A DNA stretch of 64,000 nucleotides, taken from contig CADCUI010000008.1 of NCBI GenBank assembly GCA_902805845.1, positions 1-64,000 on the forward strand, given 5' to 3'. The notes beneath the pieces are model-generated. The model was not told where the DNA came from and made no database searches. It saw only the letters and a list, made by a program, of their open reading frames with translations. Positions 1 through 64,000 of this stretch are shown in pieces; position 1 is the stretch's first letter; every line of letters begins with the position of its first letter. A program made the translations under genes and the position numbers. The DNA comes from an uncultured Nocardioidaceae bacterium. Lineage in GTDB: Bacteria > Actinomycetota > Actinomycetes > Propionibacteriales > Nocardioidaceae.

Positions 1-75
1 CGGCGACTGGGTCCCCGGCGACTGGGTGCCCGGCGACTGGGTGCCGGGCGACTGGGTGCCGGGGACCTCGCTGCC
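1..75 (-). repeat. 15-bp tandem repeat inside infB
   Basis: Four near-identical copies of cggcgactgggtgcc and a decayed fifth (ggggacctcgctgcc). In the infB frame they encode PGTQS repeats in the flexible linker. The array may continue past the left edge. Confidence 0.9.
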
Positions 76-543
76 GGGGCTCGTGTCGGCCGGGGCGGGC
101 CCGGGCGCGGCCGCAGGCTGCTGGGGCTGGGTGGCACGAGCCGCAGGTGCCAGCTGCTCGGGGGCAGCCGGAGCCTCGGCCGGGGCGGCGGGCTGGGGGG
201 CGACGCGGGGACCCGGGCGCGGTCCGGTGGCGGCACAGTCACCCACCGTGGCAGTGCTGGTCGTGGCAGCGCCGGCATCGGCGGGAGCCGCTTCGGCGGG
301 AGTCGCTTCGGCGGGCGACACGGACGGTGCGGCGGCCTTCGCGGGGGCCTTCTTGGCGGCCTTCGCCGCCGCCGCGGAGCGGAGCTCGCCACCGTAGGTG
401 TCGTTGAACCGCTTGACTACAGGGGGCTCGACGGTCGACGACGCCGACTTGACGAACTCCCCCATCTCACTGAGCTTGGTCAGGACGACCTTGCTCTCGA
501 CGCCGAGCTCTTTGGCGAGCTCGTGGACTCGGACCTTGGCCAC
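1..543 (-). CDS. infB: Translation initiation factor IF-2, N-terminal part (partial)
   Basis: Absent from the ORF track because the stop lies outside the window. Reading the minus strand from a GTG at 543 gives [18 protein letters not shown], the IF2_N fold typical of actinobacterial IF-2, followed by an Ala/Pro/Thr-rich low-complexity linker. A clear Shine-Dalgarno (AGAAGGAGAAGC) sits just upstream of the GTG. The GTPase domains lie beyond the left edge. IF-2 places initiator tRNA on the 30S subunit. It is the fourth gene of rimP-nusA-ylxR-infB. The visible part is only the N-terminal domain and the start of the linker, which holds four SPGTQ repeats. Confidence 0.93.
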
Positions 544-660
544 GCTTCTCCTTCTGGTCCGAGCCGCCTGTCGGGTCGGACCTCTAGCTGGTGTGCATGC
601 TCATCGGGAAGAACTCATCGAGTGCTCATGAGCTGCTGCTCCATCTTCTGGTCAGTTGGT

Positions 661-993
661 TCAGGGGGTGTCGCTGCTGGTGCCGGGTGGTGCGGGTGCT
701 GCACGGTCGTGCGGCTCCCACTGTCGCACATGCTCCTCCAGCCGGCCGGTGCCCAGTCGTCCCTCGACCCGGAGGGCCCGAGGGAACGCCCGACGACGCA
801 GTGCCAGCTCGAGGCAGTCGGTCGAGAGGTGCAGGTGCGCCCCACGGCCGGGCGCGCGTCCCCTCGGGTCGGGAAGGAGCTCGGGGCCCTCTCCCGAGTC
901 ATCGGCGACGATGCGCAACAGCTCGGTCGTGCTGGCTCGCCTCCGGCACCCCACGCAGGTGCGGACGGGAGGCCTCACCACTGACCTGAACAT
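661..993 (-). CDS. ylxR: YlxR/RnpM family RNA-binding protein (DUF448)
   Basis: A 110-aa protein with the family signature RTCVGCRRR near residue 11, LLRIVA, and PDPRGRAPGRGAHLH leading into a short helix with ALRRRAFPRALR. YlxR proteins are small RNA-binding or nucleoid-associated factors; in Bacillus the family member RnpM modulates RNase P. Its place between nusA and infB is the conserved bacterial order. There is no good Shine-Dalgarno at the ATG; a GTG four codons later (VVRPPV) is an alternative start. The Pro/Arg-rich C-terminus after about residue 75 looks disordered. Confidence 0.88.
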   Translation of the reverse strand: MFRSVVRPPVRTCVGCRRRASTTELLRIVADDSGEGPELLPDPRGRAPGRGAHLHLSTDCLELALRRRAFPRALRVEGRLGTGRLEEHVRQWEPHDRAAPAPPGTSSDTP

Positions 994-1119
994 TGCTGGG
1001 TCATCGGCTGGGCCATGCGTGGGCGCAGATCCATGAGGGCTGGGAGCGAGCTTCCGTCGTACAGTCTAACCCGCCGGCGCGGATCCGCCGAACGCCGCGA
1101 GTCGGGCACGGCGCTCGAC

Positions 1120-2094
1120 CTAGGGCGCCGGTGCCTCGTCGGAGCGGATGTCGATGCGCCAGCCCGTGAGCCGGGCGGCGAGCCGGGCGTTCTGGCCCTC
1201 CTTGCCGATCGCGAGCGACAGCTGGTAGTCGGGGACCACCACCCGGGCGGACCGGGCGGCGGCGTCGACCACCTCCACCTTGCTCACCCGGGCGGGGGAC
1301 AGCGCGTGGGCCACGAGCTCCGACGGGTCGTCGGACCAGTCGACGATGTCGATCTTCTCGCCGTGCAGCTCGTGCATGACGTTGCGGACCCGCTGCCCCA
1401 TCGGCCCGATGCAGGCGCCTTTCGGGTTGACCCCGGGAGCCTTTGACCGCACCGCGATCTTCGACCGGTGGCCGGCTTCCCGGGCGATCGCGCAGATCTC
1501 CACCGTGCCGTCGGCGATCTCCGGCACCTCGAGGGCGAACAGCTTCTTGACCAGGCTGGGATGACTGCGCGACAGCGTCACCTGCGGACCCCGCATCCCG
1601 CGGCGGACGCTCACCACCAGGCACTTGATCCGTGTGCCGTGCTCGTAGCGCTCACCCGGCACCCGCTCGGCGACCGGCAGCATGGCCTCGAGCCGGCCGA
1701 GGTCGACCAGCACGTCCTGCGGGTCGCGACCCTGCTGGACCACGCCCGACACGATGTCGCCCTCCTTGCCGGAGAACTCCCCGAACTTCAGGTCGTCCTC
1801 GGCGTCGCGCAGCCGCTGGAGGATCACCTGCTTGGCCGTCGTCGCGGCGATCCGCCCGAAGCCCTCGGGGGTGTCGTCGTACTCCCGCAGCACGGCGCCG
1901 TCGGCGTCGGTCTCCGCGGCCATCACCGTGACCCGCCCTGACTTCCGGTCGATCTCGACCCTGGCGTGCGGCTGGGCCCCCGGGGTCTTGTGGTACGCCG
2001 TGAGCAGCGCCTGCTCGAGCGCGTCGATGAGGATCGAGAAGCTGATCTCCTTCTCCCGCTCGAGGGCGCGCAGCAGCGCGAGGTCGATGTCCAT
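1120..2094 (-). CDS. nusA: Transcription termination/antitermination factor NusA
   Basis: 324 aa. The N-terminal RNA-polymerase-binding domain (about 1-110, [17 protein letters not shown]) is followed by an S1 domain ([22 protein letters not shown], about 112-180) and two KH domains ([13 protein letters not shown], then [19 protein letters not shown]). There is no acidic C-terminal repeat, as usual in actinobacteria. NusA binds elongating RNA polymerase and controls pausing, Rho-dependent termination and antitermination. The ATG lies 3 nt after the rimP stop, so the two are translated together. About 126 nt separate it from ylxR, where a TAGACT hexamer could be an internal -10 box. Confidence 0.97.
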
Positions 2095-2097
2095 GGG

Positions 2098-2601
2098 TCA
2101 GCCCTCCTCCGCCCCGGTCGCCCCGGGCTCTTCGGTGTCGCGCGGACGGTTGAACTCGATCTGGATGCGCGCGGTGGCCACGTCGTCGAGACCGACGGTC
2201 TGCTGGGCACCGTCGACCTCCAGTGTCGCGTGCGCCTCGTCGGCGGAGACGATCCGGCCGACGCTCGTGCGGCCGTCACGGGTGGCCACCTTGACCAGCC
2301 GGCCGCCGTTGCGGCGCCAGTGCCGCGGCAGCGTCAGCGGACGGTCGACACCCGGCGAGGTGACCTCGAGGGTGTACGGCTGCTCGCCCATGGTGTCCGA
2401 GGCGTCGAGGAAGCGCGAGACCTCCTTCGTCGCCTCCGCGACGTCGTCCATCGTGACCCCGCCGTCCTTGTCGACCGCGATGCGCAGGATCCGCCGACGC
2501 CCGGCGGGGGTCACCTCGACCGCCTCGAGGTCGAGCCCCATCTGGAGCAGGTGGGGGGTCAGCTCCGACACGAGACGCTCCCGGGTCTGGTCGATCGCCA
2601 C
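2098..2601 (-). CDS. rimP: Ribosome maturation factor RimP
   Basis: The ORF track extends to 2646, but a near-perfect Shine-Dalgarno (AGGAGGTGA) stands 5 nt before a GTG at 2601 giving VAIDQTRERL, so this start is preferred (167 aa). The protein has the RimP N-terminal alpha/beta domain (GLDLEAVEVTPAGRRRILRI) and the C-terminal SH3-like barrel (VGRIVSADEAHATLEVDG). RimP is needed for late 30S maturation. First gene of rimP-nusA-ylxR-infB, transcribed divergently from the lipoprotein gene at 2752. Confidence 0.95.
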   Translation of the reverse strand: MAIDQTRERLVSELTPHLLQMGLDLEAVEVTPAGRRRILRIAVDKDGGVTMDDVAEATKEVSRFLDASDTMGEQPYTLEVTSPGVDRPLTLPRHWRRNGGRLVKVATRDGRTSVGRIVSADEAHATLEVDGAQQTVGLDDVATARIQIEFNRPRDTEEPGATGAEEG

Positions 2602-2751
2602 GGAATCACCTCCTGCTCTGCTGTTGTGTGCACCGCCTGGTGACATGCCTCAGCCGGCGCTGTCAGGACACTAGCGGACACCGCCCCCCACGACCCGCAC
2701 AAGGACGCGACGTCCGAGGTCCGGCTCCGCCGCTCTCGCTACCCTTCGCCG

Positions 2752-3357
2752 GTGAGCGTTGCCAGTCCTGCGTACGACGGCGGGAGCCAGGGACGCGAGC
2801 CCCTGCTGCTGAGCCGGCGCGGGCTGGCGTCGGCCGGGTCGGCCGCGGCCGTCCTGCTGGCCACCGGATGCACCGGACCTGGCCGGGAGCCGACCGAGCT
2901 GCCGGCGAGACCCGCCGACCCGGACGAGCGGCTGGTCACCGAGGCCCTCGCTGCCGAGCGTGGCCTGGTCGGGATGCTGGAGGCGACCGGACGGCGGCAT
3001 ACCGGGCTGCGGTCCGGGCTCCGCGAACCGCTGCGCATCCACCGCTCGCACGTGAGGCTGCTCGCCGGCGCGTCCGACGGCTCCGGTCGGCCGGACCAGT
3101 CGCCGTCCGGGTCGGGACCGCCCTCTTCGCCGCGGGTGCGCACTCAGCGCGTCCCGGCGCAGGAGGCGGCCGCGGTGGCGGCTCTGGTCCGGGCCGAGGG
3201 CAGGCTTCGGGACCGCCACGTCGAGACCGCGCTGAGGGCCGACAGCGGCGTCCTCGCCCGGCTGCTGGCCGGCCTGGCGGCCGCGGCCGCCCAGCAGGAG
3301 GTGCTCGTCCCGCGCGTCGGCGCGCCCGTCGTACCGGCCGCGGACCGGCCGTCATGA
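2752..3357 (+). CDS. Putative Tat/lipoprotein, Ala-rich
   Basis: A 201-aa protein with SRRGL followed by a hydrophobic stretch and a lipobox ending LLATGC at about residues 35-40, so probably exported (possibly by Tat) and lipid-anchored. The mature part is helical and Ala/Arg/Glu-rich, with no family I can name; helices such as EALAAERGLVGML hint at a ferritin-like or four-helix fold. Its stop overlaps the start of the next gene (ATGA), and that gene is a DUF4439 ferritin-like protein, so the two probably act together. The GTG start is 6 nt downstream of TACCCT, a likely -10 box of a leaderless message; no Shine-Dalgarno is visible. Confidence 0.7.
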   Translation: MSVASPAYDGGSQGREPLLLSRRGLASAGSAAAVLLATGCTGPGREPTELPARPADPDERLVTEALAAERGLVGMLEATGRRHTGLRSGLREPLRIHRSHVRLLAGASDGSGRPDQSPSGSGPPSSPRVRTQRVPAQEAAAVAALVRAEGRLRDRHVETALRADSGVLARLLAGLAAAAAQQEVLVPRVGAPVVPAADRPS

Positions 3358-3779
3358 CCCCGATGCGGGCGCTGCAGGAGACCCTCGCGGCGGAGCACGC
3401 CGCGGTGTACGTCTACGCGCTGCTCGGCGGTCGGCTGTCGGCATCGGAGCACCCCGGACCCGCCATCCTGCTGCGGGACGCCTACGACGCCCACCTCGAG
3501 CGTCGTGACCGGCTCCGCGGCGTCATCGCAGGGCTGGGCGACACACCGGAGCCCGCCGCACCGGCGTACCGGGTGGACGCCGAGGACCGCTCGCCGGCCT
3601 CCCTCTTGCGGATCGGGCGGCTGACCGAGGAACGGTGCGCGGCGGTGTACGCCCAGCTGGTGGCGGCGTCGACCGGCTCCCGGCGCCGGTGGGCGATCGA
3701 GGCGCTCTCCGACTCCGCGGTACGCGCGCTCGGGCTCGGCGCCCCCGCAGCCGCCTACCCGGGGCTGCCGGAGCTGTGA
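3354..3779 (+). CDS. Ferritin-like domain protein (DUF4439)
   Basis: 141 aa starting LQETLAAEHAAVYVYALLGG, the signature of the DUF4439 ferritin-like family, with a helical core carrying EH and HLERRDRL residues that resemble the metal-carrying helices of ferritins. The gene is translationally coupled to the preceding lipoprotein through an ATGA overlap. No enzymatic role is known for the family as far as I can tell. Soluble and cytoplasmic by sequence, since no signal peptide is seen, which is odd next to a lipoprotein partner. Confidence 0.75.
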   Translation: MTPMRALQETLAAEHAAVYVYALLGGRLSASEHPGPAILLRDAYDAHLERRDRLRGVIAGLGDTPEPAAPAYRVDAEDRSPASLLRIGRLTEERCAAVYAQLVAASTGSRRRWAIEALSDSAVRALGLGAPAAAYPGLPEL

Positions 3780-3785
3780 GGTGTC

Positions 3786-3835
3786 CCTGTCGTCGGGGGC
3801 TGTTGTCGGGCTGTCGTCGGGGCTGTCGTCGGGCT
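3786..3835. repeat. Short tandem repeat at a convergent junction
   Basis: Four imperfect copies of an 11-13 bp unit (ctgtcgtcggg) fill the 59-bp space between two convergent stop codons (3779 and 3839). No strong stem-loop with a T-run is evident. Confidence 0.75.
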
Positions 3836-3838
3836 GGC

Positions 3839-4561
3839 TCAGTGCCAGGCAGTGACGACGTCGTAGACCTCCGACAGCCGGTGCACCACCGCATCCGGCT
3901 CCCCGACGCTGTGGCCGCGCTGCTCGACGGGGATGTCGGAGTGCGGCACGTGGATGGTCCGCATGCCGACCTGCGCCGCACCCCAGACGTCGTCGAAGAG
4001 CCGGTCGCCCACGAAGACGCACCTCCGCGGGTCGCCGGCCCCCACCGCGGCTACCGCGGCGAGGAACGCCTCCGGTGCCGGCTTCGTCCAGGGCACCTCG
4101 CTGGTGTAGACGGCGGCGTCGATGAGGTCGAGGACGCCGTCGCGGGCGAAGAACTCCTCGTGCCAGGCGCGGGGCCAGATGGTGTTCGACAGCACGCCGA
4201 CGCGCACGCCGTCGGCGCGGAGCCGGGCGAAGAGCTCCGGGACGTCGGGGTCGGTGAGGCTGTGCGGCTCCCAGAAGTCGCGGTACGCCGTCAGCAGCGA
4301 CTCGTCGTGCCGCAGGCCGGCGTGGGCGAACACGTCGGCGATCGTGGCACTGGTGTGGTGGGCGGTCGATCTGCCCCAGACCGCCTGGTGCGCGGCCTGC
4401 AGGTCGAGGTGGGCCTCGGGGTGGGCGTCGACGGCGGCCCGCACCAGGGCCCGCGCCTCCGCCTGGAAGTCGACGGCGTGCCACGGGGTGAGCGTCCCTC
4501 CCCAGTCGAACACGACCGCCTCCACGGGCAAGTCCGGTCTGGGCAGGTCCGGGCCGGGCAT
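3839..4561 (-). CDS. HAD-superfamily hydrolase
   Basis: About 240 aa from the ATG at 4561 (MPGPDLPRP); the upstream extension in the track overlaps proS and is not needed, although a GTG at 4576 is possible. Motif I is VFDWGGTLT, motif II VLSNT, motif III Lys in TKPAPEAF and motif IV VGDRLFDDVWGA. The second Asp of the usual DxD is Gly, as in several HAD subfamily IA members. Likely a phosphatase or dehalogenase-type hydrolase of unknown substrate. It sits 22 nt after the proS stop and is probably cotranscribed. Confidence 0.85.
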   Translation of the reverse strand: MPGPDLPRPDLPVEAVVFDWGGTLTPWHAVDFQAEARALVRAAVDAHPEAHLDLQAAHQAVWGRSTAHHTSATIADVFAHAGLRHDESLLTAYRDFWEPHSLTDPDVPELFARLRADGVRVGVLSNTIWPRAWHEEFFARDGVLDLIDAAVYTSEVPWTKPAPEAFLAAVAAVGAGDPRRCVFVGDRLFDDVWGAAQVGMRTIHVPHSDIPVEQRGHSVGEPDAVVHRLSEVYDVVTAWH

Positions 4562-4583
4562 GCGGAGGTCGCGCACTGACGCG

Positions 4584-6419
4584 TCAGGCACCGCGGACCA
4601 GCCGTGCGACGTGATCGGCTGCCGAGGCCACCGCGACGTCCTCCCGGTCACCGGTCGCCCGGTCCTTGACCTCGACCACACCGTCCGCGAGCCCCTTGCC
4701 GACCACGACGATGGTGGGGATGCCGACCAGCTCGGCGTCCTTGAACTTGACTCCGGGTGAGACCTTCTGCCGGTCGTCGAGAAGTACCTCGATGCCCCGC
4801 GCGGCCAGCTCCCCCGCCAGCGACTCCGCAGTATCGAACACCGCCTGGTCCTTGCCGGTGGCGACCAGGTGCACGCCGGCGGGTGCGATCTCGCGCGGCC
4901 AGACCAGTCCCAGCTCGTCGTGGTTGCTCTCGGCGATCGCCGCCACCGCCCGGGTCACCCCGATCCCGTATGAGCCCATCGTGACGGTCACCAGCTTGCC
5001 GTTCTCGTCCAGCACCCGCAGGTCGAGAGCCTCGGCGAACCAGCGACCCAGCTGGAAGATGTGGCCCATCTCGATGCCACGGGCGGTCTCGAGGACGCCC
5101 TCCGCGCAGTTGGGACAGGCGTCTCCGTCGCGTACGTCGGCGGCCTCGACCGTGCCGTCCGGCGTGAAGTCCCGGCCGACCACCAGGTCGAGGACGTGGG
5201 AGCCCTTGGTGTCGGCGCCGGTGACCCAGCGGGTCCCCTCGGAGACGCGCGGGTCCACGAGGTAGCGGATCTTCGACCCTCTCCGCTCGCCGAGCACGCC
5301 CGGACCGATGTAACCCCTGACCAGGACCGGGTGCTGCGCGAGGTCGGCCTCGGACATCGGCTCGACCTCGATCGGTTCCAGCTGACCCTCGAGCCGCTTG
5401 GCGTCGACGTCGCGGTCCCCGGGCAGCCCGATCGCCAACGGTTCCCGGCGCCCGTCGGGATGCTTGAGCATCACCAGCACGTTCTTGAGCGTGTCACCGG
5501 CCGACCAGGGACGGTCCTTGCGCGGGAACGTCTCGTTCAGGTGGTCGACGAGTGTCTCGATCGTGGGCGTGTCCGGAGTCGCCTCGGCATGGGCGGGGGG
5601 TAAATCGTCGTACGGCACCGGCGCCGGCACGCGCACCGCCACCGCCTCCACGTTGGCGGCGTAGTCGCAGCTCGTGCAGCGGACGTAGGTGTCCTCTCCG
5701 ACCTCGGCCTTGGCGAGGAACTCCTCCGACCTGGACCCGCCCATCGCACCGCTCGTGGCCTTGACGATCACGTAGTCGAAGCCGAGCCGGTCGAAGGTCT
5801 TGACGTACGCCGCGCGGTGGGCTGCGTACGACCGGTCGAGGCCCTCGTCGCTGACGTCGAAGGAGTACGAGTCCTTCATGACGAACTCGCGGCCACGCAG
5901 CACGCCGGCGCGCGGTCGCGCCTCGTCGCGGTACTTGGTCTGGATCTGGTAGAGCCACACCGGCAGGTCCTTGTACGACGAGTACAGGTCCTTCACCGCG
6001 AGCGTGAACATCTCCTCGTGCGTCGGTCCGAGGAGGTAGTCGGCGCCCTTGCGGTCCTGGACCCGGAAGATGCCGTTGCCGTACGTCGTCCACCGGTTGC
6101 TGGCCTCGTACGGTTCCCGTGGCAGCAGCGCCGGGAAGGACAGCTCCTGGGCGCCGATGGCGTCCATCTCCTCCCGGATGATCGACTCGACGTTGCGCAG
6201 CACCCGCAGTCCCAGTGGCAACCACGTGTAGATGCCAGGCGCGGCGCGGCGGACGTAGCCGGCCCGCACCAGCAGCCGGTGACTCGGCACCTCGGCGTCG
6301 GCCGGGTCCTCGCGCAGGGTGCGCAGGAACAGCGTCGACATCCGCAGGATCCGGGGGTTCGTCCGAGAGACCCGGGGGTTCGTCGATGGGACCCGGGCGC
6401 TGGTCGGGGGCGTGGACAT
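4584..6419 (-). CDS. proS: Prolyl-tRNA synthetase
   Basis: 611 aa, bacterial-type class II synthetase: motif 1 region ([18 protein letters not shown]), motif 2 ([16 protein letters not shown]), an inserted YbaK-like editing domain (about 250-430), motif 3 ([14 protein letters not shown]) and a C-terminal anticodon-binding domain. It charges tRNA-Pro. Most homologues start near the internal ATG at 6341 ([12 protein letters not shown]). The ATG at 6419 is preferred here because TAGCCT lies exactly 7 nt upstream, fitting a leaderless message. The extra 26 residues contain the repeated pattern [12 protein letters not shown], possibly a local duplication. Confidence 0.95.
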
Positions 6420-6465
6420 GGCGGCAAGGCTACTCAGGGCCCTGCTCCGTCACCGACCCCTTTCC

Positions 6466-6508
6466 GCCGACCCGCCCTCCATGTCTGCCCGACCCGCCCT
6501 TCATGTGG
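6466..6508. repeat. Dispersed intergenic repeat, copy 1
   Basis: Two consecutive units (6466-6487 with GACCCGCCCTCCATGTCTG, then 6488-6508 with GACCCGCCCTTCATG) between the DoxX-like stop and the proS start. They match the units at 6935, 37370 and 49766. No coding sequence overlaps. Confidence 0.85.
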
Positions 6509-6525
6509 CGCGTCACTGGTGCGGG

Positions 6526-6897
6526 TCAGCCGCGAGCCGCCTTCAGCGCCGTCCGGATCATCGGCACCTGCAGCGGCAGCCGACCGAACGCGAGGGCCTT
6601 CAACCTGCGGCTGCGGCCGCGCGCCGCGTCACCGGCCATCTTCAGGTTGCCGGGGAAGACCGCAAGCAGCACGGCCGCGCTGACCCAGCCCGCCGTACGC
6701 CGTGTCGCAGGGGTCACCAACCCGGCAGCACACAGCAGCTCCATCACGCCGGACCAGATGATGACCTCCCGGTGCGCGGGAACCCACACAGGCATGAGCG
6801 GCTCGAACACCCGCGGCTTCACCAGGTGCGTGACCCCCGAGATGGCGAAGATGCCGGCCAGGAGAGCCACGTCGTTCGTCGGCCGAAGGTCGGGCAT
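6526..6897 (-). CDS. DoxX-like integral membrane protein
   Basis: 123 aa with about four predicted membrane helices (ALLAGIFAISGVTHLV, WSGVMELLCAAGLV, WVSAAVLLAVFP and the C-terminal region) and the family feature GVTHLVKPRVFEPLMP. DoxX/DoxD proteins are small membrane proteins linked to redox or thiosulfate:quinone chemistry in some organisms, but this subgroup has no defined role. The start is supported by TAGCCT 6 nt upstream of the ATG (leaderless). Repeat units of the dispersed family flank it on both sides. Confidence 0.8.
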   Translation of the reverse strand: MPDLRPTNDVALLAGIFAISGVTHLVKPRVFEPLMPVWVPAHREVIIWSGVMELLCAAGLVTPATRRTAGWVSAAVLLAVFPGNLKMAGDAARGRSRRLKALAFGRLPLQVPMIRTALKAARG

Positions 6898-6934
6898 AGG
6901 CGCAGGCTATGGCACCGCGCCGCGCCCGCGTCCT

Positions 6935-6991
6935 GGGCGGGTCGGCCAGACATCGAGGGCGGGTCGGCCAGACATCGAGGGCGGGTCGGCA
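6935..6991. repeat. Dispersed intergenic repeat, copy 2 (tandem)
   Basis: Two identical 22-bp units (GGTCGGCCAGACATCGAGGG within each) and a partial third, ending 6 nt before the GNAT stop codon. Reverse-complemented, the unit is identical to one at 49766-49787. Confidence 0.9.
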
Positions 6992-6997
6992 GAGGGT

Positions 6998-7843
6998 TCA
7001 GAACATGATGGTGGTGAACGACGCGGTCTGACGGAAACCGACGTGCTCGTAGACCCGGCGGGCGCTGTGGTTGTGCTCGTTGACGTAGAGCGAGATCACC
7101 GGCGCGATGTGTCGCCTCGCCAGGTCGACGACCGCGGCCATGCCGGCGGTGCCGATCCCCTCGCCCCGCCGGTCGGGAGCGACGTAGACCCCCTGCACCT
7201 GGCAGGCGTACGGCGAGGCCGCGGCCACCTCTGCCTTGAAGAGCACCCGGCCGTCCTCGATGCGGGCGAACGACCATCCCCGTGACACCAGCTGCACGAC
7301 GCGGGCCCGGTAGAGGGCCGCGCCCCCGTGGGACTCCGGCGAGACACCGACCTCCTCGGTGTACATCGCCACGCACGCCGGATAGAGCACGTCGACCTCG
7401 CCCGGCGTGCACTGGTGCACCATCGGGTCGGGCGCGACCGCCGGCGGACCGCTGATCTCGAGGTGCGGCTGGTTGCGGCGGATGTCGCGCGGTGCCGGCC
7501 ATGCGTGGCGGAGCCTCGACCACATGGCCTCCACGTCGGAGGCCTGCCCCAGCAGCGTGGAACAGCGCCGCCCCTGCGACGCGGCCCGGGCGGCGAAATG
7601 CTCCAGCGCCCGCTCGGTCGCCATGGCAGGCACGAGGTTGGCCGCGGAGTGGCAGACGGACAGCAGCTCGCCGTCCTCGTAGTAGCCCCAGACCTCGCCG
7701 TTCAGCCAGCGCGGCTGCAGCCGCGTCGTCCGGGCGCGGTGGTCGACCACCACGTTGACCACCGGGTCACGAGCCAGCAGTGTGAGCGCCTGGTCCAGGT
7801 CCGCCGGACCGAGGACTCGAAGGGAGCGCTGCGTGCGGAGCAC
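6998..7843 (-). CDS. Two-domain GNAT acetyltransferase (DUF4081 type)
   Basis: 281 aa. The N-terminal half (about 1-130) resembles the DUF4081 domain that precedes GNAT domains in actinobacteria. The C-terminal half is a GNAT fold with the acetyl-CoA loop VYVAPDRRGEGIGTAG and the family ending VNEHNHSARRVYEHVGF. The substrate is unknown. The GTG start is placed by TAGGCT exactly 6 nt upstream, with no Shine-Dalgarno, suggesting a leaderless message. It lies directly downstream of ispG but appears to have its own promoter. Confidence 0.88.
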   Translation of the reverse strand: MLRTQRSLRVLGPADLDQALTLLARDPVVNVVVDHRARTTRLQPRWLNGEVWGYYEDGELLSVCHSAANLVPAMATERALEHFAARAASQGRRCSTLLGQASDVEAMWSRLRHAWPAPRDIRRNQPHLEISGPPAVAPDPMVHQCTPGEVDVLYPACVAMYTEEVGVSPESHGGAALYRARVVQLVSRGWSFARIEDGRVLFKAEVAAASPYACQVQGVYVAPDRRGEGIGTAGMAAVVDLARRHIAPVISLYVNEHNHSARRVYEHVGFRQTASFTTIMF

Positions 7844-7869
7844 GAGGGAAGCCTACGCAGGTCGGGAGG

Positions 7870-9021
7870 TCAGCTCACGGTGACCGTCGACGAGGCGCCG
7901 TCCACGGGCTCCATGCCCTCGGCGATCCGCATGGCCTCCTCGATCAGGGTCTCCACGATCTGCGACTCCGGCACGGTCTTCACGACCTCGCCCTTGACGA
8001 AGATCTGCCCCTTGCCGTTGCCGGAGGCGACGCCGAGGTCGGCCTCCCGCGCCTCCCCCGGTCCGTTCACCACGCAGCCCATGACCGCGACCCGCAGCGG
8101 CACCTCGAGCCCGTCGAGCCCGGCGGTGACCTCCTCGGCGAGCTTGTAGACGTCGACCTGGGCGCGGCCGCACGAAGGGCAGGAGACGATCTCGAGCCGA
8201 CGGGGGCGCAGGTTGAGCGACTCGAGGATCTGCAGCCCGACCTTGACCTCCTCCACCGGCGGCGCCGAGAGCGAGACCCGGATCGTGTCGCCGATCCCCT
8301 TCGACAGCAGGGCACCGAAGGCGACGGCCGACTTGATCGTGCCCTGGAACGCCGGTCCGGCCTCGGTCACGCCGAGGTGCAGCGGCCAGTCGCCGGCCTC
8401 GGCGAGCATCTCGTAGGCACGCACCATGACCACCGGGTCGTTGTGCTTGACCGAGATCTTGAAGTCGTGGAAGCCGTGCTCCTCGAACAGCCCGGCCTCC
8501 CACTTCGCCGACTCCGCGAGCGCCTCGGGGGTCGCCTTGCCGTACTTCTGCAGCAGCCTGGGGTCCAGCGACCCGGCGTTGACGCCGATCCTGATCGAGG
8601 TGCCGTGGTCCTTGGCGGCGCGGGCGATCTCCTTGACCTGGTCGTCGAACTTCTTGATGTTGCCCGGGTTGACCCGCACCGCGGCGCAGCCGGCCTCGAT
8701 CGCGGCGAAGACGTAGCGGGGCTGGAAGTGGATGTCGGCGATCACCGGGATCTGCGAGTGCCGCGCGATCTCGGGCAGCGCGTCGGCGTCGTCCTGGCTC
8801 GGGCAGGCCACCCGCACGATGTCGCAGCCGGCCGCGGTCAGCTCCGCAATCTGCTGCAGGGTGGTGTTCACGTCAGCCGTCAGCGTCGTGGTCATCGACT
8901 GGACCGAGATCGGGGCGTCGCCGCCGACGAGCACCTTGCCCACCCGGATCTGCCGGCTCCGGCGCCGGGGGGCGAGCACGGGCGGCGGCGCGGCGGGCAT
9001 GCCGAGGGCGACCGAGGTCAT
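7870..9021 (-). CDS. ispG: 4-hydroxy-3-methylbut-2-en-1-yl diphosphate synthase
   Basis: 383 aa, full length for the short bacterial form. The TIM-barrel part has [19 protein letters not shown] and [11 protein letters not shown]; the iron-sulfur part has [10 protein letters not shown] and [16 protein letters not shown], giving the three Cys and Glu that hold the [4Fe-4S] cluster. It reductively opens MEcPP to HMBPP in the MEP isoprenoid pathway. An AGGAC Shine-Dalgarno precedes the ATG. It is the last gene of dxr-rseP-ispG, so two MEP-pathway steps are expressed together. Confidence 0.97.
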
Positions 9022-9079
9022 GGGAGGTCCTTTCTGGCGGGCGGCGGCAGGAGGTACGCCGGCGCGCCCACGAACGAGG

Positions 9080-10375
9080 CTAGCTGAGCTGGACAGGGGC
9101 GACGATGTCGCCGGCGATGAGCACGAAGCTCATCACCAGGAGGACCCCCGCCATCACGTAGGCGACCGGCAGCAGCTTGGCGACGTCGACGAACCCGGGG
9201 TCGGGTCGATGCAGCACGCGCGCCACCCCCCGGCGCGCTCCTTCGTAGAGCGCACCGGCGATGTGGCCGCCGTCGAGGGGCAGCAGGGGGATGAAGTTGA
9301 ACATGCCCACGAAGAGGTTGAGTCCGGCGAGCAGCCCGACCAGGAACACCACCCGGGACGAGACCGGGCTCTCCACGTCGGAGGTGACCTCGCCGGCCAC
9401 GCGGCCGGCGCCGACGACGCTCACGGGGCTGTCCAGCGCCCGCTCCTCGACCCCGACGACAGCCTTGGCGACCCCCCACACCTTCACCGGCAGGGTGGCA
9501 AGGGCCTGGACGGTCTCCCAGGTCATGAGCCGCATCCGGTCGACGGTGTAGAGCAGGCCGTGGGTACGCCGTTGCACGGTGCTCTCGACGCCGAGGAACC
9601 CCGCCTCCAGGAACTCGTCGTTCTCCTCGAGCGACTGCACCGACTTCACGGTGGTGCTGGTGGTCGTGGTGCGCTGCTCGCCGTCCCGGACGTAGCCGAT
9701 GACGGCGCGGCCGTCCTCGTTGCCGCGGATCAGGGTGACCAGCTGTTCCCAGTCCTCGATCGCGACGCCGTTGAAGGACACCAGCCGGTCACCGGGCCGC
9801 AGCCCGGCCTGGGCCGACGGGGAGACCGGGTCGGCTCCGGTGCAGTCGCGGTCGCCCTCCTCGGCCGGCACCACGCAGCGGCTCACCACGCCGACGGTCG
9901 TGGTCGGCTCGTAGGTGCCGTGCAGCCCGAACAGCCCCGCGAAGAGCACGAAGGCGATGAGCAGGTTGACCGTCGGACCCCCCGCCATGACGATCGTCTT
10001 CTTCCACCACGGGAGCTTGTAGAACAGCCGGCCCTCGTCGCCGGGCTTGACGTGCTGCTGCTCCGCGGCGCGGGCGTCGGACACCAGCTGGGTGAACAAC
10101 CCGGTGTTGCTGCTGCGCGGCTGCTCGCCGGGATGCGCCGGTGGCAGCATTCCGACCAGCTTGACGTAGCCGCCGAGCGGGATCGCCTTGACGCCGTACT
10201 CCGTCTCACCGCGGCGCGACGACCACAGCGTGCGGCCGAAGCCGACGAAGTACTGCGTCACCTTCACGCCGAACTTCTTCGCCGGGTAGAGGTGCCCGAG
10301 CTCGTGCAGCCCGATGGACACCGCGACCCCGACCGCGAAGACGACCACGCCGAGGGCGTAGAGCACGGCGGTCAT
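9080..10375 (-). CDS. rseP: Site-2 protease (M50 family, RseP-like)
   Basis: 431 aa from the ATG at 10375; the 827-aa track ORF is read-through into the dxr region. Zinc motif HELGH lies in the first membrane helix (about residues 22-26), a PDZ domain follows ([20 protein letters not shown]), and the second metal motif [13 protein letters not shown] lies near the C-terminus between membrane helices. Such proteases cut membrane-bound anti-sigma factors in signalling cascades. The start overlaps the dxr stop (ATGA), so translation is coupled. Confidence 0.95.
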
Positions 10376-11535
10376 GTGGTGGCGGCCCCTTCGGTGGTCG
10401 TGCCCCGCCCGACGGCGTCGCCGAGCACCGAGGCGGCCCGGGCACGCGCCCAGGCGTCGGCTGCCAGCACGTCGTCGACGGTCAGCTCCTGCTGGTTCGA
10501 GCGTACGTCGTGGTCCCGCAGGACGCGCTCGATCGTGGGGACGATGTCGGTGAAGCGGATGCGCGCGCGCCGGAACGCCTCGACGCACACCTCGTTGGCC
10601 GCGTTGTACACCGCGGGCGAGGTGCCGCCGGACTCGCCGGCCTCCCGTGCCAGACGTACGGCGGGGAAGGCCTCGTCGTCGAGCGGCAGGAACTCCCAGC
10701 GCTCGCGCCGCGACCAGTCGACGGGCGGAGCTGCGCCGGGCACCCGGTCGGGCCAGGCGAGCCCGAGCGCGATCGGGATCATCATCGACGGCGGACTGGC
10801 CTGCAGCAGCGTCGACCCGTCGGTGAACTCCACCATCGAGTGCACGACCGAGGTCGGGTGCACGACGACCTCGATCCGGTCGAAGGGGATCCCGAACAGC
10901 AGGTGTGCCTCGATGACCTCGAGCCCCTTGTTGACCAGCGTGGCCGAGTTGATGGTCACGACCGGCCCCATCGCCCACGTCGGGTGCGCCAGGGCGTCCT
11001 GCGGTGTCACGTCGTGGAGCTGGTCGCGGCTCCGGCCACGGAAGGGTCCGCCGCTGGCGGTGAGCACCAGCCGCCTCACCTCGTCCGGCGCGCCACCCCG
11101 CAGGCACTGTGCGAGGGCGCTGTGCTCGGAGTCGACCGGGACGATCTGCCCTGGCCGGGCCCGGGCGGTGACCACCGGGCCGCCGATGATCAGGGACTCC
11201 TTGTTCGCCAGAGCCAGGGTGTTCCCGGCGTCGAGCGCGGCGAGGGTGGGCCGCAGGCCGACGGCGCCGGTCATGCCGTTGAGCACCACGTCGCAGGGCA
11301 GAGCCGCGGCCTCGGCCGATGCTTTCTCGCCCAGCCCGGAGAAGGCGGGGACGAACTCGCGCACCTGCTGCTCGAAGAGGTCCGGCTGTCCGCCGCCGGC
11401 GGTGAGGGCGACGACCCGGAACCGGTCGGGGTTGGCGCGCACGACGTCGAGCGCCTGGGTGCCGATGGAGCCGGTCGAGCCGAGGACGACCACGTCGCGT
11501 CGCTGCGGCGTACGCCGCGTCGCCGATGCTGTCAC
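10372..11535 (-). CDS. dxr: 1-deoxy-D-xylulose 5-phosphate reductoisomerase
   Basis: 387 aa from GTG 11535 ([14 protein letters not shown]); the longer track ORF has an Arg-rich shadow extension. NADPH-binding [18 protein letters not shown], the metal and substrate loop [25 protein letters not shown] and HPTWAMG are all present. It makes MEP, the committed step of non-mevalonate isoprenoid synthesis. No strong Shine-Dalgarno is seen, so the exact start is moderately certain. First gene of dxr-rseP-ispG. Confidence 0.96.
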
Positions 11536-11616
11536 CGCACCATGGTCGCAGCCGTCGCGCCATTCCCGGGTCGTGGGCGCCGCGGCCGCCCTACCCTGGT
11601 CGTGCGGAGGAAAGCC

Positions 11617-11913
11617 ATGGGTGTGTCGTCGGTAGGGCAGCGCATGAGCGCGACGACGATGCGCCACGTCGTGGCCACGGTCGCCGTGGCCGTGGCGCTC
11701 TTCTCCTTCCTCTACGGCCCCCCGCTCACCGAGCGGTTCTCGCAGGCCGCGCACCGTGAGTGCAACCGGACGACGGGGGCGGACTACCGCAGCTACCGCC
11801 TCGAGTGGCGGACGACGACACTCTTCGCGGTCAGCCGGCCGCAGTGGGTCTGCCACGACCTCGGCCGGCCGGGACGTCCGGGCCGGAGCCTCGGCTGGTG
11901 GGTCGGCGTCTGA
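11617..11913 (+). CDS. Small membrane-anchored protein of unknown function
   Basis: 98 aa, hidden in a longer antisense ORF of the track. The start is fixed by GGAGG 6 nt before ATG 11617. One membrane segment ([19 protein letters not shown], about residues 16-34) is followed by an external or periplasmic tail with two Cys (HRECNRT and WVCHDLG) that could form a disulfide. No family recognised. It stands alone, divergent from dxr and convergent with the saccharopine-dehydrogenase-like gene. Confidence 0.6.
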
Positions 11914-11952
11914 GGCGCAGTCTGCGCTGACCAGGCCGGGCGGAGGCCGGGC

Positions 11953-13176
11953 TCAGTCGTCGCGCTGCCCCCAGGGGGAGCCGTACTCGGTCAGCAGGTC
12001 GAGGAACGGCACGGCGTCAAAGGCCTCCGGACCCAGGACGCCGGTGCCCTTCCAGGCGCCTCGGGCGAGGAGCTCCAGCGCCACGACCGGGTTGACGGCG
12101 GTCTGCCACACCACGCACTGGTGGCCGTACTCCCGCATCGACCACTCGTTGTCCACGACGTGGTAGAGGTACGTCGAGCGGGGTCGTCCGTCCTTGCCGG
12201 TGCCGGTGACCTGCAGCCCGGCGCAGGTCTTGCCGCGCATCCTCGGACCGAGCCCCGCCGGATCCGGAAGGCAGGCGGCGACCACGTCACGCGGCGACAC
12301 CTCCACGCCCCCGACCCGCACCTTGTCCGTGCGGTCGAGTCCGAGCATGTGCAGCGTCCGCAGGACGCCGATGAACTCCTCGCCGAGGCCGTACTTGAAG
12401 GTGGCACGCCGGCAGTCGACCCACCGCGGCATGAGGAGCACCTCCTCGTGCTCCACGTTGACGCACTCGACAGGTCCGATGCCTTCCGGGAACTCGAAGA
12501 CCTCCGCCTCGCTGAACGGCGGGGTGGTGAACCACCTGCCCTCCCCGTCGGCGCCCTTCTCCCAGATCACCGGCGGGTTGAGGCACTCCTCGATCGTCGT
12601 CCAGATCGAGAAGCTCGGGGCGAAGATCGGCTCCCCGTCCTCGCCGAGCACCTCGAGGTTGGCCCCGTCCCGGGTGCCGAGCTCGTCGATGTCGGTGAAG
12701 AGGTGGTCCGCGGCGTAGCGGGCGAACACGTCGGACAGCCCCGGCTCGACCCCGATGCCCACCAGCGCCAGCCGGCCGGCCTCCTCCCAGGCCGAGGCCC
12801 GCGCGAACTGCTCGTCGCCGAGCTTGACGCCGACCTCGGAGTACGGCGACGTGGGGTGCGGCTTCGACAGGCTCATCGCCATGTCGAGGTAGTCGGCCCC
12901 GCCTGCGAGCGCTCCCTCGAAGATCGGCATGACGAACCGCGGGTCGACGGCGTTCACCACGTGCGTGACGTCGTGCCGGCGCACCAGGTCGGTGATCGAC
13001 CCGGTGCTGCCGGCGTCCACCTGGGCCGCGACGAAGCGCGCGTCGGCGGCGGCAGCGCGCTCCGCCCGTGCCAGGTCGTAGTCGGCCACCACGATCGTGT
13101 CGAAGAAGTCTCGTCGCGCGGCGATGGCCGTGAACGCGCCGCCGACGCCGCCGGCACCGACGAGCAGGATCCTCAC
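11953..13176 (-). CDS. Saccharopine dehydrogenase-like, carboxynorspermidine dehydrogenase-related
   Basis: 407 aa. Rossmann motif ILLVGAGGVGGAF opens the protein. GVEPGLSDVFARYAADHLF and the C-terminal pattern LPDP-GL-P-RGKTC-GLQV with a YHVVDNEW segment follow the layout of carboxy(nor)spermidine dehydrogenases rather than lysine-pathway enzymes; this comparison is from memory, not a search. The GTG start lies 10 nt after the aldehyde dehydrogenase stop, so the two form one operon. Its neighbours and the nearby polyamine transporter suggest a role in polyamine or aminobutyraldehyde-derived metabolism, but the reaction is not established. Confidence 0.8.
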   Translation of the reverse strand: MRILLVGAGGVGGAFTAIAARRDFFDTIVVADYDLARAERAAAADARFVAAQVDAGSTGSITDLVRRHDVTHVVNAVDPRFVMPIFEGALAGGADYLDMAMSLSKPHPTSPYSEVGVKLGDEQFARASAWEEAGRLALVGIGVEPGLSDVFARYAADHLFTDIDELGTRDGANLEVLGEDGEPIFAPSFSIWTTIEECLNPPVIWEKGADGEGRWFTTPPFSEAEVFEFPEGIGPVECVNVEHEEVLLMPRWVDCRRATFKYGLGEEFIGVLRTLHMLGLDRTDKVRVGGVEVSPRDVVAACLPDPAGLGPRMRGKTCAGLQVTGTGKDGRPRSTYLYHVVDNEWSMREYGHQCVVWQTAVNPVVALELLARGAWKGTGVLGPEAFDAVPFLDLLTEYGSPWGQRDD

Positions 13177-13186
13177 CAGCGCGCGC

Positions 13187-14620
13187 TCACTGGCCGATGT
13201 AGGACATCACGTGCTTGACGCGCGTGTAGTCCTCCAGGCCGTACATCGACAGGTCCTTGCCGTAGCCGGAGTGCTTGAAGCCGCCGTGCGGCATCTCGGC
13301 GACGATCGGGATGTGGGTGTTGATCCAGACCGCCCCGAAGTCGAGCCGGCGAGCCATCCGCATGGCCCGTCCGTGGTCCTTGGTCCACACCGAGGAGGCG
13401 AGCCCGTACTCCACCCCGTTGGCCCAGGCCAGTGCCTGGTCCTCGTCGCTGAACCTCTGGACGGTGATGACGGGCCCGAAGATCTCGTTCTGGATCTGCT
13501 CGTCGTCCTGCTGCAGCCCCGAGAGCACCGTCGGCTCGTAGAAGAAGCCGGGACGGCCCTCGACGCGGTGCCCACCCGCCTCGACCTTGGCGTGGTCCGG
13601 GAGCCGCTGGACCATGCCGGTCACCCGGTCGAGCTGGTTCGGGTTGTTGAGCGGGCCGAAGAGCACGTCCTCCTCGTCCGGCATGCCGGTCTTGGTGCTG
13701 CGCGCCTGCTCGCTGAGCGCCGAGACGAAGTCGTCGTGGACGCCGGGCCCGGCGAGGACCCGGGTCGCGGCGGTGCAGTCCTGGCCGGCGTTGAAGTAGC
13801 CGGCGCCGGCGATGCCCTCGGCCGCCGCCTCGATGTCGGCGTCGTCGAAGACGATGACCGGCGCCTTGCCGCCCAGCTCCAGGTGGGTGCGCTTCAGCTG
13901 GGCGGCGGCCGAGGTGGCGACCTCCATGCCGGCGCGCACCGAGCCGGTGATCGCGACCAGCTGCGGAATCGGGTGCTCGACGACGGCGCGGCCGGTGTCC
14001 CGGTCCCCGCAGACGACGTTGAGGACACCAGGCGGCAGGAACTCCGCGCACAGCTCGGCGAGCGCGACCGTGGACGCGGGCGTGGTGTCGGAAGGCTTGA
14101 GCACGATCGTGTTGCCGGCGGCCAGCGCGGGGCCGATCTTCCAGACCGCCATCATGAGCGGGTAGTTCCAGGGCGTCACCTGACCGACGACACCGATCGG
14201 CTCCCGGCGTACGAACGAGGTGTGGTCGGCGAGGTACTCGCCGGCGCTCTTGCCCTCGAGCACGCGCGCGGCGCCCGCGAAGAACCTGATCTGGTCGATC
14301 GCCGGGGGCAGCTCCTCGGTCTCGGTGAAGCCGAGCGGCTTGCCGGTGTTCTCCGACTCGATCTTGACGAACTCCGCGGTGCGCTCCTCCAGGGCGTCGG
14401 CGATCTTGAGCATCGCCCGCTGCCGCTCGGCCGGCGTGGTGTCACGCCACGTCTCGAAAGCGGTCGCCGCAGCCCGGTACGCGCGGTCGACGTCCTCGGA
14501 CGTCGAGGCGGGAGCGGTGGCGTAGGCGTCGCCGATGGAAGGGTTGACCACGTCGTAGGTCTGCCCGGAGGCGCTGTCGACGAGCTCGCCGTTCACGAGG
14601 TTGCGGATGGTCTGCGTCAT
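13187..14620 (-). CDS. Aldehyde dehydrogenase, gamma-aminobutyraldehyde type
   Basis: 477 aa from ATG 14620 ([16 protein letters not shown]). Catalytic Cys in GQDCTAATR, catalytic Glu in LELGGKAPV, cofactor region [23 protein letters not shown]. Closest by pattern to gamma-aminobutyraldehyde/betaine-aldehyde dehydrogenases, which convert 4-aminobutanal to GABA after putrescine transamination. It is divergent from the aminotransferase gene that would supply that aldehyde. TAGGCT lies 7 nt before the ATG with no Shine-Dalgarno, indicating a leaderless message. Confidence 0.9.
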
Positions 14621-14665
14621 GCGCGGCAGCCTAGCGGTGGCGGGACGCGGTGGGTAGCACCAAGT

Positions 14666-14676
14666 CCACGGATTCC
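14666..14676. promoter_or_regulatory. Candidate Lrp-family operator, aldehyde dehydrogenase side
   Basis: CCACGGATTCC, a partial match to the 19-bp element at 14728 and to the site at 35375. It lies about 46 nt upstream of the aldehyde dehydrogenase start. Weakest of the four sites. Confidence 0.4.
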
Positions 14677-14727
14677 GTCGCCGGCAACAGGGGGGACGAC
14701 CGAGGTGGGCCTCCATAGCCACGCAGA

Positions 14728-14769
14728 CCCACGGAATCACTTGCCTGTGACCACGGATGACGGCAGGAT
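14728..14769 (+). promoter_or_regulatory. Promoter with overlapping operator for the aminotransferase
   Basis: Element CCCACGGAATCACTTGCCT (14728-14746) differs at 3 of 19 positions from the reverse complement of 35341-35359. Its last six bases form a -35 box, TTGCCT, spaced 17 nt from CAGGAT (14764-14769). An operator overlapping the -35 suggests repression, or activation from directly adjacent, by the Lrp/AsnC protein encoded at 35445. This is inference; no binding data exist here. Confidence 0.5.
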
Positions 14770-14804
14770 GAGCGCACCGTGGACCTCTGACCAGGAGCAA
14801 ACCG

Positions 14805-16193
14805 TTGTCTTCAGCGCCGATGGATCCCGCTCGCGCCCAGCACCTGCAGGACGCCGCGCGGGACCACCTGTGGATGCACTTCACCCGGATGTCGGCCTAC
14901 CAGGACCACGACGTGCCGATCATCGTCCGCGGCGAGGGCGCCTACATCTACGACGCCGACGGCCGGCGCTACCTGGACGCGCTCGCCGGGCTCTTCGTCT
15001 CGCAGCTCGGACACGGCCGGACGGACCTTGTCGAGGCCGGCGCCCGGCAGGCCGGCGAGCTCGCCTTCTTCCCGCTGTGGTCCTACGCCCACCCGTCGGC
15101 CATCGAGCTGTCGGAGCGGGTGGCCTCGTTCGCGCCGGGCGACCTCAACCGGGTGTTCTTCACCTCCGGTGGCGGCGAGGCGGTCGAGTCGGCGTGGAAG
15201 CTCGCCAAGAACTACTACAAGCTGACCGGCCGCCCGATGAAGCACAAGGTCATCAGCCGGGCCATCGCCTACCACGGCACCACCCAGGGCGCGCTGTCGA
15301 TCACCGGGCTGCCGCCGCTGAAGGCGATGTTCGAGCCGCTGGTCCCCTCCACCTTCCGCGTGCCCAACACCAACATGTACCGGGCACCGGTGCACGGCGA
15401 CGACCCCGTGGCGTTCGGCCGCTGGGCGGCGGACCAGATCGCGGTCGCGATCGAGAACGAGGGCCCCGAGACGGTCGCGGCGGTGTTCCTCGAGCCGGTG
15501 CAGAACTCCGGCGGCTGCTTTCCACCGCCCCCTGGATACTTCCAGCGCGTGCGGGAGATCTGCGACGAGTACGACGTGCTGCTGGTCTCCGACGAGGTGA
15601 TCTGTGCCTTCGGCCGGCTCGGCCACTACTTCGCCGCCGAGCGGTTCGACTACCAGCCCGACATCATCACCTGCGCCAAGGGGATCACCTCCGGCTACGC
15701 CCCGCTGGGGGCGATGATCGCCACCGACCGGCTCATGGAGCCGTTCCTGACCGGCACCGAGAGCTTCCTCCACGGCTACACGTTCGGGGGGCATCCGGTG
15801 TCCACGGCGGTGGCGCTGGCCAACCTGGATGCCTTCGAGAAGGAGGGCATCAACCAGCACGTGCTCGACAACCAGGACGGGTTCCGCGCCACGCTGGAGA
15901 AGCTCCTCGACCTGCCGATCGTCGGCGACGTCCGCGGCGAGGGATACTTCTACGGCATCGAGCTCGTCAAGGACAAGGCCACGAAGACGACCTTCGATGA
16001 CGACGAGGCCGAGCGGCTGCTCCGGGGGTTCTTGTCAAAGGCGCTCTTCGAGGCCGGCCTCTACTGCCGCGCCGACGACCGGGGCGACCCGGTGATCCAG
16101 CTCTCTCCGCCGCTGATCTGCGACCAGACACACTTCGACGAGATCGAGCAGGTGCTGCGCTCGGTGCTGACCGAGGCCGGGTCGATGCTCTAG
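14805..16193 (+). CDS. Class III aminotransferase, putrescine-type
   Basis: 462 aa. A TTG start at 14805 is preferred over the ATG at 14820 because AGGAG (14793-14797) is 7 nt away from it and 22 nt from the ATG. PLP-lysine region [26 protein letters not shown], and [11 protein letters not shown] are typical of omega-aminotransferases acting on putrescine, GABA or beta-alanine. With the adjacent aldehyde dehydrogenase it would turn putrescine into GABA. Its promoter carries an operator shared with the polyamine transporter operon. A GC-rich stem follows the stop (16206-16225). Confidence 0.9.
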
Positions 16194-16595
16194 AGGCCGA
16201 CCTCGAGGCGGCCGCACGGCCGCCTGGACCGGGGTGGGAGGTGGCGCCGCCACTGCGCGTGGGGGTGGGTGGTGGCGCCACCGCCGGTCGTCCGGTGGGC
16301 TCAGAGCGTGCGCTCATACGAGCTCGAACACGTCCTCGGTGCTGATCACTCGCTGATCACTCGCCGGCCGGGGATGGTGGCCGCCAGCGCATTGGGCATC
16401 GTCGTCTTGCCGACTTGCGTGCAGGCGGGGACAACCCACCACGTTGGGCGTGCATATCTGGAGCCCATGTGCGGATGGCCCGTTGAGTGTCGACGACCTA
16501 GCCAAGGCGGTGAGTCGGGCTAGATCCCGCTACGTTCGTCACGGCGCCGGGGCCGTGCGCACTAGCCCGGCACCGCGCGTAAAGAGGAGCTCCAG
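16194..16595. other. 402-bp non-coding gap with a stem-loop and short direct repeat
   Basis: Contains AGGCGGCC-GCAC-GGCCGCCT (16206-16225), a compact stem just after the aminotransferase stop without a T-run; a second GC-rich dyad around gtggcgcc/ggcgccac (about 16240-16283); and a perfect 11-bp direct repeat gctgatcactc at 16341-16362. No convincing gene was found; the 63-aa minus ORF here has no recognisable features. It marks the left boundary of the accessory island. Confidence 0.6.
16206..16225 (+). terminator. Possible terminator stem after aminotransferase
   Basis: Perfect 8-bp arms AGGCGGCC/GGCCGCCT with a 4-nt loop, 13 nt after the stop codon. No uridine tract, as is common in high-GC actinobacteria. 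Confidence 0.4.
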
Positions 16596-17804
16596 ATGAA
16601 CCAACAGCAGCGCACGAGCCGCGGCGGGACCAGACGGCGGTTCACCGCTGCCGGACTCCTGATCGGGGGCGTGGCCGGGGGCGTGTGCCTCGTGGCTGTT
16701 TCTTGCGCTGCGATTGGCACCGGTTCCCCCGTAGCCGAGTCCGGCGTGGCGGCGGTGCTCCTGCGCTTCGAGGGGCCCACGTACTCCGCGGCCACCAGCA
16801 GGGGACTCCTGCTGCGGTCAGGTGAGGACGAGGTCACGTTGCCTCAGGCAAGCGATGGGCGGTGGTTGCCCGACGGCACCGCTCTTGCCGACGCTAGCCA
16901 CCGCAGCATCAACCTTCAGGTGCTCGACCCGAACCAGGAGACGTTGACGGAAACCGTCGAGATCCCCGGCTTCGATCGACCCGGACGTTCGGTGACCCAG
17001 ATCAACGTTCTGGATCGCCAGGCGCGGCCGGCGGTGCTGACCGCATACTCACTGAACCTCGAGCAGCTGTGGCGGCTCCGGCTGCCCGAGACCGACAACC
17101 CCGACGCGACCTCGTACAACGAACTGGAGCGCAATTACTACGGTGTCGCTCCGACCATCGACGGCGTTACCTACGTGATGTGGCACGACAGCAGCGAGTG
17201 GTACGAGGACGGCGACTACGGCGTCGCCCGCGTCCAGAACGGCGACGTGACCAACGTGTTGCTCAACGAACGGATAGTTGCCCTGTATCTGTCGGCCGAC
17301 GGCGCCGCGCTCCTGGCGCTGCGTCAGCGCCAGGGCGAACCGTGCGGCGGGTGCGTCGTGGAGCAAGAGATCGTCGAGATCGACCCGGGTACCGGCGCGA
17401 TCGCCGGCCAGTACGGCATGCCCGATGATTACACCGAGGGCTGGCGGGTCGAGGCGATCGACAAGGTCGATGGCCGGGTGGCGGTCCGGTTCACCGAGAA
17501 CGACTGGGGTGATGAGGCAGACGAAGCAGAGATCGTCGAGCCGGTCACGATCCAGCGGGGCACCTGGATGTTCGATGGGGCCTGGTCGATGATCGAGGGC
17601 AGCGACTCGGAAATCACCTGGTGGCAAGGCGAGGACCGGGTCATTGCGCGGCCGCAGCCCGGTGAGGGGCGCCACCGTGACGGGTTCGCCCTGTTCTGGG
17701 TCCACGACGGCATCCAGAGCACGTTGCCAGGTGATTTGGAACGCAGTTTCGGTAACCGCTACGTCACCGGTGAGGTGGCCGGTCAGCTGCTGCCCCCAGG
17801 GTGA
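16596..17804 (+). CDS. Secreted or membrane-anchored protein of unknown function
   Basis: 402 aa with a good Shine-Dalgarno (AGAGGAG) before the ATG. A basic N-terminus (RGGTRRRF) precedes a hydrophobic segment (about 18-38) ending AVSCA, so it is either a signal-anchor or an atypical lipoprotein; the residue three before Cys is Ala, which is poor for a lipobox. The rest has repeated short beta-strand-like segments around DG and WY motifs, compatible with a beta-propeller, and a CGGC motif near residue 250. Base composition is less GC-biased than in the housekeeping genes. No family recognised. Confidence 0.65.
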   Translation: MNQQQRTSRGGTRRRFTAAGLLIGGVAGGVCLVAVSCAAIGTGSPVAESGVAAVLLRFEGPTYSAATSRGLLLRSGEDEVTLPQASDGRWLPDGTALADASHRSINLQVLDPNQETLTETVEIPGFDRPGRSVTQINVLDRQARPAVLTAYSLNLEQLWRLRLPETDNPDATSYNELERNYYGVAPTIDGVTYVMWHDSSEWYEDGDYGVARVQNGDVTNVLLNERIVALYLSADGAALLALRQRQGEPCGGCVVEQEIVEIDPGTGAIAGQYGMPDDYTEGWRVEAIDKVDGRVAVRFTENDWGDEADEAEIVEPVTIQRGTWMFDGAWSMIEGSDSEITWWQGEDRVIARPQPGEGRHRDGFALFWVHDGIQSTLPGDLERSFGNRYVTGEVAGQLLPPG

Positions 17805-17968
17805 ACGCATCTCGGACAGCGCACGCCCATCATCGGCATGACCGGACGTTCGCCGGTGAAGGTGTCTAAGTAGTGGGCATGCCGGCTTGCGCGCCGCTCG
17901 AGACCAGGATGTTCGACCCAGAGACGACAGCGGCTCGCAAGGACTGCGCCGCGCCGACGCCGAGCACT

Positions 17969-18868
17969 TCAGCCCTGGCGTTCCCCGTCTCCGGTACCTG
18001 AGGTGACCTCGCGCCGCTCGGCGTCGACGAGCTTGGCCATGGCCACGACGTCTTGGCCACCCCATCCCTCGGTGGCCGCGGACATCAGCTGGGCCAGCGC
18101 CGCGGAACCCACCGGTGTCGGGACCTTCCACACCGCAGCGGAGCCGACCGCCAGGCGGACGTCCTTGGCGGCGAGGTCGACGCCGAAGCGTGACGTCCAG
18201 TCGCAGTCGATCATCCACGGCAGCCGGAGATCGGACTGGAAGGAGGCAGCTCCGGTGTCGGCGAGCGCCTCAGCGAACGCGGCGTCGTCGATGCCGGCCC
18301 GGTTGGCGATCGCCAACCCTTCGGCGAGCACGGCCACGTTGGCCATGCCCACGAAGTTGGAGACCAGCTTGAACGTCGTCGCCGCCTCCACGGTGTCGAA
18401 GTGGTAGGTCTTCTCTCCCATCCAGTCCAGCACCGGCTTGATCCGGACCAGGGCTTTCACGTCACCACCGACGAACAGGGGGATGGTGCCCTTCTCGGCG
18501 TGGGCCGGAGTCTTGCCGAGCGGACAGGCCACGAACGGCACGTCGGCCTCAGCACACCGATCCGCCACGGCGCGGGCCGTCTGCGGGTCGATCGTCGAGA
18601 TGTCCATGACGACCGTGTCGGGTCCGACCTTGTCCAAGACCGCGGAGACGGTGGAGACCACCAGCTCCGGGGTAGGCAGGCTGGTCAGGACCAGATCAGC
18701 GTTGGCCACGGCGGACGGCAACGAGTCCGCGGCCACGGCGCCGGCCGTGACGCACCGTTCCATGGCGTCGGCCGAGGGGTCCTGCACGGTGACGTCGAAC
18801 TCCCCGCCGGCCAGCCGGCGCGCGACGGCGCCGCCCATGTTGCCGACACCGATACAGGTGATCCGCAT
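17969..18868 (-). CDS. Beta-hydroxyacid dehydrogenase (3-hydroxyisobutyrate dehydrogenase family)
   Basis: 299 aa from ATG 18868, chosen because AAGGAG is 4 nt upstream. NAD(P)-binding CIGVGNMGGAVARRL, catalytic-lysine region TFKLVSNFVGMAN, and LAAKDVRLA near the C-terminus are present. The substrate loop is CPLGKTPAHAEKGT instead of the usual VSGG pattern. It resembles the GRT-type loop I recall in sulfolactaldehyde reductase YihU, where a basic residue contacts an acidic group. It would oxidise a hydroxyacid or reduce a semialdehyde. Last gene of the minus-strand island operon. Confidence 0.87.
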   Translation of the reverse strand: MRITCIGVGNMGGAVARRLAGGEFDVTVQDPSADAMERCVTAGAVAADSLPSAVANADLVLTSLPTPELVVSTVSAVLDKVGPDTVVMDISTIDPQTARAVADRCAEADVPFVACPLGKTPAHAEKGTIPLFVGGDVKALVRIKPVLDWMGEKTYHFDTVEAATTFKLVSNFVGMANVAVLAEGLAIANRAGIDDAAFAEALADTGAASFQSDLRLPWMIDCDWTSRFGVDLAAKDVRLAVGSAAVWKVPTPVGSAALAQLMSAATEGWGGQDVVAMAKLVDAERREVTSGTGDGERQG

Positions 18869-18920
18869 GGCGCTCCTTCGAATGGACGATGGACTTACTG
18901 TTGGTGTCGCGCCGACATGG

Positions 18921-20375
18921 TCATGCGCGCCGAGCAGGGATGACGGCGAGACGACCGTCGTCGTCGTCGGCGTCTGCGACATCCACGTCGTAGCCGATGG
19001 GTTCCCACTTGATCAACAGCAACGTGAGCAGCCCGAGCGCGGGAGCGATGGCGACCACGTAGAACACGCCGGTGCCGAGATCGGCGGCCAGGATCGGGAA
19101 CAGCAGCAGCGAGATCGTCGAGCCGATCCGCAGCACTGCCTGGCCGAAGCCTGACCCGGTCCCCCGCAGGTACGTCGGGTAGGACAGCGTGGCCATCGTC
19201 ATGCCTTGAGCACCCGGGCCGTAGCTGTGGAAGAACACGAACATGCCCAGCAGTGCGCCGACGACGAGCCCCATGAATGTCCCCTCGGGGGCACCGATCA
19301 GGCCCAGCAGCAGGAGCACCACGAGGCACACCGCGAAGCCCGACATCGCCAGCCCGCGTGACCCGAGTCGATTGGTCAGGCGTACGCCGAGGAAACCGCC
19401 GGTGACACCGAAGGCGAAGTTGAAGAGCAACGGCACGGTGATCGTCGACAGCCGACCCTGTGCGAGGAAGGTCCCGACGATGAAGGGCAGGAAGAATCCG
19501 ACCGCGTAGTACTGGATGGACTGGCACATGCCGACCAGCCCGGCGGCGATCGTCCGGGCGCGGTAGCGAGGACGGAACAGGGTGACGAACGACCGCATCG
19601 ACGCAGGTGCGCGCTTCTCGGGGTAGACCAGCTCGGACTCTGGTGCGAGCACGGCGTCAGCGCCGTACGACTTGTTCAAGATGTCCACCGCACGCCGCAG
19701 GTCGCCCTGGTTGGCCGCCCACGAGGCTGACTCGTCCATGTACTTGGTGCGCACCGCGAGCACGATGAGCGCAGGCACCGCCCCGAACCCCACCGCGTAG
19801 CGCCACAGGTCGGGGTGCATCGACTCCGGGAGCAGGAAGTACAGGGGCAGGAGCACCAAAAAGCTGCTGCCGGTGGCGGCGTACCACATCGGCTGCCACA
19901 GCGTCACTCGGCCGCCCTTGCCCTTGAGCGCCGAGAACTCCGCGAGGAACGCGAGCGCCACCGGGAAGTCGAGGCCGATGCCGAAACCCATCAGGAACCG
20001 GAACAGGGTGAGGAGCTCCACGTTGGGGGCCAGCGCACAGCCGATCGCCGCGACGACGAAGAACAGCATGTCCGCCATGAACATCCGGTATCGGCCGATC
20101 CGGTCGACCAGGTAGCCACCGAAGATGGCGCCGATGAACGCGCCCACCATGATGGACGCGCCCACCACGCCTGCCGCGAACGAGCTCAGGCCGAACTCGG
20201 TGGTGATGTCGGCGAGCCCGAACGCCAGCGACGTGAAGTCGTAGGCGTCGATGAAGATTCCGCCGAGCGCGATGAGGACGATCGCCTTCTCGTTACCGCC
20301 CGAGACCCGACCCGAGTTGATCGCATCGACGACATCACCGGCTTTCCGGATGACCAGGGTGTCCGTGCCGCTCAC
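18921..20375 (-). CDS. MFS metabolite:proton symporter
   Basis: 484 aa with about 12 membrane segments and the MFS loop signature GGYLVDRIGRYRMF between helices 2 and 3. The overall pattern resembles the metabolite:H+ (sugar/aromatic-acid) symporters. GTG start with GAGGAG about 10 nt upstream; the Shine-Dalgarno overlaps the stop of the preceding aldehyde dehydrogenase gene. The C-terminus ends in an acidic cytoplasmic tail (ADADDDDGR). Likely imports the island substrate or exports a product. Confidence 0.88.
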   Translation of the reverse strand: MSGTDTLVIRKAGDVVDAINSGRVSGGNEKAIVLIALGGIFIDAYDFTSLAFGLADITTEFGLSSFAAGVVGASIMVGAFIGAIFGGYLVDRIGRYRMFMADMLFFVVAAIGCALAPNVELLTLFRFLMGFGIGLDFPVALAFLAEFSALKGKGGRVTLWQPMWYAATGSSFLVLLPLYFLLPESMHPDLWRYAVGFGAVPALIVLAVRTKYMDESASWAANQGDLRRAVDILNKSYGADAVLAPESELVYPEKRAPASMRSFVTLFRPRYRARTIAAGLVGMCQSIQYYAVGFFLPFIVGTFLAQGRLSTITVPLLFNFAFGVTGGFLGVRLTNRLGSRGLAMSGFAVCLVVLLLLGLIGAPEGTFMGLVVGALLGMFVFFHSYGPGAQGMTMATLSYPTYLRGTGSGFGQAVLRIGSTISLLLFPILAADLGTGVFYVVAIAPALGLLTLLLIKWEPIGYDVDVADADDDDGRLAVIPARRA

Positions 20376-20389
20376 GATCGATCAGCTCC

Positions 20390-21817
20390 TCATATCCCTA
20401 CGGCCAGGTAGCGCGTCTGCTGGAACTCCTCGAGCCCCGTGACACCGCCCTCGCGACCGATGCCGGACTGCTTGGTGCCCCCCATGGGGGCGAAGGCCAC
20501 GCTGGGCAGGGGGTCGTTGACCCCGATGATGCCGGTGTCGAGCGCGTCCGCCACGCGCCAGACCCGTGCCTGGTCACGGGTGTAGACGTAGCCGGCCAGC
20601 CCCAGCTCGGTCGCGTTCGCCATCCGCATCGCCTCCTGCTCGTCCGAGAAGGTGAAGATGCCGGCCGCCGGGCCGAAGACCTCGGTCCTGGCAAGGCCGC
20701 TGTCGGCCGGCACGTCGGTGAGAAGGGCCGGTTCGCAGAAGGTGCCCCCGGCCGGCAGGTCCCGCTCCCGAGTCAGGCGCTTGGCCCCCTTGGCCACCGC
20801 CTCGGACACCAGGTCCGTCACGGCGTCGACCCGGCTCGCGTCGATGCATGGGCCAAGGTCGGGCGGATCGTCCACGGCGCCGGGCCCGATCCTCATCGCG
20901 TCCACCTCCGCCGTCAACCGCTGAGTGAACTCGTCCACCACCGACTGCTGGACGAGGAACCGGTTGGCGGCGATGCAGGACTGGCCGGTGTTGCGGAACT
21001 TGGCCAGCATCGCTCCCTCGACGGCGCGGTCGAGGTCGGCATCCTCGAAGACGAGGAACGGCGCGTTCCCGCCGAGCTCGAGCAGAGGTCGAACGACGCG
21101 CTCCGCGGCCTGGCGCATCACCAGCCGCCCGACCTCGGTGGAACCCGTGAAGGTCACCACGCGCACCGCTGGGTGCGAGAGGTAGGCCTCGGTCACCTCG
21201 CCGGCCGGGCCGTGGACCAGGTTGACGACTCCGTCGGGAACTCCTGCGTCGACCAGGCACCGGATCATCTGGGTCGCCGCCATCGGCGCCTTCTCCGAGA
21301 CCCGTGCCACCACGGTGCATCCCGCCGCCAGCGCCGGGGCGAGCTTGCGGGCCTGGATCGAGCAGGGGAAGTTCCAGGGCGTGAGGGAGGCAACCACTCC
21401 GGCCGGACGGCGCACGCTCAGGTGCCGACGGCCCGGGGCCTCGTGCGGGTGAACGGCACCGTCGGGACGGCGGGCCTCCTCGGCGAACCACCGGAAGTAC
21501 TCCGCCGAGAAGCGGACCTCTGCAACCGCCTCGGGAAGCCGCTTGCCGGCCTCGCGGGCCAAGAGCAGCCCCAGCTCATCGGCGCGCTCGTCGATCAGGT
21601 CCGCCGCCGCCAGCAACAGGCGGGAGCGCGACCGCGCGGGGAGCCCGCCCCAGCTCTCCGCGGCCTCCGCAGCTGCGTCCGCCGCGGCCCTGGCCTCGGT
21701 AGCGGAACCGGAGGCCACTGTTCCCACCTCCGTGCCGTCCGCGGGGTCGTGCACGGGCGCCGCCTCCGCGCCGTCGATCCACTGTCCACCGATCAGGTGG
21801 GGAGCATGGGAAGACAT
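20390..21817 (-). CDS. NAD(P)-dependent aldehyde dehydrogenase, succinate-semialdehyde type
   Basis: 475 aa from ATG 21817 (MSSHAPHLIGGQW), preceded by AGAGGG. TPWNFPCSIQARKLAPALAAG, TGSTEVGR, catalytic Glu in LELGGNAPF and catalytic Cys in TGQSCIAANR resemble GabD-like enzymes. The usual cofactor-binding KPSE motif reads ARVSEKAP, so Lys is replaced by Arg, which may change NAD/NADP preference. Probably oxidises a semialdehyde released in the island pathway. Only 14 nt separate it from the MFS gene. Confidence 0.88.
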   Translation of the reverse strand: MSSHAPHLIGGQWIDGAEAAPVHDPADGTEVGTVASGSATEARAAADAAAEAAESWGGLPARSRSRLLLAAADLIDERADELGLLLAREAGKRLPEAVAEVRFSAEYFRWFAEEARRPDGAVHPHEAPGRRHLSVRRPAGVVASLTPWNFPCSIQARKLAPALAAGCTVVARVSEKAPMAATQMIRCLVDAGVPDGVVNLVHGPAGEVTEAYLSHPAVRVVTFTGSTEVGRLVMRQAAERVVRPLLELGGNAPFLVFEDADLDRAVEGAMLAKFRNTGQSCIAANRFLVQQSVVDEFTQRLTAEVDAMRIGPGAVDDPPDLGPCIDASRVDAVTDLVSEAVAKGAKRLTRERDLPAGGTFCEPALLTDVPADSGLARTEVFGPAAGIFTFSDEQEAMRMANATELGLAGYVYTRDQARVWRVADALDTGIIGVNDPLPSVAFAPMGGTKQSGIGREGGVTGLEEFQQTRYLAVGI

Positions 21818-21916
21818 GGAGCCGCCCTCTCGTGACGAATCGGTCCGAGTGTCCCTGGCCATGTGACCGTCCCCACTACTGGCAGGCTGAACCATCCCGG
21901 TTCCAGGTTTCCTCGA

Positions 21917-22720
21917 TCAGAGAAAGAACCGGCGCACCTGGTCGCCGATCTCACCTGAGGACGCCCCGACGGCGGTGCCCCTGTCGATCGCTTCCACCCC
22001 GTCGAGGCTCATGAACGTGCCGCCTGCCTCCGTGATGATCACCGCGACTGCTGCCAGGTCGTAGGTCCTCGCATCGCAATCGACCATGGCGTCGGCTCTC
22101 CCGGTCGCGACCATGGCGTAGCCGTACGCGTCACCCCAGGTCCGAAGATTCGCACCGCTGTCCAGCAGCCGGCTGATGGCGTCGGGGGGCCAGGAGCGAA
22201 GCTCGCTCGTCATGACGTACATGCCGTCCGCCGGAACCGTTTCGCGCACCCTGACCCTGGAGCGCCCACGGAAGCAGCCAACGCCGGCCGCCGCGCTTAC
22301 CGTCTCCCCCAGAGCGGGGAAATGCGCAACGCCTACCCGCTGCACTCCCTCGAACTCAAGTCCCACCAAGGTGGAGTACAACGGCACGTCGGAGACGTAC
22401 GCACGCGTTCCGTCGATCGGGTCGACGTGCCAGGTCCACCCGTTGCCGCCTGCCTGGGCGGGGAGCTCCTCCCCTTGGATGCCGTCATCGGGGAACTCCT
22501 CTTTGATCCTGGCGTGGAGGTAGCGCTCGATCGCAGCATCGGTCTCCGTCACAGGCGTGCCGTCGGACTTGCGTGAGGAAGCAACCTCGCCCCTGGCCCG
22601 ATGACCGGTGATGATGGAGTCCGCCCCCCGCGCGAGCTCCATGGCGAACTGTCGAAGTTCGTCGAGGTCACGGCCGCCGACCTTCACGCCTTCCGGACCC
22701 ACGTCGGGCTGCTGCTTCAC
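21917..22720 (-). CDS. Inositol monophosphatase-family phosphatase (HisN-like)
   Basis: 267 aa from a GTG at 22720 that overlaps the upstream kinase stop (GTGA) and has TTGAGG 5 nt before it; the longer track ORF is a shadow. Mg-binding motifs IQGEE, DPIDGT and YDLAAVAVIITEAGG are present, and RTWGDAYGYAMVATGRADA is characteristic of the histidinol-phosphatase branch of the family. In an operon with two kinases it could remove phosphate from a pathway intermediate rather than act in histidine synthesis. Confidence 0.87.
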   Translation of the reverse strand: MKQQPDVGPEGVKVGGRDLDELRQFAMELARGADSIITGHRARGEVASSRKSDGTPVTETDAAIERYLHARIKEEFPDDGIQGEELPAQAGGNGWTWHVDPIDGTRAYVSDVPLYSTLVGLEFEGVQRVGVAHFPALGETVSAAAGVGCFRGRSRVRVRETVPADGMYVMTSELRSWPPDAISRLLDSGANLRTWGDAYGYAMVATGRADAMVDCDARTYDLAAVAVIITEAGGTFMSLDGVEAIDRGTAVGASSGEIGDQVRRFFL

Positions 22721-23673
22721 AGCTGCCTCAACCACCCTTCCCAGCGACTGTCGTGCATCACGGCACGGGCCCGGTGGTACTTCCACATGCCGTACTTCCT
22801 GAAGTCGAAGTCGATGCTCGACTGCTGCTCCTGCACCAGGGCCCAAGATGCCCACTTGACGTCCGCGATCGCCTTGCACAGGTAGGTCCGCGCAACATGG
22901 TCGGCGGAGGCACTGCCGAAGAACTCCTCGATGAGGCCCAGCTCGATCTCCTCGTCGAAGAACATCTCCCCCATCCAAAGAGCAAGGTCGTAGTGGGCAA
23001 GGTTGTTCGAGGAGTACTCGAAGTCGATCAGCTTGACGTCTCGGTCGCTCTCACGAAGCATGAAGTTGGCGGCCAAGCCGTCGTTGAAGCAGGGCACTGT
23101 GTCGAACCCACCTGCTTCGAAGGCGCGCTTGGCCCGTTCGTACTGTCGACTGAGGAAGTGGAAGTCAGGCGGGACCGGGCAGTCCTCGTCCGCCAGTTGC
23201 GCGAAGTGTTCCTCGACCATGTCGAAGATGGTCTTGCTCTGGGGCAGCGGAGCCTGCCCGTGGTACGCGCGAATGCCGGCGAGTGCGCCTGAGCGGACCT
23301 CGGGGTCGACGAATTCGTCGTTCGAGGCCGGCCGGTAGCCAGCGAGCCAGTCGAAGACCTCCACGCCGGTGTCGGGGAACCCCCAGCGCTGCGCGGGCCC
23401 ACAGCCGGCCGCCGCCGCTGTCCTGGAGGCCTCGACGGAGTTGCGCCGGTCAATGAACCTCTCCGTGCCGCGACCCGGGATCTTGACGAAGTACTCCTCC
23501 CCGGCGGGTTCGACACGGATGTGCCAGTTCGTGTTCGTGATGCCGCCTGTCACAGGAGCGAAGGAGAGCTCATGGTCGCGCAGCTCCTCGACCCGCCCCA
23601 AGGCGTCGGCGAGCTGCCGCTCATCAGCGGTGGACGCTGCCCGTAGCGGTTTCAGCTCAGGTTGCGTAGCCAC
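22717..23673 (-). CDS. Choline kinase-like phosphotransferase 1
   Basis: 318 aa starting at a GTG that overlaps the preceding gene by 22 nt. ATP-binding region ITNTNWHIRVEPAGEEYFVKIPG, catalytic loop PCFNDGLAANFML and metal site LIDFEYSSNNLAHYDLALW match choline/ethanolamine kinases, except that the His before Asn-Asp is Phe. Its C-terminus (RKYGMWKYHRAR) parallels that of the neighbouring phosphotransferase 2, so the two are paralogues. Probable substrate is a small amino-alcohol; unknown. Confidence 0.82.
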   Translation of the reverse strand: MATQPELKPLRAASTADERQLADALGRVEELRDHELSFAPVTGGITNTNWHIRVEPAGEEYFVKIPGRGTERFIDRRNSVEASRTAAAAGCGPAQRWGFPDTGVEVFDWLAGYRPASNDEFVDPEVRSGALAGIRAYHGQAPLPQSKTIFDMVEEHFAQLADEDCPVPPDFHFLSRQYERAKRAFEAGGFDTVPCFNDGLAANFMLRESDRDVKLIDFEYSSNNLAHYDLALWMGEMFFDEEIELGLIEEFFGSASADHVARTYLCKAIADVKWASWALVQEQQSSIDFDFRKYGMWKYHRARAVMHDSRWEGWLRQL

Positions 23674-24578
23674 AGCTCGAACCTCCGGTCTTGGATGAGC
23701 CAGCGGGCCTTCAAGAACCGCCAGCCTCCGTACTTGGCGTACTCAAGGCCTCGACTCCTGCTGCGGCGCGCATACACCTGCGCCCGCAGCGCGGCAGCGA
23801 CGTCATCGGCAGCGGCGTAGACGTGCAGGAGCGCAAGAGTCACAGGGTCGGCTGGTTGGTCGAGCATCTCCAGCGCAGCGAGCCACTCGTCTTCGAGCAT
23901 GAAAGCGTCGGAGAGCAGCACCGCCAGGTCGCACAGCGGGTCCGCATTGCCGGCGCGGTCGAAGTCGCACAACCGCACGTCGGAGTCGGTGAAGAGCACG
24001 TTGCTCGCGATCGTGTCGCCGTGGCAAGGAACCGCCGGTCGATCCATGAGCGCGACTGCTTCACCTGCCAGCCGGACCGCATCGACGACGAAGTCGATGT
24101 CGGCGGGCAGCAGAGCACCTTCTCGAACGGCGACGCCGCGCAACCTCTCCACCTCCTCGAACAGGCTGGTGGAGAACGTCAACGGGGCTGACCTGTGGAG
24201 AGCTCGTTGGGCTGCGAAGACGCGCGTGAAAAGTCGGGGGTCGGAGAGGTCCGCCATCGTCGCGGTCCTCCAGGGCGTGCGCAGAGCCTCGAAGACGACC
24301 GTATCCGAGTCGGCATCAGCCGCGACCACTCGTGGAGCCACTCCGAGCCGCCCTGCATGCTGGGCCGCCTCCACGGACCGACCAAAGGAGATGAGGTCCG
24401 ACTTCTCCTCGTGCAGCGTGTGGACGAAGACCTCACCGGACCGCTCAGTGGTCATGATCGCGCTGTCGTGCTCGACCCCCCAGAAAGCGGGACTGGCCAC
24501 CGGCGAGACGACCGAGGTGACGGAGCTGGACTCAAGTCCTGCTGATCGCGCCAGCGAACCGGACACGCGCGGAATCAC
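23652..24578 (-). CDS. Choline kinase/APH-like phosphotransferase 2
   Basis: 308 aa, GTG start overlapping the hydrolase stop (GTGA). The catalytic loop is canonical (CHGDTIASNVLF), followed by the metal-binding Asp in LCDFDRAGNADPLCDLAVLL. The C-terminus (YAKYGGWRFLKARWLIQDRRFELWLRN) resembles phosphotransferase 1. The N-terminal ATP-binding region is shorter and less clear. The pair may act on successive intermediates or as a heteromer. Confidence 0.8.
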   Translation of the reverse strand: MIPRVSGSLARSAGLESSSVTSVVSPVASPAFWGVEHDSAIMTTERSGEVFVHTLHEEKSDLISFGRSVEAAQHAGRLGVAPRVVAADADSDTVVFEALRTPWRTATMADLSDPRLFTRVFAAQRALHRSAPLTFSTSLFEEVERLRGVAVREGALLPADIDFVVDAVRLAGEAVALMDRPAVPCHGDTIASNVLFTDSDVRLCDFDRAGNADPLCDLAVLLSDAFMLEDEWLAALEMLDQPADPVTLALLHVYAAADDVAAALRAQVYARRSRSRGLEYAKYGGWRFLKARWLIQDRRFELWLRNLS

Positions 24579-25855
24579 CCTTGCACGTCCCGCTGGTCGA
24601 GCGCCCCGCCCGCTGCCCGGCGCAACGCTTCCGTGAGGACCAGGACACCTGTCTGCAGATCCGCGTCACTGGTGTGCTCGCGCTCGTTGTGAGCGATTCC
24701 GCCGGTGCTCGGGAGGAACATGAGCGCCGCGGGGACCCCGTGCTGTTGCAGAGCGAGGCAGTCATGGCCGGCGACCGTGGGTAGGTCGATCGTCTGCTCC
24801 CCGACGGCACTCGCGGCGTCACGGATGACCTGTTGGCCCTGGTCATTCAGAGGGATTCGCTGTCGGTCCGAGAAGCGCTCGACCTGGATCTCCACGCCGG
24901 TCTTCTCGGCGATCTCAGCGATCGTGAGCCGCACCCGGTCGCGGACCGCCGCGAGCACGGTCTCGTCGTCGCTGCGAGCGTCACACTGGAGCGTCACCTG
25001 GCTAGGAACGACGTTGGGCGAGTTGGGCTGGACGTCGATCCATGCCGCTGCTGTTCGGAGCGTCCCCTCCGGGAAGTCCTCACACAGGGCTCGATGAGCG
25101 ACGATGAACATGGCGGCGGCGAGCAAAGCGTCCTTACGGCTGCGCATCGGCCATCCGCCGGTGTGCGCCTGCTCGCCATGGAAGATCAGTCGCCACTTCA
25201 GTGTCGACCAGCAGTGCGTGACGACGCCTACGGCCACTCCCGCCTGTTCCAGCGCGACGCCCTGCTCGGCGTGCAGCTCCAGGACTGCCGCGGCTGGGCG
25301 TGGGGGTTCGTCGGTCCCGCGGAAGCCAACGGATTCCAGCGCGTCAGCGAGCCGGACCCCGAACCGGTCCCTCGCAGCGAGGCCCTCCTCGAGCGGAAGC
25401 AGGCCGCAGTACACCGAGCTGCCGAGAAGGGCTGGCTGAAAGCGTGCGCCCTCCTCGTTGCACCACGAGACGACTGCGACGTTGTGGCGCGGAGTGAGGT
25501 GCCCCGCCTCCACCTCCCGCCGGACGACGGCGCCGGCCACCGCGGCGCACACGACGCCGGATATCCCGTCGAACCGCCCAGCGCAGGGCTGCGAGTCGAG
25601 GTGCGAGCCGACAAGCACGTACGGTGCGCCCGGCGTGTGCTCCCAGACACCGAACATGTTTCCGATCGCGTCGACGCGAACCTCGAACCCACGAGCACTG
25701 AGCCACTCCGCGATCACTGTCCTGGACCGCGTGTGATCCTCGGTAGCCTCCTGACGGTCGATCCCGCCACCTGCCGTGGCCCCGATCGCGTCCAGCTCCC
25801 GGTGAAGCCGGATCGCTTCCTCCAGGTCCCCTGCTGTGGGTGAGCTCACCTGCAT
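24575..25855 (-). CDS. M20-family amidohydrolase (N-carbamoyl amino acid hydrolase/allantoate amidohydrolase type)
   Basis: 426 aa. Metal-binding pattern GSHLDSQPCAGRFDG, then CNEEGARFQP, ELHAEQG, the dimerisation domain with HTGGWPM, and the late GHDCLALQQHGVP are typical of the hydantoinase/carbamoylase branch. These dinuclear enzymes hydrolyse N-carbamoyl or ureido groups. ATG 25855 lies directly behind GGGAAGGG; a GTG two codons later has better spacing, so the start is uncertain by 6 nt. First gene of a seven-gene minus-strand operon. Confidence 0.88.
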   Translation of the reverse strand: MQVSSPTAGDLEEAIRLHRELDAIGATAGGGIDRQEATEDHTRSRTVIAEWLSARGFEVRVDAIGNMFGVWEHTPGAPYVLVGSHLDSQPCAGRFDGISGVVCAAVAGAVVRREVEAGHLTPRHNVAVVSWCNEEGARFQPALLGSSVYCGLLPLEEGLAARDRFGVRLADALESVGFRGTDEPPRPAAAVLELHAEQGVALEQAGVAVGVVTHCWSTLKWRLIFHGEQAHTGGWPMRSRKDALLAAAMFIVAHRALCEDFPEGTLRTAAAWIDVQPNSPNVVPSQVTLQCDARSDDETVLAAVRDRVRLTIAEIAEKTGVEIQVERFSDRQRIPLNDQGQQVIRDAASAVGEQTIDLPTVAGHDCLALQQHGVPAALMFLPSTGGIAHNEREHTSDADLQTGVLVLTEALRRAAGGALDQRDVQG

Positions 25856-26045
25856 CCCTTCCCTCGTCGTGCCACGTCGTCACACTCCTGCCCGGTTCAC
25901 TCTTCCTCGCAGCGAGACTGGTGACCGGTTCACCCTGCGGCGCAGAACCGAAGTTGTACAGCGGCGACGGGGGCAGTTCCGGCAAGGGTCAAGCGACTGA
26001 CCCGCGCTGCTCCCCTCGCTCCTGTTGGCGGCTCAGGAGCGCCAC

Positions 26046-26084
26046 CGGCGCCATGGTGCCGAGCGACGTCGGCACCATGCGCCG
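26046..26084. promoter_or_regulatory. Inverted repeat, candidate operator
   Basis: CGGCGCCATGGTGCCGA and TCGGCACCATGCGCCG form a near-perfect dyad (one extra C in the left arm) around a 6-nt centre. Position in a divergent intergenic region suggests a regulator site; an RNA hairpin is the alternative. Confidence 0.45.
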
Positions 26085-26187
26085 GCGGAGCCTCATCCCA
26101 GCGCGAGAACGTCCCGCCACTCCTGTCGCCGCGGTGGCACGAAGTCTCGGCTCCTGCGACGGACGCTGTCAACGACTCAGTCGCCGC

Positions 26188-26212
26188 GGTCCAATTTGTG
26201 GTCCAAATGGTC
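26188..26212. promoter_or_regulatory. GGTCCAA direct repeats, candidate regulator site
   Basis: GGTCCAA occurs twice with a 12-bp period and a third partial GGTC follows. The pair CCAATTTG/CAAATGG also forms a short dyad. About 150 nt upstream of the dimethylformamidase small-subunit start. Confidence 0.35.
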
Positions 26213-26358
26213 TGGAGGGACCTTGTGCCCTGGCCCATTCAGTGCCAGCATCACGGCATTGTGCGGCCTGGGTCACACCCCTCTTTAAGTCTGTGAACCG
26301 GTCGAGCTGGCTGTGATTCCGCAATGCGGGGTGCACAGCGACACGAGGAGGCAAACGC

Positions 26359-26664
26359 GTGACCAGCCATCAGACCCCGCCGCGCAGTGTCGCCGAAGAG
26401 TTCAGGGCACAACCGCTGGGCCATCACAGCGCTGAGTTGCAACGAGTGCTGACACTCTTCCGAGGCACACCCATGGAAGGGAAGTACGTCCTCGTCTGCG
26501 CGGAACCACACCAGACCTGGAAGCTCGGGAGGCTTCCCGGGGTCCGGGGAAAGCCCGTCCAGGTGTTCGACGACGTCGTGTTCCACGACCGCGCGGAAGC
26601 GGAGTGGGAGATCTTCAAGCGCCGCTGGCACGAGCACTTCGGTGAGTCACTGGACGACGAGTGA
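26359..26664 (+). CDS. N,N-dimethylformamidase-like small (alpha) subunit
   Basis: 101 aa, GTG start with GAGGAGG 7 nt upstream. The sequence AQPLGHHSAELQRVLTLFR, then GKYVLV, an aromatic/Trp segment and the end FKRRWHEHFG line up with the known small subunit of N,N-dimethylformamidase (about 132 aa), lacking roughly its first 35 residues. The gene sits directly before the large-subunit gene, as in characterised enzymes. The comparison is from memory of the family, not from a search. Confidence 0.8.
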   Translation: MTSHQTPPRSVAEEFRAQPLGHHSAELQRVLTLFRGTPMEGKYVLVCAEPHQTWKLGRLPGVRGKPVQVFDDVVFHDRAEAEWEIFKRRWHEHFGESLDDE

Positions 26665-26719
26665 GCGCTCGCCCCCCGCTACAAGACCCCCCATACCGCC
26701 ATACACCATAGGACTGAGC

Positions 26720-28996
26720 ATGCCGAAGCGAATCCTCGGATACTGCGACGAGATCAGCGTCGTGCCTGGTGGCCGTCTGAACGTCATGGTGAGCTGCTAC
26801 GACGGACTGGACTCCTACTCCCACGAGCTCGTCCGCCTGATCCATGGCGACCTCAACCCCGCGGGGCCGGGGTTCAAGTCCGAGCAGGTGCGCTCCGTCG
26901 CTTCAGCCCAGCACGACGGCCGCAAGCAGGAGACGTATGCCGGCAGCTACGCCGTCGTACCGCTCATGGACAGTGTCCAGCTCTCACGCGCCTTCACCGT
27001 GCAGGCAGTCGTGTGGCCCACCACCCCTGACAAGGGACGACAGGCGCTCGTCAGCCGCGTCGCAGCAGACGGCTCACGCGGATTCGTGCTGGGTATCGGC
27101 GACGACGGTTGCCTCTTCATCGAGCTCAACGGCAAGGGCTCCTCGAGCACGATCACCTCGGGCAAACCTCTGGTCGCTCGGCACTGGTACTCCGTCGCGG
27201 CCCGATTCGACTCCGACGGCGGCGACGTGACCTTGGTCCAGTCGCCGTTCGTGGACCTTGGTGGCGAGGATGCAGCCATCGCCCACCAGTCGGGGGTGTC
27301 TTTCGAGGACGCTGACGGGCCTCTTCTCTTCGCCGGCCAGAACGCCGGGGAGCACAACGGTGCTGTTGTCGCAGACTGCCACTTCAACGGGAAGATCGAG
27401 CGTCCGCGACTGAGCTCCGGGGCACTTTCGGACGTAGAGCTCGTCCGACTCGGCGAAGTCACACCTTCGCTGACGGACAGCCGAGTAGTCGGTGCGTGGG
27501 ACTTCAGCCAGAAGGTGAGTGGACTCGAGATCGTCGACGTTTCTCCCAACGACCACCACGGCCACCTCGTGAACCTGCCCACAAGGGCCATGAAGGGCGT
27601 GAACTGGACCGGCGAGTGCATGTCGTGGTCAAGCAAGCCGGAGCAGTACGGTGCGATCCATTTCCATGACGACGACCTGTACGACGCGGGCTGGCGCATC
27701 GACTTCTCCGTCGACGTCCCGGCGGACCTGAAGTCCGGCGTCTACGCGGTCCATCTCCTCGGTGAGGACGCGGAGGACTACGTCCCTTTCATCGTTCGGC
27801 CCTCGCCAGGCGCTGCGACCGCGGACATCGTGCTGGTGATGCCGACGACCAGCTATCTTGCCTATGCCAACGAGCACATGCCTACGGATGCGCCGCTTGC
27901 CCAGCTCTTGACCGACCAGGTGCTCCCCCTCCAGGAGGAGGACATGTTCCTGGCCGAGCACCGGGAGCTCGGTGGGTCCACCTACGACACGCACTCGGAC
28001 GGTAGCGGGATCTGTTACTCGTCCCGTCTGCGGCCGGTCCTGAACATGCGCCCCAAGTACGCCAACTGGCTGGGTGGCAGCGGGTCGGCCCTGTGGCAGT
28101 TCAACGCAGACCTTCACATCACCGACTGGCTTGAAGCCAAGGGGTTCACCTTCGATGTGATCACCGACGAGGACCTGCATCGGGATGGCGCTACCGCCCT
28201 CGCCCCGTATCGGGCGGCGCTGACCGGCACGCATCCGGAGTACACCTCGGAGCGCATGCGCGATGCCTACGCCGCGCACCTGGCGCGTGGTGGCCGCCTG
28301 ATGTACCTGGGTGGGAACGGCTTCTACTGGCGTACTTCCTACAGCGATGAGCTGCCGGGCGTCATCGAGGTCCGCAAAGGTGAGGGAGGGATCCGGGCCT
28401 GGGCCGCGGAGCCGGGCGAGTACTACAACTCGTTCACCGGTGAGTACAGCGGGCTCTGGCGTCGCTCTGGGCGTCCGCCGCAGCAGCTCGTCGGCGTCGG
28501 TTTCGTCGCCCAGGGGTTCGACGTCTCCTCCCACTACGTGAGGAGGGACGGCAGCCGCCATCCGCGAGCCGAGTTCATCTTCGAGGGGATCGCGGACGAC
28601 GAGCCCATCGGCGACTTCGGGCTCGTCGGAGGCGGCGCCGCGGGACTCGAGCTCGACCGCGCGGACGCGTTGCTGGGCACGCCGCCGCACAGCCTGGTGC
28701 TCGCCTCCTCGGAGGGACACACGGACGTGTACATGGTGGTCCTGGAGGAGATCCTCATCAACTCACCGGGGCTCACCGGGAGCCAGAATCCCTTGGTGAG
28801 CTCTGACCTGGTGTTCTTCGAGACGCCGTCCGGAGGAGCAGTCTTCTCGACGGGCTCGATCGCCTACTCCGGCAGCCTGTCGCACAACGACTACGACAAC
28901 AACGTGTCGAAGCTGACCGAGAACGTCCTCAACCGATTCGCAAGCCCTGAACCGTTCACCTTCCCGGGGATGGATTCCTGGCCCGGGCCCACATGA
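26720..28996 (+). CDS. N,N-dimethylformamidase-like large (beta) subunit
   Basis: 758 aa from ATG 26720 (MPKRILGYCDE), preceded by AGGA; known beta subunits are about 760 aa. An N-terminal immunoglobulin-like part (VVPGGRLNVMVSCYDG) leads to a LamG-like jelly-roll (about 80-310), then a large amidohydrolase domain with TTSYLAYANEHM, GGSTYDTHSDGSG and TGTHPEYTS. In the characterised Paracoccus enzyme two Tyr and a Glu, with a nearby His, hold a mononuclear iron. The Tyr residues here and HPE fit those positions. The enzyme hydrolyses N-substituted amides to amine and acid; the true substrate here is unknown. Confidence 0.85.
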   Translation: MPKRILGYCDEISVVPGGRLNVMVSCYDGLDSYSHELVRLIHGDLNPAGPGFKSEQVRSVASAQHDGRKQETYAGSYAVVPLMDSVQLSRAFTVQAVVWPTTPDKGRQALVSRVAADGSRGFVLGIGDDGCLFIELNGKGSSSTITSGKPLVARHWYSVAARFDSDGGDVTLVQSPFVDLGGEDAAIAHQSGVSFEDADGPLLFAGQNAGEHNGAVVADCHFNGKIERPRLSSGALSDVELVRLGEVTPSLTDSRVVGAWDFSQKVSGLEIVDVSPNDHHGHLVNLPTRAMKGVNWTGECMSWSSKPEQYGAIHFHDDDLYDAGWRIDFSVDVPADLKSGVYAVHLLGEDAEDYVPFIVRPSPGAATADIVLVMPTTSYLAYANEHMPTDAPLAQLLTDQVLPLQEEDMFLAEHRELGGSTYDTHSDGSGICYSSRLRPVLNMRPKYANWLGGSGSALWQFNADLHITDWLEAKGFTFDVITDEDLHRDGATALAPYRAALTGTHPEYTSERMRDAYAAHLARGGRLMYLGGNGFYWRTSYSDELPGVIEVRKGEGGIRAWAAEPGEYYNSFTGEYSGLWRRSGRPPQQLVGVGFVAQGFDVSSHYVRRDGSRHPRAEFIFEGIADDEPIGDFGLVGGGAAGLELDRADALLGTPPHSLVLASSEGHTDVYMVVLEEILINSPGLTGSQNPLVSSDLVFFETPSGGAVFSTGSIAYSGSLSHNDYDNNVSKLTENVLNRFASPEPFTFPGMDSWPGPT

Positions 28997-29034
28997 GCAC
29001 GCACGCAGGCGGCTCTTCGCAGTGAAGGAGAATC

Positions 29035-29382
29035 ATGTCTGGGACTAGTCCGCCGGGCGAGGAATTCGAACCACCCCGGCCAGCACCTCCGGTCCGGCAA
29101 CCTGACAGCCCGATACACCGACGTGTGAGAGGTATGTCCGAGCGCACGAAGAACGTCATCTTCGGATCTTGGTACCTCTTGCTCGTCCTCATGGTGACGT
29201 GCCCTCCGCTCTACCTGGCGTTCAGCGGCGGCACCCCCGTCATCATCGGGCTCCCCTTGTCCGTGTTCTACATGGTGCTCAACGGCGCGCTGTCCATCCT
29301 CATGGTGTGGGCGTTGTGGATCGTCGAGTCCATCAGAGGAGAGCACGAGCTCTTCCACGACCCTGAAGCCAAGGCGGTGTGA
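29035..29382 (+). CDS. Small two-helix membrane protein, symporter partner (DUF3311-like)
   Basis: 115 aa with AAGGAG 4 nt before the ATG. A Pro-rich cytoplasmic N-terminus (about 1-40) precedes two membrane segments (FGSWYLLLVLMVTCPPLYLAF and LSVFYMVLNGALSILMVWAL). Such small proteins typically accompany sodium:solute symporters, as YhdT does PanF. Its stop overlaps the GTG start of the symporter gene (GTGA), supporting a two-component carrier. Confidence 0.72.
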   Translation: MSGTSPPGEEFEPPRPAPPVRQPDSPIHRRVRGMSERTKNVIFGSWYLLLVLMVTCPPLYLAFSGGTPVIIGLPLSVFYMVLNGALSILMVWALWIVESIRGEHELFHDPEAKAV

Positions 29383-30905
29383 GCATGGGCCAGGAAACGA
29401 CCATCGTGGTCGGCATGAACGTCCTCTTCTTCGCACTCATCATCTTCATCCTGTACCGCTCCTACCAGAAGGAGCACACGTTCACCGAGTACGCCGTGGG
29501 CGGGCGCTCGTTCGGGCCCTGGTACATCGCCATGTCCTACGTGAACTCCTGGTTCCCAGGCACCATGTTCATCTCGTTCCTCGGGCTGGGCGTCGCAGCC
29601 GGGGTGGTCGGTCTCTACGTCCTCAGCTACAGCCTCATCGGTGTCACGACCATGTACTACATGGCCACCAGGGCCTGGAACTGGGGACAGGCGTTCAACC
29701 TCCGGACTCAGCCGGACATGCTCGGGCTCCGCTTCGGAAGTCCGACGGTCAAGGTGCTCGCGAGCGTGATCGGTGTGGTTTCTCTCTTCCCCTGGGTCAT
29801 CTTGTCGATGCAGTCGCTCGGTGTGCTGTTCGACTTCATGACCTACCAGCAGCTCGGCACGACCGCGTCGCTGATCCTCGGCGTCGGCGTCATCGTGGTG
29901 AGGCAGTACTGGACTGTCCGCATGGGAATGCGGGGGCTGGTGATCACCGACCTCTTCCAGGGATTCGTCGCCTACATCGTCTGTTCGGTCATGATCGTGG
30001 TGCTGATGTCCGTCTTCTTCGACGGGCTGACCGCAATCCGCTCCCTCAATGAGTCGATGTGGAGACTCCCAGGAGATGGCGGCACGTACGGCATCTGGTA
30101 CTTCAGCGCCATCACGTTCACCGGCATCGTAGGCAGCCTGTGCTGGCCGACCAGCTACCAGCGGATCTACACGGCGAGCAGCGTGCGCAACGTCAAGCTG
30201 GGAACGCTCCTGGCGATGCCGATCATCGGTGTCTTCGCCACGCTTCTGCTGTTCGTCTCCTTCTCGATGGCCACGCTCCCCGATGTGGCGGCCAGCCCCC
30301 AGAACGGATGGTTCATCACCGCCATCGACGCGGGCGGCCCCTGGCTCCTCGGCCTGGCCTGCATGATCGTGTTCGCGGCTGCCATGGGATGGATCGACGG
30401 CTGCATCCAGGTAAGTGGAACGCAACTGTCGAACGACATCATCGGTAACTTCAAGGAGCTGTCGGACAAGCAGCTGACGGCGATCGCAAAGGCCAGCATG
30501 GTGGGGTTCCTCGTCCTCGGCGCGGTCGTGGCGTACGTCGCCTACGACGAGCCGAAGCTCGTGAACCTCGCGATCATCTCCTACCAAGGAGTCGTGCAGC
30601 TGGCGGTCCCCCTCTTCGGCGGACTGTTCTGGCGGCGGGGGACTCGGGAGGGGGCCATCGTCGGGATGATCGTCGGTTTCGTGCTCGCTCTTATCTTGAC
30701 CGCGATCTATCCCGACAACATCCCCGGCCTGGGTGGTCTCACGGCCGGCATGCCTGCACTGGCGGTCAACCTGCTCCTCTTCCTCGGGCTCTCTGTCCTC
30801 AGGCCGCAGTCGGCCGAGGAGCGGGCGCGCGTGGACGAGCTGTTCCTGAAGGGGGAGCGGTCCCTGCGGAAGGTTCCTGCTGCACCGTCTGGAGCGCTCC
30901 AGTAG
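29379..30905 (+). CDS. Sodium:solute symporter family transporter
   Basis: 508 aa (506 if ATG 29385 is used) with about 13 membrane helices. Typical SSS features are EYAVGGRSFGPWYIAMSYVNSWFPGTMF at the first helices, TQPDMLGLRFGS, and LCWPTSYQRIYTASSVRNVKLG. Likely imports the island substrate with sodium. Last gene of alpha-beta-small protein-symporter; a strong hairpin follows at 30974. Confidence 0.9.
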   Translation: MSMGQETTIVVGMNVLFFALIIFILYRSYQKEHTFTEYAVGGRSFGPWYIAMSYVNSWFPGTMFISFLGLGVAAGVVGLYVLSYSLIGVTTMYYMATRAWNWGQAFNLRTQPDMLGLRFGSPTVKVLASVIGVVSLFPWVILSMQSLGVLFDFMTYQQLGTTASLILGVGVIVVRQYWTVRMGMRGLVITDLFQGFVAYIVCSVMIVVLMSVFFDGLTAIRSLNESMWRLPGDGGTYGIWYFSAITFTGIVGSLCWPTSYQRIYTASSVRNVKLGTLLAMPIIGVFATLLLFVSFSMATLPDVAASPQNGWFITAIDAGGPWLLGLACMIVFAAAMGWIDGCIQVSGTQLSNDIIGNFKELSDKQLTAIAKASMVGFLVLGAVVAYVAYDEPKLVNLAIISYQGVVQLAVPLFGGLFWRRGTREGAIVGMIVGFVLALILTAIYPDNIPGLGGLTAGMPALAVNLLLFLGLSVLRPQSAEERARVDELFLKGERSLRKVPAAPSGALQ

Positions 30906-30973
30906 CCAGCGGTCGACTAGCCGTAGAGAGCCGGCGGTCATGCCGTCGGGGGCCTGCTCCGACCTGCCGGAGA

Positions 30974-31011
30974 GCTGGGGCGGCGGGTCACTTCTGACCT
31001 GCCGCCCCAGC
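30974..31011. terminator. Stem-loop terminator between island and polyamine importer operon
   Basis: 17-bp arms with one mismatch (GCTGGGGCGGCGGGTCA/TGACCTGCCGCCCCAGC) and a 4-nt loop, in the space between convergent genes. No T-run; symmetric, so it may stop transcription from both sides. The rest of the 229-bp gap holds nothing recognisable. Confidence 0.7.
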
Positions 31012-31134
31012 GACACCGTCCACGGGCCCTCCGGTTGAGGCGCCTTCAACGCTGATCGTGATCGGCAGGCATCGACAGACGCGCGGCCGCGACCTCACCG
31101 GCGACGATCCGCGAGGGCCGGCAGGCGGTGCGGC

Positions 31135-31941
31135 TCAGGCGGTGCGGCCGCGCACCCGGCGCAGGGCACCGCTGCCCAGCACCAGGCTGAGCGCCAGCAG
31201 GAACATGATCGTCCCGATCACGTTGACCTGCATCGGGATGCCCCGTTGGGCCGCCCCCCACACGTACATCGGGAACGTCACCGTCTGTCCGGCGTTGAGG
31301 TTCGTGATGATGAAGTCGTCGAACGAGAGCGAGAAGCTCAGCAGCGCCGCCGAGACTATCCCCGGCACCACCAGCGGCAGCGTGATCCGGATGAACGTCT
31401 GCCACTCGTTGGCGTAGAGGTCGGCAGCAGCCTGCTCGAGCGACGGGTCCAGCCCGACGAGCCTGGCCTTGACCGTGATCACGACGAACGACAGGCAGAA
31501 CATGACGTGGGCGATGAAGATCGTCCAGAAGCCGAGTTGCCCGGCGAAGTTCGCGTTGACGAAGAGCGCGAGCAGCGAGGCGCCGAGGACGATCTCGGGG
31601 GACGCCATCGGCAGGAAGATCAGCAGGTTGGCCGTGCTGCGCCCTCGGAAGTGGTGGCGCACCATGGCGAAGGCCATCAACGTCCCCAGCAGCGTCGCCA
31701 GGCCCGTCGCCAGCAGTCCGATCTTCAGGCTGGTGGTTACCGAGGAGCACAGCTGGTAGGGGTCGCAGACGTGCGTCCAGTTGTCGATCGTGAACCCGTC
31801 GAAGTCGTAGCCGAGGCGGCTGGCGGGGTCGTTGAACGACATCAGCGCCACGACGAAGATCGGCGTGAACATGTAGAGCAGCACGAACAGCGCGAAGATC
31901 ATGACCGCGTGGCCGCCCAGCCACCGACGCGCCCGGGTCAC
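31135..31941 (-). CDS. potC: Polyamine ABC transporter permease (PotC-like)
   Basis: 268 aa with six predicted membrane helices and the permease EAA loop LEQAAADLYANEWQTFIRITLP. It pairs with the PotB-like permease to form the membrane channel of a spermidine/putrescine-type importer. The GTG start overlaps the potB stop (GTGA). Last gene of potD-potA-potB-potC. Confidence 0.9.
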   Translation of the reverse strand: MTRARRWLGGHAVMIFALFVLLYMFTPIFVVALMSFNDPASRLGYDFDGFTIDNWTHVCDPYQLCSSVTTSLKIGLLATGLATLLGTLMAFAMVRHHFRGRSTANLLIFLPMASPEIVLGASLLALFVNANFAGQLGFWTIFIAHVMFCLSFVVITVKARLVGLDPSLEQAAADLYANEWQTFIRITLPLVVPGIVSAALLSFSLSFDDFIITNLNAGQTVTFPMYVWGAAQRGIPMQVNVIGTIMFLLALSLVLGSGALRRVRGRTA

Positions 31942-32846
31942 ACGAGGTCCTCGGTGCCGGCCTTGCGGACGTAGACGAGCACCATGAGCACGATGACCAC
32001 CATCATCGTCACCGACAACGCGGAGGCGGTGGCCACGTCCCCGGCCTGGAGGAACAGCTGCTGGATGGTATTGCCGATCATCCGGGTGCGCGGGTTGCCC
32101 AGCAGCTCGTCGTTGATGAAGTCGCCGGCGGCCGGGATGAAGGTCAGCAGCGTCCCGGCGACCACTCCCGGCATGGCCAGCGGAAGCGTGACCCGCAGGA
32201 AGCCGTTGACGGGCGAGGCGTAGAGGTCCCCCGCCGCTTCCAGCAGCCGGGGGTCCATCTTCTCCAGGCTGGCGTAGAGCGGCAGCACCATGAACGGCAG
32301 GAAGTTGTAGGCCAGCCCGGTGATGACCGCGAACGGGGTGGCGAGCAGCCGCAGGTCGTCAGGGACCGCCGGCAGGCTGCTGAGGGTCTGCACGATGAAG
32401 CCGTTGTCGCTGAGCAGGAACTTCCACGACAGGGTGCGCACCAGGAAGCTGGTGAAGAACGGCGCGATCACCGCCACCAGCATGAGGTTCTTCCAGCGGC
32501 CCGCCTTGAAAGCGATCGCGTAGGCGAGCGGGAAGCCCAGGAGCAGGCACACCACGGTGGCGGCGAAGGCGTAGAGGAAGGAGCGCAGGAAGATCGGCGC
32601 GTACTCGCGCAGGGCCTCGGTGTAGTTCTGCCAGTGCCAGGTCATCTGATAGCCGTTGAGCAGCGACCCCGACGGGTCGTAGAGGCTGCTGGCCGCCAGC
32701 GTCACCGTGGGCAGCACGAAGAACAGCGCCAGCCAGACGGTCCCCGGGATCATCAGCAGGTAGCCGGCCGGCCCCCTGCGATGGCCCTCGTCGCGCTCGG
32801 GCGCGACCGTGTTGGCCGGCGTGGGCAGGTGCCCCAGAGCGGTCAT
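31938..32846 (-). CDS. potB: Polyamine ABC transporter permease (PotB-like)
   Basis: 302 aa with six predicted membrane helices, FLPTVTLAASSLYDP near the first periplasmic loop and EAA loop LLEAAGDLYASPVNGFLRVTLP. AGGAGA lies about 11 nt before the ATG. It follows the ATPase gene by 19 nt. Confidence 0.9.
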   Translation of the reverse strand: MTALGHLPTPANTVAPERDEGHRRGPAGYLLMIPGTVWLALFFVLPTVTLAASSLYDPSGSLLNGYQMTWHWQNYTEALREYAPIFLRSFLYAFAATVVCLLLGFPLAYAIAFKAGRWKNLMLVAVIAPFFTSFLVRTLSWKFLLSDNGFIVQTLSSLPAVPDDLRLLATPFAVITGLAYNFLPFMVLPLYASLEKMDPRLLEAAGDLYASPVNGFLRVTLPLAMPGVVAGTLLTFIPAAGDFINDELLGNPRTRMIGNTIQQLFLQAGDVATASALSVTMMVVIVLMVLVYVRKAGTEDLV

Positions 32847-32865
32847 CCGGTGGTCTCTCCTGCGG

Positions 32866-34065
32866 TCAGACTGCGTCGAGGCCGGCGCCGGCCTTGGCGT
32901 CCTGGCCGGCGTCGAGCAGGAACGCGTGCTCGGGCCGCCAGCACAGGTCGACCGACGAGCCTCCGGCGTACGACGGCCGCTGTCCGGTGTTCTGCTCGAA
33001 CACCATGAGCTCCTGCCCCCACGGCATCCGGACGAGGTACTGCGTGCTCACGCCCACGAAGCTGACGTCGGTCACCACACCGCCGCCCAGGCGGTTGAGC
33101 TGCCCGTCGACGGGTGCAGAGGAGTCGACGAGCGACACCTTCTCCGGGCGGACTCCGAGCCGAACCGGACCGGAGCCGACCGAGGAGCGCTCCGGCACGG
33201 CGCGCAGCGTCGCACCCTGCACGTCGACCTCGATCTCGGCCCCCGCGGACCGCGCCTGGCCCTCGAGGAGGTTCGACTGACCGAGGAAGTTGGCGACGAA
33301 CGTCGTCCGGGGGTGCTCGTAGAGCTCAGCCGGGTGGCCCATCTGCTCGACCACACCCGCGTTCATCACCGCGATGGTGTCGGCCATGGTCATGGCCTCC
33401 TCCTGGTCGTGGGTGACGTGCACGAAGGTGATGCGGACCTCGGTCTGGATGCGCTTGAGCTCGATCTGCATCGCGCGGCGCAGCTTGAGGTCCAGGGCGC
33501 CCAGCGGCTCGTCGAGCAGGAGGACCTGCGGCCGGTTGATGAGGGCCCGCGCCAGGGCGACCCGCTGCTGCTGGCCCCCGGAGAGCTGCGCCGGACGGCG
33601 CTGGCCGTACTCCTGGAGCTGCACCAGCTCCAGCATCTCGCCCACCTTCCGCGAGATGTCGCTGCCCTTGGTGCGCCGGAGTCCGAACGCGACGTTCTCG
33701 AACACGGTGAGGTGGGGGAACAGCGCGTAGCTCTGGAAGACGGTGTTCACCGGGCGCTTGTAGGGCTTGAGCCCGGAGATGTCGCTGCCGCCGAGCAGCA
33801 CCTGCCCCTGCGTCGGTCGCTCGAGGCCGGCGACCATCCTCAGCGTGGTGGTCTTGCCGCATCCCGAGGCGCCGAGCAGGGCGAAGAAGGAGCCGTGCGG
33901 CACCGTCAGGTCGAGATCGTCGACGGCGACGAAGGAGCCGAACCGCTTGGTCACGTTGCGGAGCTCGAGATCACCTGCCTGCTGCCCACCGCCCGGCTCG
34001 GGCTTCTCGCCACCCCGGCCGGTCATGTCCCCCCCGTGCGTCTCACGGATCGGAGCTGTGGTCAC
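32866..34065 (-). CDS. potA: Polyamine ABC transporter ATP-binding protein (PotA-like)
   Basis: 399 aa. Walker A LLGASGCGKTTT, Q-loop FQSYALFPHLTV, signature LSGGQQQRVALARAL, Walker B VLLLDEPLGALD and H-loop HVTHDQEEA are intact. A C-terminal TOBE domain (about 300-390) is typical of PotA. The first 30 residues are a Gly/Glu-rich extension; a second ATG at codon 14 is possible. GTG start overlaps the potD stop (GTGA). Confidence 0.93.
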   Translation of the reverse strand: MTTAPIRETHGGDMTGRGGEKPEPGGGQQAGDLELRNVTKRFGSFVAVDDLDLTVPHGSFFALLGASGCGKTTTLRMVAGLERPTQGQVLLGGSDISGLKPYKRPVNTVFQSYALFPHLTVFENVAFGLRRTKGSDISRKVGEMLELVQLQEYGQRRPAQLSGGQQQRVALARALINRPQVLLLDEPLGALDLKLRRAMQIELKRIQTEVRITFVHVTHDQEEAMTMADTIAVMNAGVVEQMGHPAELYEHPRTTFVANFLGQSNLLEGQARSAGAEIEVDVQGATLRAVPERSSVGSGPVRLGVRPEKVSLVDSSAPVDGQLNRLGGGVVTDVSFVGVSTQYLVRMPWGQELMVFEQNTGQRPSYAGGSSVDLCWRPEHAFLLDAGQDAKAGAGLDAV

Positions 34066-35273
34066 CCGATCGCCTGGGAGAAGTCGGTGTCGTACTGCTT
34101 GGCCGTGCTCTCGTCGAGCGACTTGAAGGAGAACGCCTTGGCCAGGAACGCCTCGTCAGGGAAGATCAGCGGCGCGTCGACCAGGCTCGGGTCGATCTTC
34201 TCCATGGCCTCCTTGGCACCCTGGACCGGACACACGTAGTTGACCCAGGCAGCCAGCCGAGCGGCCGTCTCGGGTTCGTAGTAGTAGTTCATGAGGGCCT
34301 CGGCGTTGGTCTTGTGGTAGGCCTTGTTCGGCACCAGCATGTTGTCCGACCAGAGCGCCAGCCCCTCCTCGGGGACGACCCACTCGATGTCGGGGTTGTC
34401 GTACTGCATGGCGATGACGTCGCCGGACCACGCCTCGCACGCGGCGATGTCGCCGTTGTTGAGGTCGTCGACGTAGTCGTTGCCGGTGAACCGGCGGATC
34501 TGACCGCTCGACACGCCGCTCTCGAGCTGCTCGATCGCCTTCTGCCAGTCGTTGTCGGAGAAGTCGGTCGGGTCGGCGCCCGCGAGCAGGAGCATGAAGC
34601 CCATGGTGTCCCGCATCTCCTTGAGCAGGCTGATCCTGCCCTTGAGGTCCGGCCGGGTCATGAGCTCCTCGAAGCTGCCGACCGGCTTGGTGTACTTCTT
34701 GTTGTAGGCGATGCCGGTGAAGCCGCTCTGCCACGGGACGCTGTAGTCGCGCTTGCGGTCCCAGTCGGGGCCCTGGAGGTTCTGGACGAGGTTCTGGTCC
34801 ACGTTCGGAAGGTTGGCGTGATCGAGCTTCTGCAGCCAGCCGAGCTTCACCATCCGTGCAGCCATCCAGTCGGTGAGCACGATGATGTCGCGGTTGACAG
34901 GCTGGCAGTCACCGAGCTGGTTCTGGACCTTGGCGAAGAACTCGTTGTTGTCGTTGACGTCGGTGTTGTAGGTGACGTCGATGCCGCTCTCCTTCTCGAA
35001 GTCCTCGAGCGTCGGCAGCTGCTTGCCCTTCACGTCGATGTACTCCGGCCAGTTCGACCACACGAGCTCCTTCTCGCTGGAGGACCTGTCGGTGCTCTTG
35101 CAGGTCTCGGCGGTCTGCCCCGTGCCCTCGGTGCCGCAGGCGCTCAGCAGGCTCGGCACGCCGATCCCCAGGCCGCCGGCCGCCGCTGCGGAGCGCATGA
35201 ACGAGCGCCGCGACAGCTCGGAGGCCACCAAGCCGGGAGGAAGGACGGGCCGGGTACGACGGATGCGGGGCAT
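34062..35273 (-). CDS. potD: Spermidine/putrescine-binding lipoprotein (PotD-like), Tat type
   Basis: 403 aa. The N-terminus carries SRRSFMR (twin-arginine) and a lipobox ending LLSAC near residue 47, so it is probably exported folded and lipid-anchored. The mature domain starts LVWSNWPEYIDVKG, characteristic of PotD/PotF binding proteins, and continues with WYNKK-like substrate-site segments. GGAG lies close before the ATG. First gene of the operon; its promoter overlaps a predicted operator. Confidence 0.92.
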   Translation of the reverse strand: MPRIRRTRPVLPPGLVASELSRRSFMRSAAAAGGLGIGVPSLLSACGTEGTGQTAETCKSTDRSSSEKELVWSNWPEYIDVKGKQLPTLEDFEKESGIDVTYNTDVNDNNEFFAKVQNQLGDCQPVNRDIIVLTDWMAARMVKLGWLQKLDHANLPNVDQNLVQNLQGPDWDRKRDYSVPWQSGFTGIAYNKKYTKPVGSFEELMTRPDLKGRISLLKEMRDTMGFMLLLAGADPTDFSDNDWQKAIEQLESGVSSGQIRRFTGNDYVDDLNNGDIAACEAWSGDVIAMQYDNPDIEWVVPEEGLALWSDNMLVPNKAYHKTNAEALMNYYYEPETAARLAAWVNYVCPVQGAKEAMEKIDPSLVDAPLIFPDEAFLAKAFSFKSLDESTAKQYDTDFSQAIG

Positions 35274-35316
35274 GCGGTCTCCAGAGGCGGCCGGGGATGG
35301 TGTCGATCTGCGGTGG

Positions 35317-35359
35317 ATACTCGCACGCCCGACTCGGCTTGGACAAGTGAATCCGTGGG
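35317..35359 (-). promoter_or_regulatory. Promoter with overlapping operator for potDABC
   Basis: On the minus strand the element CCCACGGATTCACTTGTCC (35341-35359) ends in a -35 box TTGTCC, followed 18 nt later by GAGTAT (35317-35322). The element is nearly the same as that at 14728 and placed identically over the -35. It predicts a 5' leader of about 36 nt. Confidence 0.55.
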
Positions 35360-35374
35360 CGTGCTCGCGTCAAA

Positions 35375-35389
35375 CTACGGATTCACGCG
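35375..35389. promoter_or_regulatory. Second operator half, inverted relative to the potD site
   Basis: CTACGGATTCACGCG. Its core ACGGATTCAC is a perfect inverted match to GTGAATCCGT at 35347-35356, 20 nt away, making a 10-bp dyad between two divergent promoters. Confidence 0.5.
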
Positions 35390-35408
35390 ACCAAGGTCCC
35401 GGAACCCT

Positions 35409-35437
35409 TTGACGTCGAACGTGGCCGATGCCACTAT
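35409..35437 (+). promoter_or_regulatory. Promoter of the Lrp-family regulator gene
   Basis: TTGACG (35409-35414), a 17-nt spacer and CACTAT (35432-35437). The predicted start of transcription falls on or next to the GTG at 35445, implying a leaderless message. Confidence 0.6.
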
Positions 35438-35444
35438 CGTCCGC

Positions 35445-35924
35445 GTGACGGTCCTGAAACGCGTCGAGCGTTCCCGCGCCGCCCTGGACGACGTGTCCAA
35501 GGCCATCATCGAGCAGCTGCAGCAGGACGGCCGGCGTTCCTACGCGTCCATCGGCAAGGTCGTCGGGCTCTCCGAGGCGGCCGTCCGTCAGCGGGTGCAG
35601 CGGCTCATCGACCACGGGGTCATGCAGGTGGTCGCGGTCACCGACCCGCTCGAGCTGGGCTTCAGCCGACAAGCCCTCATCGGCATCCGGGCCACCGGTG
35701 ACCTGGAACCGGTCGCGGACGCGCTCGTGGCGATGGAGGAGGTCGACTACGTGGTGGTGGCCGCCGGGTCGTTCGACATCTTGGCCGAGGTCGTGGCGGA
35801 GAGCGACGAGCACCTGCTCGACATCGTCTCCAAGCGCATCCGGGCGATCCCCCAGGTGCTGAGCACCGAGACGTTCGTCTACCTCAAGCTGCGCAAGCAG
35901 ACCTACTCGTGGGGCGTGCGCTGA
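35445..35924 (+). CDS. Lrp/AsnC family transcriptional regulator
   Basis: 159 aa, buried in a long read-through ORF of the track. The N-terminal winged helix (LDDVSKAIIEQLQQDGRRSYASIGKVVGLSEAAVRQRVQRL) and the C-terminal RAM/ligand domain (VDYVVVAAGSFDILAEV) are typical. GTG 35445 is chosen because a TTGACG-17-CACTAT promoter places the transcript start on it; no Shine-Dalgarno is present. Divergent from potD and overlapping the oxidase gene, it likely controls polyamine genes in response to a polyamine or GABA-like ligand. Confidence 0.88.
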   Translation: MTVLKRVERSRAALDDVSKAIIEQLQQDGRRSYASIGKVVGLSEAAVRQRVQRLIDHGVMQVVAVTDPLELGFSRQALIGIRATGDLEPVADALVAMEEVDYVVVAAGSFDILAEVVAESDEHLLDIVSKRIRAIPQVLSTETFVYLKLRKQTYSWGVR

Positions 35925-37336
35925 CCTCCCCGGTCCACCTCGGCGCGGACAGTCCCGGCAGCTACCGTGACCTGTCCCTGTGGCACGCGACCGCGGAGGA
36001 CGACTGGCTGCCCCGCCCCCCGCTGCCGGGGAACGTCGAGGCCGACGTCGTCGTGGTCGGCGCCGGCTTCACCGGGCTGTGGACGGCGTACTACCTGCTG
36101 GAGGCCGATCCCAGCCTCCGGGTGCACGTGGTCGAGGCCGAGACCGCCGGCTTCGGCGCCTCCGGGCGCAACGGCGGCTGGTGCTCCGCACTCTTCCCGA
36201 AGTCACCGGAACGCCTGGCGCGTCTGTCCGGATCGGACCGCGGCGCCGCCGTGCGGCTGCACGAGGCGATGCGCGACAGCGTGGACGAGATCGGTCGAGT
36301 CACGGCTGCGGAGGGGATCGACGCCCAGTACACGAAGGGCGGGACGGTCACGGTCGCCCGCACGCCGGTGCAGCTGCGCCGCGCTCGCGGCGAGATCGCG
36401 GAGGCGCGTGCGTGGGGGCGCGGCGAGGACCAGCTCCGCCTGCTCGACCGCGCTGAGGCCGCAGACATGATCGGCGCCGCGGGGGCTCTGGGGGCGACGT
36501 ACACGCCCGACTGCGCCGCACTGCACCCTGCCCGGCTCGTGCGGGGGCTGGCCCGGGCCGTCGAGCGCCGGGGCGGCCACCTCCACGAGCACACGCGCGC
36601 GCTCGACGTGACCCCCGGCCGGGTGGTCACCGACCACGGCACCGTCCGCGCCGAGGTGGTGGTGCGCGCCACCGAGGGCTACACCCCGGCGCTGCCGCGC
36701 CAGCGCCGAGCGGTGATCCCGGTCTACTCCTTGGTGGTGGCGACCGAGCCGCTCGACGACGCGCAGTGGGCGGAGATCGGCCTGGCGGGCAGGCCGACGT
36801 TCAGCGAGCACCGCCACCTGGTGGTCTACGGACAGCGCTCCGCCGACGGCCGGCTGGTGTTCGGCGGCCGTGGGGCGCCGTACCACTTCGGCTCCTCGGT
36901 GCGGCCCTCCCACGACCGCGACGACGACGTGTGGGCGGGCTTGCGCGCCAGCCTGCGTGAGCTCTTTCCGGCGCTGGAGGGGACGCGCTTCACCCACGCC
37001 TGGGGCGGACCGCTCGGGATCCCCCGCGACTGGTGCGCCTCGGTCGGTCTCGACCCGGACACCGGGCTTGCCTGGGCCGGGGGCTACGTCGGCGACGGGG
37101 TGAGCACCACGAACCTGGCCGGGCGGACCCTCCGCGACCTGGTGCTGCGCCGCGACACCGAGCTGACCGGGCTGCCGTGGGTGCAGCACCGGTCGCGGTC
37201 GTGGGAGCCCGAGCCGCTGCGCTGGCTGGGCGTCAACGCCGGGCTGCGCGCGATGACGTTGGCCGACCGCGAGGAGCAGCTCACCGGACGACCCAGCCGG
37301 ATCGCCCGGTGGATGGCGCCCCTGCTCGGTCACTGA
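35909..37336 (+). CDS. FAD-dependent oxidoreductase, gamma-glutamylputrescine oxidase-like
   Basis: 475 aa. FAD-binding VVVVGAGFTGLWTAYYLLE, then GFGASGRNGGWCSALF, and the C-terminal AWGGPLGIPRDW with GGYVGDGVSTTNLAGRTL are the pattern of PuuB-like amine oxidases of the DAO family. It overlaps the regulator gene by 16 nt and uses its GTG or a CTG, so it is cotranscribed with it. Likely oxidises a putrescine derivative, or another amine brought in by the divergent importer. No glutamylputrescine synthetase (PuuA) gene is seen in the window. Confidence 0.85.
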   Translation: MGRALTSPVHLGADSPGSYRDLSLWHATAEDDWLPRPPLPGNVEADVVVVGAGFTGLWTAYYLLEADPSLRVHVVEAETAGFGASGRNGGWCSALFPKSPERLARLSGSDRGAAVRLHEAMRDSVDEIGRVTAAEGIDAQYTKGGTVTVARTPVQLRRARGEIAEARAWGRGEDQLRLLDRAEAADMIGAAGALGATYTPDCAALHPARLVRGLARAVERRGGHLHEHTRALDVTPGRVVTDHGTVRAEVVVRATEGYTPALPRQRRAVIPVYSLVVATEPLDDAQWAEIGLAGRPTFSEHRHLVVYGQRSADGRLVFGGRGAPYHFGSSVRPSHDRDDDVWAGLRASLRELFPALEGTRFTHAWGGPLGIPRDWCASVGLDPDTGLAWAGGYVGDGVSTTNLAGRTLRDLVLRRDTELTGLPWVQHRSRSWEPEPLRWLGVNAGLRAMTLADREEQLTGRPSRIARWMAPLLGH

Positions 37337-37369
37337 CCGCCGTCCTCCGCTGGTCGGCCGAGCAACCCC

Positions 37370-37421
37370 TGCCGAGCCGCCCTTCATGCAGGCGTCCGCC
37401 TGCATGAAGGGCGGCTCGGCA
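37370..37421. terminator. Perfect 52-bp palindrome between convergent genes (dispersed repeat, copy 3)
   Basis: Two perfect 25-bp arms (beginning TGCCGAGCCGCCCTTCATGC) around a 2-nt TC centre, ending 2 nt before the stop codon of the ligase gene. It belongs to the dispersed repeat family (GAGCC instead of GACCC). Likely a bidirectional terminator, though without a T-run. Confidence 0.85.
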
Positions 37422-37423
37422 CG

Positions 37424-39364
37424 TCACGTGGTGCTGTCCCGTCCGGCGCCGCCCTGGGCGCCCGTCAAGGTGTCGCGCAACGTCTCGAGCACCGTGGGGT
37501 CCTCGATCGTGCTGGGCGGCGTCGCGTCCTTGCCGTCGGCGATGTCCCGCATGGTCTTGCGCAGGATCTTCCCCGACCGCGTCTTGGGCAGGGCGCCGAC
37601 CACCGCGACGTCCTTGAACGCAGCCACCGGTCCGATCTCGTCGCGCACCTTGGCGACCAGCTGGCGGGCGACCTCTCCCGGCTCCGCCGTGACGCCTGCC
37701 TCGAGGACGACCAGCCCTCGGGGCACCTGACCCTTGACGGAGTCCGCGACGCCGATGACGGCGCACTCGGCGACCGCCGGGTGCGCCGCCAGGACCGCCT
37801 CGATCGCGCCGGTCGACAGCCGGTGGCCCGCCACGTTGATGACGTCGTCGGTACGTCCCATCACGAACAGGTAGCCGTCCTCGTCGCGGTAGCCGCTGTC
37901 GCCGGAGACGTAGTAGCCCGGGTGCGTGGAGAGATAGGAGTCCACGAACCGCTCGTCGTCGCCCCACAGGGTCGGCAGCGTGCCCGGTGGCAGCGGCAGC
38001 CGGATGCAGATGGCACCCTCCTCGCCGGCAGCGGTCTCCCTTCCCTCGCGGTCGAGCACCTGCACGTCGTACCCCGGGACGGGGACCGACGGGGACCCGG
38101 CCTTGATCGGCATCGGCGCCAGGCCGCGGAGGTTCGCTGCGATCGGCCACCCCGTCTCGGTCTGCCACCAGTTGTCGACGACCGGGATCTCGAGCCGCCG
38201 CGAGGCCCAGGCGTAGGTGTCGGGATCGAGCCGCTCCCCGGCGAGGAACAGCGTCCGCAACGAGGAGATGTCGTGCCGCTGCAGGAGCGAGCCCTGCGGG
38301 TCCTCCTTCCGGATCGCCCGGATCGCGGTCGGCGCGGTGAACAGCCCCTCGACCCGGTGCTCGGCGACCACGCGCCAGAAGGCACCGGCGTCCGGGGTGC
38401 CGACGGGCTTGCCCTCGTAGAGCACGGTCGTCGCCCCGCAGATGAGCGGGGCGTAGACGATGTAGGAGTGGCCGACGACCCAGCCGACGTCGGAGGCCGC
38501 CCACCAGGTCTGGCCGGCGTGGACGTCGAAGACGTTCGGCAGCGACCACGCCATCGCGACCGCGTGCCCGCCGTTGTCACGCACGATCCCCTTGGGCCTT
38601 CCCGTGGTCCCGGAGGTGTAGAGCACGTAGAGCGGTGCGGTCGCAGCGACCTCGACACTGGCCGCCGGGTTCGACGCCCCGGCCCGGACGGCGACGTCCC
38701 AGTCGACGTCACGACCGTCGGTCATCGACGCACGGAGCTCCGGCCGTTGCTTGACCACGCAGGCGACCGGCCGGTGCTGTGCCTGCTCGAGGGCGCGGTC
38801 GACCAGCGGCTTGTACTCCACGACCCGGCCGGCCTCCAGACCGCACGAAGCCGCGACCACGACCTTCGGCTTGGCGTCGTCGATGCGGACGGCGAGCTCG
38901 TGAGCGGCAAAACCACCGAAGACGACCGAATGCACCGCGCCCAGCCGTGCACAGGCCAGCATGGCGACCACGGCCTCGGGGATCATCGGCATGTAGATGA
39001 CCACGCGGTCCCCCACGGCGACGCCCAGGCCCCGCAGAGCCCCCGCGAAGGCCGCGACCTCCTCCAGGAGCTGGGCATAGGTGAAGGTGCGTCTGGTCGA
39101 GGAGACCGGGCTGTCGTGGACCAGGGCCGGTTGGTCCGCGCGGCCGTTCACCACATGACGGTCCAGCGCGTTGTAGCAGGTGTTGAGGGTGGCGTCGGGG
39201 AACCACCGGTAGAACGGCGGCCGGCTGTCGTCGAGCACCCGGCGGGGACGCGAGATCCAGTCGACGAGCGACGCCTGCTCGCCCCAGAAGCCCGCCGGGT
39301 CGGCGATGCTGCGGCCGAACACCTCGGGGTAAGCGTTTCCGGGCTGCGACGCTCCAGTGCTCAT
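37424..39364 (-). CDS. prpE: Propionyl-CoA synthetase-like acyl-CoA ligase
   Basis: 646 aa. Adenylation motifs LYTSGTTGRPKGIVRDNGG (the VRDNGGHAVA form is typical of PrpE), WWQTETGWPI, SGDSGYRDEDGYLFVMGRTDDVINVAGHRLS and the acetyl-lysine region TRSGKILRKTMR are present. An ACAS_N domain occupies the first 90 residues. It activates propionate or acetate to the CoA ester. CAGGAT lies 6 nt before the ATG, possibly another leaderless promoter. Isolated from other propionate genes. Confidence 0.88.
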   Translation of the reverse strand: MSTGASQPGNAYPEVFGRSIADPAGFWGEQASLVDWISRPRRVLDDSRPPFYRWFPDATLNTCYNALDRHVVNGRADQPALVHDSPVSSTRRTFTYAQLLEEVAAFAGALRGLGVAVGDRVVIYMPMIPEAVVAMLACARLGAVHSVVFGGFAAHELAVRIDDAKPKVVVAASCGLEAGRVVEYKPLVDRALEQAQHRPVACVVKQRPELRASMTDGRDVDWDVAVRAGASNPAASVEVAATAPLYVLYTSGTTGRPKGIVRDNGGHAVAMAWSLPNVFDVHAGQTWWAASDVGWVVGHSYIVYAPLICGATTVLYEGKPVGTPDAGAFWRVVAEHRVEGLFTAPTAIRAIRKEDPQGSLLQRHDISSLRTLFLAGERLDPDTYAWASRRLEIPVVDNWWQTETGWPIAANLRGLAPMPIKAGSPSVPVPGYDVQVLDREGRETAAGEEGAICIRLPLPPGTLPTLWGDDERFVDSYLSTHPGYYVSGDSGYRDEDGYLFVMGRTDDVINVAGHRLSTGAIEAVLAAHPAVAECAVIGVADSVKGQVPRGLVVLEAGVTAEPGEVARQLVAKVRDEIGPVAAFKDVAVVGALPKTRSGKILRKTMRDIADGKDATPPSTIEDPTVLETLRDTLTGAQGGAGRDSTT

Positions 39365-39419
39365 GGCCTCATCCTGCCGCGCCTCGACTCCCGGTCACGA
39401 CCAGCATCGGTACCGGTCT

Positions 39420-40901
39420 TCAGCCCAGCCCGTTCTCCGCCGTCGTCGCCGGCTTGCTCGTGTCGTCGAGCCAGTGGGCGAAGAACCCGTCGAGGTCCTC
39501 TCCGCTCACCTCCGACGCCAGCCGACGGAACGCCTGGCCGGTTCCGTGGCCGAAGTGACGGCTCTCCACCCATCGCCGCAGCAGTCGGTCCATGTCGGTC
39601 TCACCGATGCGGCTGCGCAGCGCCGCCAGGGTCATGCCTCCGCGGACGTAGACCGGCTCGCGCCAGATCCGGGACGGGCCCGGGTCGCTCAACCGGAGCC
39701 CCCAGAAGCCGCTGTCGACACCGTGGAGCTCGTAGGCGTTGCGGAGGTGCTGCTGCACCGTGGCCCGTCCGTGGTCCTCGTCGTAGAGCCACTCGACGTA
39801 CGTCGCGAAGCCCTCGTTGAGCCAGATGTCGCGCCACCGGCGCAGCGACACGTCGTTGCCGAACCACTGGTGCGCCTGCTCGTGCACCAGCAGGCCCATG
39901 CCGTAGGGGTCGGGCCCGCCGGAGTAGTCGTAGACCGGCCGCGACTGGTTCTCCAGGGCGAAGCCGACCTGCAGGCCGACGACGACGCCCCCGGTGCTGC
40001 TGAACGGGTACGGCCCGAACCTGCTCTCCAGCCACGACACGACGCCGGACGTCGCCCGCAGCAGCCGCAGGGACCGGTCCTCGTCCTCGGCGGTGAGCGC
40101 ACGCGAGACCGCATGGACGAACGGGCGGCCGCCGGCCTCCCCGCGCTCCAGCCGGTAGCGCCCGGCGGCGAAGAACGCCAGGTAGGTCACCATCGGCTCC
40201 GGCATCCGCCAGTGCCAGGTGGTCCAGCCGGCGGAGCTGCGGCGGGAGACGAGGTGGCCGTTGCTGACGGCCTGCTTGCCCTGCGGCACCCGCATCACGA
40301 TGTCGTACGTCGCCTTGTCGGTGGGGGTCTCGTTGGCCGCGAACCACCAGGGGCCGATCTGCGGCTCGCCGATGGCGACGGTCTCGCCGGCGCGGCGGAA
40401 GTAGAGGTCGCGGCCGGGCTCGAGGCCGGAGGCGCTCCTCGCCGAGGGCCGACCGTGGTAGGACACCCGCACCCGGAAGCGCTCACCGGCGTCGAGGGGC
40501 CGGTCGGGGACCACGGTGAGCTCGTGACGGCTCGGCTTCCGGAAGGCGGCGGGGCGGCCGTTCACCCGGACCTCGTCCACAGCCAGCACCAGGTCGAGGT
40601 TCAAGGCGCTGAGGTTGCGATGGGCGGTGGCCCGCAGGACCGTGACCCCTCGGAGCCGGTCGCTGCCGGGCCGGTAGGTGTCGAGGATCTTGTAGTGCCG
40701 CACGTCGTAGCCACCGTTGCCGTCGGCGGGGAAGTACGGGTCGCCGCCGGAGGCGGAGCCGGCGGCGGCTCGGCCGACCCTCTCCGACCCGGCCGTCTCC
40801 GAGCCGGCCGTCTCCGGGCCGGACCCGGAGGCGGACCCGCAGCCCACGAGGGCGACGACGCCGAGGCAGAGGGCAACCAGGACGGCGCACAGTCGAGACA
40901 T
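39420..40901 (-). CDS. M1-family zinc metallopeptidase lipoprotein
   Basis: 493 aa with a signal peptide ending in lipobox ALVGC (Cys about residue 21) and an exported Gly/Ser-rich linker. Zinc motif HEQAHQWFGN and NEGFATYVEWL supply the HExxH plus distant Glu; WWFAANETPTDKATY is typical of the N-terminal beta domain. It lacks the large C-terminal ARM-repeat domain, as do the short actinobacterial secreted forms. The exopeptidase GxMEN motif is replaced by VGFALENQS. AGGAAG precedes the ATG. Confidence 0.9.
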   Translation of the reverse strand: MSRLCAVLVALCLGVVALVGCGSASGSGPETAGSETAGSERVGRAAAGSASGGDPYFPADGNGGYDVRHYKILDTYRPGSDRLRGVTVLRATAHRNLSALNLDLVLAVDEVRVNGRPAAFRKPSRHELTVVPDRPLDAGERFRVRVSYHGRPSARSASGLEPGRDLYFRRAGETVAIGEPQIGPWWFAANETPTDKATYDIVMRVPQGKQAVSNGHLVSRRSSAGWTTWHWRMPEPMVTYLAFFAAGRYRLERGEAGGRPFVHAVSRALTAEDEDRSLRLLRATSGVVSWLESRFGPYPFSSTGGVVVGLQVGFALENQSRPVYDYSGGPDPYGMGLLVHEQAHQWFGNDVSLRRWRDIWLNEGFATYVEWLYDEDHGRATVQQHLRNAYELHGVDSGFWGLRLSDPGPSRIWREPVYVRGGMTLAALRSRIGETDMDRLLRRWVESRHFGHGTGQAFRRLASEVSGEDLDGFFAHWLDDTSKPATTAENGLG

Positions 40902-40996
40902 GAGTCTTCCTGGAAATTCGGTTGCGGGCGGGCGGCGTTGTCGCGACGCTACCCGAAGAAGAACACCCGCTCCCGCGGCGGAGGAAGGAGGGTCCC

Positions 40997-41119
40997 ATGC
41001 ATGTCACCGACGTGGTCCCGACGTACCCGACCCTTCCCCTCTTCCGAATGCGGAGCAATGTTGACGACGAATCCGGGCGAGAGCCCGAACCTTTTCACCC
41101 TCTCCTTCGAGGCCACTGA
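40997..41119 (+). CDS. Possible short upstream ORF overlapping the RIO kinase start
   Basis: 40 codons (MHVTDVVPTYPTLPLFRMRS...), with an ideal Shine-Dalgarno AAGGAGG 5 nt upstream, better than that of the kinase. It overlaps the kinase start in another frame and ends inside it. It could be a leader peptide that couples translation, or the Shine-Dalgarno may instead serve an in-frame kinase start at 41001. Confidence 0.35.
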   Translation: MHVTDVVPTYPTLPLFRMRSNVDDESGREPEPFHPLLRGH

Positions 41120-41897
41120 CGACCTCCTCGACGACCAGCGCTGGAGCACCTACTGGGACGTCGAGCGACTCTGCCGAGGACCTGAGCCGGTCCCCGACTG
41201 GGTGGTGCAGGACCGCGCCGCCGTGGACACCGAGCTCGGCGTGCTCAAGACCGGCAAGGAGGCCGACGTCCACCTGCTGCGCCGGGCGGTCCCCGGCACA
41301 ACCGGGTCGACGCTGGCCGCCAAGCGCTACCGCGGCGAGGAGCACCGGAGCTTCCACCGCAGCGCCGCGTACACCGAGGGCCGCCGGATGCGCAACACCA
41401 GGGACGCCCGCGCGCTGACCAAGAAGTCCAAGCACGGCCGGTCGGTCGCCGCCGGCCAGTGGGCGTGGGCCGAGTGGCAGGCGCTCACCCGGTTCTGGTC
41501 CGCCGGAGTCCCGGTCCCCTACCCGGTGCAGGTGGACGGCACCGAGATCCTCATGGAGCTGGTGACGGGGTCCGATGGCGGGGCGGCACCGCGGCTGGCG
41601 GCCACCCGGCCGGAGCGCCCCCTGCTCGAGCACTACTACGACCAGGTCCGCGACATCCTCGGACTCCTCGCCCGCGCGGGTGTGGTCCACGGCGACCTGT
41701 CGCCGTACAACGTGCTCGCCGCGGATGACCGGCTGGTGGTGATCGACCTGCCCCAGGTCGTCGACCTCGTCGCCAACCCGGCCGGGACCGACTTCCTGCT
41801 GCGCGACTGCCGCAACATGTGCGCGTGGTTCGTGCGGCGCGGGCTCGAGGTGGACGAGCAGTCCCTCTTCGCGGAGGTCGTCGCCCAGGCGTTCTGA
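41058..41897 (+). CDS. RIO1-type serine protein kinase
   Basis: 279 aa from ATG 41058. P-loop substitute LKTGKEADVHLLRR, catalytic loop HGDLSPYNVL and metal-binding VVIDLPQVVD are the RIO signatures; GRRMRNTRDARALTKKSKHG is the flexible loop. RIO kinases in bacteria have no settled role. An upstream in-frame ATG at 41001 (MSPTWSRRTR) has AAGGAGG 9 nt before it and would add 19 residues, so the start is uncertain. Divergent from the M1 peptidase. Confidence 0.85.
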   Translation: MLTTNPGESPNLFTLSFEATDDLLDDQRWSTYWDVERLCRGPEPVPDWVVQDRAAVDTELGVLKTGKEADVHLLRRAVPGTTGSTLAAKRYRGEEHRSFHRSAAYTEGRRMRNTRDARALTKKSKHGRSVAAGQWAWAEWQALTRFWSAGVPVPYPVQVDGTEILMELVTGSDGGAAPRLAATRPERPLLEHYYDQVRDILGLLARAGVVHGDLSPYNVLAADDRLVVIDLPQVVDLVANPAGTDFLLRDCRNMCAWFVRRGLEVDEQSLFAEVVAQAF

Positions 41898-41933
41898 CCG
41901 GTGACCTGCCCATCTTCGGGTAAGGCTGCCTGC

Positions 41934-43037
41934 ATGACGCACCACCCGAGCTCGCACGGCCGCCACGTCGAGGTCGACAGCCTCGAGCAGTTCGACGTCC
42001 TCGTGCGAGCCGGGAGCACGTCGATGGCCGGCTGGCGTGTGCAGGACCTGGACCTGCGCGGGCGCGGGCGGGAGCTGACGGGCCTCGATCCCGCGGGAGC
42101 GTTGTTCCTGGGCTGCGACCTCGACCCGGGCGACGAGCAGTCGCTGCGCGGCCGGGGTGCCCTGCTCTTCCCCGACGTCCCGGACCTGCCGTTCAACCCC
42201 TACCGAAGCGGGCTCTACTCCCCCGCCGAGCTCTACGCCGGTCTCGACGACGGCTACGACCACACCGCCGACGCGCGCATCTACGTGTGGTCCGGGCAGC
42301 GAGACGTCGGCGTCACCGCCACGCTGGCGCAGAGCCTGCACGACTTCGCCGTCGATGAGGCGCTGACCGAGTACGTCGCGCACCGTCGGCTGGTCGGCGT
42401 CATGGGCGGTCACGCCGTCCGCCGCGACAGCGCCGTCTACGCCGACGCGGCGCGGCTCGGCCGGGCGCTGGCCGCAGCCGGGCTCGGGGTCGCCACCGGG
42501 GGCGGACCCGGTGCGATGGAGGCGGCCAACCTCGGTGCCGCCGCGCACCCGATGTCCGACGAGGACCTCGACGGCGCGCTCGAGGAGCTGGCCGGTGTGC
42601 CGGACTTCCGGCCGTCGGTGACGGCGTGGGCGGAGTGCGCGTTCCGGGTCGCCGACCGGCTGCCCCGCGACGTGCCGACCTTGGGCATCCCGACGTGGTT
42701 CTACGGTCACGAGCCGCCCAACATCTTCGCGGCGGACGTGGCGAAGTACTTCCGCAACGCGCTGCGCGAGGACACGCTGCTCCGCGTGTGCAGCGCCGGC
42801 ATCGTGTTCCTCCCCGGAGCCGCCGGGACGGTGCAGGAGATCTTCCAGGACGGCTGCGAGAACTACTACGCCTCGCCGGGGGCGCGTACGCCGATGGTGC
42901 TGCTCGGTCGGGAGCACTGGACACGCACGCTGCCGGCCTGGCCCCTGCTGGAGTCCATGGCGGAGGCGGCCGGGTTCACCGACTCGGTGCGGCTGGTCGA
43001 CACCTGGCAGGAGGCGGTGCAGGTGCTGACCGGCTGA
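41934..43037 (+). CDS. LOG-like Rossmann-fold nucleotide-binding protein
   Basis: 367 aa. The C-terminal two-thirds carries the lysine-decarboxylase-like (LOG) fold with ATGGGPGAMEAANLGA. The second motif reads FLPGAAGTVQEIFQ instead of PGGxGTxxE, so one Gly is Ala. An N-terminal domain of about 130 aa (HVEVDSLEQFDVLV) has pentapeptide-like features (LDLRGRGRELTGLD) and is not in cytokinin-activating LOGs. Enzymatic role is unclear; possibly nucleotide 5'-monophosphate ribohydrolase. TAAGGC lies 7 nt before the ATG, suggesting a leaderless message. Confidence 0.78.
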   Translation: MTHHPSSHGRHVEVDSLEQFDVLVRAGSTSMAGWRVQDLDLRGRGRELTGLDPAGALFLGCDLDPGDEQSLRGRGALLFPDVPDLPFNPYRSGLYSPAELYAGLDDGYDHTADARIYVWSGQRDVGVTATLAQSLHDFAVDEALTEYVAHRRLVGVMGGHAVRRDSAVYADAARLGRALAAAGLGVATGGGPGAMEAANLGAAAHPMSDEDLDGALEELAGVPDFRPSVTAWAECAFRVADRLPRDVPTLGIPTWFYGHEPPNIFAADVAKYFRNALREDTLLRVCSAGIVFLPGAAGTVQEIFQDGCENYYASPGARTPMVLLGREHWTRTLPAWPLLESMAEAAGFTDSVRLVDTWQEAVQVLTG

Positions 43038-43103
43038 GCGGACGGCTTACCGGCCCCGCTGATCGGACGGCTGACAGGCCCGCTGACCGGACGGCTGAGC
43101 GGG
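43031..43103. repeat. 25-bp tandem repeat at a convergent junction
   Basis: Nearly three copies of a unit around CGCTGATCGGACGGCTGAC, starting inside the last codons of the LOG-like gene and ending just before the rlmN stop. Fills the whole convergent space. Confidence 0.7.
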
Positions 43104-43107
43104 TGGG

Positions 43108-44280
43108 TCAGTCGCCGGTGGCGGCGAGCTGGCCGCAGGCGCCGTCGATCTCCTGGCCACGGGTGTCCCGCACGGTCGTGGGCACGCCCTTCGCCTCGAG
43201 CCTGCGTACGAACTCCCGCTCGTCCTCCCGCCGGCTGGCGGTCCACTTGGACCCAGGCGTGGGGTTGAGCGGGATCAGGTTGACGTGCACCCACCCCCAG
43301 TCGCCGTACGACTTCAGGACGTCCGCGAGCAGGTCGGCGCGCCAGGCCTGGTCGTTGACGTCGCGGATGAGCGCGTACTCGACCGACACCCGTCGTCGCG
43401 TCCTCTCGGCGTAGCGCCAGGCGGCCGCCACGGTCTCGTGCACGTTCCACCGGGTGTTGACCGGCACCAGCTCGTCACGCAGCTCGTCGTCAGGCGCGTG
43501 CAGGGAGAGCGCCAGGGTGACCGGGATGCCCTCGTCCGCGAGCTGCTCGATGCGGGGGACCAGTCCGACGGTGGAGACCGTGACGCCGCGCGCGGACATC
43601 CCGAGCCCACCCGGCGGCTTCTCGGTGAGCCGGCGCACCGCGCCGCTGACCGCCCGGTAGTTGGCCAGCGGCTCTCCCATGCCCATGAAGACGACGTTGC
43701 TGACACGCCCCGGTCCGCCGGGCACCTCGCCACGGGCGAGCGACCGGGCGCCGGCGACCACCTGCTCGACGATCTCCGCGGTGGAGAGGTTGCGCTGCAG
43801 GCCGCCCTGCCCGGTGGCGCAGAAGGGGCAAGCCATTCCGCAGCCTGCCTGGGAGGAGACGCACATCGTCACCCGGTCGGGGTAGCGCATGAGCACCGAC
43901 TCCACGAGCGCCCCGTCGAAGAGCCGCCACAACGTCTTGCGGGTCGTCCCCTTGTCGGCCTCGAGGGTGCGCAGCGGCACCATGAGCTCCGGGAGCAGCT
44001 CGCCGACCAGCCGCTCGCGCTCGGTGGACGGCAGGTCGGTCATCTGCTCCGGCTCGTCGACCAGCCGCGAGAAGTAGTGGGTGGACAGCTGGGTCGCCCG
44101 GAACGGCGGCAGCCCCAGGGAGGCCGCCAGGTCCTTCCGCTCGGCGGGACCGAGGTCGGCGAGGTGGCGCGGCGGCTTGCGGCGCCCGCGCGGCTGGTCG
44201 AAGACCAGCGGCAGCGGCGCCACCGCGGCAGGAACCGTGTCCGGGACAGGGGCGGGGACGGTGGCGGGGACGTCAGACAT
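43108..44280 (-). CDS. rlmN: 23S rRNA/tRNA adenine-C2 methyltransferase RlmN
   Basis: 390 aa. Radical-SAM cluster motif [41 protein letters not shown] and the late Cys in DGACGQL (the methyl-accepting Cys). It methylates A2503 of 23S rRNA and A37 of some tRNAs. The first 35 residues are a Pro/Val-rich extension ([16 protein letters not shown]). Follows cdsA in the same direction. Confidence 0.95.
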
Positions 44281-44347
44281 GAGACGACCATTGTCCCACC
44301 GCTCGGAAGCGCTCCGGACCGCTCTGGACCGTTCTGGACCGGCCCCC

Positions 44348-45226
44348 TCAGATGCCCGGGCTGGGAGACACCTCGACCAGGTAGAAGAGCAGCAGCCAGG
44401 TCGGGGCGACCGTGGCGAGGAGCGAGTCGAGGCGGTCCATGATGCCGCCGTGCCCGGGGACCACCTGGGACATGTCCTTGATGCCCAGGTCGCGCTTGAT
44501 CACCGACTCGCAGAGGTCGCCGAGCGTCGCCGTTACCGCCGCCACCGCCCCGAGCACCACACCGACCCACCAGTCCCCGTCGAGGAGATGGTCCACGCTG
44601 AGCCAGCCGACGATCATGCAGGAGACGGCGGAACCGGCGAACCCCTCCCACGACTTCTTCGGCGAGATGACCGGCGACATGGGGTGCCGCCCGAACCGGA
44701 CCCCGGCGGCGTAGCCGCCGATGTCGGAGGCGATCGTGACCAGGATGAACGTGAGGACCCGCCAGACCCCGTCGTCGGCCCGCAGCAGCAGCACGACGAA
44801 GCCCGCGAGGAAGGGCAGGTAGACCGCGGTGAAGATCCCGGCGGTGGCGTCGCGGACGAACCCGTCGACACCTGCCCGGAGCCGCCACAGCATCACCGCC
44901 AGTGCGGTCACCGCCAACGCGGTGGCCAAGGGGGGTGCCCCGCCGTACCAGGCGCCGAAGAGCATGGCCACGGCGCCGGCGACGAGCGGCTCGAGGGCCA
45001 ACACGATGCCGCGGTGGGCGAACGCCCGACGGAGCTCCCAGATCCCCAGGCAGACGGCGGCCACGGCCAGGAACACGAACGGGAAGCCGTCGAGGGTCGC
45101 CAGGCAGACGGCGACGGCAGCGAGCAGGACCACCGCCGAGGCGACCGCGGCCGGAAGGTCGCGGCCTGCCCGGCTGGCCTTCGGCGCCGGCGAGGACGTG
45201 CCTGCGGGTCGCTCAGGGCTCGTCAT
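44348..45226 (-). CDS. cdsA: Phosphatidate cytidylyltransferase
   Basis: 292 aa from ATG 45226; the 528-aa track ORF is read-through. Multiple membrane helices and the CDP-diglyceride synthetase signature [29 protein letters not shown] are present near the C-terminus. It makes CDP-diacylglycerol for phospholipid synthesis at the membrane. Classical order rpsB-tsf-pyrH-frr-cdsA-rlmN. Confidence 0.95.
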
Positions 45227-45252
45227 GGGTGCGCCGAGGGTGTGACGGCTGC

Positions 45253-45810
45253 TCAGACCTCGAGCAGCTCGGCCTCTTTGTGCTTGAGGAGGTCGTCGAT
45301 GGCGTCGACGTGCTTCTTGGTCAGCGCGTCGAGCCGCTTCTCGGCGCCGGTGACGTCGTCCTTGCCGACCTCGCCGTCCTTCTCGAGCCGGTCGAGCGCC
45401 TGCTTGGCGTGCCTGCGGATGTTGCGGACCGAGACCCGGCCCTCCTCCGCCTTGGTGCGCGCGAGCTTGATGTAGTCCTTGCGCCGCTCCTCGGTCAGCT
45501 CCGGCAGCACCACCCGGACCATGCGGCCGTCGTCGGTGGGGTTCACGCCCAGGTCGGAGTCGCGGATGGCCTTCTCGATCGCGGTCATCGCGCTCTGGTC
45601 GTAGGGGCTGATGAGGATGACCCGCGCCTCCGGCACGGTGAACGAGGCCAGCTGCTGCAAGGGCGTCGGGGTGCCGTAGTAGTCGGCGTTGATCTTGTGG
45701 AACATCGACGGGTGCGCCCGGCCGGTGCGGATGGCGGCGAAGTCCTCGCGGGTCACCGCGATGGCCTTGTCCATCTTCTGCTCGGCCTCTCGGAGGGTGT
45801 TGCTGATCAC
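45253..45810 (-). CDS. frr: Ribosome recycling factor
   Basis: 185 aa, GTG start with AAGGAG 9 nt upstream. REAEQKMDKAIAVTREDFAAIRTGRA at the N-terminus, NPTDDGRMVRVVLPELTEERRKDYIKLAR and NIRRHAKQALDRLEKDGEV are diagnostic. It splits post-termination ribosomes with EF-G. Confidence 0.97.
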   Translation of the reverse strand: MISNTLREAEQKMDKAIAVTREDFAAIRTGRAHPSMFHKINADYYGTPTPLQQLASFTVPEARVILISPYDQSAMTAIEKAIRDSDLGVNPTDDGRMVRVVLPELTEERRKDYIKLARTKAEEGRVSVRNIRRHAKQALDRLEKDGEVGKDDVTGAEKRLDALTKKHVDAIDDLLKHKEAELLEV

Positions 45811-45896
45811 CGTGCTGTGCTCCTTGTCGGGATGACGGAGGTCGTGGCCGCCGGCGTCGGGGTGATGTGCCTCGGCGTCGGCGTTGGGCGGGTCGG

Positions 45897-46613
45897 TCAG
45901 GCGTCCCGCGTGATCGTGGTGCCGATCTTCTCACCCTCGACGACGCGGGCGATGTTGCCGTGTTCGGAGAGGTTGAACACCACCATGTCGATGTGGTTGT
46001 CGCGGCACAGGCTGATCGAGGTCGCGTCCGCCACCTTGAGCCCTCGGGTGAGGAACTCGTCGTACGTCAGCTGGTCGAACTTCACCGCGTCCGCGTCGAC
46101 GTTCGGGTCGGCGTCGTAGACGCCGTCCACGCCCTGCTTGCCCATGAGGATCACCTGCGCACCCACCTCCAGGGCACGCTGGGCGGCCACGGTGTCGGTG
46201 GAGAAGTACGGCATGCCGGCGCCCGCCCCGAAGATGACCACCCGCCCCTTCTGCATGTGCCTGACCGCACGCCGGGGGATGTAGGGCTCGGCGACCTGGC
46301 CCATCGTGATCGCGGTCTGGACCCGGGTCTCGACGCCCTGCTTCTCGAGGAAGTCCTGTAGCGCCAGGCAGTTCATCACGGTCCCGAGCATGCCCATGTA
46401 GTCGGCGCGGGCGCGGTCCATGCCACGCTGCTGGAGCTCCGCGCCGCGGAAGAAGTTGCCGCCGCCGACCACGATCGCGACCTGGACACCGCTCCGGGCC
46501 ACGTCGGCGATCTCGTCGGCCATCGCGCTGACCACGTCGGGGTCGACGCCGACCCGGCCACCCCCGAAGACCTCACCCGAGAGCTTGAGCAGCACGCGCT
46601 TGTACGCCGTCAC
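45897..46613 (-). CDS. pyrH: UMP kinase
   Basis: 238 aa from GTG 46613, chosen because AGGAGG lies 5 nt upstream; the ATG at 46631 has no ribosome site and would add six residues. [49 protein letters not shown] and [14 protein letters not shown] are typical of bacterial UMP kinases of the amino-acid-kinase fold. It phosphorylates UMP for pyrimidine nucleotides. Confidence 0.96.
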
Positions 46614-46760
46614 CGAGACCTCCTGAGCCATCCGGGGGACGTCGTCACGTGCGGGAGGGCCGGTCGGTCGAGCGTGTGGTCGCTCCACCAACCGGCCCCC
46701 CGTCGCTTCGACGTCGTTGAACGAACCCTAGTCGATCCGTCACGGACCGCCGGATCGGCT

Positions 46761-47573
46761 TCAGGCGCCGACCTCGAAGCGGGCGAACCGCTTGACGGTG
46801 ACGCCGGCGTCGTCGAGCACCGCCTGCACCGACTTCTTGCTCTCGACGACCGAGGGCTGGTCCAGGAGCGCGACGTCCTTGAAGAACCCGTTCAGCCGGC
46901 CCTCGATGATCCTCGGCAGCGCCTGCTCCGGCTTGCCCTCCTCGCGGGCGGTGGCCTCGGCGATCTCGCGCTCCTTGGCGACGATGTCGGCGGGGACCTC
47001 GTCGCGGGAGACGTACGCCGGACGCATCGCGGCGACCTGCCTCGCCACGCCGCGCGCGGCCTCCTCGTCGTCACCGGTGTACTCGACGAGCACCCCGATC
47101 GTCGGGGGGAGGTCGGCGGCACGCCGGTGCAGGTAGGTCACCACGGGGGTCTCGAACACGGCCACGCGACCGAGCTCGATCTTCTCGCCGATCTTCACCG
47201 CGAGCCCCTCCACGGTCGCGCCCACCGTGGTGTCCCCCATGGGCGTCGCCTTGAGCGCCTCGGCGTCAGCCGGCTTGGCCTCCTCGGCCACCGCAGCGAT
47301 GCGCTGGGCGACCTCGACGAACTCGGGGCTCTTCGCGACGAAGTCGGTCTCGCTGTTGAGCTCGATCAGGGCCGGCCCGGACGAGGCCACGAGCCCGGCG
47401 CTCGCCGTACGCTCGGCAGCACGCTGCGCCGCCTTGCCGGCCCCCTTGACCCGCAGGAGCTCGACTGCCTTCTCGAGGTCGCCATCGGCCTCGGTCAGGG
47501 CCTTCTTGCAGTCCATCATCCCGGCCCCGGTGAGGTCCCGAAGCCGCTTGACGTCCGCAGCAGAGATAGTCAT
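46761..47573 (-). CDS. tsf: Elongation factor Ts
   Basis: 270 aa. UBA-like N-terminus [30 protein letters not shown], then [17 protein letters not shown] and the dimerisation subdomain. It exchanges GDP for GTP on EF-Tu. Cotranscribed with rpsB, 47 nt upstream. Confidence 0.97.
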
Positions 47574-47620
47574 GTCTGTCTCGTTCCTGGTGTGGATGAG
47601 CGTGGTTCGGACGGAAAGGC

Positions 47621-48706
47621 TCAGGACTGCTGCACGGCCGGCGCCGCGTCGGGCACCGTGTCAGGCGCCGTGTCAGCCGCCGTGTCGGTCGCCGTGTCAG
47701 CCGCTCCTGCGTCCGGCGCCGCGTCCGCCGCTGCGGCGGGCGCCGTGTCGGCTGCTGTGTCGACAGCGGTGTCGGCTCCGGTGTCGGCAGCCGGCACGGT
47801 CGCCGCCCCGTCCACCGGCGCGGCGGGCGGCTCGGTGGACTCGGCAGTCGAGCCGGTGGCCTCGGAGGCCGGGGTGTCGGTGGTCGCCGGGTCGCCCCCG
47901 GTCGCCACGACCGCGGCTTCCTCCGCCTGACCGCCCAGGAGCTCGCGCTCCCACTCCGGGAGCGGCTCCTCGGCGCCGAGCTCGGCGCCGACCTCGGCCT
48001 CACCGGTGCGCACGCCCGCACGGGCCATCAGCCCGTCGGCGACCGCGTCGGCGACCACCCGGGTGAGCAACGACACCGCGCGGATCGCGTCGTCGTTGCC
48101 CGGGATCGGGAAGTCGACCTCGTCGGGGTCGCAGTTGGTGTCGAGGATGCCGACGATCGGGATGCGCAGCTTGCGCGCCTCCTCGATCGCCAGGTGCTCC
48201 TTCTTGGTGTCGACCACCCAGATCGCGCCCGGCGTACGGGCCATGTCCCTGATGCCGCCCAGCGTCTTGTCGAGCTTGTCGCGCTCCCGCTTCATCTGCA
48301 GGAGCTCCTTCTTGGTGCGACCGGAGCCGGCGACGTTGTCGAAGTCGAGCTCGTCGAGCTCCTTGAGCCGGTTGATCCGCTGGTGGACGGTGGCGAAGTT
48401 GGTCAGCATCCCGCCGAGCCAGCGCTGGTTGACGTAGGGCATCCCGACCCGTGTCGCCTGCTCGGAGATCGACTCCTGGGCCTGCTTCTTGGTGCCGACG
48501 AACATCACGGTGCCGCCGCGGGCGACGGTGTCCTTGATGTAGGCGTAGGCACGGTCGATGTAGGCAAGCGACTGCTGCAGGTCGATGATGTAGATGCCGT
48601 TGCGCTCGGTCATGATGAAGCGCTTCATCTTGGGGTTCCACCGACGGGTCTGGTGCCCGAAGTGGACGCCGCTCTCGAGGAGCTGGCGCATGGTGACGAC
48701 GGCCAT
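47621..48706 (-). CDS. rpsB: 30S ribosomal protein S2 with long acidic Ala/Thr/Asp tail
   Basis: 361 aa; the S2 body ([19 protein letters not shown] ... [13 protein letters not shown]) ends near residue 230. The remaining ~130 residues are low complexity and acidic, with repeated DTAADTAPD-like units. S2 usually has 240-300 residues, so the tail is unusually long. It assembles late on the 30S and recruits S1-type functions. First gene of rpsB-tsf-pyrH-frr. Confidence 0.95.
47630..47810 (-). repeat. Short imperfect repeats in the rpsB tail
   Basis: Repeated gtgtcggcc/gccgtgtcagc-type units encode alternating DTA, DAA and PDT tripeptides at the S2 C-terminus. Replication slippage is a likely source. 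Confidence 0.75.
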
Positions 48707-49143
48707 GGCCTTCGACTCTCTTTCTGCGTGACGCCCCGCACGCTGCCGCGGCGGCCCGCCGGAATTTCAGGGCTCCGCCCTGGTCCCGCCAAGCCGCACG
48801 GCGCCGTGACCGGCGTCTGTCCGGTTGTCGCAGACCGCGGTGTTGCGGCCTGCCCTGACGCCCGGCGAGAGCCCCACCCGCCGGTGTCCGGGGACACTGG
48901 CGGGACCGAGGTGCTCTGCCCGCAGGCCCGACGGTCAGGTCGGACACGGCGCGGTTGGACGGGCGTGCGATAGTCGACGCGCTTGCGCACGTCGCCACCG
49001 GCGATGCTATCGCGGATGCGAAGCGGGACGAAACCGGCGACCGCCCGGCCGCTCGCTCTTCACCCGGCTCGCTGACCCCTCGTTCTCCACCGCGCCGCTG
49101 CCGGCGGTGGTGAGGGTGACCGGACCCGAGGAGTCTCTCGGCG
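48707..49143. other. 437-bp divergent intergenic region upstream of rpsB and the M23 gene
   Basis: Must contain the rpsB promoter and leader. A plus-strand TTGCGC-16-TGCTAT (around 48980-49015) could drive the peptidase gene. Short dyads such as GTGTCC/GGACAC (about 48886-48903) are seen. No gene or known S2 leader structure could be assigned. Confidence 0.5.
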
Positions 49144-49764
49144 ATGCGCCCCCTCGTCCTCCTCCCCGTCACGCTGCTCCTGGCCGCCCTCGGCCCCGCT
49201 GCCCCGGCCATCGGCGAGCCACGCGGCCGGTGGCCGCTCGCTCCTCAGCCCGCGGTCGTCACCGGCTTCGACCCGCCCGACGTGCGGTGGGGCAGCGGCC
49301 ATCGCGGGGTGGACCTCGCCGGCAGGGTCGACCAGCCCGTGCGTGCCGCCCTGCCGGGAACCGTGTCGTTCACGGGGCGGGTCGCTGGTGTGGCCGTGGT
49401 CGTGGTGGACCACGGCGACACCCGCACCACCTACCAGCCGGTCGCCGGAGCAGTGCCTCGTGGCACGCCGGTGACAGCGGGCGAGGTGATCGGCCGGCTG
49501 CAGTGGTTCGGCACCCACTGCCTGCCCGCAGCCTGTCTCCACTGGGGCTGGCTGCGCGGCAGTGAGTACCTCGACCCACTCCTCCTCGTCGGCGCAGCCC
49601 CCGGCCCGGTCCGACTCCTCCCCTTGCACGACCCCTGGGCCGCGTCGCCGTACGAGCTCGGGGCTCGGCCGGCCGCCCCTGGCCTGACCGCACCTGGGCT
49701 GAGCGCACCTGAGCGAGGACCGTGGCCACCTCACCCCATGCTCCTCACCTGGCCCTCCCCCTGA
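49144..49764 (+). CDS. M23-family peptidoglycan endopeptidase-like secreted protein
   Basis: 206 aa with a signal peptide (MRPLVLLPVTLLLAALGPAAPA). The LytM domain has GHRGVDLAG for the first His/Asp metal pair and LHWGWLRG near the end. The usual HxH is CLH, so the first (general-base) His is Cys; I recall this form in some actinobacterial relatives. It may be a weakly active or regulatory cell-wall protein. GAGGAG lies 10 nt upstream. Repeated TAPGL/SAP units occur at the C-terminus. Confidence 0.8.
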   Translation: MRPLVLLPVTLLLAALGPAAPAIGEPRGRWPLAPQPAVVTGFDPPDVRWGSGHRGVDLAGRVDQPVRAALPGTVSFTGRVAGVAVVVVDHGDTRTTYQPVAGAVPRGTPVTAGEVIGRLQWFGTHCLPAACLHWGWLRGSEYLDPLLLVGAAPGPVRLLPLHDPWAASPYELGARPAAPGLTAPGLSAPERGPWPPHPMLLTWPSP

Positions 49765-49765
49765 G

Positions 49766-49858
49766 CCGACCCGCCCTCGATGTCTGGCCGACCCGCCCCG
49801 GATGTCTGGCCGACCCGCCCTTCATGCAGGCAACGCCCTGCATGAAGGGCGGGTCGGC
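49766..49858. repeat. Dispersed intergenic repeat, copy 4 (two units plus hairpin)
   Basis: Two 22-bp units (49766-49787, 49788-49809), then a hairpin with 22-bp perfect arms (49809-49830 and 49837-49858; core GACCCGCCCTTCATGCAGG) and loop CAACGC. Lies between the convergent M23 and xerC stops and could end transcription of both. Confidence 0.9.
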
Positions 49859-49868
49859 ACGGTGGGGG

Positions 49869-50873
49869 TCAGGCGCGCGGGTGCGCCTGCTGGTACGCAG
49901 CCCGCAGCCGGTCCGCGGTTACGTGGGTGTAGATCTGCGTCGTGGCGAGCGACGCGTGCCCGAGCAGCTCCTGGACGCTCCGGAGGTCGGCACCGCCCTC
50001 GAGCAGATGCGTCGCGGCGGTGTGTCGCAACCCGTGCGGTCCCACGTCGACCGCACCCGGCACCTCGCGCAACCGGGCGTGCACCAGCGCCCGCACCGCC
50101 CGCTGGTCGATCCGGCCACCTCGTGCGCCGAGGAACAGCGCAGCTCCCGAGCCTGGCCGCGCGAGACCCGGCCGTGCCCTGCGCAGCCAGCTGTCGAGCG
50201 CGACGCGGGCCGGAGCTCCGAAGGGCACCGACCGCTCCTTGCGGCCCTTCCCGAACACCCGCACCACCCGGCGCTCGTGGTCGACGTCGTCCACGTCCAG
50301 CCCGCACAGCTCACCGACCCGGATGCCCGTCGCGTAGAGCAGCTCGAGGACGGCCAGGTCGCGTACTCCCACGGGACCCCGGCTCGACGCCCGCTCGGCC
50401 GCGGCGTCGAGCAGGAGCCTGACGTCGTCGTGGCGCAGCGCCGCCGGCAGCGGACGATGCGCCTTCGGCGACGCGAGCGCGGCGCCGGCATCGGTGGCGC
50501 AGCGCCCGGTCCGGGTCAGCCAGGCGGTGAAGACCCGCGCCGCCGTGGCACGGCGCGCGATCGTGGTCCGGCTCTTCCCCAGCGTCTGTTCGCGGGCGAG
50601 CCAGCTGCGCAGCACGCGCAGGTCGATCTCCGCGGGCGTCGTGTGGCCGAGCGCGGCACCGTGACCCAACATCGACTCGACGTCGCCGAGGTAGGCCCGC
50701 ACGGTGTGAGCACTCAGGTTGCGCTCGACCGCCAGGTGTCGTTCGTAGTCCTCGACGGCCGACGCCATCGCCGGCGGCAGACCCTGGTCGACGACGTCGT
50801 CACCGGCCACCGCGTCGAGACCCTTGTCGGGGAGCGCGGTGTCGTCGGCGATGCTCGGGTCCACCGAAGCCAC
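49869..50873 (-). CDS. xerC: Tyrosine recombinase XerC-like
   Basis: 334 aa from GTG 50873, chosen because TACCCT lies 6 nt upstream (leaderless); the track start 14 codons earlier has no signal. SAM-like N-terminal domain (VEDYERHLAVERNLSAHTVRAYLGDV), catalytic Arg in TGIRVGELCGL, Lys in FGKGRKERSVP, HGLRHTAATHLL, GHASLATTQIYTHV (His and Tyr). Resolves chromosome dimers at dif. Located beside dprA as in other actinobacteria. Confidence 0.93.
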   Translation of the reverse strand: MASVDPSIADDTALPDKGLDAVAGDDVVDQGLPPAMASAVEDYERHLAVERNLSAHTVRAYLGDVESMLGHGAALGHTTPAEIDLRVLRSWLAREQTLGKSRTTIARRATAARVFTAWLTRTGRCATDAGAALASPKAHRPLPAALRHDDVRLLLDAAAERASSRGPVGVRDLAVLELLYATGIRVGELCGLDVDDVDHERRVVRVFGKGRKERSVPFGAPARVALDSWLRRARPGLARPGSGAALFLGARGGRIDQRAVRALVHARLREVPGAVDVGPHGLRHTAATHLLEGGADLRSVQELLGHASLATTQIYTHVTADRLRAAYQQAHPRA

Positions 50874-50961
50874 GTCGTCAGGGTAGGGACTCGGGGTGCG
50901 AGCAGGGGGCGCCACGCCCGCTGGCTCGGCGCCGGCTCGGCCCGTGCCTGCTCCGGCCGGC

Positions 50962-52149
50962 TCACCAGCCGGGCAGGTCGCCCGAGCGCCGCCACCGACC
51001 GTCCCCGGTCACCCATCCCTGGGCCCGCAGCCGCACGAGCGCGTCCAGCACCGTCGTCGTCGCCAGGCCCGCCGTGCGCGCGACCGAGGAGGTGGTCGCG
51101 GGCTGGGCGAGGGGCACCGCCTCCAGCACCCGGGTCTCGGTGGCGTCGAGCCGGTCCCGCGCTGTCTCCGGAGTCCTCGGCCGGCTGGTCATGTGCCGGC
51201 CGGCCGGTGAGACCACCTCGAGCACGTGCTCGCCTCGGGTCACCAGCAGCCCGCCGCCGGTCCGGATGAGCTCGTGGGCGCCCTCGGACGGCGCACTCGT
51301 GACCGGTCCGGGGACCGCCATCAGGACCCGGTTCAGCCGCATCGCCCAGTTGGCGGTGTTGAGGGCACCGCTGCGCACCGCAGCCTCCACGACGACGGTG
51401 CCGGTCGTCATCGCCGCGATCAGCCGGTTGCGGCTCAGGAATCGCACGCGCGTCGGCGCGCAACCGGGTCGCAGCTCCGAGACCACCGCGCCCACCTCGC
51501 CGATCAGGTCGAGCAGACCCCGGTGCGCGCTCGGGTATGCCCGGTCGACGCCGCAGGCCAGGACCGCGATCGTCCGTCCCCGCGCGGCGAGCGCTCCCCG
51601 GTGCGCCGCCTGGTCGATGCCGAACGCTGCCCCGGAGACGACGGCGACACCGCTTCCTGCCAGCTCGGCGCCCAGGTCCGCCGCGACCGTGGTGCCGTAC
51701 GACGTCGCCGAGCGGGAGCCCACGACCGCCACGGACTCCCGGACCGCCTCGTCCAGCGACAGCGGTCCCTTGACCCAGAGACCGAGCGGGACCCCGGTGA
51801 GGGCGTTCAACGGCTCGCAGTGACGCAGGTCGTCGAGGCGTCCCGGCCACTCGGGGTCGCCGGGCACCAGGAACCGGATGCCCTGCCCGGTGGCCTCGGC
51901 CAGCAGCGACTCCGGATGCACCGCGGCGAGCCGCTCAGCCGTCTCGCTGCGCAGCCCTGCCAGGTCGGTGTCGGCGTCGAGCCGCTCTCGGAGCTCGACG
52001 GCACCCAACAACGCGACCAGCCGGGCGACGCGGGGGTCACCGGGCTCGGTGATCGCGTTCAACGCGGCTCGGGCCAACCGCTCCTCGTGCGGCACCGGGA
52101 CGGTCGACGGCTCCTCCTCGCCACGGATCGGCAGCTCCCTGTCGGTCAC
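50962..52149 (-). CDS. dprA: DNA-processing protein DprA
   Basis: 395 aa. Rossmann core with SVAVVGSRSATSYG, SGAAFGIDQAAHRGAL, ACGVDRAYPSAHRGL and FLSRNRLIAAMTTGTVVVEA; a winged-helix C-terminal domain (about 325-395). DprA loads RecA onto incoming single-stranded DNA. GTG start overlaps the comM stop (GTGA). Confidence 0.94.
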   Translation of the reverse strand: MTDRELPIRGEEEPSTVPVPHEERLARAALNAITEPGDPRVARLVALLGAVELRERLDADTDLAGLRSETAERLAAVHPESLLAEATGQGIRFLVPGDPEWPGRLDDLRHCEPLNALTGVPLGLWVKGPLSLDEAVRESVAVVGSRSATSYGTTVAADLGAELAGSGVAVVSGAAFGIDQAAHRGALAARGRTIAVLACGVDRAYPSAHRGLLDLIGEVGAVVSELRPGCAPTRVRFLSRNRLIAAMTTGTVVVEAAVRSGALNTANWAMRLNRVLMAVPGPVTSAPSEGAHELIRTGGGLLVTRGEHVLEVVSPAGRHMTSRPRTPETARDRLDATETRVLEAVPLAQPATTSSVARTAGLATTTVLDALVRLRAQGWVTGDGRWRRSGDLPGW

Positions 52150-53744
52150 CGCCCGGCCGCCTGGAGGAACGTCGCCGGCAACGGCTCACCGCCGCGCAGC
52201 CGCAACGCCAGGTCGGCCGCCGCGTCATCCGGCCCCTCGAGCCCCCACAGGTCGGCCAGCGTCCACGCCAACCGATGCACCCTCGCGGCTCCACGGCGGG
52301 TGACACGCCCGTCGCGGAGGTGCTCGTCGACCAGGTGCTGCGCCGGCCCCGGCAGCGGCCACCTCGCCGACAGCACGGGACCCGGCACGTCGGCGTTGAC
52401 CCGCCACGCGGTCCCCTCGTAACGCCGCCGCTGCCGTTCGCGTGCCGCCGAGACCCTCTCGCGCACCGCCGCAGACGGCTCCGGGTGAGACAGCGGGTCG
52501 TGGAGCTCGTAGGGCTTCAGCGGTGCGATGTGCCGGGTGATGTCGATCCGGTCGGTCACCGGGCCGCTGATCCGGTCACGGTAGGTGCGGCGGCGGACCT
52601 CTCCACAGGTGCACCGGCTCTCCCGGGCGTCGGAGTGGTAGTCGCCGCAGGGGCAGGGATTGCAGGCGAGCACCACCATGGTCCTGGCCGGGAACGTGGC
52701 CACCTCATCACCACGGGCGATCGTGACCTCCCCGTGCTCGAGCGGCTGCCGGAGCGCGTCGATGATGTCGATGCTGAAGAGCGGGAACTCGTCGAGGAAC
52801 AGGACGCCGTGGAGGGCCCGGCTGATCTCGCCGGGATGGACCCGGCCGGTGCCGCCGCCGAGCACGCTGACCTTCGTCGCCGAGTGGTGCGGTGCCCGGA
52901 AGGGCGGCCGCCGCCGCGACGCCGAGCCGGCAAGCACACCGCCGACGTCGCCGGACAGCGAGTGCACCGCGCTGAGCTCCAGGGACTCCGCGACGGTGAG
53001 GTCGGGCAACAGCCCGGGGAGCCGCTCGGCCAGGGTCGTCTTGCCGGCGCCCTTGGGGCCGCTGAGCATGAGGTGGTGGCCGCCGGCCGCGGCGACCTCG
53101 AGGGCGAGCCGGCCGTCCCCCATCCCGTGCACGTCGGCCAGGTCGAGGTCGTCGGCTCGCCGCTCACCCCGCCAGCTGAGAACGTTGCCGCTGGCCTGCA
53201 GCGGCACCGGAGGAGCGTCGGGGACGTCCTTGCCGGCAACGACCGCAACGGCCTGCTGCAGCGACCGCACTCCCTGGGCCGTCATCCCGGGCACCAGCTG
53301 CGCCTCGTCGACGTGGACGTCGGGCACCAGCACCCGGCTGCAGCCGTGCGCCCGAGCCGCCATGACCATCGGCAGCACCCCCTGCACCGCCCGGAGCCGG
53401 CCGTCGAGGGTCAGCTCACCGAGCATCACGATGCCGTCGAGCCTGCTCTTGTCGACGACGTCGGCTGCTGCCAGGACCGCCATCGCGATGGCCAGGTCGA
53501 GGTGGGGTCCCCGCTTCGGAAGGTCCGCCGGTGACAACAGGATCGTCACCCGGCGCGTGGTCGGCCAGTCGAAGCCGCTGTTGGTGATCGCGGTGCGGCA
53601 CCGGTCACGGGCCTCGTTGACCGACGCGTCGGGGCGGCCGACCATCGTGGTGCTGATCAGCCCCTGGCTGACGTCGGCCTGCACGTCGATGACATGCCCG
53701 GTGACGCCGGTGAGCGTGACGGTTCTCGCGGTGGCCCACGGCAT
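52146..53744 (-). CDS. comM: YifB/ComM family Mg-chelatase-like ATPase
   Basis: 532 aa from ATG 53744 (MPWATARTVTLTGV). N-terminal Lon-substrate-like domain (SVNEARDRCRTAITNSGFDWP), Walker A GPKGAGKTTLAERLPG, FRAPHHSATKVSVLGGG, LFLDEFPLF (Walker B), and a Cys cluster CNPCPCGDYHSDARESRCTC. ComM is a helicase that aids branch migration during natural transformation. Start overlaps the yraN stop (TGATG). With dprA it forms a DNA-uptake pair, although no com pilus genes are present. Confidence 0.94.
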   Translation of the reverse strand: MPWATARTVTLTGVTGHVIDVQADVSQGLISTTMVGRPDASVNEARDRCRTAITNSGFDWPTTRRVTILLSPADLPKRGPHLDLAIAMAVLAAADVVDKSRLDGIVMLGELTLDGRLRAVQGVLPMVMAARAHGCSRVLVPDVHVDEAQLVPGMTAQGVRSLQQAVAVVAGKDVPDAPPVPLQASGNVLSWRGERRADDLDLADVHGMGDGRLALEVAAAGGHHLMLSGPKGAGKTTLAERLPGLLPDLTVAESLELSAVHSLSGDVGGVLAGSASRRRPPFRAPHHSATKVSVLGGGTGRVHPGEISRALHGVLFLDEFPLFSIDIIDALRQPLEHGEVTIARGDEVATFPARTMVVLACNPCPCGDYHSDARESRCTCGEVRRRTYRDRISGPVTDRIDITRHIAPLKPYELHDPLSHPEPSAAVRERVSAARERQRRRYEGTAWRVNADVPGPVLSARWPLPGPAQHLVDEHLRDGRVTRRGAARVHRLAWTLADLWGLEGPDDAAADLALRLRGGEPLPATFLQAAGR

Positions 53745-54109
53745 CAGCCGACGCCTCTCACGTGCTCGACGCGGTCCTCGCCGCCGGCGTCGAGCCGCAC
53801 GCCGACGAGATCGAGCCGGACGTGCTCGGCGTGCACCTGGTGCTCGCGCATCCACCGCGCGGCGAGCCGCCGCAACCGCGCCACCTTGGCATGGGTGACC
53901 GCCTCGAGCGGGGCGCCGAACGCCGCCGTCGCGCGCGTCTTGACCTCGCAGACGACCAGGACGCGGCCGTCCCTGAGCACCAAGTCCACCTCACCGATCT
54001 CGCACCGCCAGTTCCGGTCGAGGACCACCATCCCCTGCTCCACCAGGTAGCGGGCCGCGCAAGCCTCGCCGTACCCGCCGGTGGCGAGCCGTTGTCGTGC
54101 CGTCGTCAT
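53744..54109 (-). CDS. yraN: YraN family endonuclease-like protein (UPF0102)
   Basis: 121 aa from ATG 54109, with AGGAGG 7 nt upstream. RxxxGxYGE..A..YL pattern (RQRLATGGYGEACAARYLVEQG), then GEVDLVLRDGRVLVVCEVKTR, the Holliday-junction-resolvase-like D...E.K motif. Role unknown. Upstream of comM in the usual order. Confidence 0.92.
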   Translation of the reverse strand: MTTARQRLATGGYGEACAARYLVEQGMVVLDRNWRCEIGEVDLVLRDGRVLVVCEVKTRATAAFGAPLEAVTHAKVARLRRLAARWMREHQVHAEHVRLDLVGVRLDAGGEDRVEHVRGVG

Positions 54110-54248
54110 CCACGCACCTCCTGGCACGAGGATCCGGTGGATCAGCCCCGACCGCCGAAGGCGGGCGCGGTGCTGTGGAGGGCGTACGCCGATCAGGAAG
54201 CTGTGCAAACCTTCCGGCGCGCGGGGAGCGCGACCGACGACGCCGGCC

Positions 54249-54557
54249 TCAGGTCTTCGGCAGCTCCAGGTCGGCCTGCGCGAGCTCCTCGACGTTGACG
54301 TCCTTGAACGTGAGCACCTTGACGTTCTTGGCGAACCGCGCGGGTCGGTACATGTCCCACACCCAGGCGTCCGTCATGGAGACCTCGAAGAACACCTCGC
54401 CGGTCTCCGTCCGCGCCTTCACGTCCACCTGGTTGCACAGGTAGAACCGCCGGTCGGTCTCCACGACGTACTTGAAGATCCCGACCACGTCGCGGTACTC
54501 GCGGTAGAGCTGGAGCTCCATCTCCGCCTCGTACTTCTCGAGGTCCTCCGCGCTCAT
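54249..54557 (-). CDS. DUF2469 protein
   Basis: 102 aa, MSAEDLEKYEAEMELQLYREYRDV; strongly conserved in actinobacteria between rnhB and yraN. Function not established. Start overlaps the rnhB stop (ATGA). Confidence 0.93.
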   Translation of the reverse strand: MSAEDLEKYEAEMELQLYREYRDVVGIFKYVVETDRRFYLCNQVDVKARTETGEVFFEVSMTDAWVWDMYRPARFAKNVKVLTFKDVNVEELAQADLELPKT

Positions 54558-55246
54558 GAGCTCGCCCCCTCCAGCAGCTGGTCGATCTGTGGGTCGCGGT
54601 CCTCGACCCGGCGCACGTTGACGAAGCGCCGGCGATGGATGACACAGGGACCGTGCTGCTCCAGCGCCTCGGTGTGGGCGGCGGTGACGTAGCCCTTGTG
54701 CGTCTCGAAGTCGTAGACCGGGTAGACCCGGTGCAGCTCCCGCATCAACGCGTCCCGCCTGACCTTGGCCAGCACGGAGGCGGCGGCGATGCAGGCGGCG
54801 ACCCGGTCGCCCTTCCAGACCGCCAGCCCCGGCACCCCGAGCCCGTCGACGGGGAAGCCGTCGGTGAGGACGTACGCCGGGCGGGTCTCCAACCGGGCCA
54901 GTGCTCGCCGGAGCGCCTCCACGTTCGCCACGTGCATGCCGAGCCGGTCGCACTCCTGCGGCCCGATGACCACCACCGACCAGGCCACCGCGCGCTTGAG
55001 GACCTCGTCGTAGCAGCGCTCCCGGGCGCGCTCGGTCAGCAGCTTGCTGTCGGCGAGCCCGGGCACGACACCGCGGTCGCCGGACGGCAGCACCACCGCG
55101 GCCGCGACCAGAGGCCCGGCACAGGCCCCGCGACCGGCCTCGTCGACACCGGCGATGGGGTCGAGCCCGTGGCGACGCAGCGCGCGCTCGTAGCCGTACA
55201 GCCCGGCGTCGCGCCGGACCGTCAACCCACGCGGCAGCCGGGTCAC
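54554..55246 (-). CDS. rnhB: Ribonuclease HII
   Basis: 230 aa from GTG 55246, which overlaps the lepB stop. AGVDEAGRGACAGPLVAAAV carries the first catalytic Asp-Glu, LADSKLLTERARE the motif around the substrate loop, and AASVLAKVRRDALM the later catalytic Asp region. Removes ribonucleotides from DNA. Confidence 0.95.
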   Translation of the reverse strand: MTRLPRGLTVRRDAGLYGYERALRRHGLDPIAGVDEAGRGACAGPLVAAAVVLPSGDRGVVPGLADSKLLTERARERCYDEVLKRAVAWSVVVIGPQECDRLGMHVANVEALRRALARLETRPAYVLTDGFPVDGLGVPGLAVWKGDRVAACIAAASVLAKVRRDALMRELHRVYPVYDFETHKGYVTAAHTEALEQHGPCVIHRRRFVNVRRVEDRDPQIDQLLEGASS

Positions 55247-55938
55247 TCCGGCACCTCGTCGAAGGTCGTCGGTTTGGAGAGCAGCTTGGCGTGCCCCCAC
55301 GGCCAGATCACCGAGAACACCTTGCCGACCACCGCCTCCTCAGGCACGAAGCCGCCGCCTGGGTCTCCGAGGTGGACCCGGCTGTCGGCGGACTGGGGGC
55401 GGTTGTCACCCATCACCCAGAGATACCCGTCCGGAACCTTCTGCTTGAAGGTGATCAACGAGGGACGCTGCCCCGCCGCGAGGTAGCTGCGCTCCTGCAG
55501 GGCGGTGCCGTTGACGGTGACGCGCCCGCGCTTGTCGCAGCAGGCGACGGTGTCACCGCCGACGCCGATGACCCGCTTCACCAGGTGGCCACCGGTCGGG
55601 AAGAGGCCGATCAGCTCCAGTCCCTGCGACACCATGTTGTCCGCCTCCGGCGTCGCGCCGTCCAGCCAGCCACCGGGGTCGGCGAACACGACCACGTCCC
55701 CGCGCTCCGGCGACCCGCCGCCCCAGTAGGAGATCTTCTGCACCAGGATCCGGTCGTTGAAGACGAGCGTGTCGTCCATCGAGCCCGACGGGATGTAGAA
55801 CGCCTGCAGCAGCAGCGCCTTGATCGCCACGGCGAGCGCCAGGGCGAGCCCGAGCAACAAGACGAGCTCCAGCCAGAACGGCAGGTGCCGTGGCGCGCGG
55901 TCCGGTGAGCGCTCCGGACGCGTCTCGGCCTCGGTCAC
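55243..55938 (-). CDS. lepB: Signal peptidase I
   Basis: 231 aa. One N-terminal membrane helix (WLELVLLLGLALALAVAIKALL), catalytic Ser in YIPSGSMDDTL, catalytic Lys in GGHLVKRVIGVGGDTV, and box E GDNRPQSADSR. The GTG is placed by TAGGGT 6 nt upstream (leaderless). Cleaves signal peptides at the outer face of the membrane. Two Cys in VACCDKRG are unusual. Confidence 0.95.
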   Translation of the reverse strand: MTEAETRPERSPDRAPRHLPFWLELVLLLGLALALAVAIKALLLQAFYIPSGSMDDTLVFNDRILVQKISYWGGGSPERGDVVVFADPGGWLDGATPEADNMVSQGLELIGLFPTGGHLVKRVIGVGGDTVACCDKRGRVTVNGTALQERSYLAAGQRPSLITFKQKVPDGYLWVMGDNRPQSADSRVHLGDPGGGFVPEEAVVGKVFSVIWPWGHAKLLSKPTTFDEVPE

Positions 55939-55979
55939 GCAGCGACCCTAACGGTCCGACGGGCGGGCGAAGCGCTGCT

Positions 55980-56336
55980 TCAGCGCGTGGTCTCGCGCTT
56001 CTCCTTGATCTTGGCGGCCTTGCCGCGCAGGTTGCGCAGGTAGTAGAGCTTCGCCCGGCGCACGTCACCGCGGGTCACGACCTCGACCCTGTCGATGATC
56101 GGGGTGTGCAGCGGGAACGTCCGCTCGACGCCCACTCCGAAGGAGACCTTGCGCACCGTGAAGGTCCGGCCGACGCCGGAGCCCTGGATCCGGATGCAGA
56201 CGCCTTGGAAGACCTGCACCCGGGAGCGGTTGCCCTCGACCACCTTGACGTGGACCTTGAGGTTGTCGCCGGGCCGGAACGCCGGCAGGTCGTCGCGCTT
56301 GGCGGACTCGGCGAGCATGTCGATGACGTTTGTCAC
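55980..56336 (-). CDS. rplS: 50S ribosomal protein L19
   Basis: 118 aa from GTG 56336 with GAGGAG 5 nt upstream. [26 protein letters not shown] and the end [17 protein letters not shown] are diagnostic. The track start at 56528 is a shadow extension. The 248 nt between the trmD stop and this gene may hold an internal promoter. Confidence 0.97.
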
Positions 56337-56584
56337 GGGATCTCCTCGTCGGCGCCACAGGTCGCCCACAGACTTCGCGGGTGGGTGATGCGCTGGATGC
56401 ACGCTGCCCGTGCGACCCTCTCGCGGCCGGCCCCCTGTGGCAGGTGGCCGCCGACCTCCGGCACCCCTGGTGCTACCCGGGGCGCGGGACGGTCGCCGAG
56501 GCGACGGAACGACCTCCGATTGTGGCACACGCGACGAACGCCCACGAAATCGCGGGCCTCACCGTTGCGGCGTCATCGGCGGCG

Positions 56585-57763
56585 TCATCGGCGGCGTTTG
56601 CGCAGGTGGCAGATCACGGGGTCCGGCTGCTCGGCGTCGGCGCGGAAACCCGCCCGCCGGTACATCCGCAGGTTCCTGTCGCTGCGGGCCCCCGTGACCA
56701 GGTGGAGCCAGCGGGCCTCCCGCGGCGCGGCCTCCTGGATGCGCTCCAGGAGCCAGCGACCCAGCCCGCGCCCCTGCAGGTCGGGGGCCACCATGACCCG
56801 ACCGATGAACCACTCGGGCTCTTCCGACGTGCCCTGCAGCCGGGCCCGGACGCTGCCCACCAGCCTGCCGTGCGAGCGCAGCACGAACGTGGTCCACTCC
56901 CGGAGGTCGGCGAGCACCTGGTCGAGGTCCTCGTGGAGCGCGGGGACGCCCAGCACGTCGTTGGCGACCGCCTCCTGCACCCAGCAGGCCCGCTGCAGGG
57001 TCAGCAGCTCCCCCGCGTCGGCGGGCGTCGCCAGCCGCCGCTCGGCGTCGGCGAGGTGGCCGGCGGCCACCAGCCGGCTGGCGTGCAGCAGGTCGGGACG
57101 CCGCTCCGCCGTACGCCGTAGCGACTGCTCGTGCCGCCACGACGCGACCCGGGCGTGGTCGCCCGAGAACAGGACCTCCGGCACCTCGAGCCCCCGCCAG
57201 CCGGGCGGTCGGGTGTACACCGGGTACTCGAGGAGGCCGTCGGTGTGCGACTCCTCCGCCAAGGACTCGGCGTTGCCCAAGAAGCCCGGCAGCAGCCGCA
57301 TGACCGCCTCGAGGATCACCAGCGCCGCCGCCTCCCCGCCGTTGAGGACGTAGTCGCCGACGGACATCTCGCGCACCCGCATCCGGGTGGCGGCGTGGTC
57401 GACCACGCGCTGGTCGATCCCCTCGTAGCGACCGCAGGCCACCACCAGGTGCTCCTCGGCGGCGAGCTCGGCCGCCGTCGCCTGGGTGAACGGCACGCCG
57501 CTCGGGCTGGGGACGACGAGCAGCGGGTCGGCGCCCTCGGCGACCAGCGCGTCCAGGGCCTCGCCCCACGGCTCGGGCCGCATCACCATCCCCGCACCGC
57601 CGCCGTACGGCGTGTCGTCGACCGTGCGGTGCCGGTCGTGGGTCCAGTCCCGTAGGTCGTGGACGCGGAGGTCGATCAGCCCGGATCGCAGTGCCTTGCC
57701 GGGCAGGGAGAGCCGTAGCGGCGCGAGGTAGTCGGGGAAGATCGAGACGACGTCGACGCGCAC
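56585..57763 (-). CDS. trmD: tRNA (guanine-37-N1)-methyltransferase fused to a GNAT domain
   Basis: 392 aa, GTG start with AGGAGG 8 nt upstream. Residues 1-235 are a full Trm[44 protein letters not shown] (SAM knot), and [12 protein letters not shown]. Residues about 245-392 form a GNAT acetyltransferase with [20 protein letters not shown] and [12 protein letters not shown]. Usual TrmD is about 240-270 aa. No stop or frame break is seen between the parts, so the fusion looks real. TrmD makes m1G37 to prevent frameshifting. Confidence 0.95.
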
Positions 57764-57766
57764 GCC

Positions 57767-58351
57767 TCAGTCCTCCTGCCGGTCCTCGGGAAGCGGCTCG
57801 AGGAGCCCGGGACGGTCGGCGACGACCAGGCGTCCGCCCGCGAGGTCCACCTCGGGCACGAGGGCGTTGACGAACGGCACCAGGGCGTCCTTCCGCCCCG
57901 CCCGCTGGACCACGAGCAGGTCCTGGGCTCCCGAGTGCAGGACGTCCACGACGATCCCGGCGGGCTGTCCCTCGGTGGTCACCACGGCAAGTCCTCGGAG
58001 CTGGTGGTCGTAGAACTCCTCGGCGTCCTCCGGCGTCTCGTCGGGGACGACGGGCACGTGCAGCACCAGCCCGCGCGCCGTCTCAGCCGCGTCACGGCCG
58101 GTGACCTCACGGAAGCTGACCAGGAGCCGGTCCTGGTGCCAGCGGGTCGCCTCGACGGTCAGGGCGTCGTACGGCGGGGGCGGCCCGTCCCCTGGCCGAC
58201 GCACGCGCAGGACCGCCCCGGCGGCGAACCGGCGCTCCGGCTCGTCGGTCCGCGGCTCGACGCTCACCTCGCCGCGGACGCCGTGGGGACGCCCGACGCG
58301 TCCGACCACGACCTCGTCAGGCTGCGGGTCCACGCTCGTCGCCCGACTCAC
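57767..58351 (-). CDS. rimM: 16S rRNA processing protein RimM
   Basis: 194 aa with VVVGRVGRPHGVRGEVSVEPRTD at the N-terminus and the PRC-barrel part (EEFYDHQLRGLAVVTTEG, ALVPFVNALVPEVD). It assists 30S head maturation with S19. Three nt before trmD. Confidence 0.95.
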   Translation of the reverse strand: MSRATSVDPQPDEVVVGRVGRPHGVRGEVSVEPRTDEPERRFAAGAVLRVRRPGDGPPPPYDALTVEATRWHQDRLLVSFREVTGRDAAETARGLVLHVPVVPDETPEDAEEFYDHQLRGLAVVTTEGQPAGIVVDVLHSGAQDLLVVQRAGRKDALVPFVNALVPEVDLAGGRLVVADRPGLLEPLPEDRQED

Positions 58352-58365
58352 GGACCAGGCACGGC

Positions 58366-58608
58366 TCAGCGCCGACGGTCCACGTCCACGAAGTCCACCC
58401 GGGCGCCGCCGCGGCCGCCGAGCGCACCGATGACGGTGCGCAGGGCGGTCGCGGTCCGGCCGTTGCGGCCGATGACCTTCCCCAGGTCGTCGGGGTTCAC
58501 GCGGACCTCGAGGATGGGGCCACGGCGCAGCTGCTTCTCCCGGACGACGACGTCATCGGGGTGCTTGACGATGCCTCGGACGAGGTGCTCGAGAGCCTCG
58601 GCGAGCAC
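58366..58608 (-). CDS. KH-domain RNA-binding protein
   Basis: 80 aa, LAEALEHLVRGIVKHPDDV, then KH GxxG loop LGKVIGRNGRTATALRTVI. This YlqC/KhpA-type protein sits between rpsP and rimM in the conserved order. GTG start 5 nt after the rpsP stop. Confidence 0.93.
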   Translation of the reverse strand: MLAEALEHLVRGIVKHPDDVVVREKQLRRGPILEVRVNPDDLGKVIGRNGRTATALRTVIGALGGRGGARVDFVDVDRRR

Positions 58609-58613
58609 CGTGG

Positions 58614-59132
58614 TCAGGCCTCGGTGCTCTCAGCCGGCTGCGCCGTGCCGTCGGCCGGGATCTCCGCGGCCTCGGCCGGCGGCGCGGCGCCGGGAGGAGC
58701 CGCCTCGACGGCGGACTCAGGTGCGGCAGGCTCGGCCGCGGCGGCCTTCTTCGCCGGGGCCTTCTTCGTCACGGCCTCTGTGGGCTCGGTGCCGGACTCC
58801 TTGAGGATCTCGTTGAAGATGTCCTGCTTGCTCCGGCCCTGCTCCTTGACCTTCAGCGTGCCCTCGGCGCCGGACTCGCCCTTGAACCGCTGCCAGTCGC
58901 CGGTCACCTTCAGCAGCGCCGCGACGGCCTCGGTCGGCTGGGCGCCCACACCGAGCCAGTACTGCGCCCGCTCGGAGCGCACCTCGATCAGCGAGGGCTC
59001 CTCCTTGGGGTGGTACTTGCCGATCTCCTCGATGACGCGGCCGTCCCGACGGGTGCGGGCGTCGGCGACGACGATGCGGTAGTACGGCGCACGGATCTTG
59101 CCCATGCGCTTGAGACGGATCTTGACGGCCAC
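58614..59132 (-). CDS. rpsP: 30S ribosomal protein S16 with Ala/Pro/Glu tail
   Basis: 172 aa from GTG 59132 ([24 protein letters not shown]), with AAGGAG 11 nt upstream; the longer track start is a shadow. The S16 body ends near residue 85. The tail includes [19 protein letters not shown], common in actinobacterial S16. First gene of rpsP-KH-rimM-trmD. Confidence 0.96.
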
Positions 59133-59260
59133 GAGTGTGGTGTCTCCTTGGGATGTCGGATCGGGTGAGCATCCCTGCACCGGGTGGGGTCCGGCCGGGC
59201 GGCTCGAGGTGCCTGCTCGTCGCGGCTGAGAGGGGCCGGTCGTGCGAGGCTCAGCGAGTC

Positions 59261-59291
59261 ATTGTGCCAGACCGAGCACCCGCGGCTCCAA
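59261..59291 (-). promoter_or_regulatory. Possible promoter of the rpsP operon
   Basis: On the minus strand TTGGAG (59286-59291) and CACAAT (59261-59266) in an extended TGGCACAAT context, spaced 19 nt. About 130 nt upstream of the rpsP start. Spacing is longer than ideal. Confidence 0.35.
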
Positions 59292-59303
59292 TCGGCCGTG
59301 GCC

Positions 59304-60386
59304 TCAGGCCACCACCCGCCCGCGGAGGACGATGCGCCGCGGGCTGCGGAGGATGGCGAGGTCGGCCAGCGGGTCGGCGTCGTAGACGACGAAGTCGGCC
59401 TCGGCGCCCTCGGCGAGCGTGCCGCTGAGCCCCAGCCACTCCCGGGCCCGCCACGAGGCGGCCCCCAGAGCCTCCTCGGGCCGGAGTCCGTAGGTGGTCA
59501 GCTCGATGACCTCGTCGGCGAGCAGACCGTGAGGCAGCACGCCTCCGGCATCGGTGCCGGCGTAGATGGGCACGCCGGCCTCGTGCGCCGCCCCGATCGT
59601 CTCGCGGCGCCGTCTCCACAGGTCGAGCATGTGCTCGGCGTACGCCGGGAACCTGTCGGCGCCCGAGGCGGCGTACTTCGGGAAGTTGTCGAGCTGGACG
59701 ACCGTGGGCACCAGCGCCGTGCCGCGGGCGGCCATGGCCTCGACCAGCGGCAGCGACAGCCCCGTCCCGTGCTCGAGGCAGTCGATGCCGGCGTGGATGA
59801 GGTCGGGAAGGGCGGCCTCGCCGAAGACGTGCGCCGTGACCCGAGCGCCGTGCTCGTGCGCCGTCCTGATCGCGGCCCGGACCGCCTCCGGGGGCCACGA
59901 CGGGGTCAGGTCGCCCGCCTCCCGCTCGATCCAGTCGCCCACGAGCTTCACCCAGCCGTCCCCTCGTCGTGCCTCCTGCGCGACGTGGTCCGCCAGCTGC
60001 TCGGGCTCGATCTCGTGGGCGTAGTTGCGGATGTAGCGACGGCTGCGGGCCAGGTGGCGGCCGGCCCGGATCAGCCTCGGCAGGTCGTCGCGGTCGTGGA
60101 TCCAGCGGGTGTCCGCTGCGGACCCGGCGTCGCGGATGAGGAGGGTCCCGGCGTCCCGGTCGGTCAGCGCCTGCTGCTCCTGCACGTCGGGCGGCACGGC
60201 GCCTCCGGCGTCCAGGCCGATGTGGCAGTGGGCGTCGACGAGGCCGGGGACGACCCACCCCTCGGCCACCAGGTCGGCGCCGGGCTGCGCCTCGTAGGTG
60301 ACCCGGCCGTCGACGACGTACAGGTCACGCGGCTCACCGTCCGGCAGTACCGGCCCGCGGACCCGCAGCACCGGGGTCACGTCCAC
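59304..60386 (-). CDS. Metal-dependent amidohydrolase (imidazolonepropionase-like)
   Basis: 360 aa from GTG 60386, placed by TAGGTT 7 nt upstream (leaderless). DAHCHIGLD carries the first metal His pair, TAHVFGEAALPDLIHAG and CLEHGTGLS further ligands, and GTDAGG the catalytic Asp. It belongs to the prolidase/imidazolonepropionase-like branch of cyclic amidohydrolases; substrate unknown. The Arg/Thr-rich extension in the track is not coding. Confidence 0.87.
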   Translation of the reverse strand: MDVTPVLRVRGPVLPDGEPRDLYVVDGRVTYEAQPGADLVAEGWVVPGLVDAHCHIGLDAGGAVPPDVQEQQALTDRDAGTLLIRDAGSAADTRWIHDRDDLPRLIRAGRHLARSRRYIRNYAHEIEPEQLADHVAQEARRGDGWVKLVGDWIEREAGDLTPSWPPEAVRAAIRTAHEHGARVTAHVFGEAALPDLIHAGIDCLEHGTGLSLPLVEAMAARGTALVPTVVQLDNFPKYAASGADRFPAYAEHMLDLWRRRRETIGAAHEAGVPIYAGTDAGGVLPHGLLADEVIELTTYGLRPEEALGAASWRAREWLGLSGTLAEGAEADFVVYDADPLADLAILRSPRRIVLRGRVVA

Positions 60387-60408
60387 GCGCCGCAACCTAC
60401 CCCTGCCG

Positions 60409-60534
60409 GCCGAGTCGGCGCTTGTGCACGGCCAGGTGCGCGAGCTGGGCGTGCACCAGCGTCGACTGGGCCGGGTTCGCGCGTGCACAAGCGCCAACTG
60501 GGCGGGGTTCGCGCGTGCACAAGCGCCGACTCGG

Positions 60535-60535
<1 letters not shown>
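60409..60535. repeat. Intergenic repeat element between ffh and amidohydrolase
   Basis: 22-bp perfect inverted ends (60409-60430 and 60514-60535, core GAGTCGGCGCTTGTGCAC) enclose imperfect 32-33 bp direct repeats with GCGTGCACAAGCGCC. The right end overlaps the first base of the ffh stop codon on this strand. Distinct in sequence from the family at 6466/6935/37370/49766. Confidence 0.85.
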
Positions 60536-62169
<1,634 letters not shown>

Positions 62170-62269
62170 AGCTAATCGGTCCTCGGGGGTCGTCCGGCGG
62201 GCGGGCACACGGTCACGCGGGCGTCACGCGGTGTGAGGCCTCCAGGGTAGCCGCGCAGGGCGAAACGGC

Positions 62270-64000
62270 TCACCGTGGCCGGTCCTCGTCGAGAACGCCC
62301 TCCAGTGCCGTGCGTACGGCGTGCGCGGCCGTGGCCGCCCGCTCGTCGGTCAGGGGACCGGCGCCCGGCTCCTGGACGTAGAAGACGTCGAGGGCCTGGG
62401 GGCCGTAGGTGCTCAGGTGGGCCGACCGCACCGCCACGTCGAGTCCCGCGAGCGCGCGGGCGGCCAGGTAGACCACCCCGAGCCGGTCCTCGGTGCGCAC
62501 CTCCAGCACCGTGGCCTCCCGGCTGGCGTCATGGCGCACGATCACCGTGGGTGGCAGGCCGCGGGGCCTGGCCCGGATCCGCGCGCCCGGGTCGACGGCC
62601 CGCGTCACGACCGCCTGCAGGCGCTGGCACACCAGGGCCGTGTCGACGTCGCGGGCGTCCACGCGCCACCGCGACACGCCCAGCCCGCCGACCGTCCAGG
62701 CGCGGGCCGAGCGCACCGACATCCGCAGCAGGCTCAGTGCACCTGCGATGTCGGCCATCAGCCCGACCCGGTCCGCGGCTGCGACGTCCAGCCGCGTCCC
62801 GTCCTCCTCGGGTGCGAACTCGACCCGCAGGTGGGCCGGGTCCCGGGTCCCCGCGTCGCCCGCCGCTCCGGGAACAGCGACGTCGGCACCGTCCGCGAGC
62901 CTGAAGTCCGGCGGCAGGGTGGCCGCCTCCTCCCCGTCGTGGGAGCTGCCCGGCGTCGGGCCGCGAGCCGGGAAGGCAGCGGGGACGGCAGGTCCCGGCG
63001 TGGCCGCCAGCACCGAGCGGACCCGACGGGCGAGGTCGGTGACCAGCGTCGCCCGCCACGCGGTCCACGCCTGCGGCCCGGTGGCGCGGGCGTCGGCCTC
63101 GGTCAGGGCCTCGAGCAGGTCGAGCGTCGTCACGTCGTGGACCGCCCCCGCGACGGCCTCCACGGTGGCGGGGTCGTCGAGGTCCCTCGTGGTGGCGGTC
63201 TCGGAGAGGAGGAGGTGGCGTCGTACCAACCTCGCCACCGTGCGCTGGTCGTCGGCGTCGAAGCCCATGCGGGCGGCGACCGCCGCGGCGACCGGCTCAC
63301 CCGCCTGCGAGTGGTCGGCGTGACCGCCCTTGCCGATGTCGTGCAGCAGGGCCGCCACCAGCAGCAGGTCCGGCCGCGTCACCCGGCGGATGAGGCCGGC
63401 CGCCTCGATGCAGGTCTCGACGACGTGCCGGTCGACGGTGAAGCGGTGCACCGGCGAGGCGTGCGGCAGCAGCCAGATCCGCCGCCACTCCGGCAGGACG
63501 AGCTCCACCGCGCCGGTCTCGTCGAGGGTCTCCCACACCGCCAGCAATCCCTGCCCGGCGGCGAGCAGCCGGACGAGCAGGTCCCGCGCCTCCGTCGGCC
63601 AGGGCGTCGGCAGCGGCCCCGCGGTGCGCGCGAGCCGTGCGGCCGTCGCGGGGGCGAGCCTCCCTCCCTCCCGGGCCGCGGCGTCCGCCACCCGCAGCAG
63701 GAGCACCGGGTCCCGGGCCGGGTCGGCGCCCCGGTCGAGGACCACCTCGCCGCCCGAGAGCGCCACGCCGGGAGCCAGCGGGACGAGGTCGGGCACCCGC
63801 CCCCGGGTGCCCGACGGCGGCGCGGTGAGGACGTTGTCCACGCGGCTCCAGGTGAGCCGCGACAGATGGGCGGTACGCCGGCCGAGCTGTCGCAGCCGTC
63901 GCTGTGCGCCCTGGTCGTCGGGGAGGCCCAGCCGCTCGGCCAGCGGCCCCCACAGCTCGGGGGTCACGCGGTCGCTGCCCCGGCCGGCGCAGGTCTGCAG
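62270..64000 (-). CDS. glnD: [Protein-PII] uridylyltransferase GlnD, C-terminal part (partial)
   Basis: The reading frame stays open to the right edge (LQTCAGRGSDRVTPELWG continues past the Met used in the track), so the gene begins outside the window and its N-terminal nucleotidyltransferase domain is missing here. Visible are the HD domain (LLVAALLHDIGKGGHADHSQ, about 210 residues into the shown part) and two C-terminal ACT domains (VEFAPEEDGTRLDVAAADRVGLMADIAG and EATVLEVRTEDRLGVVY). It modifies and demodifies the PII nitrogen sensor. Confidence 0.95.
   Translation of the reverse strand: MQTCAGRGSDRVTPELWGPLAERLGLPDDQGAQRRLRQLGRRTAHLSRLTWSRVDNVLTAPPSGTRGRVPDLVPLAPGVALSGGEVVLDRGADPARDPVLLLRVADAAAREGGRLAPATAARLARTAGPLPTPWPTEARDLLVRLLAAGQGLLAVWETLDETGAVELVLPEWRRIWLLPHASPVHRFTVDRHVVETCIEAAGLIRRVTRPDLLLVAALLHDIGKGGHADHSQAGEPVAAAVAARMGFDADDQRTVARLVRRHLLLSETATTRDLDDPATVEAVAGAVHDVTTLDLLEALTEADARATGPQAWTAWRATLVTDLARRVRSVLAATPGPAVPAAFPARGPTPGSSHDGEEAATLPPDFRLADGADVAVPGAAGDAGTRDPAHLRVEFAPEEDGTRLDVAAADRVGLMADIAGALSLLRMSVRSARAWTVGGLGVSRWRVDARDVDTALVCQRLQAVVTRAVDPGARIRARPRGLPPTVIVRHDASREATVLEVRTEDRLGVVYLAARALAGLDVAVRSAHLSTYGPQALDVFYVQEPGAGPLTDERAATAAHAVRTALEGVLDEDRPR

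Follow-up and report, generated by a model that had tools for sequence, protein, structure and literature searches.

An apparently intact iron amidase gene pair of the dimethylformamidase superfamily, with a short small subunit, on an inserted island beside a kinase/M20 module in an uncultured Nocardioidaceae bacterium

The window, as we call the whole 64,000-nucleotide stretch of DNA analyzed here, carries on its plus strand a gene pair encoding a small DmfA1-like alpha subunit of 101 amino acids with a short N terminus (26359..26664) and a large, catalytic DmfA2-like beta subunit of 758 amino acids (26720..28996). The initial annotation had described an alpha/beta pair in this order, and both open reading frames were recovered with these positions and sizes. 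The alpha frame starts with GTG and has a perfect AGGAGG just upstream, while the beta frame follows after a gap of 55 bp and starts with ATG at 26720, behind an AGGA-type ribosome site. As this ATG also fits the homologues, an alternative GTG start at 26642 (784 amino acids) was set aside. The beta subunit matched Pfam DMFA2_C (E 2.4e-101), plus Laminin_G_3, and its residues 5 to 746 matched PDB entry 6lvb_A, the large subunit of the Paracoccus sp. strain DMF dimethylformamidase (DMFase; E 5.5e-176). Its layout comprises an Ig-like domain, a pentraxin/laminin-G domain, and a ThuA-like alpha/beta domain with the Fe site (layout after PMC7686228). No Pfam or NCBIfam family was assigned to alpha, and its sequence match to the small subunit 6lvb_B was weak (E 0.037). 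With an iterated profile, relatives of alpha, Paracoccus DmfA1 and its Methylobacterium DM1 counterpart among them, were found next to most of the DMFase-like large genes. A small-subunit gene homologous to DmfA1 is thus located directly upstream of beta, as in true N,N-dimethylformamidase (EC 3.5.1.56). The same genome also encodes a distant second homologue (C37), which is 28% identical over part of the sequence.

AlphaFold models of both subunits were of high confidence, with pLDDT values of 90.5 for beta and 90.2 for alpha. An overlay on the Paracoccus enzyme had been proposed as a check of the initial annotation; in Foldseek, the beta model fits 6lvb_A with a TM score of 0.94 and an rmsd of 2.1, and the aligned ligating Tyr and Glu positions are occupied. 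The beta model also matched N-acetyl-(R)-beta-phenylalanine acylase (8huy; TM 0.88). For the alpha model, DMFase small subunits were the only Foldseek matches below E 0.01 (6lvb_B, E 3e-5, TM 0.74, rmsd 1.6); the next match had an E value of 0.37. In gene order and in both folds, the pair therefore resembles the Paracoccus sp. strain DMF enzyme and DmfA1/DmfA2 of P. aminophilus pAMI2.

In the Paracoccus DMFase, Fe is ligated by Tyr399, Tyr440, and Glu521, and the H519A, N547A, E657A, Y440A, and E521A variants are all inactive (PMC7686228). The aligned ligand columns of the window protein hold Tyr382 (=Tyr399, in the motif TTSYLAYAN), Tyr422 (=Tyr440, in STYDTHSD), and Glu507 (=Glu521). The further columns needed for activity hold His505 (=His519, in THPEY together with Glu507), Asn533 (=Asn547), and Glu644 (=Glu657). 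The alignment thus bears out the intact two-Tyr, one-Glu center with a nearby His that had been noted earlier. All six columns are invariant across 67 homologues, apart from position 533, which is Asn or Asp, and a single unresolved letter in column 644, and the same catalytic residues are present in acylase 8huy, which acts on a different substrate. Because the residues are nearly invariant in homologues that include an acylase, the site denotes an iron amidase and not specifically a dimethylformamidase. By its domains, Fe ligands, and His/Asn/Glu residues, the pair is a member of the DMFA2_C-type iron amidase superfamily, for which Fe(III) binding is predicted.

The pair is located on an island of approximately 14.9 kb (16206..31134), inserted between a class-III aminotransferase gene and a PotABCD-type transporter and delimited by breaks in congener homology and by composition. 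Homology to congeners G001, G002, and G004 ends at about 16.2 kb and restarts at about 31.13 kb. In three congeners the flanking genes are adjacent, with 3.0 to 3.2 kb from the aminotransferase to the binding protein, and the island is absent from the equivalent site in four congeners, G003 included. Third-position GC is 0.72 to 0.89 in the island genes versus 0.93 to 0.97 in the flanking aminotransferase and ABC genes. The adjacency of the flanks in congeners and the deviating third-position GC place the pair on an acquired island, whereas the DNA around it, as recognized from sequence starts, is a core chromosomal region. No direct repeats were found at the island ends, where the one 11-bp inverted match is not meaningful, and no promoters or terminators were found by consensus. 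In the fourth congener, G003 (L097 and L074), a different insert of 8.9 kb occupies the same aminotransferase/ABC site, and two divergent pairs that group with true DMFases are present elsewhere in its genome.

Neither the island nor the module surrounding the pair was mentioned in the initial annotation. Downstream of beta, on the same strand, are genes for a small membrane protein (29035..29382), which is 43% identical over 65 amino acids to a small open reading frame preceding the symporter in Pseudomonas oryzihabitans and looks like a partner gene of the symporter, and for a sodium:solute symporter itself (29379..30905; Pfam SSF), 49 to 55% identical to the symporters of the module loci described below. 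The gap between beta and the membrane-protein gene is 38 bp, and the latter overlaps the symporter start by 4 bp; cotranscription of the symporter with the pair is likely. The pair diverges from a set of minus-strand genes, which encode an M20 Zn-dependent hydrolase of the allantoate amidohydrolase/carbamoylase subfamily (24575..25855; 42 to 47% identical to the M20 proteins of module loci L108, L110, and L113), an APH-family kinase (23652..24578), a choline-kinase-family kinase (22717..23673; 46 to 50% identical to module kinases), and a HisN/inositol-monophosphatase-like phosphatase with an uncertain start (21917..22690). The APH kinase and the phosphatase were assigned by family match and module comparison. 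Further along the minus strand of the island are genes for a succinate-semialdehyde dehydrogenase-like aldehyde dehydrogenase (20390..21895) and an MFS transporter (18921..20375), both assigned by family match, and for a 3-hydroxyisobutyrate-dehydrogenase-like NAD enzyme (17969..18982), assigned from its sequence.

In our main tree of 66 sequences, with which an earlier tree agrees, the window beta subunit falls within a 22-row clade (99% SH-aLRT) whose members are mostly proteobacterial and which also contains 8huy, while the characterized DMFases group with actinobacterial members in a different clade. Its closest full-length relatives, at 55% identity, come from sampled alphaproteobacterial genomes. 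Homologues were present in 62 of 386 such genomes versus 19 of 395 genomes of the window's own class. The alphaproteobacterial DMFase-like pairs (L137 to L141 and others; 49 to 55% identical) belong to the same clade and have short alphas, but they are accompanied by methylglutamate-synthase-like genes or Pot-type or Liv-type ABC genes and not by the kinase module.

The name dimethylformamidase given in the initial annotation is not upheld, as the residues on which it relied are shared by an acylase and by all homologues in the comparison, and the window protein stands apart from the true enzymes in the tree. A genuine DMFase, releasing formate and an amine from DMF or similar small formamides, would be consistent with 42% identity to the Paracoccus enzyme over 733 positions (42 to 43% for the Paracoccus DMFases together), with the retained catalytic residues, and with the shared gene order and folds. 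However, forcing the window protein into the DMFase clade cost 103 log units (AU p 2.25e-6, long branches removed). Furthermore, Phe693, a gate residue contributed by the neighboring large subunit in Paracoccus DMFase, corresponds to Ile680 in a variable loop that is of low confidence in the model. The genome also encodes no HODM-type dimethylamine demethylase (PF11927), although other dimethylamine routes are possible, and the neighbors of the pair, unlike those of the Paracoccus enzymes, form a kinase/M20 module. Clade, gate residue, neighbors, and the lack of an HODM-type demethylase together disfavor DMF, an industrial solvent introduced in 1893 (PMC7686228), and we consider this function unlikely.

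To place these neighbors, 11 module loci were compared, from Pantoea sp. At-9b, P. oryzihabitans, Agrobacterium radiobacter, Acidisoma, Sinorhizobium RAC02, two sampled alphaproteobacteria, and four sampled actinobacteria. The APH kinase, choline kinase, and M20 genes recur in varying order (L116 has no M20 gene), and several loci also contain the membrane protein-symporter (TM-SSS) genes and a HisN or HAD phosphatase. In Pantoea and P. oryzihabitans, a small open reading frame and the symporter gene directly follow the kinases, and the window proteins are 49 to 51% (symporter) and 44 to 47% (M20) identical to those of these two loci. Nothing on this kinase/M20/amidase module was found in the literature. 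Its phosphatase is of the HisN type in one of L108 and L110 and of the unrelated HAD histidinol-phosphatase type in the other, possibly two folds for one step. At L118 (4527-11825), the module, which includes a urea-transporter-family gene, has a third-position GC of 0.48 to 0.56 in a genome near 0.85 to 0.9, and it looks mobile.

An amidase-signature amidase (PF01425) is encoded within about 12 kb in 8 of the 11 module loci (L108, L110, and L113 to L118), including those of Pantoea, P. oryzihabitans, A. radiobacter, and the four sampled actinobacteria. As the other three (L109, L142, and L143) have no local amidase, the slot is not obligatory. The module amidase likewise hydrolyzes amides, and its setting of M20, APH, choline kinase, and, in some loci, TM-SSS genes is like that of the window pair, but its fold and catalytic family are unrelated. 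No amidase-signature amidase is encoded on the window island. GatA (576 bits; cutoff, 481) is the only PF01425 member of the genome, although the assembly, at 96% completeness, may lack another amidase. A module without its amidase here, and a pair directly preceding the membrane-protein and symporter genes, suggest from this one locus that the pair does the amidase's job. Replacement of the amidase-signature amidase of this conserved, undescribed module by a DMFase-type iron amidase, through non-orthologous displacement, is thus a tentative proposal, at close to even odds.

Several observations count against a functional link. The association of pair and module was seen at a single locus, and no second genome joining them was found among 395 and 386 sampled genomes; likewise, the two transcription units are divergent, with no promoter recognized. 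No kinases were found at the other DMFase-like loci examined, the genomes that encode 14 further DMFase homologues gave few and weak kinase matches, and no conserved neighborhood was found around DMFase homologues, whose neighbors vary. The pair could therefore be a working amidase that is merely an independent passenger beside the module, as the unique association and the three module loci without a local amidase would allow. However, only short gaps separate it from the TM-SSS genes of the module immediately downstream, and all of these genes share one insertion of similar composition, so that we regard an independent passenger as rather improbable.

A function as an N-acyl amino acid acylase, similar to that of N-acetyl-(R)-beta-phenylalanine acylase (8huy, 8i59, and 8i5a), would be in keeping with membership of the same 99% clade, with 40.8% identity, and with the shared large-subunit fold and Fe-site residues; aminotransferase and D-amino-acid dehydrogenase genes also adjoin some clade members. 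This function appears doubtful at best, since 8huy is a long branch of unsure placement, its PDB entries list one chain type and no small subunit whereas the window has one, and no beta-amino-acid genes were recognized within the island. No paper tying this acylase to DMFase was found in the literature.

The initial annotation had also pointed out that alpha lacks about 35 N-terminal residues. Relative to Paracoccus, this is real: 13 residues precede the shared Glu (Glu14) in the window alpha, compared with 46 in DmfA1 of Paracoccus and Methylobacterium, making it shorter than Paracoccus alpha by about 33 residues. It is, however, no peculiarity of this pair, as clade members have 11 to 29 residues at this position and total alpha lengths of 96 to 112 amino acids are usual; by sequence comparison, the shortness is a trait of the clade, and a truncated gene was ruled out. 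The N-terminal helix of Paracoccus alpha wedges between the large subunits, and beta without alpha is inactive (PMC7686228). The first helix of the window alpha model spans residues 9 to 17 only; removal of the wedging helix may well mean that assembly differs from that in Paracoccus. A complex left inactive or degenerate by the missing helix, as the Paracoccus findings could suggest, is nevertheless highly improbable, as short alphas are standard across the clade, the frames are open with all catalytic residues kept, and in one relative a short alpha is joined to beta in a single reading frame. That fusion (L005:7635-10181, PAZH01000017.1; 849 amino acids) could be natural or an assembly error. 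In one subclade (L009, L011, L016, L018, L026, L031, L035, L036, and L083), a second, diverged alpha-like gene directly follows beta.

The genes that adjoin other members of the family suggest that the products are generally amines. Amine oxidase genes occur next to some members, and a D-amino-acid dehydrogenase with an aminotransferase next to others. At L075 (G022), a DMFase-like pair lies between urea-type ABC transporter and urease-like genes, as recognized from sequence. Near close relatives of the window pair (L137 and L139), a glutamine-amidotransferase/GXGXG/glutamate-synthase-like set resembles methylglutamate synthase, hinting at methylamine as a product.

Overall, we infer, with a probability of roughly 60%, that the pair encodes an intact Fe(III) amidohydrolase of the DMFase superfamily, in a short-alpha clade apart from the DMFases, which most likely serves the catabolic module and whose natural substrate is unlikely to be DMF. 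Family tree and neighboring genes suggest cleavage of some other, natural amide. This amide would be taken up by the symporter and small membrane protein. By analogy with Paracoccus, Fe(III) coordinated by Tyr382, Tyr422, and Glu507 would act as the Lewis acid, Glu644 would activate water, Asn533 would stabilize the oxyanion, and His505 would be required. Hydrolysis by the pair, in place of the amidase-signature amidase of most relatives, would yield an acid and an amine, and further processing would fall to the M20 hydrolase, both kinases, and the HisN-like phosphatase.

The long N-terminal helix on alpha in the solved enzyme is, as the clade shows, not a general feature. Few natural substrates are known for the DMFase family, and little can be read about them from the conserved iron site. 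A member inside a recognizable catabolic module offers a handle on them, as the substrate of the module would predict the substrate here, and displacement of the module amidase, if true, would provide the DMFase enzyme family with a natural, non-solvent substrate.
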